From Parachlamydiaceae bacterium (GTDB lineage Bacteria > Chlamydiota > Chlamydiia > Chlamydiales > Parachlamydiaceae): a stretch of 32,394 nt of DNA. The stretch is taken from NCBI GenBank assembly GCA_030147755.1, contig JASBUW010000100.1, positions 1 to 32,394 on the forward strand, read 5' to 3'. Position 1 is the stretch's first letter. Each line of letters opens with the position of its first letter. Under the pieces are notes generated by a model. It worked only from the letters and a program-made list of their open reading frames with translations, was not told where the DNA came from and did not search any database. The position numbers and the translations under genes were made by a program. Positions 1 through 32,394 of this stretch are shown piece after piece.

Positions 1-64
1 TGGGATCTTTACATATGGAAAAATGAGTAAGTATACGATACCTCTGAATTTGATTTTCTGACAT
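1..64 (-). CDS. 5' end of an unknown gene running off the left edge
   Basis: On the minus strand an ATG at 64-62 opens a frame of 21 codons (MSENQIQRYRILTHFSICKDP) that stays open to the window edge. A strong ribosome binding site, GGAGGT on the minus strand (68-73), sits four bases before the ATG, which is the main reason to accept so short a piece. The gene is divergent from the LuxR-type gene that starts at 244. Too little protein is visible to name a family. Confidence 0.55.
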   Translation of the reverse strand, partial: MSENQIQRYRILTHFSICKDP

Positions 65-203
65 ATTACCTCCAAATTAAGGTAAAGTCATCTCTCAAAT
101 TCAGACTTTATGAAAAGGAATATTTTGATGCGCTAGCCCTGGAGTAGTTTCTACTCAATTTACTAAAAAACAAGAAAATGATTTAATTTTATTCAAATAA
201 TTA

Positions 204-209
204 TATAAT
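204..209 (+). promoter_or_regulatory. Possible -10 box for the LuxR-type gene
   Basis: A TATAAT hexamer lies 35 bases before the ATG at 244 in a very AT-rich stretch. No good -35 hexamer is seen at the expected spacing, so this could be chance. A small hairpin (142-147 paired with 151-156, loop of three) lies upstream in the same divergent intergenic region. Confidence 0.3.
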
Positions 210-243
210 GTTATGTTTACAAATTTGAATAAACAGGTTTTAT

Positions 244-1116
244 ATGATGATGAAAGATTGGGATTCCTTACTAGAAATTTCCTCTCAAAAAGAGGAGAAA
301 ATTCAAAAAATCCTTAAGCCCTTAAAAGATTATTTTGACATTGATGCCCTTGGATATTTTAAAACTTCTCCTAAAGGCCAATTCTCTTATTTGACTAATA
401 GACCGGAGACCATGAGGGAGTATATAAAAAATGGGCTTGTAGCTAAAGATCCTTTCTACCGTCATCCTAATTTTTATCAAAATCAATTGATCGTCTTAGA
501 TTCTACTCTTTTACATCATGAAGCTTTAGATGGCGAAGTACGGGATTTTATTAGTCATGAGGCGGGTTATAGAGGAGGACTTTTTTATTTAAATGTATCC
601 AGCAGTGGAGTAGAAGGATACGAGTTTGGATATCATGCAGATTCAGCACGGATCTATCAATTTTTTCAAGATAAGATCCTTTTTGAAGCCTTTCTCTCTT
701 TTTTCAAAAAAGAAATGCAAGATCTTATTCATCTAGCTGAAAGAAGTTCTGTGTCTCTAATGGAAGAAATGGGAGAGCTTTTTTTGCGTCCACCCACTGT
801 CATGACAACATTGGAAGAAAATCATAAACGAGAATTCTTAAAAGCGATAGGGCTTGCTAACACAGAGTTCATGACACTTCACTTAACTCCTCGAGAATTG
901 GATTGCATTGCCCTCTATCTTCAAAGGAAAACAGCTCCAGAAACAGGCAAAATTCTTCATCTTTCGACGCGAACAGTAGAAAATCACTTTGAAAATATTA
1001 AGCAAAAGCTGAATTGCCATCACAAATCTGAAATATATGAAAAAATGAAGCAGATTGTGGCTCAAGGTTATTATCTGCCTCAACTAGGCAGATTTTTTGG
1101 TAGTTTGAACAGCTAA
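244..1116 (+). CDS. LuxR-family transcriptional regulator
   Basis: Predicted DNA-binding regulator of 290 residues. The C-terminal part (about residues 215-275) has the LuxR/GerE helix-turn-helix pattern: LTPRELDCIALYLQRKT, then TGKILHLSTRTVENHFENIK and QKLN. The N-terminal 180 residues resemble neither a receiver domain nor a clear membrane sensor. They could be a PAS/GAF-like or autoinducer-binding-like sensory domain, but no ligand residues can be named. The start is the first of two consecutive ATGs; AGG lies six bases upstream. The last 36 or so codons occur again, broken, at 1889-1997, so the gene once had a neighbouring paralogue. The target genes are unknown. Confidence 0.8.
   Translation: MMMKDWDSLLEISSQKEEKIQKILKPLKDYFDIDALGYFKTSPKGQFSYLTNRPETMREYIKNGLVAKDPFYRHPNFYQNQLIVLDSTLLHHEALDGEVRDFISHEAGYRGGLFYLNVSSSGVEGYEFGYHADSARIYQFFQDKILFEAFLSFFKKEMQDLIHLAERSSVSLMEEMGELFLRPPTVMTTLEENHKREFLKAIGLANTEFMTLHLTPRELDCIALYLQRKTAPETGKILHLSTRTVENHFENIKQKLNCHHKSEIYEKMKQIVAQGYYLPQLGRFFGSLNS
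1007..1116 (+). repeat. Copy 1 of a duplicated LuxR 3' end
   Basis: This 3' end of the LuxR-type gene reappears at 1889-1997. Over the 97 or so best-aligned bases I count six substitutions and one deleted base. The two copies are in the same orientation and flank the toxin-antitoxin pair. Confidence 0.85.
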
Positions 1117-1152
1117 AGATCGCTATTGCATTGAAAGGACCATTTTGGGTTT

Positions 1153-1497
1153 TTAATTCTGCCTCAAATCCAAAGCAACTTTCAAAGCCTCTTCTACCGT
1201 AAACATAGTACTTGAGTCTATAGAATCTATTTTAGAACCCATTCTTCGACTATCCAAGGCTCTAAGTTGATCTAACAAAACCTTACATTCTCTACCTTTA
1301 ATGATAATTTTAGCTTCGAAGGGATAAACGTTTTTCATTTTGCTAGTAATGGGAGCAGCAATAACGCGTGTTCCTCTTTTGTTCTGTGAGTTATTGGATA
1401 AAATTAAGCAAGATCTCGTTTTTTGTATTTCAGTTCCAATTGTCGGATCTAGCTGTATCCAATAAATATCACCTCTTTTCGGATAATTATTATCCAT
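1153..1497 (-). CDS. MazF/PemK-family toxin (endoribonuclease)
   Basis: Predicted mRNA-cleaving toxin of a type II toxin-antitoxin pair. The family pattern is clear: an N-terminal KRGDIYWIQLDPTIGTEIQKTR, then CLILSNN, VIAAPITSK and a late LLDQLRALDSRRM segment. The length, about 114 residues, fits MazF. The frame extends six codons further to 1515, but I prefer the ATG at 1497-1495. It overlaps the antitoxin stop as ATGGATAA and has GGAAAG upstream, the usual arrangement for translational coupling in such pairs. The antitoxin gene lies immediately upstream on the same strand. Expression is probably autoregulated by the antitoxin-toxin complex, as known for this family. Confidence 0.88.
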   Translation of the reverse strand: MDNNYPKRGDIYWIQLDPTIGTEIQKTRSCLILSNNSQNKRGTRVIAAPITSKMKNVYPFEAKIIIKGRECKVLLDQLRALDSRRMGSKIDSIDSSTMFTVEEALKVALDLRQN

Positions 1498-1795
1498 ATT
1501 TTGATTTCTTTCCATTTTCCTTTGAATTTCTTAACCAGTCCCAGTTTTCACCATTATCCAAATCGCTTACATCATCTAATGAATTCCATTCTCGCAGAAC
1601 ATCTATTCGATCAGCATCTTGACTTGCAGCTTCATAAGCTGCATCTAATTCTTGTTCTTTCTTAATTTTCTCCTCATCCAAAGCTTTACGAATAGCATTA
1701 GAAATGAACTGACTTATACCGCCTTTGCTAGCATGAGAACATAAACTTTTTTTTAAATCTTCAGGAATAGAAAAGGTCATATTTCTGTGTCTCAT
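1490..1795 (-). CDS. Ribbon-helix-helix antitoxin
   Basis: Likely partner of the MazF-like toxin. The N-terminal 40 residues look like a ribbon-helix-helix DNA-binding domain: MTFSIPEDLKKSLCSHA, then GGISQFISNAIRKALDE. The following 55 residues are charged, fitting a toxin-binding tail (EWNSLDDVSDLDNGENWDWL). I chose the ATG at 1795 rather than the in-frame GTG at 1801, because AGGAG lies five bases before the ATG and would overlap the GTG. The 3' end overlaps the toxin start by eight bases. About 90 bases of AT-rich DNA upstream could hold the promoter and operator. Confidence 0.82.
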   Translation of the reverse strand: MRHRNMTFSIPEDLKKSLCSHASKGGISQFISNAIRKALDEEKIKKEQELDAAYEAASQDADRIDVLREWNSLDDVSDLDNGENWDWLRNSKENGKKSKYG

Positions 1796-1888
1796 AAACA
1801 CTCCTTTTTCTTTAATTAAACTTAACTACGTAATTAAGTAGTAGATAAATATTTTAACTCAAATTGATAAGAGACAAAATTCCTCATT

Positions 1889-1997
1889 AGCTGAATTGCC
1901 ATTACAAATCTGAAATATAGAAAAAATGAAGCAGATTGTCGCGCAAGGTTACTATCTGTCTCAATTAGGCAGATTTTTTGGTAGCCTAAGTAATTAA
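1889..1997 (+). pseudogene. Broken 3' remnant of a second LuxR-family gene
   Basis: This stretch matches the end of the LuxR-type gene (1007-1116) at roughly 93 percent over about 97 bases, including the GRFFGSL end and a stop codon. One T is missing relative to copy 1 (at about 1919), which shifts the frame, and no 5' part exists. Among six substitutions, four are synonymous and two change residues (H to Y, P to S). This suggests a paralogue that lived under selection before being broken, not a fresh insertion duplicate. The toxin-antitoxin pair occupies the place where the rest of the copy would be. Confidence 0.8.
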
Positions 1998-2018
1998 AAA
2001 GAATTTTTTATTCTTTTT
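1996..2018 (-). terminator. AT-only hairpin at the accC stop
   Basis: Nine bases (1996-2004) pair with 2010-2018 around a five-base loop, reading AAAAAGAAT/ATTCTTTTT on the minus strand and ending in a U-rich arm. It overlaps the accC stop codon (2010-2008). With no GC pairs beyond one it would be a weak terminator at best. Confidence 0.35.
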
Positions 2019-3369
2019 CGAAGCGACACCCTTGCGCAATGAGTCCATCAATATAGGTCAAATCGAAGTCCGCATTGAGAAAATTCGGGTCTTCCATCAT
2101 ATACAAATGAAAGGCAATCGTAGAATTGACACCCCCAATATGGAATTCACGCAAAGCACGTTTACCCACGGCAATAGCTTCTGCACGGTCTTTGCCTTTG
2201 ACAATCAGTTTGGCGATCATCGAATCATAATTAGGCGGAATCGAATAACCCGAATAGCAAGCACTATCGACACGCACATGTGGACCACCTGGTGGCAAAT
2301 AATACTCCAATTTACCCGGTGAAGGAGAAAAATTCTGCTTAGGATTCTCCGCATTAATACGAAACTGAATGACATGTCCATTAAAGAGAATGTCTTTTTG
2401 TTCATGTTTTAATTTTTCCCCTTGGGCTATACGCAATTGTTCGCTAACAAGATCGACTCCTGTGAGCTCTTCTGTGACGGTATGCTCTACTTGAATGCGC
2501 GTATTCACTTCCATGAAATAGAAGTTGTGATCCTTATCCAGCAAAAACTCGACGGTTCCAGCAGAAAAATAATTGGCAGCTTTCACTACACTGACGGCTG
2601 CTTGACCTATCTTTTGACGCATTTTAGGTGTCAGAGCCGGACTCGGTGATTCTTCAATCAATTTTTGACGTCGTCTTTGCGTGGTACAATCACGTTCCCC
2701 TAGATGAATATAATTGCCATATTTGTCGCCCAACACTTGTACTTCAATATGGCGCGGATTCATAATCATTTTTTCTAGATAGACATCCGGATTGCCAAAA
2801 CTCACTTCCGCTTCTGCACGCGCTGCTGCAAACTGTTTCGTGAATTCCTCTTCATCGTGCGCAATGCGAATCCCTTTTCCACCACCCCCTGCAACGGCTT
2901 TGATGAAAACAGGAAATCCCACTTTTTTTGCTTCTTTGATCGCTTGTTTGATATCGACAACAACACCGTCCGATCCTGGGATGACAGGACAGCCCGCTGC
3001 TTTGGCGGTTGCTTTTGCTTTCGCTTTATCTCCTAACAGTGCAATCGCCTGTGGAGAAGGGCCAATAAAGTTGAGTCCACAGCTTTCGCAAATCGACGCA
3101 AAATTCGCATTTTCGCTTAAAAATCCATAACCAGGATGAATCGCATCGGCTCCCGTAATTTCGCAAGCAGACAAAATATTGGGAATTTTGAGATAAGATT
3201 TATGAGAAGGCGCCTCTCCAATACAAATCGCTTCATCCGCATGCAACACATGCAAAGCCTCTGCATCGGCTTGTGAGTAGACGGCAACGGTTTGCAAACC
3301 TAAATCGTGGCAAGCGCGAATAATACGAACGGCAATTTCGCCGCGATTAGCAATCAAAACTTTTTGCAT
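2008..3369 (-). CDS. accC: Biotin carboxylase subunit of acetyl-CoA carboxylase
   Basis: Carboxylates the biotin carried on AccB using ATP and bicarbonate, the first half-reaction of acetyl-CoA carboxylase in fatty-acid synthesis. The 453-residue length is typical. It opens with QKVLIANRGEIAVRIIRACH, has the ATP-grasp glycine loop KAVAGGGGKGIRI (about 158-170), the ERDCTTQRRRQKLIEESPSP segment, and the active-site stretch EVNTRIQVEH (about 285-295). The ATG lies three bases after the accB TGA, so the two subunits are surely co-expressed. In Chlamydia the order rpe-efp-accB-accC is conserved; there accC is followed by ribosomal genes, whereas here accessory DNA follows. Confidence 0.97.
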   Translation of the reverse strand: MQKVLIANRGEIAVRIIRACHDLGLQTVAVYSQADAEALHVLHADEAICIGEAPSHKSYLKIPNILSACEITGADAIHPGYGFLSENANFASICESCGLNFIGPSPQAIALLGDKAKAKATAKAAGCPVIPGSDGVVVDIKQAIKEAKKVGFPVFIKAVAGGGGKGIRIAHDEEEFTKQFAAARAEAEVSFGNPDVYLEKMIMNPRHIEVQVLGDKYGNYIHLGERDCTTQRRRQKLIEESPSPALTPKMRQKIGQAAVSVVKAANYFSAGTVEFLLDKDHNFYFMEVNTRIQVEHTVTEELTGVDLVSEQLRIAQGEKLKHEQKDILFNGHVIQFRINAENPKQNFSPSPGKLEYYLPPGGPHVRVDSACYSGYSIPPNYDSMIAKLIVKGKDRAEAIAVGKRALREFHIGGVNSTIAFHLYMMEDPNFLNADFDLTYIDGLIAQGCRFEKE

Positions 3370-3372
3370 ACA

Positions 3373-3888
3373 TCAATTCTCGGTAATTCGAAAGAGTTTA
3401 GTACCAAATTCAACTGGCTGACCTGTTTCCATTAAAACTTCTGCCACCGTTCCTGCGGCATTTGCTTTGATTTCATTCATCACTTTCATCGCTTCAATAA
3501 TACAGACAACAGTATTTTTATCGACTTTATCTCCTACTTTAATAAAAGCAGGATCTTCAGGTGAAGGAGAGGTATAAAAAGTGCCGACCATGGGAGAAGT
3601 GACATAAGAGCTATTCGCATCTTCTTTCACCGGTTCTGCTGTAATAGGAGATGAAATGCGCCCGGCCGGCATTTCAGAACCTCTTGATAATGCTTGATCA
3701 GCACGATTCCAATTCATCGATTGCTTGAAGCTTTCATCGACTAGATCAAATGAAGAATCAGGTACTCGTCCTCCCATTTGCTCTTCACGTTCAATTGTCA
3801 ATTCAAATTCATCTTTTTTTAAAATGATGCGCTTGGTGCCTGTGCGCCCCATCGCTGTCATGAGCTCTTTAATTTGTTTTAATTCCAC
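3373..3888 (-). CDS. accB: Biotin carboxyl carrier protein (BCCP)
   Basis: Carrier subunit of acetyl-CoA carboxylase. The C-terminal biotinyl domain carries EAMKVMNEIKA with the acceptor lysine at about residue 135, 36 residues from the end as usual. The N-terminal part (MELKQIKELMTAMGRTGTKR) matches BCCP, and a Ser/Pro/Ala-containing linker joins the two. The start is GTG (3888-3886) with AAGGG upstream; the next ATG would cut into the conserved N-terminus. It is co-transcribed with accC, three bases downstream, and preceded by the DUF924 gene 46 bases away. Confidence 0.96.
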   Translation of the reverse strand: MELKQIKELMTAMGRTGTKRIILKKDEFELTIEREEQMGGRVPDSSFDLVDESFKQSMNWNRADQALSRGSEMPAGRISSPITAEPVKEDANSSYVTSPMVGTFYTSPSPEDPAFIKVGDKVDKNTVVCIIEAMKVMNEIKANAAGTVAEVLMETGQPVEFGTKLFRITEN

Positions 3889-3934
3889 TTCAATTTCCCT
3901 TTATCCTTAAATGAATTGTTAGTTAAGACAACCT

Positions 3935-4798
3935 CTAAAACGCAAAACCCCGTCCCCATTGCTTTAAAAATAGGGTTTCTTCAGGAGTTGATTGTCTTCT
4001 TAAAGCGACATTACGATGAGGAAAGCGTCCAAAACGTGCGATTTGTTGCTGATGAGCAATGGCATAACGCAAAAATTCTTTCATATAAAACTTCATCCCG
4101 GGAGGTGACTCCATCAGCAATTGCTGATATAAACGCACAGACAGTGCTTGCATTGCGGGATCTTCCGCATGTTCTAAAGGCAGATAAAAAAAAGCTCTTT
4201 CTATGGGATATAAGTCTTTATCATCCCCTTTTTGAAGCCCTTCTAAAACGAGTCCTCTTGCCATGGGATCCAACTGATAGGCTTGCGATTGATTGCGATA
4301 AATATGACGTGGGAACTGATCTAACAATAAAATCAAAGCGAGTCGTCCTTTGGGAGTTTCGCGCCAGCTGTTGTATTCTCCGCGAGCCGCATTCATCATA
4401 TCCTGCATGAAATTTTGCCGAATCAAGCGATCGATTTCAGGAGAAGCTGCAAACCATAGCTGTTTTTTATCTTCGGGAAAATAATTGGGTCCAGGTAGGA
4501 TTCCAAACCAAAAATCTATAATCTCTGCACTGCGATCAAGAGGCGCGGGAACAATAGGCAAAACAGAATTTTGATTTTCTAAAGGCATAGGCGCACCAGG
4601 CACACCGGGCACAGGTACAACAGGCACCGGTTTAGCAAGATGCCCTGGTGGAGGTATAGGGACTGCTGACGGCAATCGCGCTTCTGTCGGTAAAGGGGGT
4701 GCACTTGTTTCTACTTCCATCACTTGCGCATGCAGAAACAGCGGAGCTAAAAAAAATAGCAGACCTTTGGCAAGCTGCTTGGGACAATAGACTTTCAT
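3935..4798 (-). CDS. Exported DUF924-family protein
   Basis: 287 residues with an N-terminal signal-peptide-like segment: MKVYCPKQLAKGLLFFLAPL, then FLHAQ, charged then hydrophobic and ending at an AQ-type cleavage site near residue 25. Next comes a Pro-rich linker (PLPTEARLPSAVPIPPPGH and further Pro/Val repeats, to about residue 85). From about residue 89 the sequence follows the DUF924 family: EIIDFWFG, LWFAASPEIDRLI, LALILLLDQFPRHIYR, ERAFFYLPLEHAED and RFGRFPHRN. The family's biochemical role is unknown to me, and ordinary members are cytosolic proteins of about 180 residues without a leader. AGGAG sits six bases before the ATG. It is inserted between efp and accB, which are adjacent in Chlamydia. 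Confidence 0.85.
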   Translation of the reverse strand: MKVYCPKQLAKGLLFFLAPLFLHAQVMEVETSAPPLPTEARLPSAVPIPPPGHLAKPVPVVPVPGVPGAPMPLENQNSVLPIVPAPLDRSAEIIDFWFGILPGPNYFPEDKKQLWFAASPEIDRLIRQNFMQDMMNAARGEYNSWRETPKGRLALILLLDQFPRHIYRNQSQAYQLDPMARGLVLEGLQKGDDKDLYPIERAFFYLPLEHAEDPAMQALSVRLYQQLLMESPPGMKFYMKEFLRYAIAHQQQIARFGRFPHRNVALRRQSTPEETLFLKQWGRGFAF

Positions 4799-4815
4799 GC
4801 GGTGCTCCTAGCTGC

Positions 4816-5370
4816 TTAGACGCGTTGAATATACTCATCCGTTTTCGTATCGACCTTAATGATATCCCCAGTCTCAATAAAAGGAGGCACCTCTATTTTG
4901 GCTCCTGTTTCTAAAATGGCTAGTTTTGTTCCTCCGACTGACAATCCCTCATCATCTGAATGCGTTTTAGCCACCATGAGCTCTAAAAACTGCGGAAGTT
5001 CAACAGCAAAAATCGTATCGCCATAAAAGAACGCTTTCAGCTCAACGCCCTCTTTCAAAAAATTGACTTTATTTCCCACAATCGGCGCAGGCACTAAAAC
5101 TTGATCTAAATTCACGACATCTAGAAATAAAAAACCTTCCCCTTCCGGGTAAAGAAACTCTAAGCGACGTTCAGCTAATGACACGTCTTTGATCGGTTGG
5201 TTGAGCTTGAAATTTTTCTCAACGATGTCATTGGAATTTAAGTCTTTTAACTTGGTTTTAATAAAAGGAGTTCCTTTTGGAACGGTCACTTTAACGCTGG
5301 ATTCGACGCGATAAAGCTTGTTATTGATCGAAATGGTCATCCCGGGAGTAAGTTGATTACTTGTCGCCAT
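4816..5370 (-). CDS. efp: Translation elongation factor P
   Basis: EF-P binds between the P and E sites and relieves ribosome stalling at proline-rich stretches. Length (184) and the three-beta-barrel sequence fit the family: LTPGMTISINNKLYRV at the start, FLDVVNLDQVLVP in the middle, and GAKIEVPPFIETGDIIKVDT with EYIQRV at the end. The tip loop that normally bears the modified lysine reads VPKGTPF, placing the candidate lysine at residue 32; the more usual loop is PGKG. Chlamydia encodes EF-P of this type near accB. AAGGA precedes the ATG by about four bases. It lies 17 bases upstream of the DUF924 gene, whose product is rich in prolines. Confidence 0.95.
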   Translation of the reverse strand: MATSNQLTPGMTISINNKLYRVESSVKVTVPKGTPFIKTKLKDLNSNDIVEKNFKLNQPIKDVSLAERRLEFLYPEGEGFLFLDVVNLDQVLVPAPIVGNKVNFLKEGVELKAFFYGDTIFAVELPQFLELMVAKTHSDDEGLSVGGTKLAILETGAKIEVPPFIETGDIIKVDTKTDEYIQRV

Positions 5371-5400
5371 AATTCCTTATAAAAATTAAAGTGCTTGATT

Positions 5401-6159
5401 TTATCCTTTTTGAGCAGCTGCACGCATTGCTTTGATCGCCTCTGCCATATTAACAGCATGATAGAGGCTTGTTCCCGCTACAATGACATTGGCCCCCGCT
5501 TCTACACAACGTCCTACGTTATCTTGATTCACACCCCCATCCACTTGGATATCAAAAGGAGGCAATTCTTGGTCTTTGGGATGGTCGCCGCGCGGAGTAA
5601 TTCCTCCCGCACGAATGTCGAGCCGATTGCACACATCACGTGTAAATTTGACTTTTTCGAGCACTTCTTCCATGAAAGACTGTCCGCCAAATCCGGGAAA
5701 AACGGTCATGAGAAGAATCAAATCACATTGATCGAGGAATTTGGGGATCATAGACATAGAAGTGTCAGGATTAAAAGCTAAGCCGGCGCGTACATTGCAT
5801 TTGCGAATATAGGCTAGAGTTTCTTCCACATCTTCGGTGGCTTCAAAGTGAAAGGTAATACTGTCTGCACCAGCTTCCACAAAGCGTTCAATATAATCAA
5901 AGGGATTATAGATCATGAGATGTACATCGAGAAACAAATCGGTCGAACGATTAATGGCAGCAACGGCTTGGGGTCCCATGGTGATATTGGGCACAAAATT
6001 CCCATCCATGATATCAAGATGAAGGGCATCGGCGCCTGCTTGTTCAGCGCGTTTAGCCTCATCGGCTAAATGCCCAAAGTCTCCAGCTAAAATGGAAGGT
6101 TCAATTCGGACGGGTAATTTACGATGCATGATGATCCATTGTAATTGAATTTCCTTCAT
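5401..6159 (-). CDS. rpe: Ribulose-phosphate 3-epimerase
   Basis: Interconverts ribulose 5-phosphate and xylulose 5-phosphate in the pentose phosphate pathway. TIM-barrel markers are present: EPSILAGDFGHLADE, HLDIMDGNFVPNITMGP, HLMIYNP, HFEATE, MTVFPGFGGQSFM, IQVDGGVN and EAGANVIVAGTSLYHA. An extra segment (about residues 184-203, GGITPRGDHPKDQELPP) precedes the DGGVN strand. The longest frame starts at 6159, but an ATG at 6129 (MHRKLPVRIEPS) fits the family N-terminus better. Neither has a convincing ribosome binding site, so the start is uncertain. It is the first gene of the minus-strand run rpe-efp-DUF924-accB-accC. Confidence 0.94.
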   Translation of the reverse strand: MKEIQLQWIIMHRKLPVRIEPSILAGDFGHLADEAKRAEQAGADALHLDIMDGNFVPNITMGPQAVAAINRSTDLFLDVHLMIYNPFDYIERFVEAGADSITFHFEATEDVEETLAYIRKCNVRAGLAFNPDTSMSMIPKFLDQCDLILLMTVFPGFGGQSFMEEVLEKVKFTRDVCNRLDIRAGGITPRGDHPKDQELPPFDIQVDGGVNQDNVGRCVEAGANVIVAGTSLYHAVNMAEAIKAMRAAAQKG

Positions 6160-6199
6160 TCATAACTGGAAATGAATTCAAAAGTCAAGTGAGGTTTTG

Positions 6200-6218
6200 T
6201 ACACAAGCAACTTCAAAA
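6200..6218 (+). repeat. 19-bp direct repeat, copy 1
   Basis: The 19 bases TACACAAGCAACTTCAAAA occur here and again, identical, at 6381-6399. The pair brackets the XRE-like relic. They may be ends of a small decayed mobile element. Confidence 0.85.
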
Positions 6219-6249
6219 CTTTGAAAAATTAAGTATTAAGGAGAATGGT

Positions 6250-6357
6250 TTAAAGGAATAGACGATAATCAGTCTTAAAAACTACAGCTAATTTTTTAGC
6301 TATGCTTTTCCCAATCGATCTCTCACCGTTTTCCATTTTGTAAACTCCCAGATTTAA
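6250..6357 (-). pseudogene. C-terminal relic of an XRE/Cro-type HTH regulator or antitoxin
   Basis: The minus strand encodes NLGVYKMENGERSIGKS followed by IAKKLAVVFKTDYRLFL and a stop. This is the recognition-helix and last-helix signature of XRE-family domains (pattern KxENGxRxI...AKKLAxxFxxDYRLFL). The frame is closed by a TAA at 6360-6358, directly next to a seven-base homopolymer run, so the N-terminal half is missing or frameshifted. An internal ATG exists at 6336, but 28 residues would not make a whole domain. Such proteins are often antitoxins or phage-type repressors; which one cannot be told. Confidence 0.6.
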
Positions 6358-6380
6358 TTACCCCCCCTTCACGAGATATA

Positions 6381-6399
6381 TACACAAGCAACTTCAAAA
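6381..6399 (+). repeat. 19-bp direct repeat, copy 2
   Basis: Identical to 6200-6218. This copy runs into the hairpin at 6389-6416, so its ACTTCAAAAA half also forms one stem arm. Confidence 0.85.
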
Positions 6400-6416
6400 A
6401 TCGGTTTTTGAAGTTG
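6389..6416. repeat. Perfect 12-bp hairpin
   Basis: CAACTTCAAAAA (6389-6400) pairs perfectly with 6405-6416 around a TCGG tetraloop. A T-rich stretch follows on the plus strand. No gene ends here from the left, so it is more likely an element end or regulatory hairpin than a gene terminator. Confidence 0.7.
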
Positions 6417-6531
6417 TTATAAATTTTTTTAGTTTGATTTTATTTATTGATTTCGTATATTAAATTAGATCTTTAACAAAAATATGATAAAATTAATCTT
6501 TTCTACAAAAGAAAAATAAATAAGTCAAATT

Positions 6532-8259
6532 ATGAATCAAAACAGTTCTCTTGATACTTCTTTACAGTCCCAAATGCCTTTTGCCAATGGGATGAATAAC
6601 AGTCAAAAAGATTTTTTAAAGGATTGGCAAAGTCAAAACTGGGAAGCGATTAAGTGTTATACCTTTGAAGATTGCTTACATTCCAGTCAGAAATGCTCTT
6701 CATTATTGCATCAAAAAGAGTTTTCTTGTTTTCTCGATTCGCTAACCTCTTATTTTGTCCCTTTGGAAGCAAAGGCTAAAATTGCTTGGATTTTGCGCAA
6801 AATGTGCGTTCAAGAATTTAACAAAGCTTCTTTAGCACCTCATTTGGGTGAAATTTTTGCAGGATGGTTTCAAACAACAAAAGAACTATTGAAAGGCATA
6901 CCTCTTGTTTATGCAGAATGCTATCTCATAGAAGAAATCTTAAAAGATAATCCACAAAGTTCACATCACGACATGCCTTATGCGGACAATCCCCAGACTA
7001 AGCTCGTAGAAAGGATTGTCAAGAAAATGATTGAATCTTCTTGGACACTAAGTCAAGAATCGAGTCAACAATTTCCCGTTTTTATTCGTCGTCTCTTTGA
7101 AAAACAAGCTTTTTTAACAGCGTTTACAAAAGCTCAAGAAGAATTAAAGGAAACGCTCCACACAAAATTAGAAAAAGCAAAGCGTAAATACAAGGAAGCA
7201 GAACGAGAACAAAAGGAAGGTTTTACAAAACTAGGTACCCAAGCAATCCCTTCAGATTTGATAGGGCAATGTGTGAAATTTCAGTATGAAAGCCATAAAG
7301 TCTCGTATCTTTCTGAGCTCTTAAAGCTAGATGGCTCTACTTTATATACAAATAGTGCTTCAGTTTCAGTTCAACCCTCTTCGTCATCAAATCCTAATTT
7401 GGACGAAATGTTAGATTATCTCGGGATGATCATTGAACAAAATATGAAAGATTTTCAAAGACTACTAGGAAAAAGACAAGTAGAAAGAGAAAATTCAACA
7501 ACAACTAGACTTACCTCTATAGTTCCTCTGGAGCCACCCCCCAAAAAAGCGAAACCTAATGAAGCATCTCAAATAAATAACCTAAAGGCTCAGCAAGATC
7601 GCTTGTTACAAGCCATTCACCTGGATGCAAATAACAGCCTTGCTTACAGTAAACTTGCAGTAACTCTTCTAGGAAAAACCGTGACTTTGTTTAATGGCAC
7701 TGAAATGACTGAGGAAGCTCTTTACTTAAAAGCTATTCAAATAAATCCCAATAACAGCCACGCTTACAGTAATCTTGCAGTAACTCTTCCTTTAGGAGGA
7801 AGCGCGACTTTGCTTAATGGGACTAAGATGACTCAACAAGATCTCTTATTAAAAGCCATTCAATTGAATCCTGACGACGGTCGCGCTTATCGTAATCTTG
7901 CGATAATCCTTCCTTTAAAAGGAAAGGCAACTTTACTTGATGGCACTGAGATGACTCAGCAAGCGCTTTATTTAAAAGCGATTGACTTGGATCCAAATGA
8001 CAGTTTCGTTTACTCTTATCTTGCAAGAACTCTTTCTTTTAAAGGAAGTGTAATTTTACTTAATGGAACTAAGATGACTCAGCAAGATCTCTTGTTACAA
8101 GCCATTCAGTTGGATGAAAATAACAGTCAAGCTTACCATGATCTTGCATCAATTCTTTCTAAAGGAGAAAGCGTGACCTTGCTTAATGGCGTTAACATGA
8201 CGAAAAATTCTCTTGCCGCAAGAGTTAAAAAGATCCAACGAGACCAGAAAAGCACGTAA
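6532..8259 (+). CDS. Unknown protein with five 41-residue TPR-like repeats
   Basis: 575 residues in two parts. Residues 1-345 show no family I recognise; they look helical, with a charged coiled-coil-like stretch near 200-230 (EELKETLHTKLEKAKRKYKE) and a low-complexity Ser-rich patch near 275-290. Residues from about 355 hold five tandem units of 40-41 residues. Their consensus is LLxKAIQLxPNNSxAYxxLA, then a Gly/Lys turn and LLNGTxMTQQ; unit starts are 7612, 7732, 7855, 7978 and 8101. Each unit resembles a TPR helix pair with a seven-residue insertion between pairs, suggesting a protein-binding surface. A host-interaction role is possible but not shown. The stop codon ends one base before the RAYT element's left repeats. 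Confidence 0.75.
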   Translation: MNQNSSLDTSLQSQMPFANGMNNSQKDFLKDWQSQNWEAIKCYTFEDCLHSSQKCSSLLHQKEFSCFLDSLTSYFVPLEAKAKIAWILRKMCVQEFNKASLAPHLGEIFAGWFQTTKELLKGIPLVYAECYLIEEILKDNPQSSHHDMPYADNPQTKLVERIVKKMIESSWTLSQESSQQFPVFIRRLFEKQAFLTAFTKAQEELKETLHTKLEKAKRKYKEAEREQKEGFTKLGTQAIPSDLIGQCVKFQYESHKVSYLSELLKLDGSTLYTNSASVSVQPSSSSNPNLDEMLDYLGMIIEQNMKDFQRLLGKRQVERENSTTTRLTSIVPLEPPPKKAKPNEASQINNLKAQQDRLLQAIHLDANNSLAYSKLAVTLLGKTVTLFNGTEMTEEALYLKAIQINPNNSHAYSNLAVTLPLGGSATLLNGTKMTQQDLLLKAIQLNPDDGRAYRNLAIILPLKGKATLLDGTEMTQQALYLKAIDLDPNDSFVYSYLARTLSFKGSVILLNGTKMTQQDLLLQAIQLDENNSQAYHDLASILSKGESVTLLNGVNMTKNSLAARVKKIQRDQKST

Positions 8260-8260
8260 A

Positions 8261-8400
8261 GGATTGGGACCGGTTCTGCATAACTGCATAACTCTGTGGG
8301 ATTGGGACCGGGGATTGGGACCGGGGATTGGGACCGGTTCTGCATAACTGCATAACTCTGTGGGATTGGGACCGGTTCTGCATAACTGCATAACTCTGCA
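8261..8400. repeat. Left iterated end of the RAYT element
   Basis: Three copies of a roughly 38-base unit, starting at 8261, 8325 and 8363, each made of GGGATTGGGACCG followed by GGTTCTGCATAACTGC and ATAACTCTG. Between the first and second unit the 13-base head GGGATTGGGACCG is itself repeated, with three head-to-tail copies at 8298-8336. Each unit contains the internal duplication CTGCATAA/CTGCATAA. The 22 bases at 8374-8395 are the exact inverse of 9397-9418 at the other end. Confidence 0.9.
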
Positions 8401-8412
8401 CTGCTATATCTT

Positions 8413-9354
8413 TTATGATTTTTCTTTTCCTGATAAAGCTATTTTAAGAAATTTTTCAGCTTTTTCTAACAGATCGTTGGATTGTTTTGCTCGTTTAACC
8501 AAGCGGCATAGAGTACTTGAATCACGATTCAAATATCGTGCTAGCTCTTGTAAATATAATCCAGGTATTTTCTGCACAGCAAAGGCTAATATAGATCGAA
8601 TATCTACTAATCTTTTCTCTCTGCTATCTGAAGAGACTTCATGAGTTTTAAAATGAAACTCGGTTTGAGCAGCTGCAATCAAATCTTCAAATTGAATTTC
8701 ATTACTAGCTAATGACCTCTTAAATTCACTGACTTCTTTAGCAAATTCCTCACTACCAAGAATGCCAATCTGAGTTGATTCACGTACGATACTTACATCA
8801 AGTTCTGCATCAATTATTTTTGATGTATGTTTAACAATCGCCTGACGAGCTTCAAGATCTGTTGTACCAAATTTCTTTAAAATACGTGTTTGAGTAAGCC
8901 AAGTAATCTCATCCAACGCTAAATAAGAACAATAACTACTCCAATAATAATGTTCAGGGCTTATTATCAAATTGGCGCGAACGGGGTTAAGATGGATGTA
9001 GCGAACCAAACGAATAAGATAATCACTATCTTCAATTAAAATAGATCTAAACCTATCCTGGAATATATGTCCCCGCAGTTTATGGCGGCGATTAAAATAT
9101 TGAGCATATCTTCCAGCAAAAGCATGAACACTGACAGAAAGTGGAGTTATAGTCGGCTCTAAAATGAAATGTACGTGATTGCTCATAAAACAAAATGCGT
9201 GAACAATCAATTGATGTTCTTCAACGACTTTTTGCAAAACCAAACAAAATCGTATTCTGTCCTTATCATCAAAAAAGATAGATCTCCCTGCGTTACCTCG
9301 AAGTATAACGTGGTGACACGAATAAAATTTTGTATAACGTTTTCGTCTGGGCAT
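8413..9354 (-). CDS. RAYT-type Y1 (HUH) transposase with DnaA-like C-terminal helix-turn-helix
   Basis: 313-residue single-strand DNA transposase of the REP-associated type. The N-terminal domain (about 1-150) has RGNAGRSIFFDDKDR, the HUH motif in SNHVHFIL (about 57-64), a Tyr-bearing helix FAGRYAQYFNRRH (about 84-96; candidate nucleophile), GHIFQDRF, and the RYIHLNPVRANL and WSSY segments. The C-terminal part (about 240-300) resembles the DnaA DNA-binding domain: ILAFAVQKIPGLYLQELAR, then YLNRDSSTLCRLVKR. The gene looks intact. No ribosome binding site precedes the ATG; instead a perfect hairpin ends two bases before it. The flanking inverted repeats are its likely substrate. Confidence 0.9.
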   Translation of the reverse strand: MPRRKRYTKFYSCHHVILRGNAGRSIFFDDKDRIRFCLVLQKVVEEHQLIVHAFCFMSNHVHFILEPTITPLSVSVHAFAGRYAQYFNRRHKLRGHIFQDRFRSILIEDSDYLIRLVRYIHLNPVRANLIISPEHYYWSSYCSYLALDEITWLTQTRILKKFGTTDLEARQAIVKHTSKIIDAELDVSIVRESTQIGILGSEEFAKEVSEFKRSLASNEIQFEDLIAAAQTEFHFKTHEVSSDSREKRLVDIRSILAFAVQKIPGLYLQELARYLNRDSSTLCRLVKRAKQSNDLLEKAEKFLKIALSGKEKS

Positions 9355-9355
9355 A

Positions 9356-9373
9356 ATGCTAGAATACTAGCAT
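9356..9373 (-). promoter_or_regulatory. Hairpin just before the transposase start codon
   Basis: ATGCTAG (9356-9362) pairs perfectly with CTAGCAT (9367-9373) around a four-base loop. It lies one base upstream of the ATG at 9354 and occupies the place of a ribosome binding site. Such a stem could keep transposase translation low. Confidence 0.5.
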
Positions 9374-9383
9374 ATAATAAAAT

Positions 9384-9477
9384 ATTTGAAAAGGAAAGTT
9401 ATGCAGTTATGCAGAACCGTCCCCAAAGTTATTTGAAAAGGAAAGTTATGCAGTTATGCAGAACCGTCCCCAAAGTT
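9384..9477. repeat. Right iterated end of the RAYT element
   Basis: Two perfect 47-base tandem copies, 9384-9430 and 9431-9477. Each contains GTTATGCAGTTATGCAGAAC followed by CGTCCCCAAAGTT, the inverse of the left-end core. The tails differ from the left end: CGTCCCC here against the inverse of GGGACCG there. Confidence 0.93.
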
Positions 9478-10387
9478 AGCTTTGTGCTAATGTCCCAAAG
9501 TCAATCAATTTGGCCGTTGGTCTGCCATTGATAGTAGTTACCATCACATTTTCACGATCATTCTCACGCTCAGAAGTCACCCTCGCAGCTCGTATAAATT
9601 GCGTTGCACTACCAATTTCTTGGTTAATCTTTATCTGATCTTGAGGTGATAAAGACTCCCATACTTCTATCAGTTTTTTTCCTTCTATATATTCCATTAA
9701 AATCCAAGTTTTTCCCCATTCTTGATAGGAATCATAAAAGGTGACGATATTAGGATGTCCTCCTCGGCTTTGAATGAGTGACAACATTTTGTCTTCTTGA
9801 TCATTTTTACATAGCAAGAGTTTAATCGCTACTTGTTGTCCATCACTTACCTTTTCTGCTAAAAATACTACTCCAAAAGCGCCTTCCCCTAAAGGTCTTA
9901 AATACTTATATTTTTCTTCACCAAAAATCGGTAAATCACCTACAGGTGATTTGATCCATTTGTAAGGGTTTTCCAAAAAATCTTGCGGAATACTCTTAAT
10001 ATTAAGCAATTTAAGAATGTTAGTGTTAGCACCAGCTAATTGGATGCATTCTTTATCAGCTTGCGCTCCATTTGAGAGTAACATTTGAACGATTTTTTCA
10101 GATCCTCTCATGACGGCCAATTGAAGAGGCGTATTAAAACCATTGTGTAAATTGACGTCCGCTCCCTCTCGAATGAGCAACTTAACGATTTTACGATGTC
10201 TTTTTTCTCTGCCCCAGTTATTACAATGATGTATCGCTTGATGAAGAGGACTTGTCCATATTAGTCGTTCTTCATAAAACCGACCGGTATTGAGAGCAGT
10301 AGGTTTGACGTTATTTTCAAGTAATCGCTGTACTTCTTCTAATCGCCCATAAGTACAAGCTTGGTATAATTGATCAAACGGAGACAT
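9476..10387 (-). CDS. Ankyrin-repeat protein kinase-like protein, truncated after DFG
   Basis: 303 residues. Ankyrin repeats fill about 1-130 (LYQACTYGRLEEVQRLLENN, TSPLHQAIHHC, HRKIVKLLIREGADVNLHNG, NTPLQLAVMRGSEKIVQMLL). A kinase N-lobe follows: glycine loop GEGAFGVVF at about 165, lysine in VAIKLLL at about 190, then LMEYIEGKKLIEV. The catalytic loop, normally HRDxKPEN, reads ERENDREN (about 271-278), so the catalytic Asp and its His are lost. LIDFGTLAQS follows and the protein ends there, lacking the activation loop and most of the C-lobe. The stop codon lies exactly where the RAYT element's right repeat begins. Probably a decayed or pseudokinase effector-like protein. Confidence 0.8.
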   Translation of the reverse strand: MSPFDQLYQACTYGRLEEVQRLLENNVKPTALNTGRFYEERLIWTSPLHQAIHHCNNWGREKRHRKIVKLLIREGADVNLHNGFNTPLQLAVMRGSEKIVQMLLSNGAQADKECIQLAGANTNILKLLNIKSIPQDFLENPYKWIKSPVGDLPIFGEEKYKYLRPLGEGAFGVVFLAEKVSDGQQVAIKLLLCKNDQEDKMLSLIQSRGGHPNIVTFYDSYQEWGKTWILMEYIEGKKLIEVWESLSPQDQIKINQEIGSATQFIRAARVTSERENDRENVMVTTINGRPTAKLIDFGTLAQS

Positions 10388-10532
10388 ATACTTCCTTTTG
10401 TTGTTAAATAGAAATCTATATATTTATACCACAAAATATATTTAACAAACAGTTATTTTGAATTAAAAAAAACAAAATTAACAAAAAATTATTAATTAAT
10501 AATTAAAAAACAAAAACAATGCATATTATATA

Positions 10533-10561
10533 TTGATTTTTATTTTTAAAAATGTTATAAT
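10533..10561 (+). promoter_or_regulatory. Sigma-70-type promoter for the 248-residue gene
   Basis: TTGATT at 10533-10538 and TATAAT at 10556-10561 are separated by 17 bases, an ideal arrangement. Transcription would start near 10568, leaving a leader of about 28 bases before the ATG at 10596. Confidence 0.6.
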
Positions 10562-10595
10562 ATTTAATTACCTTAATCTTAAATAAGAGACATCA

Positions 10596-11342
10596 ATGTT
10601 CGATATTCCCGAAAGCTACTCTGCTTCGATATACAAAAATTACGTATACGGTAAAATCATTGAAAAAGATGATTCTGAACAAAAGCACTTATTTGCTTAT
10701 AATTATAGAACAAAAGAATTTAAACCTATTTTAAAAGCAGATATTACTTGCTGGAATATTCTTCGGTCTTTTCTTTGGATAGGTCCTCTAGCTCATATCA
10801 CTTATGATCTTGAAAAAGTTTGTGAAAAGTTAAATACCGTCGATTTTAGTGAATCATCTGAGCACACTAAAAATCAAGTCTACTTGTTGGCAATTCGTTT
10901 ACTAGGCAAAAGCGTCAGAAAAGGGAATGAAAAGCCAAATGATAAAGTTTTAGAAAAAACCCTTGTATGTGCTCGTGAATTATTAGAAAAAGTTTCTATA
11001 TCCCATGAACCTAAAGCAGGAGATGATTCCGGAATTAAATTAACTGCTAACAAAACATTTTATTTTAGGCCCGGATATACAACAACTGGAGACATTAAAT
11101 TACAATATGTGGCCAATCTATTTTTTGATAGAAAACCGACAGAAGGTGAATTTAATGAAGACAATAATCCTTTTGGAACCGGTACGGATTATATTGGGTC
11201 AATTTGTTTTTATCAAAATTCTATTCCTGGTGGCAAAAAATATAAAGATCCCAGAAATTTTATCGTTGATACTTCCAAACCCATTGATCGCGCAGCTAGA
11301 GCCATGCCACAGGCACTCTACTTTGAAGCAATTTCCCACTAA
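10596..11342 (+). CDS. Unknown protein of 248 residues
   Basis: I recognise no family. The protein begins MFDIPESYSASIYKNYVYGK and has no signal peptide or membrane segment; one mildly hydrophobic stretch (ILRSFLWIGPLAHITYDLEKV, about 50-70) may be a buried helix. The C-terminal half is rich in Gly, Asn and aromatic residues (FYFRPGYTTTGDIKLQ, NPFGTGTDYIGSICFYQN), suggesting a beta-rich fold. It has a good promoter (10533-10561) and is closed by a strong bidirectional hairpin, so it appears to be a complete single-gene unit. Given the accessory surroundings it may be lineage-specific. Confidence 0.7.
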   Translation: MFDIPESYSASIYKNYVYGKIIEKDDSEQKHLFAYNYRTKEFKPILKADITCWNILRSFLWIGPLAHITYDLEKVCEKLNTVDFSESSEHTKNQVYLLAIRLLGKSVRKGNEKPNDKVLEKTLVCARELLEKVSISHEPKAGDDSGIKLTANKTFYFRPGYTTTGDIKLQYVANLFFDRKPTEGEFNEDNNPFGTGTDYIGSICFYQNSIPGGKKYKDPRNFIVDTSKPIDRAARAMPQALYFEAISH

Positions 11343-11350
11343 TTTATACA

Positions 11351-11381
11351 AGAGAACTCAAATACCGATTTTGAGTTCTCT
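11351..11381. terminator. Bidirectional terminator hairpin
   Basis: AGAGAACTCAAA (11351-11362) pairs perfectly with TTTGAGTTCTCT (11370-11381) around a seven-base loop. It sits between two convergent genes (stops at 11342 and 11398), with T-rich sequence following on the plus strand. The 13 bases 11351-11363 recur in another hairpin at 20855-20877. Confidence 0.75.
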
Positions 11382-11397
11382 TTAGGTATACAATAAC

Positions 11398-12279
11398 TTA
11401 ACTTCTAACCCCCTGTTTTTTAACTTTACCCTTCGTTTTCGAAGCAATAGAAGCTGTTTTACGCAATTTTGCTAAAGGCTTGGTTTGCTCGTTTGTCTTT
11501 TTTTTGCGACTAATTTTCGTTTTCTTTTCCAAACTTTCTATTTTGGGTGCTGCTGCTTTACCTGTATCCAATTCAATACCAAATAGAGCGGATAATTCAT
11601 CATCTGCCAATAATGGGTCCTCTTGACTTTGTACAAGCGTCTGATTTTGACTTGCATGGGCAATGAGATCCACATGGTCCACATGCCGTAATTCAAATAA
11701 GTGTTCCGGTTTTGCATCTAATATAGTCCCTACACCATACAAAACAGCTGCAATATGCTTGCACATGCCAGCATAATCCGGACAGGAACACTTCATGGAA
11801 ATTTCTTTGGGTGCGGGAAAAAGCCCACCTTCTTCTTGCGTCATGATTTCCATCACGGCTTTGGAAAACTTCCCTTGTAAAAGCTCAATCAAGGAATCAA
11901 TTTTGCCTGCACAAGCTTGCACCAAGGTTTTCCACTTTTCTTGTGGCATAGGTTTAATATCAATTTTGATTTGATAAAGAGAAGACCCCATCACCTGCGC
12001 TTTTATTTGACCTTTTGTGATCTGTAAATCAATCACAGAACCATTACGTACATACGTGCGACCGCGTGGTAAACGACTGTCGAAATCGCTATAAGCTTCT
12101 AAATTCTCGCACCACGCTTTTCCCCAAAATGTTTTAGCAATGAGCCGCCCTTCAACATGGACCGGTTGAAGTGTCAGGCCCTTCTTTTTTAATTTTTCAA
12201 TGTGCTTAGCTGTTTTTGCTTTTCTTTCTGCAGCAGAAACATAAACAGGCCATCCATAGTCATCGTTGTAATAACCCAC
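11398..12279 (-). CDS. SWIM zinc-finger protein, partner of the SNF2 helicase
   Basis: 293 residues. The SWIM motif CxC...CxH is seen as CSCPDYAGMCKHIAAVLYGV at about residues 162-181, preceded by a family-typical N-terminal part (FWGKAWCENLEAYSDFDSRLPRGR). The C-terminal 70 residues are Lys/Thr-rich and low complexity, fitting a nucleic-acid-binding tail. The start is GTG (12279-12277), supported by AGGAG eight bases upstream. The gene begins 14 bases after the stop of the SNF2 helicase on the same strand. SWIM proteins next to SNF2 helicases are a recurrent bacterial pair, probably acting together on DNA or protein-DNA complexes; the exact task is not known. Confidence 0.9.
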   Translation of the reverse strand: MGYYNDDYGWPVYVSAAERKAKTAKHIEKLKKKGLTLQPVHVEGRLIAKTFWGKAWCENLEAYSDFDSRLPRGRTYVRNGSVIDLQITKGQIKAQVMGSSLYQIKIDIKPMPQEKWKTLVQACAGKIDSLIELLQGKFSKAVMEIMTQEEGGLFPAPKEISMKCSCPDYAGMCKHIAAVLYGVGTILDAKPEHLFELRHVDHVDLIAHASQNQTLVQSQEDPLLADDELSALFGIELDTGKAAAPKIESLEKKTKISRKKKTNEQTKPLAKLRKTASIASKTKGKVKKQGVRS

Positions 12280-12293
12280 ACCTCATTCTCCTG

Positions 12294-15062
12294 TTAAAAT
12301 TCTCCTACAGCTTTTTGGATATCAAGCGAAATTAAATCCAGCAACTGTTCGTTTGTTAAATTAGTGAGGACTAATTCTTCACCGCCTTCTAACATATCTT
12401 TAGAGAGATTTTTTTTAGAAGTGATGAGTTCATCAATTTTTTCTTCAATCGTGCCGCGGCAAATAAATTTATGCACCAATACCGGATGTTTTTGTCCGAT
12501 GCGATACGCGCGATCCGTTGCCTGATTTTCTACAGCCGGATTCCACCAACGATCAAAGTGAATCACATGAGAAGCTTTAGTCAAATTCAGCCCTGTTCCC
12601 CCTGCTTTGAGGGATAAAATGAAAAAAGGCGGTCCCTGTTCTTGCTGAAAATGCGCCACGAGTTCCGTGCGTTTTTTGATGGCTGTTCCCCCATCTAATG
12701 TGAGTCCTTCTCGTCCAAAAATCCTTGTTAAAAAGTTCGCAAGAGCCGGTATAATCTCTTTAAACTGCGTAAACACCAAAACCTTTTCTCGCTTGGCAGC
12801 AATTTCTTCACAAATTTCTTGCAAGCGCAAAAACTTCCCGCTCGCTTCTGAATGATAGTCCCCATAGCCTAGCCATTGCGCCGGATGATTACAAATTTGT
12901 TTAAAACGCATTAAGTAAGATAATACTAGCCCTTGACGTTTGATTCCTTCTACCTCTGCTTTTAGTCGCTCTGTCAGCTCATGAATCGCTTGTTGATACA
13001 GATGAATTTGCTCTTTGCTCAGTGAACAATAGCTTTGCATTTCTGTTTTGTCCGGCAAATCGGAAATAATGTTTTTATCGCTTTTTAAACGCCTTAAAAT
13101 GTAAGGCTGGGTTAATCCACGTAAAGAAGAAACAAAATGGGTATATTCAGTTGAAGCTTGGTCACGACCGATTTTTTTTGTATAGCCGGAAAATACTTTG
13201 CTTGATCCCAATAAACCAGGAGAAGTGAAATCAAACAACGACCATAAATCACTTAATCTGTTTTCTATGGGAGTTCCCGTTAAAGTAAAGCGCACTCGAC
13301 TTTTCAACTCTTTTACAGCGCGTGTTTGCTTACTACCCGGATTTTTAATCATCTGTGCTTCATCTAAAATCAAAAGTTCCCACATCATTTCTTTCAACCA
13401 AGGCAGTCGGTAAACATTGCCATAGGTCGTGATGACCAGATCGATGCCTTCTAATCGTTCTGCATTGATTTGTGTGAGAGTCTCCACACTATTTGCTGAG
13501 CTATGTGCAATCAAAACGTTTAGAGTCGGAGCAAAGCGTCTTGCTTCAGCTAACCAATTTCCCACTAAAGAAGCAGGAACCACTAATAAATGCGGCCTTT
13601 GCTCTTTAGAAGGTGTCAAATATTTAATTAGCAACAACAAGGAAAGGATTTGAATCGTCTTCCCCAATCCCATATCATCGGCAAGACATCCGCCCAACTT
13701 TAGTTGCCACAATAGCCATAACCATTGCACACCGGCTAATTGATAAGGACGCAAAGTCGCTTGTAAATATTGCTTTAACGTCTTTTCTATGGATTTTTCG
13801 ACTGTTTGCGAAGGATTCCGTAATTGCTCCAAAGTCGATTTCAACCAATCCCCTGCCACCACAGTCGACCATTCGGTCGTTGCTTCTACCTTTAAAGCCT
13901 CATCATCTGTTAAGAGACTGGAACCCCCTCCTGCTAACAAACGTAACCCTTCTGCCATAGATAAACCTTCTCGTGCGGCATGTTGAAGCTTTTTCCAATG
14001 CGCCAACACTGTTTCCAATTTGGCACGATCCACTTCCACCCATGTTCCTTTCACTTGCACGAGTGGATCAGAAGAATTGAGTAACGCTTGCCATTCTTCT
14101 TTTGTTAAAGGTTCAGCGTCATTTAAAGCCAATTGCATGTCAAAATCTAACAAAGTATCAAGTCCCATTGCCTTGCCTTGGCTCTCCCCTAATTTGACCA
14201 TGACTTTGGGACGAGGCGGCTTTTGAGCATTCCACCAATTAGGAACTCGCACCATTACACCACTGGCTTCCATCAAAGGAATCGCCTGCAAGAAGCGATG
14301 TGCATCACGAGCCGACCACACTTGTGCTTGAAAAATAGCACCCGTATCTACTAAATTTTTGATAAAAGGACTTTGTTCAGCCGCTTTTTGTACCGGCACA
14401 AGTAAAGCTAACAAAGCGGCATGATTGTGTTCTCCCGCATAATCTTGTAAAGCCCGTTTCAGAGGCAGATGCTGCGGTGTTGCTTGCTGAGATAATTGCG
14501 TAGTATAAGTCGCCAAAAAAGCAAAAGGCTTTGTTTCATCTTTTTTATTCTCGGCTAAATGAAAACAGACACGTCCCACCAGATTCCAACGTGGATTATA
14601 GAGCTGAAGATAACGCTGAATATTCAAGTTAGACTGCTTCAATTCTTGTTGCAAACACTCAACCAATCCCTCCCAAATGAGGGAAAGCGTCTCGCTATTG
14701 AGATATTCGCTACCCTTGATAAGTAAAGCTTGTTGAATGATCGCTTGCAAATCGGCCGTAGAAGGAAGAGGAATAGAAGGCAATTCAGCATGTTCACAAG
14801 CTTGCGTGAACTTACACACGTGTGTCACCAATCGGCGGGCAAAGCGTTGCCAAAAAAGAAAACTAACTGGCAGTGAAACTTCAAACTCTTGAATGCCTAA
14901 ATGCAATAATCCCAAAGAAGGACTTTTTAAAAATAACCCTTTTAATTTTTCAAATAGTGCTTGAGGTAGATATTCATCAGATTGCGTACTTTCCTCTAAG
15001 TAAACATGTCCTGTAGAGGATAAAACAAGTTCTACTTGAATACCTGAAACTTCTTCTAGCAT
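12294..15062 (-). CDS. SNF2-family DNA translocase/helicase
   Basis: 922-residue ATPase of the Swi2/Snf2 superfamily. The N-terminal half (to about 430) is the poorly conserved bacterial SNF2-associated region. The ATPase core follows: motif I LADDMGLGKTIQILSLL near 465, motif II LILDEAQMIKNPGSK near 573, motif III FTLTGTPIENRLSDLWSLFD, and in the second lobe VLVFTQF, LSLKAGGTGLNLTKA and motif VI ATDRAYRIGQ near 850. All key residues are present, so it should be active. Family members remodel or displace proteins on DNA rather than unwind it. It forms a two-gene unit with the downstream SWIM protein and is divergent from the gene at 15239 (176 bases of AT-rich DNA between). Confidence 0.95.
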   Translation of the reverse strand: MLEEVSGIQVELVLSSTGHVYLEESTQSDEYLPQALFEKLKGLFLKSPSLGLLHLGIQEFEVSLPVSFLFWQRFARRLVTHVCKFTQACEHAELPSIPLPSTADLQAIIQQALLIKGSEYLNSETLSLIWEGLVECLQQELKQSNLNIQRYLQLYNPRWNLVGRVCFHLAENKKDETKPFAFLATYTTQLSQQATPQHLPLKRALQDYAGEHNHAALLALLVPVQKAAEQSPFIKNLVDTGAIFQAQVWSARDAHRFLQAIPLMEASGVMVRVPNWWNAQKPPRPKVMVKLGESQGKAMGLDTLLDFDMQLALNDAEPLTKEEWQALLNSSDPLVQVKGTWVEVDRAKLETVLAHWKKLQHAAREGLSMAEGLRLLAGGGSSLLTDDEALKVEATTEWSTVVAGDWLKSTLEQLRNPSQTVEKSIEKTLKQYLQATLRPYQLAGVQWLWLLWQLKLGGCLADDMGLGKTIQILSLLLLIKYLTPSKEQRPHLLVVPASLVGNWLAEARRFAPTLNVLIAHSSANSVETLTQINAERLEGIDLVITTYGNVYRLPWLKEMMWELLILDEAQMIKNPGSKQTRAVKELKSRVRFTLTGTPIENRLSDLWSLFDFTSPGLLGSSKVFSGYTKKIGRDQASTEYTHFVSSLRGLTQPYILRRLKSDKNIISDLPDKTEMQSYCSLSKEQIHLYQQAIHELTERLKAEVEGIKRQGLVLSYLMRFKQICNHPAQWLGYGDYHSEASGKFLRLQEICEEIAAKREKVLVFTQFKEIIPALANFLTRIFGREGLTLDGGTAIKKRTELVAHFQQEQGPPFFILSLKAGGTGLNLTKASHVIHFDRWWNPAVENQATDRAYRIGQKHPVLVHKFICRGTIEEKIDELITSKKNLSKDMLEGGEELVLTNLTNEQLLDLISLDIQKAVGEF

Positions 15063-15238
15063 ATTTTAATGTTATATTTTTAATTGATTAGCGATTTTCA
15101 AAAGAATTTAGCAAAGAAAAGTATTTAAAAACAATTATTCTTTTTTCTTTATTTTATTTCAAAACAATCGTAAACTACACATCGATAACAAGTTAATCAT
15201 AAATAATTACGATAAATTAATAAAAAAAAGAGTCTTCT

Positions 15239-16513
15239 ATGAATGTTCAACCTTCTTCTAAAGAATTATATATTCCTCCGTACAGGAGAAATCGGGTCAT
15301 CAATCCACCTATTTCATCTTCTGAACAACAAGAATATTACAACCGAATTGGAGGGATAATTAAAGCGGCCACCACTTCGCAAGAGTTGCTAAGACTAGCT
15401 CAACGCCCTTACTTGGAAGAAAGCAAACATGTCTATTGGACACCTGGGCATTGGGCATTATGGACACGTCAACTCGTTCAAATCAGCCAAACAACTCTTA
15501 ACTCAAAAAGTACGCATAAAAAAATCGCACCTATTACTCTTAACTGTTTGCTTGAGAGTATTCCCTTATGCCCTGCCGGTCAGTGTGCTCAAATTTCGCA
15601 AGCAGCTGCACAATTAGATTTAAACAGAACACCAAAGCTCGCTCACTGGATTTTAAATAATGCTTTGCGCAATATTTCTGATTTTTCTCCACAAGAAATA
15701 TATATGCTCATCGATGGAGCAAGAAGATTGTTAAATTTTTCACAAGTTCGTTTTCTTCTTCAAGCTTACACAGACTGCCTTATACAAAACGGACAGAAAA
15801 GAGAAGCGCTGCAAGCAGAACTTAAACCACAAGGCATAGGGTGTTTATTAAAAGTTTGTCATCAACTTAAATTCCAAGGTCTACTCAGTGACTTGCTATT
15901 TGAAATGGCTCTAAAAGACATTCATCAATTTTCCATACAAGAAAAAATTGACTTGATCATGGGACTTGCTCTTTACTCTGATCATCTAGAAGCAGTGGAA
16001 TTATTAAATAAGCTTGAAGAAGAGCTTGCAGCTGTTACGCTGGATATGCCTTCTTTAATTATCGCTTGCCATCATTTTAAAGCTTGCCGTTTTTTTCCAG
16101 AAAAATTGCTTCCACAAGCTTATACAATATTAGACGATCAAAATTTACCGATGTGGGAGCAGATTAATTTATTGCATGCATTAATAATCACCGCCAATCC
16201 TAGAGAAGATTTACAACTGCGTTTTCAATTTCTTTTAGAACAAATTTCACAGCCGCAAGAAAATGGCTGTCTATTTTTCACAAAAATTTATCCACGCGAA
16301 CTCATCCGCGTACTTGAAATGGCTGCTCAAATGCCCACAAAAAATGGCGATGACCTGTCTCTTATTCCTGATATTGTGCAATATCTTATGAATCGTTTAA
16401 CGTCTATTTCGAAAAGTGATTTATCCTTCTTGCACGCTACTTTATTAAAATTAGGTTGCATACAGGAAGCTCAGCGAGTGCAAAGCAGATTAAAAGAAAT
16501 GAAAAATTATTAA
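15239..16513 (+). CDS. Unknown alpha-helical repeat protein
   Basis: 424 residues, no signal peptide or membrane segment. From about residue 95 it reads as a series of degenerate helical hairpins about 35-40 residues long, with a recurring pattern such as ALRNISDFSPQEIYMLIDGA, DIHQFSIQEKIDLIMGLALY and NLPMWEQINLLHALIITA. This F/L-S-x-Q-E-I-x-x-L-I pattern resembles octotricopeptide (OPR)-type solenoids that bind RNA in organelles and some intracellular bacteria, but the match is by eye and may be another solenoid. It converges with the next gene, only eight bases apart, with no terminator visible between them. Confidence 0.7.
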   Translation: MNVQPSSKELYIPPYRRNRVINPPISSSEQQEYYNRIGGIIKAATTSQELLRLAQRPYLEESKHVYWTPGHWALWTRQLVQISQTTLNSKSTHKKIAPITLNCLLESIPLCPAGQCAQISQAAAQLDLNRTPKLAHWILNNALRNISDFSPQEIYMLIDGARRLLNFSQVRFLLQAYTDCLIQNGQKREALQAELKPQGIGCLLKVCHQLKFQGLLSDLLFEMALKDIHQFSIQEKIDLIMGLALYSDHLEAVELLNKLEEELAAVTLDMPSLIIACHHFKACRFFPEKLLPQAYTILDDQNLPMWEQINLLHALIITANPREDLQLRFQFLLEQISQPQENGCLFFTKIYPRELIRVLEMAAQMPTKNGDDLSLIPDIVQYLMNRLTSISKSDLSFLHATLLKLGCIQEAQRVQSRLKEMKNY

Positions 16514-16521
16514 AAAGAGCC

Positions 16522-18498
16522 TTATTTATTGACAACAGACTGCCCTTGTTGGTCCCATGTCATCAACACTTGTTCAATAACTTGGAAAAATTGCTCTTTT
16601 TTGTGAAGATCGCGTGCGCAGCAAATATAGCCTAAACACATGGAGCCATGTGTTTTGACATGCGCATAAGCGAGTTCCGTTGCAGGAATATGCAAATCTT
16701 GCAACGCGCGATTAAGCAATTCTTTCAGTTGCATATCTTCTACAATCACTAAAGCAAACACATGATAAGGCTCTGTGTAAAACTTCAAATAATAGCCTTC
16801 ATGTTTAAATGCTTGAATACCTTCATTGAGCATGAGAAATAAAGTTTTAAAGGCTTTGGGATCTAAAAGCGCTCTCACCACCACAGGAGCTAGAGAATAG
16901 AAAAAGTTTTCCAACAACAACTCATCATAGCCTTTGACATCTGCTAATTGCCTTTGAATGGCCAATAAAAGCTCATGTTGTTTAGAAATCATGCCTCCAT
17001 TGTAGTCGCGAATTTCTCCTAAAAGATGCGTTAATTCATTGACAACTGTTTGGCGCGCCTTATATAAATCAATAGAATGATCCGCACGCAAAAAGCACTC
17101 TTTAGGCATTTTTAAGCGAAAAACAGACGCTTCTTTGGCATATTTTTTACGAATGTATCCCATGATCTTCGTACGATCATTTAAATATTCAAAAGTTGTG
17201 TCCGTTTGCTTAAAAATCTCAGCAATAGGACGACTTTCCGGTTTTAACACACGCACAAGAATAATGGTAAAATAAAGATGCGCATAGGCTTGTTCATCAA
17301 ACATGATCAACACTTGCGGAATATCTCGCACATATTTCAATTGATGCGTCAAAATGAGAATATTGCGCATCACCTCTTCTTCATTACGTGGCATAAAGAC
17401 AGGATATAAACGATGTTCGATACGATTCTTGAGATTAGCCGGCAGCTCACGACGCAAAGTACGAATCTCGGCATTGCTAAAATCGCTCCCATCTTTCTTT
17501 TCAATCTCTAAGTAAGAGTTACAAATATGATCCGATCGTTTATTGACAAAGAAAGAACCTTCCACAGACACAGCAGCAGGAATATAATGTTGAATGGCTT
17601 TGAGAAGGTTTTTTTCTCCAAAAGTTTCTTGATCACGGAAAAAATTAACCCCAACCAATAGACTAAGAACACGCTTACGCCCCACCGGAGTTTGAATAAA
17701 AGCACGAAAAATTTTCAAATTTAAGTAACGCCGTTGCGCATTTTTCTTCACCGCTTCTTTAATATTCTGACGGAATAAATATTGTATCCCAATCATGCGA
17801 CTCAAATGACGCGGTTGCCGCTCTGCTTTAAATCCCTCGCGACAGGTCACTAAAATATGCTGCATCTCTGTAAAAAATTCGCGGTCATACACCTGTGGAA
17901 AGCGCTTCATAAGAAAAGCAATTGAATCTTGAATAGTGCTAATCTTATCTTCAACTGTCATGCCTTTACTTGCCAAAATGCGTTGTGCATAGAATTCTGA
18001 GTGAATACCCAAAGCAATTTCATTGCCAAGCAAAGGAAAATGGCGTTGAATCTCTTCTAAATCAATTGCACTCTCTAAACTAATGCGCACTTCACAAATG
18101 GTATAGACGTCATCCCCTAAATGCGTGAGTCGAAAATCAGACGCATAAGCCAGTACCACGTTAAGTTGCCGTCCAGGTGTTAACCAACGGCTAATCATCT
18201 CAAAGAAAAAGCGAAATGAATTAGGCCGATGCTTAGAAAGAACAAAAAAAGATAAAGCGCCTGGAAACTGTTGTATTTCCGAGCATGTAATTAGGGGAAT
18301 GATTTGCTGTAAAAGATTTTTTTGATGATAATAAGTCGCTTCTTCCGTCTCTTTCTTCTCAAAGAAATGAGCAGGTAAAATTTTTCTCAATGTCTGAAGG
18401 ATCACATCTCGGTAAAGCTGGTGATTTAAATTTTCTTCCGCATAAGCTTCACAATCGGAAGGTTCAAATAAAGTTGTAATCGTTAAAGAGTTTGGCAT
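16522..18498 (-). CDS. Unknown 658-residue protein coupled to lysC
   Basis: I do not recognise the family. The protein is long, soluble-looking and has no signal peptide, no clear transmembrane segment and no nucleotide-binding motif. Parts such as FIQTPVGRKRVLSLLVGVNF and RRELPANLKNRIEHRLYPVFMPR look like well-folded helical domains, and base use matches the housekeeping genes, so it is probably a core lineage gene. Its ATG lies inside the 3' end of lysC, overlapping it by 16 bases, so translation is likely coupled. Confidence 0.75.
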   Translation of the reverse strand: MPNSLTITTLFEPSDCEAYAEENLNHQLYRDVILQTLRKILPAHFFEKKETEEATYYHQKNLLQQIIPLITCSEIQQFPGALSFFVLSKHRPNSFRFFFEMISRWLTPGRQLNVVLAYASDFRLTHLGDDVYTICEVRISLESAIDLEEIQRHFPLLGNEIALGIHSEFYAQRILASKGMTVEDKISTIQDSIAFLMKRFPQVYDREFFTEMQHILVTCREGFKAERQPRHLSRMIGIQYLFRQNIKEAVKKNAQRRYLNLKIFRAFIQTPVGRKRVLSLLVGVNFFRDQETFGEKNLLKAIQHYIPAAVSVEGSFFVNKRSDHICNSYLEIEKKDGSDFSNAEIRTLRRELPANLKNRIEHRLYPVFMPRNEEEVMRNILILTHQLKYVRDIPQVLIMFDEQAYAHLYFTIILVRVLKPESRPIAEIFKQTDTTFEYLNDRTKIMGYIRKKYAKEASVFRLKMPKECFLRADHSIDLYKARQTVVNELTHLLGEIRDYNGGMISKQHELLLAIQRQLADVKGYDELLLENFFYSLAPVVVRALLDPKAFKTLFLMLNEGIQAFKHEGYYLKFYTEPYHVFALVIVEDMQLKELLNRALQDLHIPATELAYAHVKTHGSMCLGYICCARDLHKKEQFFQVIEQVLMTWDQQGQSVVNK

Positions 18499-19295
18499 AA
18501 ATCTACTTCAACCCGTTCGCTTATTTCGTATAAAGGCCTGTTTACTTGGCTTGTCGTTTCATCAAAAATTAGAGTTCCTGAATGATCTTGATGCAAAGGC
18601 ATAAAGGAACGGACATGTAAAAGCAAGTAATTTTTTGCAGCTAATTGAATAGCTCGAGGATGCAAAATCCTTGCTCCTTGATTGACAATGTCTAACGCTG
18701 CTTGATAATTTAAATGAGGATAAAAGTGCGCGCATTCATTTTGCTTGGGATCCTGATCGAAAACTCCCGGTACATCTTTATAGAATTCGACTTTTTGGGC
18801 TCCTAATGCCACTCCAAGGGCCACCGCAGTCGTGTCAGATCCCCCTCTGCCCAATGTCGTAATCTCTTTTGCTTCGCTGACGCCTTGAAAACCCGCTATA
18901 ATGACAATTTTGCCTTGTTCCAAATTGTCCATCACACGATGCGGACGCACATCCAAAATTTGCGCATTGGCATGATCTGGAGTCGTCACAATGCCTGCTT
19001 GACTACCTGTAAAGCTGACAGCCGCTTGATTTTTACGACATAAAGCCATCGCAAGTAACGACATGCTAATACGTTCACCCACGCTGATGAGCATGTCATA
19101 TTCCCTTTGAGGCGGATGTGGATGCACTTCTTGTGCTAATTGAATCAATTGATCAGTGGTTTTACCCATTGCGCTGACTACAACAACAATTTTAGCAAAT
19201 TCTTGTCGTCGTGCAATAATAAGGTCTGCTATTTGAGAAAAGTGTTGAGGCGTCGCCACGGCGGCTCCGCCAAATTTCATCACAAGAACGCTCAT
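18483..19295 (-). CDS. lysC: Aspartokinase, catalytic domain only
   Basis: Phosphorylates aspartate, the entry step to lysine/diaminopimelate, threonine and methionine synthesis. The kinase domain is complete: VMKFGGAAVATPQHF at the start (usually KFGGTS), VVVVSAMGKTTDQLIQLA, LISVGERISMSLLA, ITTLGRGGSDTTAVALG, YKDVPGVFDQDP and GARILHPRAIQLA. The protein ends at 270 residues, while usual aspartokinases have about 400 or more because of C-terminal ACT regulatory domains, absent here. It is therefore unlikely to feel lysine or threonine feedback through that route. The 3' end overlaps the following unknown gene by 16 bases. Confidence 0.92.
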   Translation of the reverse strand: MSVLVMKFGGAAVATPQHFSQIADLIIARRQEFAKIVVVVSAMGKTTDQLIQLAQEVHPHPPQREYDMLISVGERISMSLLAMALCRKNQAAVSFTGSQAGIVTTPDHANAQILDVRPHRVMDNLEQGKIVIIAGFQGVSEAKEITTLGRGGSDTTAVALGVALGAQKVEFYKDVPGVFDQDPKQNECAHFYPHLNYQAALDIVNQGARILHPRAIQLAAKNYLLLHVRSFMPLHQDHSGTLIFDETTSQVNRPLYEISERVEVDLCQTL

Positions 19296-19390
19296 GCAAA
19301 ATCGATGGTTAAGATTGGCAAATTTTTATTTGATAAGTGCATCTATCTTACAGGAATCGCGAAGCTGAGTCAATTTGATTTCGATCTGCG

Positions 19391-20584
19391 CTAAATTGCT
19401 CTATATATTGCCCGCGTCTTTAAAAAATCTATTACTTCTCTTGGAATGTTGTGATTTGTAACATATTTATCGAATTCCTCTGGCGTAATTTTCTGCTCTG
19501 CATCAGCTAAAAATCCGATAAAGTTATTCAATTTATTTGAATAGGTGTGTAATGTGATAGAATAAGTTTTTGCTTTACCCTCTTTTTGTTTTTCCGTTGT
19601 TTTCTCCTTTACCAATCCAATAGCAGAAGCAATAAGGTAAGCTAGCCAAGCATAATCATTTTGTATCAATTTTGAATGTGAATGAGACTCATATGGACTT
19701 AATACGCTTAAATTTAAGATTGTTTTGTGAGTCTTAGATTTAGAAAGTTTCTCATCTTGTTGCTCTTGAGGTAACTTGCATGCATGTCTAAAATCGATTA
19801 AAATCGGCTTGTGTCCTTCTATATAGAAATTGTCCATTCCAAATTTTAGCAGAACGTAACCCCGTTTATGGAAATTATGAATTTGTTCGAATAAGTCATT
19901 TAGTAATTTTCTTATTTTACTCCCCCTCGATAAACAGCTTGTTGTTTTGAGATACTCCTTTAATGAAACGCAAGCACTAGCATTGACTTGATAGCATATT
20001 TTTTTATCTGCAGAAAAATAAATGGTTGGAAGCAAGCCTTGATATTGCTCACCATAGAGTGCCTTAAACATGGTTTGATTGTGTTGAGGATCAAATAAAC
20101 CTCGAGAATTACTTGTAATCCGGAGATATCCCATTTTTCCTTCAGATAATAACTGTGCTGACGTCCAAGACCTTGCTTTTTTTTCACTCTTTTTAGGAAT
20201 TTTAAACAAGTGTAAGCAATAAGATAGATCTGGTTTTGTTCTAGTTAATAAACAATAAGACGTTTTATCTTGTTCAACAGGATAGATGGTATTCAGCGTT
20301 TCGTCTCTTAAAATCTTTAAAGCTTGCTCAGTTAAATTATTTAAATTTTCCAGATCTATTTTCAAAGATTTATCTTTTGAACAAACTAATTTTTTTGATA
20401 AAAATAAATTTAAAAAACTTACTTTTTCTTGATAAAGAGCTCTTATTTTATTCGTTATTGTTTCTTGCTCTTGATCCGACAGTTCTATTCGCTCTTCTTG
20501 TTTCGTTTCTTGATTTAACTCACATTCACTTGGTTTATAGCCATTTAATGCCGACGAAATACTTTGCATTTGTGGTGAAGACAT
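19391..20584 (-). CDS. Degenerate protein-kinase-like (pseudokinase) protein
   Basis: 397 residues from the ATG at 20584, chosen because AAGGA lies six bases upstream; a longer frame to 20641 has no such site. The second half resembles a kinase C-lobe: LLNDLFEQIHNFHKRGYVLL, then KFGMDNFYIEGHKPILIDF and RHACKLP. Aligned on the kinase catalytic loop, HRDxKxxN becomes LLKFGMDN and DFG becomes DFR, so catalysis by the standard mechanism is not expected. The first 60 residues are charged and low complexity. No signal peptide is seen; a secreted effector role is possible but unsupported here. Upstream is the long rpsA leader region. Confidence 0.65.
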   Translation of the reverse strand: MSSPQMQSISSALNGYKPSECELNQETKQEERIELSDQEQETITNKIRALYQEKVSFLNLFLSKKLVCSKDKSLKIDLENLNNLTEQALKILRDETLNTIYPVEQDKTSYCLLTRTKPDLSYCLHLFKIPKKSEKKARSWTSAQLLSEGKMGYLRITSNSRGLFDPQHNQTMFKALYGEQYQGLLPTIYFSADKKICYQVNASACVSLKEYLKTTSCLSRGSKIRKLLNDLFEQIHNFHKRGYVLLKFGMDNFYIEGHKPILIDFRHACKLPQEQQDEKLSKSKTHKTILNLSVLSPYESHSHSKLIQNDYAWLAYLIASAIGLVKEKTTEKQKEGKAKTYSITLHTYSNKLNNFIGFLADAEQKITPEEFDKYVTNHNIPREVIDFLKTRAIYRAI

Positions 20585-21027
20585 GAGGAATCCTTTTTTA
20601 TTTTTATATTTAAAAAGACTAAAAGAGCAATATTTAAACAAAAATCAAAATAAAACACAATATCAAAAAATTTTATTACACAAACAAATTTTTACAATTT
20701 TATAAATAATTTGTTTTTCAAAGATTTACGTAATGAAAAATTATCTTAATATAGAAAATAGTTAAATAAAAATAGCATTTGCCACATCCCACTAATGAAA
20801 CATGGAAAGGCGCACAGTTCTTAAGTAAAATTCGGCTTGGCTTACACTTAGGTCTGAGTTCTCTATCAGAGAACTCAAATTATTCTCATGGAGTTTAGCA
20901 AATGCTAATACAAGAGCCGCACATAATTCGTTAAGAATCTCTTACAAATTTCCACTCTTTTGATTGCTTTTTTTCACTTATATCTGCTAACCTATCTGCA
21001 TTATATGAAAATAGGAGAAACCTTTAA
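20585..21027. other. Structured divergent intergenic region before rpsA
   Basis: This 443-base region lies between the pseudokinase-like gene (minus) and rpsA (plus). Its left part is AT-rich. The right part is less so and contains a 10-bp inverted repeat (20773-20782 against 20898-20907) enclosing a strong inner hairpin (20855-20877), so 20773-20907 could fold as one structured leader or small RNA. AGGAG precedes the rpsA start by about ten bases. No promoter stands out, and no tRNA or familiar RNA family was recognised. Confidence 0.55.
20855..20877. repeat. 10-bp hairpin sharing a 13-mer with the terminator at 11351
   Basis: TGAGTTCTCT (20855-20864) pairs perfectly with 20868-20877 around ATC. 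No T-run follows on either strand, so a terminator role is not clear. Bases 20868-20880 are identical to 11351-11363. Confidence 0.7.
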
Positions 21028-22812
21028 ATGTCTAAACACCCACAACACACTTGGAATGATAGTAACATTGTTGACGATGTACAATTCCAAGAAAAAGATG
21101 CAGAAATTTTTAAAAACCTTTTAACGCAAAGTGAAGCTGCTCCAACAGAAGAAATCGCTTCTATGGTTCCTGGAAGCATTCTGAAAGGACGAATTGTTGA
21201 AATCACAAAAGATCACGTTGTCGTCGATGTCGGCTTAAAATCTGAAGGCTTAGTGCCTATCGAAGAATTTTCCGATCCATCTCAAGTTTATCTCGATGCA
21301 GAAGTCGAAGTCCTTCTTGACCAAGCGGAAGATGACAATGGACAAATTGTGCTTTCACGTGAAAAAGCAGAACGCCTCCGTCAATGGGAATACATCCTGG
21401 AGCATTGCGAAGAAGGTTCAATTGTAAAAGGACGCGTCTTACGTAAAGTGAAGGGTGGCTTAATGGTCGATATTGGCATGGAAGCCTTCTTGCCAGGTTC
21501 GCAAATTGACAATAAGCGCATTAAGAATTTGGATGATTACATCGGCAAAACTTACGAATTCAAAATCCTCAAAATTAATATTGATCGCAAAAACGTGGTT
21601 GTCTCACGTCGTGAGCTATTGGAAGCTGAGCGCATTTCTAAGAAAGCAGAAGTGCTTGAGCACATTCAACCAGGCGATATCCGCGAAGGCATCGTCAAAA
21701 ATATTACCGATTTCGGTGTGTTCTTAGATTTAGATGGCATTGATGGCTTATTACACATTACTGATATGACTTGGAAGCGTATTAAGCATCCATCTGAAAT
21801 GGTGCAATTGGGTCAAAAACTCGAAGTGATGATCCTCAGCGTGGACAAAGACAAAGGCCGCGTGGCACTTGGCTTGAAGCAAAAAGGACCAAATCCATGG
21901 GATCAAATTGAGCAAAAATATCCACCAGGAACACGTGTCAGAGGCAAAATTGTCAATCTCTTGCCATATGGCGCCTTTATTGAAATTGAACCAGGCATTG
22001 AAGGTCTCATTCACGTCTCTGAAATGTCTTGGGTGAAAAACATCACAGATCCAAGCGAAGTGGTTAAAAAAGGCGATGAAGTTGAAGCGATTGTCCTCTC
22101 CGTACAGAAAGAAGAAGGCAAAATTTCATTGGGCATTAAACAAACTGAGCATAACCCCTGGGATGATGTTGAAAGAAAATATCCTGTTGGACACAATGTT
22201 AAAGCAGAAATCCGTACCTTAACCAACTATGGCGCTTTTGTTGAATTAGAGCCGGGTGTCGAAGGCTTAATTCATATTTCTGATTTAAGCTGGATCAAGA
22301 AAGTGTCTCATCCATCAGAAGTGTTGCGCAAAGGCGATGTCGTAGATGCTGTGATCCTTTCTGTAGACAAAGAAAGCAAAAAAATCACTTTAGGTGTGAA
22401 ACAACTGAGCACAAATCCATGGGAATCGATTGAAAAAATCATGCCAGTGGGCAGCTTAGTCAAAGGCAAAGTGACCAAAATCACTGCGTTTGGTGCATTT
22501 GTTGAGCTAGACAGCGGCATTGAAGGATTGATTCACGTCACAGAGCTCTCGGACCAAGCATTTGGCAAAGTGGAAGATGTGGTGTCTAAAGGGGATGAAG
22601 TGACAGCAAAAGTCATTAAATTAGATCCTGAGCACAAAAAAATCGCTCTTTCGATTAAAGAATATTTAATTGACCAAAATCAATATAATCGTGACGATAT
22701 TGTTGTGACACCAGCGAAACGCCGCAAGAAAGATGATCAAGACAAAGATGATTCTCAAGATGAAGAACACGCAGGTTCTGAACAAGAAGAAGAATCTAGA
22801 GAGTCTATCTAA
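21028..22812 (+). CDS. rpsA: 30S ribosomal protein S1
   Basis: Brings mRNA to the 30S subunit. Six S1 (OB-fold) RNA-binding domains can be read, beginning at about residues 49, 131, 216, 301, 388 and 473. The last four carry the strong pattern [22 protein letters not shown] followed by [13 protein letters not shown]. The C-terminal 30 residues are acidic ([20 protein letters not shown]). Length 594 is slightly above the usual 557-580. The first two domains are more divergent, as known for the ribosome-binding part of S1. The gene is followed by a clear terminator; the nusA group lies beyond it, matching the order known in Chlamydia. Confidence 0.97.
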
Positions 22813-22847
22813 TTTTCTCTTTGGAGCAATGCAGATAGAAGTTTTTG

Positions 22848-22870
22848 AAGACCTCCTTATGGGAGGTCTT
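22848..22870 (+). terminator. Intrinsic terminator of rpsA
   Basis: AAGACCTCC (22848-22856) pairs with GGAGGTCTT (22862-22870) around a five-base loop, with the stem's own 3' end and two further T's forming a short T-run. It lies 36 bases after the rpsA stop. Confidence 0.85.
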
Positions 22871-22880
22871 TTGCCATCTG

Positions 22881-23099
22881 AGGATTTAATTTAAATGACT
22901 TTATTCTGTCGCTACTCAGATAGGGATTAAAAGTTCAACACAAAGAGACAAAGACACTAAGACACTAAGAAGCAAAAAAAAGATTTACTTATCCTTATAT
23001 TTGTTAAAATCTTTGAGCCTTTGTGCCTTTGTCTCTTTGTGTTGAGTTTTTAATCCCTATCTGAGTAGCGACAGAATAAAATCGATTAAATTAAGTCCT
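22881..23099. repeat. Giant palindrome between rpsA and nusA
   Basis: A 219-base inverted repeat with arms of about 85-90 bases. The core 33 bases (22900-22932) pair perfectly with 23048-23080. Outside it the arms continue to both ends with four mismatches, and inside it through ACACAAAGAGACAAAG with a few changes. The inner half of each arm is made of short iterated words (ACAAAG, ACACTAAG). The loop is AT-rich. It fills most of the 356-base gap after the rpsA terminator, leaving about 70 bases for the nusA promoter. Confidence 0.93.
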
Positions 23100-23168
23100 A
23101 ACATTTTCTTATTAAAGAAAATAGTCATAAAGGTATGAGAAATATTATAGATATTAGAGGCATCAAGC

Positions 23169-24458
23169 ATGAATAAAGATCTGATTGCTATCTTTGAGTA
23201 TTTAGAAAGAGAAAAAGGCATTAAACGTGAAGTTGTGATTAGCGCGATCGAAGAATCTTTACAAGCAGCAGCTCGTAAAAGTGTTTCTGGCGCTTCTAAT
23301 GTTACCGTTACCATTCATCCTAAAACAGGCAATATTGAAGTTTATTGCGAAAAAGAGATCGTAGAAGACGTCGAAGTGGCATCACAAGAAATTTCTTTAG
23401 AAGCCGCACGCGAAATTGATCCTGACTGCGAAATTGGACAATTTATTGATGTGGTGGTCACCCCTAAAGATTTTGGACGCATTGCTGCACAAAAAGCTAG
23501 ACAAATTATTACGCAAAAGTTAAGAGGGGCAGAACGAGATGTCATCTATGAAGAGTATCGTCATCGTGCCAACGAGCTCATTTCAGGGACAATTAAACGC
23601 TTTGTTAAAGGCTCTAATTTAATTATTGACTTGGGTAAAGTGGAAGCGATTATGCCGACACGCGAATACCCTAAAACTGAAAAATATCAAGTCGGTGAAA
23701 AAGTTCTGGCTCTTTTATTAGAAGTGAAAGATACAGAAAATGGGGGAGCTGAAGTTATTTTGTCGCGCAGTCATCCCGAATTTGTGCGTCAACTTTTGAT
23801 TCAAGAAGTTCCTGAAGCGAGTGATGGCACGATTATCATTGATAAAATTGTGCGCGATGCGGGCTATCGTACAAAATTGACTGTGCGTTCTACAGATCCT
23901 AAAGTGGATCCTGTAGGTGCTTGCGTAGGTATGCGTGGAAATCGAGTTAAAAACATTGTCCGGGAGTTACACAACGAAAAGATCGATATTATCCCTTATT
24001 CTGCAGATCCCATTGAGCTCTTGCAAAACGCATTATCTCCCATTGAGATCCGTAAAATTAGCTTGAACGAAGACGACAAAGTGATTTCTATTGTTGTTGA
24101 TGACGATGATTTTGCAGCAGTCATCGGCAAAAAAGGTATGAATGCGCGCCTCAATAGCCGTTTGATTGGCTATGAGTTAGAAGTGCAGCGCATGACAGAT
24201 TACAACCGTACCATGGCGATCCAACGTCATGAATTAGCATCGACTGATGATCCTACTCTCGATGAGCCTTTGACAGCTATCGAAGGGGTTAACAGTTTAA
24301 TATTTGACCATATTTCTGAGCACCTGCAGATGAAAGGATATGAAGCAACCTTACGCTCTTTACTCAAAACAACTCCAGAAGAACTCGTGACTATTCCCGG
24401 AATTAGCTTAGAATTGGCAAATAAAATTTTAGAACAAATTAGAAAACAAAGGATATAG
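23169..24458 (+). CDS. nusA: Transcription elongation/termination factor NusA
   Basis: Binds RNA polymerase and nascent RNA and governs pausing, termination and antitermination. The N-terminal polymerase-binding domain opens with [20 protein letters not shown] and [11 protein letters not shown]. An S1 domain follows at about 135-200 ([20 protein letters not shown]). Two KH domains are marked by [18 protein letters not shown] at about 250 and [19 protein letters not shown] at about 316. A short helix-hairpin-helix tail ends the protein ([19 protein letters not shown]). The 429-residue length lacks the long acidic repeats of enterobacterial NusA. AGAGG lies eight bases before the ATG. First gene of nusA-infB-rbfA-truB. 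Confidence 0.97.
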
Positions 24459-24462
24459 AGCG

Positions 24463-27207
24463 TTGGCTAAGAATCTTAAGTTAAACATTAAAAACACCCA
24501 AATCGCAGAAGCCATTAATCTGAGTGGGTTAAAAAGCAAATTAGCAAAGAAAAAAGAAGAAGAATCCGCTTCTCTCAAATCTCCCGCTAAGCCAGCTCCT
24601 AAAGCCGCAAAAGCCGAAGGAGAAGAATTACCCAAAGAAGAGGCTCCTCGTATTCGCGCCCGCTCTAAATCTGCTTTTGCCGAACCTCAAACAGAAGCCG
24701 GTCCTAAAGAATTGGTCGAATCAGAGGAATCTACTTCCACTGAAGAAACTAAAACTCAAGAATCCAAAGAAGCATTTTCTCTTTCTTTAGAAGAAGAACC
24801 TGCACCTGTCCGCATGAAAACCAGTGCAGAATTAAGACAGGAAATTTTTGGGGATCTTTCTGAACCGGAAACCAAAACTTCTTTCCGCGTCGCAGAACCT
24901 CCTCCTACTGAAACTGTCACACCTTCTGAATCTCTCCAAGAAGAAGAGCCTCCGCCTCAGAAACAGCCACTCAGACAAGAGCCTATCACACAGGCACAGC
25001 CCCAGCCATTAGAGCCTCTTCCTGCTCCTAAAGAAGAGCCTCGAGACAAACTTGGGCCTACAGGCAAACATATTAAAGATTATATCAGAGCGAAATCTCC
25101 TCCTCCTGCTCGTTCAGCGCCTACGCCTGCACCCACTTCTCCATCTGCAAAAGAAACAGAAAGCGAAAAAGAAAAGCAGAAATCAAAACCGCATAAACCC
25201 AAAACTGCTGAAGAAGAAAAATTAAGTGCAGAGGAAGAGCGCAAGGGAGCTAAATCCGCTAAATTTAAAGAATTTCGTGATATCAAGCCTGCTCGCCGTC
25301 AAGAATCTAGTCGATTTGATGCACGCGATCGGCAAGGTTTACGTACTTCTGATGAGGACCAACAATGGCGTAAGCGTCGTAAAGGTCAACGTATACAAAT
25401 ACAAGAAGATACGACGATCCGTCCCACTGCCCTCACCATTCGTCTCCCCATTTCTATTAAAGATTTAGCATCCGAAATGAAATTGAAGGCTTCGCAATTA
25501 GTGGGAAAATTGTTTCTGCAAGGGATGGTCGTTACTTTGAATGACATCCTAGAAGATGAAACCACCATTCAGCTCTTAGGTCAAGAATTTGGGTGCGAAA
25601 TTTCTATCGATACCACACAAGAAAAACGTATTCAAATTACAGATAAAACCATCAAAGAAGAGCTTACTCAAACAGCAGCTGATCAATTGCAATTGCGTCC
25701 ACCTGTCGTCGCTTTTATGGGTCACGTAGACCATGGCAAGACCAGCTTGATTGATGCCATTCGCAAGAGCAATCGCGCTGCCGGAGAAGCAGGTGCCATT
25801 ACGCAGCACATTGGAGCTTTCCGCTGCCATACGGCTGTCGGGGATATTGCCATTTTGGATACTCCTGGTCACGAAGCCTTTTCTGCCATGCGTGCACGCG
25901 GAGCAGATGTCACCGATATCGTCGTGCTCGTTGTGGCCGGTGATGAGGGTTTAAGACAACAAACCATTGAAGCGATTCAACATGCGAAAGCCGCTAAAGT
26001 GATTATCGTCGTGGCCATCAATAAAAGCGATAAACCTAACTTTAATGCTGAAAATGTCTATCGTCAACTTGCCGAGCAAGATCTTTTGCCTGAAAGCTGG
26101 GGCGGTCAAACCATCACAGTCAATTGTTCAGCTGTCACTCAGCAAGGGATTCCTGAACTTTTAGAAATGCTTGCTCTACAAGCAGAAGTTTTGGAATTAA
26201 AAGCCAATCCTCAATCAAGAGCACGTGGGACTGTCTTAGAATCAGAAATGCATAAAGGAATGGGAGCCGTCGCTACCCTCTTAATCCAGAATGGAACGTT
26301 GCGTCGCGGAGATGCCCTTGTATTCGGTCATTGGTGGGGTCGTGTAAAAACGATGCACAACGAATTTGGCCAAGAGTTACAAGAAGCGGGTCCTTCTACT
26401 CCAGTAGAAATTACCGGATTATCAGGATTGCCTGAAGCAGGACAAGAATTTATTGTCGTGAAGAGCGAAAGAGAAGCACGTGAAATTGCAGAAGCGCGTA
26501 CGGAAGGGTTGCGTCAATCTAATTTGTTGCTGCAGCAGAAAAAGAAAACTTCCATGGAAAACTTGTTCCAGCAAGCGTCAACACCTACAGGCAAGAAAAT
26601 CCTCAATCTCGTTTTACGCGCAGACGTACAAGGATCGCTAGAAGCGCTGAAAGTTGCTTTACTCAAAATTGAATCAGATAAAGCAGATCTCAACATCATT
26701 TTCCATGGTGTGGGTGAAGTCACAGAGTCTGATGTGCAATTAGCAGCTGCTTCAAAAGCCGTGATTTTAGGTTTCCACACACAAATCGAAAGCCATGCAG
26801 AACCACTTGTCAAGCAATTAGGAGTACAAGTGCGTATGCATAATATTATTTATCATGCCATCGATGACATCAAAGTGGTCATGGCAGGCTTGCTAGAGAA
26901 AATTGCACAGGAAACTGAAAAAGGAAAAGCTTTCGTAAAAGCCACCTTTAAATCTTCTCATACAGGAGTGATTGCCGGTTGCCAAGTGACGGAAGGATCT
27001 ATCCATCGCAGTAACCACATTCGTGTTCGTCGTGGGGAAGAAGTGATTTGGAAAGGATCGATTGCTTCCCTTAAACGCGTAAAAGAAGACGTGCGCGAAG
27101 TTCAAAAAGGATTAGAATGCGGAATCCTTTTAAGTAATTTCTCAGATGTTCAAGAAGGTGACATCTTAGAAGCTTATGAAATCACCTATATCTCTCAAGA
27201 ACTGTAA
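24463..27207 (+). CDS. infB: Translation initiation factor IF-2
   Basis: GTPase that places initiator fMet-tRNA on the 30S subunit. Residues 1-300 are a highly charged, Lys/Glu/Pro/Ala-rich extension typical of IF-2. An IF2-N-like segment follows ([20 protein letters not shown]). The G domain holds GHVDHGKTS near 419, DTPGHEAF near 465 and NKSDKPNF near 519; the last is NKxD with Ser where Ile is common. Beta-barrel and C-terminal domains complete the 914 residues, with [16 protein letters not shown] near the end. The start is the rare TTG, since [18 protein letters not shown] matches the chlamydial N-terminus; AAGGA precedes it. It begins four bases after nusA. Confidence 0.97.
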
Positions 27208-27211
27208 TATT

Positions 27212-27604
27212 ATGGCTGTAAAACGAACTGATCGATTAAATTCGCTTCTTAAAGAAGTCATTTCAGAAGTCATTAAACGTGACGTGCGCAACCCGCACGT
27301 CACGGAACTTGTGACTGTCACACGTGTGCAAATCACCAAAGACTTGCATTATGCCAAAGTCTTTATTAGCGTGATTGGAACAGAACAAGATAAAGAAGAA
27401 ACCATTCAAGCGCTTAACTCAGCTGCAGGCTTTATTGCCGTGCAATCTTCGCATAAAGTGGTCATGCGTTATTTTCCCGCTCTCACTTTTAAGTTAGACG
27501 ATAGTGTCGACAAACATATGCGTATTGAAGAATTGCTAGGCCAAATTAGCGAAGAACGAGAATCACGCGCACCTTTCGAAGAGAATGACGACACCTCCTC
27601 TTAA
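27212..27604 (+). CDS. rbfA: Ribosome-binding factor A
   Basis: Helps mature the 30S subunit and the 16S rRNA 5' end. About 130 residues with the KH-type fold pattern: RTDRLNSLLKEVISEVIKRD at the start, VTRVQITKDLHYAKVFISV in the middle, and MRYFPALTFKLDDSVDKHMR near the end. I chose the ATG at 27212 (MAVKRTDRL), five codon-independent bases after the infB stop; a longer frame from 27176 would overlap infB and add residues foreign to the family. The gene end overlaps truB by 20 bases, so translation is likely coupled. Confidence 0.95.
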   Translation: MAVKRTDRLNSLLKEVISEVIKRDVRNPHVTELVTVTRVQITKDLHYAKVFISVIGTEQDKEETIQALNSAAGFIAVQSSHKVVMRYFPALTFKLDDSVDKHMRIEELLGQISEERESRAPFEENDDTSS

Positions 27605-28286
27605 TCTTCCTGAAGGCATTTTACTCATCGACAAGGCTAAAGGACGTACCTCTTTTAGCCTCGTTCATACCTTACGCAAACGCTTAGGTGTAAAAAAAAT
27701 TGGGCATGCCGGCACCTTAGATCCTTTTGCAACAGGTGTGATGGTCATGCTGATTGGACGCAACTACACGCGTTTATCCGATCGTTTCCTCAGTTCAGAC
27801 AAAGAATATGTCGCCGAAGTTTTCTTAGGTATCACGACTGATACCTATGATTGTGAAGGGCAAACGATCGCTCAATCTCCGGTAATTCCCGCCCTTGAAC
27901 AGATTCAAGAAGCTTTAACCTATTTTCAAGGTGAAATCGAGCAAGTCCCCCCCATGTATTCTGCAAAAAAAATTCAGGGCAAGAAGTTATATGAATTAGC
28001 GCGTAAAGGACAAGAAATTGAGAGACAGCCTGTTAAAGTGAATTTACACACACAGTTGATAGATTATCACTATCCCTATCTTCATTTACGGGTGACATGC
28101 AGCAAAGGGACCTATATCCGTAGCCTAGCTTACGATTTAGGCCTTCATTTGGGATGCGGCGCACATTTAACGAATTTAAGACGCACGCGCAGTGGCGTTT
28201 TTAATATTGAAAATTGTATAAATGAAGAAGCCTTGCAATCTTCCTCATTTGATTTGCAAAGCAAGCTCATGAAATATGAAGGTTAA
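27585..28286 (+). CDS. truB: tRNA pseudouridine-55 synthase
   Basis: Makes pseudouridine 55 in the T-loop of tRNAs. Motifs: GILLIDKAKGRTSFSLVHTL, the catalytic GHAGTLDPFATGVM with the nucleophile Asp at residue 46, KEYVAEVFLGITTDTYDCEG, QVPPMYSAKKIQGKKLYELA and CSKGTYIRSLAYDLG. The protein has 233 residues, shorter than the 300 or so of E. coli TruB because the C-terminal PUA domain is missing; chlamydial TruB is similarly short. The start lies inside the rbfA end. The giant palindrome begins 14 bases after the stop and separates it from ribF. Confidence 0.95.
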   Translation: MTTPPLNLPEGILLIDKAKGRTSFSLVHTLRKRLGVKKIGHAGTLDPFATGVMVMLIGRNYTRLSDRFLSSDKEYVAEVFLGITTDTYDCEGQTIAQSPVIPALEQIQEALTYFQGEIEQVPPMYSAKKIQGKKLYELARKGQEIERQPVKVNLHTQLIDYHYPYLHLRVTCSKGTYIRSLAYDLGLHLGCGAHLTNLRRTRSGVFNIENCINEEALQSSSFDLQSKLMKYEG

Positions 28287-28299
28287 CAATATAAACGAC

Positions 28300-28590
28300 A
28301 AACGACCATAACGACAGAAACGACTTTAACGACAACGACAAACGACAATAACGACTTTAGTCCTTGTAATCGTTCACTGTGTGCATAAAAAGACTGTTTA
28401 CCCTTTGTGCGGTAGCACTCTAACTGCATTAGCCCAGAACGAGCGCTAAACGCGCTCGGTCTGGGCTAATGCAGTTAGAGTGCTACCGCACAAAGGGCAA
28501 ATAGTCTTTTTATGCACACACTGAACTTATACTAGTCTTTTTTGTCGTTTGTCGTTGTCGTTAAAGTCGTTTCTGTCGTTATGGTCGTTT
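28300..28590. repeat. Giant palindrome between truB and ribF
   Basis: A 291-base inverted repeat. Outer arms of 49 bases are perfect (28300-28348 against 28542-28590). Inner arms of 37 bases are perfect (28401-28437 against 28461-28497), extended outward by a near-perfect 22 bases (GTGTGCATAAAAAGACT on the left). The apex is a GC-rich hairpin, CGAGCGC with a five-base loop (28440-28458). The outer arm is built from iterated AACGAC words, about eight in each arm. Only the part at about 28349-28378 and its opposite are poorly matched. It fills nearly all of the 338-base gap. Confidence 0.96.
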
Positions 28591-28624
28591 GGTTCTTTAA
28601 ACTCCTACTCTATGCGAGCAATTC

Positions 28625-29539
28625 ATGCAACTATACGAACAGCTAGAACAACTGACAAATTCCTCTCACTCTCTTGTCCTCACTATTGGCAACTTTGATG
28701 GCATGCACCGTGGACATCGCGCTGTCCTGCAACGTGTGCGCGCCTTAACCGGTGCAGAAGGTAAGCAAATCGTCATCACTTTTCGCAACCATCCTTCTGA
28801 GGTATTAAGACCTACTCAACCTACCCGTTTTCTCTGCACTTTGCCCCATAAACTGGCTCTGCTTGAAGAAGCAGGCATTGATACGCTTTATCTCTTAACT
28901 TTTACGCGTTACTTGGCTCAACACAGCGCTGCCTCTTTCATTGAACGCGTGCGTCAATTTATTCCTTTTTCACATCTTGTGCTTGGCCATGATGCCACAC
29001 TGGGACGCGATCGCCAAGGAAATCGATCCATGATGCAAATGCTTGGTGAAGAATGGGGATTTCAGGTGCATTATCTAGAAGAATACCGCTTTGAAGGTCA
29101 GCCTGTTTCTAGCACCCGTATTCGCGAATCTCTTCAGAAAGGAGACTTAGAACTTGTCGAGACCTTACTAGATCGTCCCTATTCCATTTATGCGCCTGTG
29201 ATTCAAGGACAAGGCAAAGGCAAGCTGTTGGGATATCCCACAGCTAATTTAGATGTGGGTAATCTATGCCTGCCTCCATTTGGTGTCTACGCCGTTCGAG
29301 TGCGTAAAGGCCAAACCTGGCTACCCGGCATTGCCAACTTAGGCATTGCGCCTACAATCCGAGAAGAGGCGCCTCCTCTTTTAGAAGTGCATCTTCTCTC
29401 TTCAAAAGAAGATCTTTATGATAGCTCTTTAGAAGTCATTTTTAAGCACTTTATTCGGCCTGAGCAAAAATTTGAAAATGCAGAAGCCTTGCGTCAACAA
29501 ATCGCGCTAGATATCAAAACAGCTAAAGATTTGTTTTAG
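28625..29539 (+). CDS. ribF: Bifunctional riboflavin kinase / FMN adenylyltransferase
   Basis: Converts riboflavin to FMN and then FAD. The N-terminal adenylyltransferase domain has LTIGNFDGMHRGHRAVL at about 20-36, VITFRNHPSEVL, and LVLGHDATLGRDRQGN. SSTRIRESLQKGDLE marks the end of that domain. The C-terminal kinase domain has GKGKLLGYPTANLDV at about 196-210, PPFGVYAV, LPGIANLGIAPT and LEVHLL. Length 304 is normal and all motifs are complete. In Chlamydia ribF follows truB, as here, but the palindrome now lies between them, leaving only 34 bases before the ATG for a promoter. Whether ribF is read through or transcribed on its own is unclear. Confidence 0.96.
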   Translation: MQLYEQLEQLTNSSHSLVLTIGNFDGMHRGHRAVLQRVRALTGAEGKQIVITFRNHPSEVLRPTQPTRFLCTLPHKLALLEEAGIDTLYLLTFTRYLAQHSAASFIERVRQFIPFSHLVLGHDATLGRDRQGNRSMMQMLGEEWGFQVHYLEEYRFEGQPVSSTRIRESLQKGDLELVETLLDRPYSIYAPVIQGQGKGKLLGYPTANLDVGNLCLPPFGVYAVRVRKGQTWLPGIANLGIAPTIREEAPPLLEVHLLSSKEDLYDSSLEVIFKHFIRPEQKFENAEALRQQIALDIKTAKDLF

Positions 29540-29710
29540 AGGTTGTCCTTCATTTTGCTCCTTTAAAATGCTTAAAGCCTGCCAAAAATATTTCTCAGCT
29601 CGACAACCGTTAGCTTTGCTCATAAAAACTTTACTTAGAGCAAATAGGAAAATAGCAAGACGTCCCTGTTTTTGGTAACTCTCAGATGTCTGCCGTTTGC
29701 GATCCCGCAT
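29507..29710 (-). pseudogene. Possible TPR-like relic
   Basis: A minus-strand frame of 67 residues overlaps the last 33 bases of ribF in antisense. Residues 20-54 read ALSKVFMSKANGCRAEKYFW followed by QALSILKEQNEG, resembling one TPR unit (xAEKYFxQALxI). With one unit only and no clean ribosome binding site, it is more likely the remnant of a longer TPR gene than a working gene. Chance similarity cannot be excluded. Confidence 0.3.
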
Positions 29711-29756
29711 ATCCTGTTCTTTCCTTAAAAGGAAAACAGGATGAGCAAGATCGCAA
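29697..29756. repeat. Long imperfect hairpin between convergent genes
   Basis: TTGCGATC (29697-29704) pairs with GATCGCAA (29749-29756). Inside it, ATCCTGTTCTTTCCTT pairs with AAGGAAAACAGGAT with one bulge. It lies in the 313-base gap between the stops of ribF and the 800-residue gene and may terminate one or both. The rest of this gap holds the TPR-like relic and the hairpin at 29813. Confidence 0.6.
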
Positions 29757-29812
29757 GCAGCAAGATAGAAAGGACTTATTGATTGTTAAATCTTTTTAAT
29801 AAAAATACCCCA

Positions 29813-29842
29813 ATTTTATGTTGCGAAAAGCAACAGTAAAAT
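29813..29842 (-). terminator. Candidate terminator of the 73-residue-repeat gene
   Basis: TGTTGC/GCAACA with a five-base loop, extended by ATTTTA/TAAAAT arms around one bulge. On the minus strand it follows the stop at 29853 by 11 bases and leads into a T-containing tail. Moderate support. Confidence 0.45.
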
Positions 29843-29852
29843 CCTTCTTGGT

Positions 29853-32255
29853 TTACATGAACTCGACACCATTGCTTAAATCTGTTAAATTCTTTCGATC
29901 ATTTGGAGAGTACTTAGAATAATTTTTAATTAGTTCGTCTTTAATCATATTTCTGAATTTGTCTACGAGCATATTTTTAGTAGCTACAGAGACTTTCATG
30001 TTTCTTAACTCATCCTGTCGATGAACAAAATCATTGAAAGTGGCATCGCTAGGCATCGTGATCAAATCCTGTACCATTGTGTTACGTAGAGCGTCCACCT
30101 CCGTTGACGAATTGAAAGCTTCTAGTCGGTTAAGAATAAAGGCAGATATCTCATAGTTTCTAGCTTTAGATGGATTTGTCTTTTTGAAATCTTCATATAT
30201 CGATTTTAGAGAGGCTACATCTAATTGATTGATTTGATTTTTAAGTAATTCACTTATCTCACTCGTGCTAGGTAAAGCCAAAAGATCTAAAATCATTTTC
30301 TTGCGAAGAGTTTGAGCCGCTCCAGCAGAACCTAAGGCATCTAATCGACCAAGAATCATCTTATCTATTTCAAGCTGCCTGTCCGTAGAAGGATTTGATT
30401 TTTTGAAGGTGTCATAGATCGATGCAAGAGTTTCTGCATCTAATTGATTAATTTGCCCTTTCAATAATTCACTCGTCTCACTTGTCACTGGTAAAGAAAG
30501 CAGATCTAACACGATTTTCTGGCGAAGATTTGCCGATCCTGGTACAGAGCCTAAGACATTTAAGCGATCAATCATGAGCTTATCTATTTCAAGTCGTTTT
30601 TCCGGAGATAGATTCCTATTTTTGAAATCGTCATACATCGCGATTAGAGCGTTGATGCTTAATCGACTAATTTGACTATTAAGCAATGCTGTTGTCTCAG
30701 CGCTGGTAGGTAAAGCCAAAAGATCTAAAACAACTTTTCCACGCAGTGCATCTACTGCTGTTGAAACACCTAAAGCATCTAATCGATCGAGGATGAGCTT
30801 ATCTATTTCAAGTTTTTTACTTGAAGAATGACTCGCATTCTGAAATTCGTCATATAAAGCTGTAAGAGAATCTATTCCTAATTGATTGATTTGACTCTTC
30901 AGCAATTCATTTATCTCACTCGTGCTAGGTAAAGAAAGAAGATCTGAAGCAATTTTCTGACGCAATTTTTCTACTCCTGCTGCAGAGCCCAAAGTATCTA
31001 GTCGATTGATAAGAAATTTATCTATTTCAAGTCTTCTGTCTGAAGAAGGATTCGACTTCTTGAAATCGTCATATAGTGCTGTGAGAGAGTCTATCCCTAA
31101 TTTATCAATTTGATTCTTAATTAATTCATTTATCTCACTCGTACTAGGTAAAGAAAGAAGATCTGAAACAATTTTTTGGCGAAGTTGTTCTGCATTTGTT
31201 GAAGAGGAGCCTAAAGCATCTAATCGATTAAGCATGATTTTATCTATTTCTACTCTCTCTTCCGGAGATGGATTCGAATTGAGTAAATACTCGTAGAATT
31301 TTATCAATTCTTCTAATGTTAAATTATTAGATAAATTGATGCGGTCAGTGAGTATTTCCTTCTGTATTGATTGTAATTTCTTTATATATTCTAAGAGTGG
31401 TGATTTAAGTCCTATTAAATCTGCCAGATGCTCTGAGACTAGGTTTCTTAGTTTTTCTAAGGTTTCTATTTTAGTATCAAAATCTAGCGAGGTGCCTTTA
31501 ATATAGTCATAAGTAGATTTATACTGGTCGATAAGAAATTGATCATACTTATCAGAAAGTGAACTCTCGAAAAGCTCTGCTATAAAATCTATTTTTATAT
31601 TGACTAACTCTGCTTTCTGTTCATCCGAATAAGCACTTGAATTCAAAAACTCATCCATTTTTTTTATGAGATCTTCCAAAATTTCTGTTTCTACATACCC
31701 GCGTTTTGAAATAACTTCAGAAAGTTTTTTAACATACTCTATAGGTATAGAATCAGGTGCAAATAAGTCAGCCAGAGCCTGCCACTTAGCTTTATAATCA
31801 TCCAAACTTAGCGCGCCTTCTCCCATGGATTGTACAAGCTCGTATGCTTGAGTAGATACATCAACAGACATCGCAAAAGACATCCTTGTATCTGTATCCA
31901 AAACATTTAATAAGACTTTTCGGTCTACATCTGCATTCTCAATTGCATAGCTTAAAGACGCTTGTGCTTCAGGAGTTGTTAAAAAAGAATTTGCTTTCGC
32001 TTCACTCAACAGCTTTTTCACAAAAGCCGTCTTATCTTCTGCATTTAAATTAAGTTTTAAGGCATCTTTGATGAACTTAATGAGCTGATCCTCTGTAAAA
32101 GCACCTTTGGATGCCATAGCTGATTGAAAGTCTTTCTCTATTTCGTCCCTTATTTCCTCTACTGTTGCCTGTGGTGCAGCTTCCTCCTCATGCGTCTTGA
32201 CATTGTAAGCGTTGGCGTTATTTCCTGATACTCTCATATTTAAATCATCGGACAT
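29853..32255 (-). CDS. Large unknown protein with six 73-residue repeats
   Basis: 800 residues, no family recognised, no signal peptide or membrane segment. The first 330 residues are helical and acidic. From about residue 310 to 720 six tandem units of 73 residues follow. A unit reads SLTALYDDFKKSNPSSDRRL, EIDKFLINRLDTLGS, LRQKIASDLLSLPSTSEINE, LLKxQINxL. Periodicity at DNA level is about 219 bases (matching sites near 30281, 30500, 30720, 30940 and 31159). Each unit would make several helices, giving a long solenoid. AGAGGG lies seven bases before the ATG, and TATAAT (minus strand, 32307-32302) lies about 46 bases upstream. Size and repeats suggest an accessory or host-interaction protein; this is inference. 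Confidence 0.75.
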   Translation of the reverse strand: MSDDLNMRVSGNNANAYNVKTHEEEAAPQATVEEIRDEIEKDFQSAMASKGAFTEDQLIKFIKDALKLNLNAEDKTAFVKKLLSEAKANSFLTTPEAQASLSYAIENADVDRKVLLNVLDTDTRMSFAMSVDVSTQAYELVQSMGEGALSLDDYKAKWQALADLFAPDSIPIEYVKKLSEVISKRGYVETEILEDLIKKMDEFLNSSAYSDEQKAELVNIKIDFIAELFESSLSDKYDQFLIDQYKSTYDYIKGTSLDFDTKIETLEKLRNLVSEHLADLIGLKSPLLEYIKKLQSIQKEILTDRINLSNNLTLEELIKFYEYLLNSNPSPEERVEIDKIMLNRLDALGSSSTNAEQLRQKIVSDLLSLPSTSEINELIKNQIDKLGIDSLTALYDDFKKSNPSSDRRLEIDKFLINRLDTLGSAAGVEKLRQKIASDLLSLPSTSEINELLKSQINQLGIDSLTALYDEFQNASHSSSKKLEIDKLILDRLDALGVSTAVDALRGKVVLDLLALPTSAETTALLNSQISRLSINALIAMYDDFKNRNLSPEKRLEIDKLMIDRLNVLGSVPGSANLRQKIVLDLLSLPVTSETSELLKGQINQLDAETLASIYDTFKKSNPSTDRQLEIDKMILGRLDALGSAGAAQTLRKKMILDLLALPSTSEISELLKNQINQLDVASLKSIYEDFKKTNPSKARNYEISAFILNRLEAFNSSTEVDALRNTMVQDLITMPSDATFNDFVHRQDELRNMKVSVATKNMLVDKFRNMIKDELIKNYSKYSPNDRKNLTDLSNGVEFM

Positions 32256-32394
32256 AATATACCCTCTTAATTAATAAGACACCATTACTCACCATAATAT
32301 TATTATAAATACATGTCGATAATTTTTAAACAAATAAATCATTTTTTAAATTATTTAAAATTTAAACAAATATAAATAATTTATTAAAATTTAA

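Follow-up and report, generated by a model that had tools for sequence, protein, structure and literature searches.

The DNA examined here, a window of 32,394 nucleotides from a Parachlamydiaceae bacterium, raises the question of how a very long, near-perfect palindrome came to lie between two neighboring genes, truB and ribF. truB (tRNA pseudouridine-55 synthase; positions 27585–28286, plus strand; Pfam TruB_N, 178 bits), whose closest named counterpart is that of Neochlamydia sp. S13 (68%), has its stop codon 8 nt upstream of the hairpin. It is followed by ribF (FAD synthetase/riboflavin kinase; 28625–29539, plus strand). Both genes were confirmed by Pfam, in agreement with the location given by an earlier, sequence-only reading of this DNA. 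In 16 of 18 relatives, the gap between the two genes is −35 to +7 nt, i.e., they overlap or nearly touch; in the remaining two it measures 150 and 273 nt. In the window, the junction has opened to 338 nt. Farther downstream, on the minus strand (29853–32255), lies an 800-aa ORF with only weak, below-cut-off Pfam matches.

The palindrome is real and far beyond chance. It spans approximately 293 bp (28299–28591) and folds back almost completely, with an RNA minimum free energy of −227.3 kcal/mol compared with an average of −76.3 kcal/mol for shuffled sequences (z = −25); none of 100 shuffles reached the energy of the palindrome, and the z value for single-stranded DNA is −34. The outer inverted repeat (28299–28591) has 58-nt arms (28299–28356 and 28534–28591) with 97% identity, and the inner one (28363–28535) has 84-nt arms with 90% identity and a 5-nt loop. 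The perfect outer 49-bp and inner 37-bp arms described earlier are indeed present. The description of a 291-bp palindrome was thus correct in its coordinates and arms, but not in implying a single origin, since the inner core and the AACGAC arms match different sites genome-wide, indicating two separate repeat families, one nested within the other. The structure is a composite of an AACGAC hairpin, an 8-bp duplication, and a 167-bp inner element. The left arm of the hairpin (28294–28357, plus strand) has AACGAC words at a spacing of about 9 nt, and similar hairpins occur genome-wide; the right arm (GTCGTT; 28541–28598, plus strand) belongs to the same pre-existing iteron hairpin. The inner element (28366–28532) is bordered by TAGTCCTT (28358–28365) and TAGTCTTT (28533–28540), identical at seven of eight positions, so that the center of the hairpin is split as AACGACTTTAGTCCTT, 167 bp, TAGTCTTTTTTGTCGTT. 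Without the element and one duplication copy, the hairpin still folds, at −92 kcal/mol. These features are best explained if an older AACGAC hairpin at the truB–ribF junction received a non-autonomous IS66-family MITE in its loop region, the insertion duplicating 8 bp of target sequence; we regard this history as very probable.

The inner element is not confined to this locus. In the draft genome (3.46 Mb in 204 contigs, designated C), its core pattern gave 94 forward and 98 reverse half-sites and the reversed control pattern gave none, from which roughly 95 copies can be estimated. A search with parts of the palindrome, as the earlier reading had suggested, therefore yielded anything but a single occurrence. 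Contig breaks terminate 27 of the 53 half-sites examined, and many copy centers are therefore unseen; half-sites at such breaks help explain why a chlamydial-type genome was assembled into 204 pieces. For example, the contig ends of C187 and C156 both carry GTCGTTAA within an AACGAC arm and look like one split MITE insertion within a hairpin arm, if joined. Besides the window copy, six copies carry a perfect 8-bp duplication: C131 (AGGCGCAC), C94 (CTTGTGCC), C17 (TTTACTCG), C170:1859 and C170:14312 (TTAGAGAT and CTAATGAG), and C134 (GTTTTTTT), where the palindrome is a solo one of 25 bp. The duplication matches at 7/8 positions in both the window copy and C18, and at 9/9 in C27; a 7/8 match would fit a target duplication that has aged slightly. 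A clear duplication is absent from about 12 of 21 complete copies. The proposal of a mobile palindromic family is thus borne out by multiple copies with transposon-type ends, a number of which carry target duplications. Further iteron palindromes, built from other words, were observed flanking solo or full MITEs, at L165 (C134:5934–6130; GTGGACNNN) and L167 (C17:11410–11850; GGACCTNAT).

Two forms of the element can be distinguished. In the commoner long form (~290 bp), two inverted copies of a CCCAG...CTGGG hairpin flank a middle segment of ~100 nt, which contains another hairpin. The window copy is a short form, like those at C83, C85, and C53, with a single CCCAG...CTGGG hairpin and no middle segment; its ends are GTAATCGTTCACTG and GTATAAGTTCAGTG (the right end read inward), and its loop lies at 28447–28451. 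Comparison with long-form copies showed that its apex, the GC-rich hairpin CCCAGAACGAGCGCTAAACGCGCTCGGTCTGGG (28433–28466), corresponds to their right inner hairpin, and thus a deletion between direct repeats (CCCAGA), one at each inner hairpin, would be the simplest route from the ~290-bp form to the short one. The right half of the window MITE shares 98% identity with the C131 copy and 88% with its own left half, which indicates that the element spread as a unit. Palindromes of 34 bp consisting of the outer ends alone occur at C179 and C204; together with the 25-bp one at C134, these look like centrally deleted MITEs.

The relationship to IS66 comes from the ends of the element. The earlier statement that the palindrome matches no known repeat family holds for Rfam, whose covariance models gave no match above the gathering score in the window, but the inner part has IS66-type ends. 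A decayed IS66 remnant at C190:16087, with zf-IS66 and DDE_Tnp_IS66 domains (Pfam), starts with GTATAGGTTCACTGTGTGC, and its frameshifted transposase begins ~70 bp further on; its first 42 bp are identical to the right end of the window MITE at 34 positions, a match equaled by none of 5000 shuffles. In other genera of the family, IS66 elements have the ends GTAACAGTTCAGATACCC or GTAACCGTTCACGGGG, and intact elements of a relative have the ends GTAACAGTTCA; three of five intact copies in a relative (GTAACAGTTCAGATACCC type) show 8-bp duplications. MITE variants at C200 and C161 begin with GTAACCGTTCACTG, and the MITE ends GTAACCGTTCACTG and GTAATCGTTCACTG resemble the relatives' IS66 ends GTAACCGTTCACGGGG and GTAACAGTTCAGAT. 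ISDge4, a member of the IS66 family (ISBst12 group), has also been reported to have the ends GTAACTGCTCAGCA and GTGACTACTCAGCA and an 8-bp repeat (PMC12898284). Given the match to the remnant, the ends in relatives, the 8-bp duplications, and the example of ISDge4, the inner element is filed here as an IS66-type MITE, an assignment based on its ends, duplication length, dispersal, and small size. It carries no transposase gene, and no ORF of at least 80 aa is present between 28286 and 28625. Its movement may have been driven in trans by an IS66 transposase recognizing ends of the matching type. An intact cognate transposase was not found in the draft assembly, where the two IS66 matches comprise the decayed remnant and one element, at C31, which was rejected as an obvious parent because its ends (GTAAGCGCTCGCC) differ.

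The outer component belongs to an older repertoire. A search with the AACGAC arm revealed at least 35 separate hairpins in the genome, most of them without an insert (e.g., C2, C198, C36, C110, and C183). The center of many empty hairpins is AACGACTTTAGTCCTTTTTGTCGTT or a close variant, and those of C198 (AACGACTTTAGTCCTTTTTGTCG) and C2 (CTTAGTCTTTTTTGTCG) resemble the reconstructed target of the window; such solo hairpins are taken to represent the pre-insertion states of the window site. Five other genera of the family also have iteron hairpins of this design, built from AACGAC/AAGGAC words with a ~9-nt period. In the relatives G011 and G014 (L191, L197, and L193), which represent other genera, hairpins consisting of AAGGACNNN/AACGACNNN words show a ~9-nt period and belong to the same class. 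The window itself contains a second long palindrome of the iteron type (22876–23104; 95-nt arms, 86% identity), located between an S1-domain (rpsA-like) gene and nusA, with AACACAAAGAGACAAAGACACTAAG words in its arms and weaker relatives at C142, C19, C75, C149, and C63. Since the MITE was not found in any of the 233 other genomes of the order and iteron hairpins are present in five genera, the hairpin would have taken up the truB–ribF junction first, and the MITE would then have entered its loop region, duplicating 8 bp of the target. In a partial literature search, neither a published description of iteron hairpins with a 9-nt period located at the 3′ ends of genes nor a prior description in chlamydiae was found, and these family-wide hairpins may merit a study of their own.

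Whatever its origin, the palindrome could affect the two genes. If truB and ribF are still co-transcribed, a 293-nt duplex must alter their transcript, and coupling through the overlap seen in relatives is lost here. The duplex probably breaks translational coupling and may invite cleavage by RNase III; both putative effects, cleavage and the uncoupling of ribF, are plausible. A regulatory hairpin under selection, acting as a terminator, an RNase III site, or an mRNA stabilizer, would be consistent with the extreme RNA stability, and the location of iteron hairpins, which mostly abut gene 3′ ends (24 of 30 flanking sides, counting ORFs of 150 aa or more), fits a 3′-end use of the outer hairpin. 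However, the region 28200–28700 contains no terminator-like site (a GC-rich stem and a downstream T run), so the suggestion of termination by the palindrome was not supported. Moreover, most relatives have nothing similar at truB–ribF, the inner element is restricted to the species, and insertion accounts for the structure without selection. Selection for such a function is thus unlikely, and any effect on ribF would rather be a by-product of the MITE insertion than a selected switch.

A further question is whether palindromes attract one another. About eight MITE copies are located within AACGAC hairpins or at their edges, whereas about one would be expected from the extent of these hairpins (~6 kb) relative to an assumed 15% of intergenic space, suggesting some enrichment. 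Their positions vary among loop, arm, and edge, and only two of 21 copies (C202 and C75) have strongly palindromic, centered flanks; targeting of the loop or center was accordingly rejected as a general rule, and targeting of palindrome centers is possible. The inner hairpins of several MITE copies hold further palindromes. Among them, a GGGCGTGTC-ended palindrome with CCAG/CTGG duplications was observed inside the MITE at C189, C172, and C181. A palindromic element with the ends GGGCGTGTCTTAAAA and an apparent 4-bp CCAG/CTGG duplication is present at L173 (C189), L172 (C172), L179 (C181), and L259 (2257–2421); its nesting site within the MITE is always the same, in one or the other of the inner hairpins, and it resembles an IS5-type MITE. 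It could be imagined that hairpin-preferring elements and arm-to-arm copying drive a self-building stack, from the AACGAC hairpin through the IS66-type MITE to the GGGCGTGTC-ended palindrome and others, but this broader scenario seems rather improbable.

Alternatively, a single palindrome could have formed or grown where it now lies, through template switching or an inverted duplication, its symmetry being kept by arm-to-arm copying. Indeed, the arms of solo AACGAC hairpins differ by 3.3% within a hairpin versus 10.5% between copies, and the C30 hairpin carries an identical change in both arms, so that hairpin arms are kept alike through copying, selection, or recent formation. At C75, moreover, the flank of the copy is symmetric without any offset, and an 8-bp duplication is lacking. 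Yet, the inner and outer parts of the window palindrome are separately dispersed families, the 8-bp near-duplication lies exactly at their boundary, and the right half of the MITE resembles other copies more closely than it does the left half. Growth in place is therefore very improbable for the window copy, and its active maintenance, as once suggested, was not supported.

A fold-back join of repeat ends during assembly could be suspected because contig ends coincide with about half of the half-sites examined; however, the asymmetric arms (~10% inner mismatch), the 7/8 duplication at the boundary, the adjacency of truB and ribF in relatives, and the short-form copies at C83 and C85 argue against an artefact, which can be given little credence. 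Movement of a REP/REPIN-type element by a RAYT (Y1) transposase, which would fit dispersed extragenic palindromes and the six Y1_Tnp matches in the genome, has next to no likelihood in view of the 8-bp target duplications, which are not known as a feature of REPIN/RAYT systems, and the IS66-type ends. No AACGAC hairpin palindrome lies beside the five of six Y1_Tnp loci that were checked. One of the six matches is in the window (8413–9354, minus strand), where a protein of 313 aa contains a Y1_Tnp (IS200/RAYT-type) domain (48.6 bits).

The insertion of an IS66-type MITE into an iteron hairpin clearly illustrates how a MITE can split the junction between translation genes that, in most relatives, overlap, and its ordered steps, first the outer hairpin and then the MITE, could be used to study palindrome stability. 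The MITE itself represents a species-specific burst, an already known kind of event; it is the nested architecture that is unusual. A comparable burst of an IS-derived MITE is that of MITECca01 in the intracellular bacterium Cardinium, an element of ~240 bp with 169 mostly intergenic copies that is absent from other strains (PMC9769881). MITECca01, however, is derived from IS982, with the intact parent present (PMC9769881), whereas the MITE of the window has IS66-type ends, folds back almost completely, is often nested with other palindromes, and has no intact parent found. ISDge4 resembles it in its GTAACTGCTCAGCA-like ends and 8-bp direct repeat (PMC12898284), but ISDge4 is autonomous, with a single transposase gene, and the window MITE lacks such a gene and is palindromic throughout. 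Transposable elements inside extragenic palindromes are also known from REP sequences that serve as IS targets (PMC1525189); there, insertion is site-specific, whereas in the present genome only a minority of the MITE copies are found within hairpins, and their positions vary. Finally, the family resembles the REPIN/RAYT system in comprising many dispersed, palindromic, non-autonomous elements (PMC3116915), but differs from it in showing no linkage to RAYT genes at the five Y1 loci examined.
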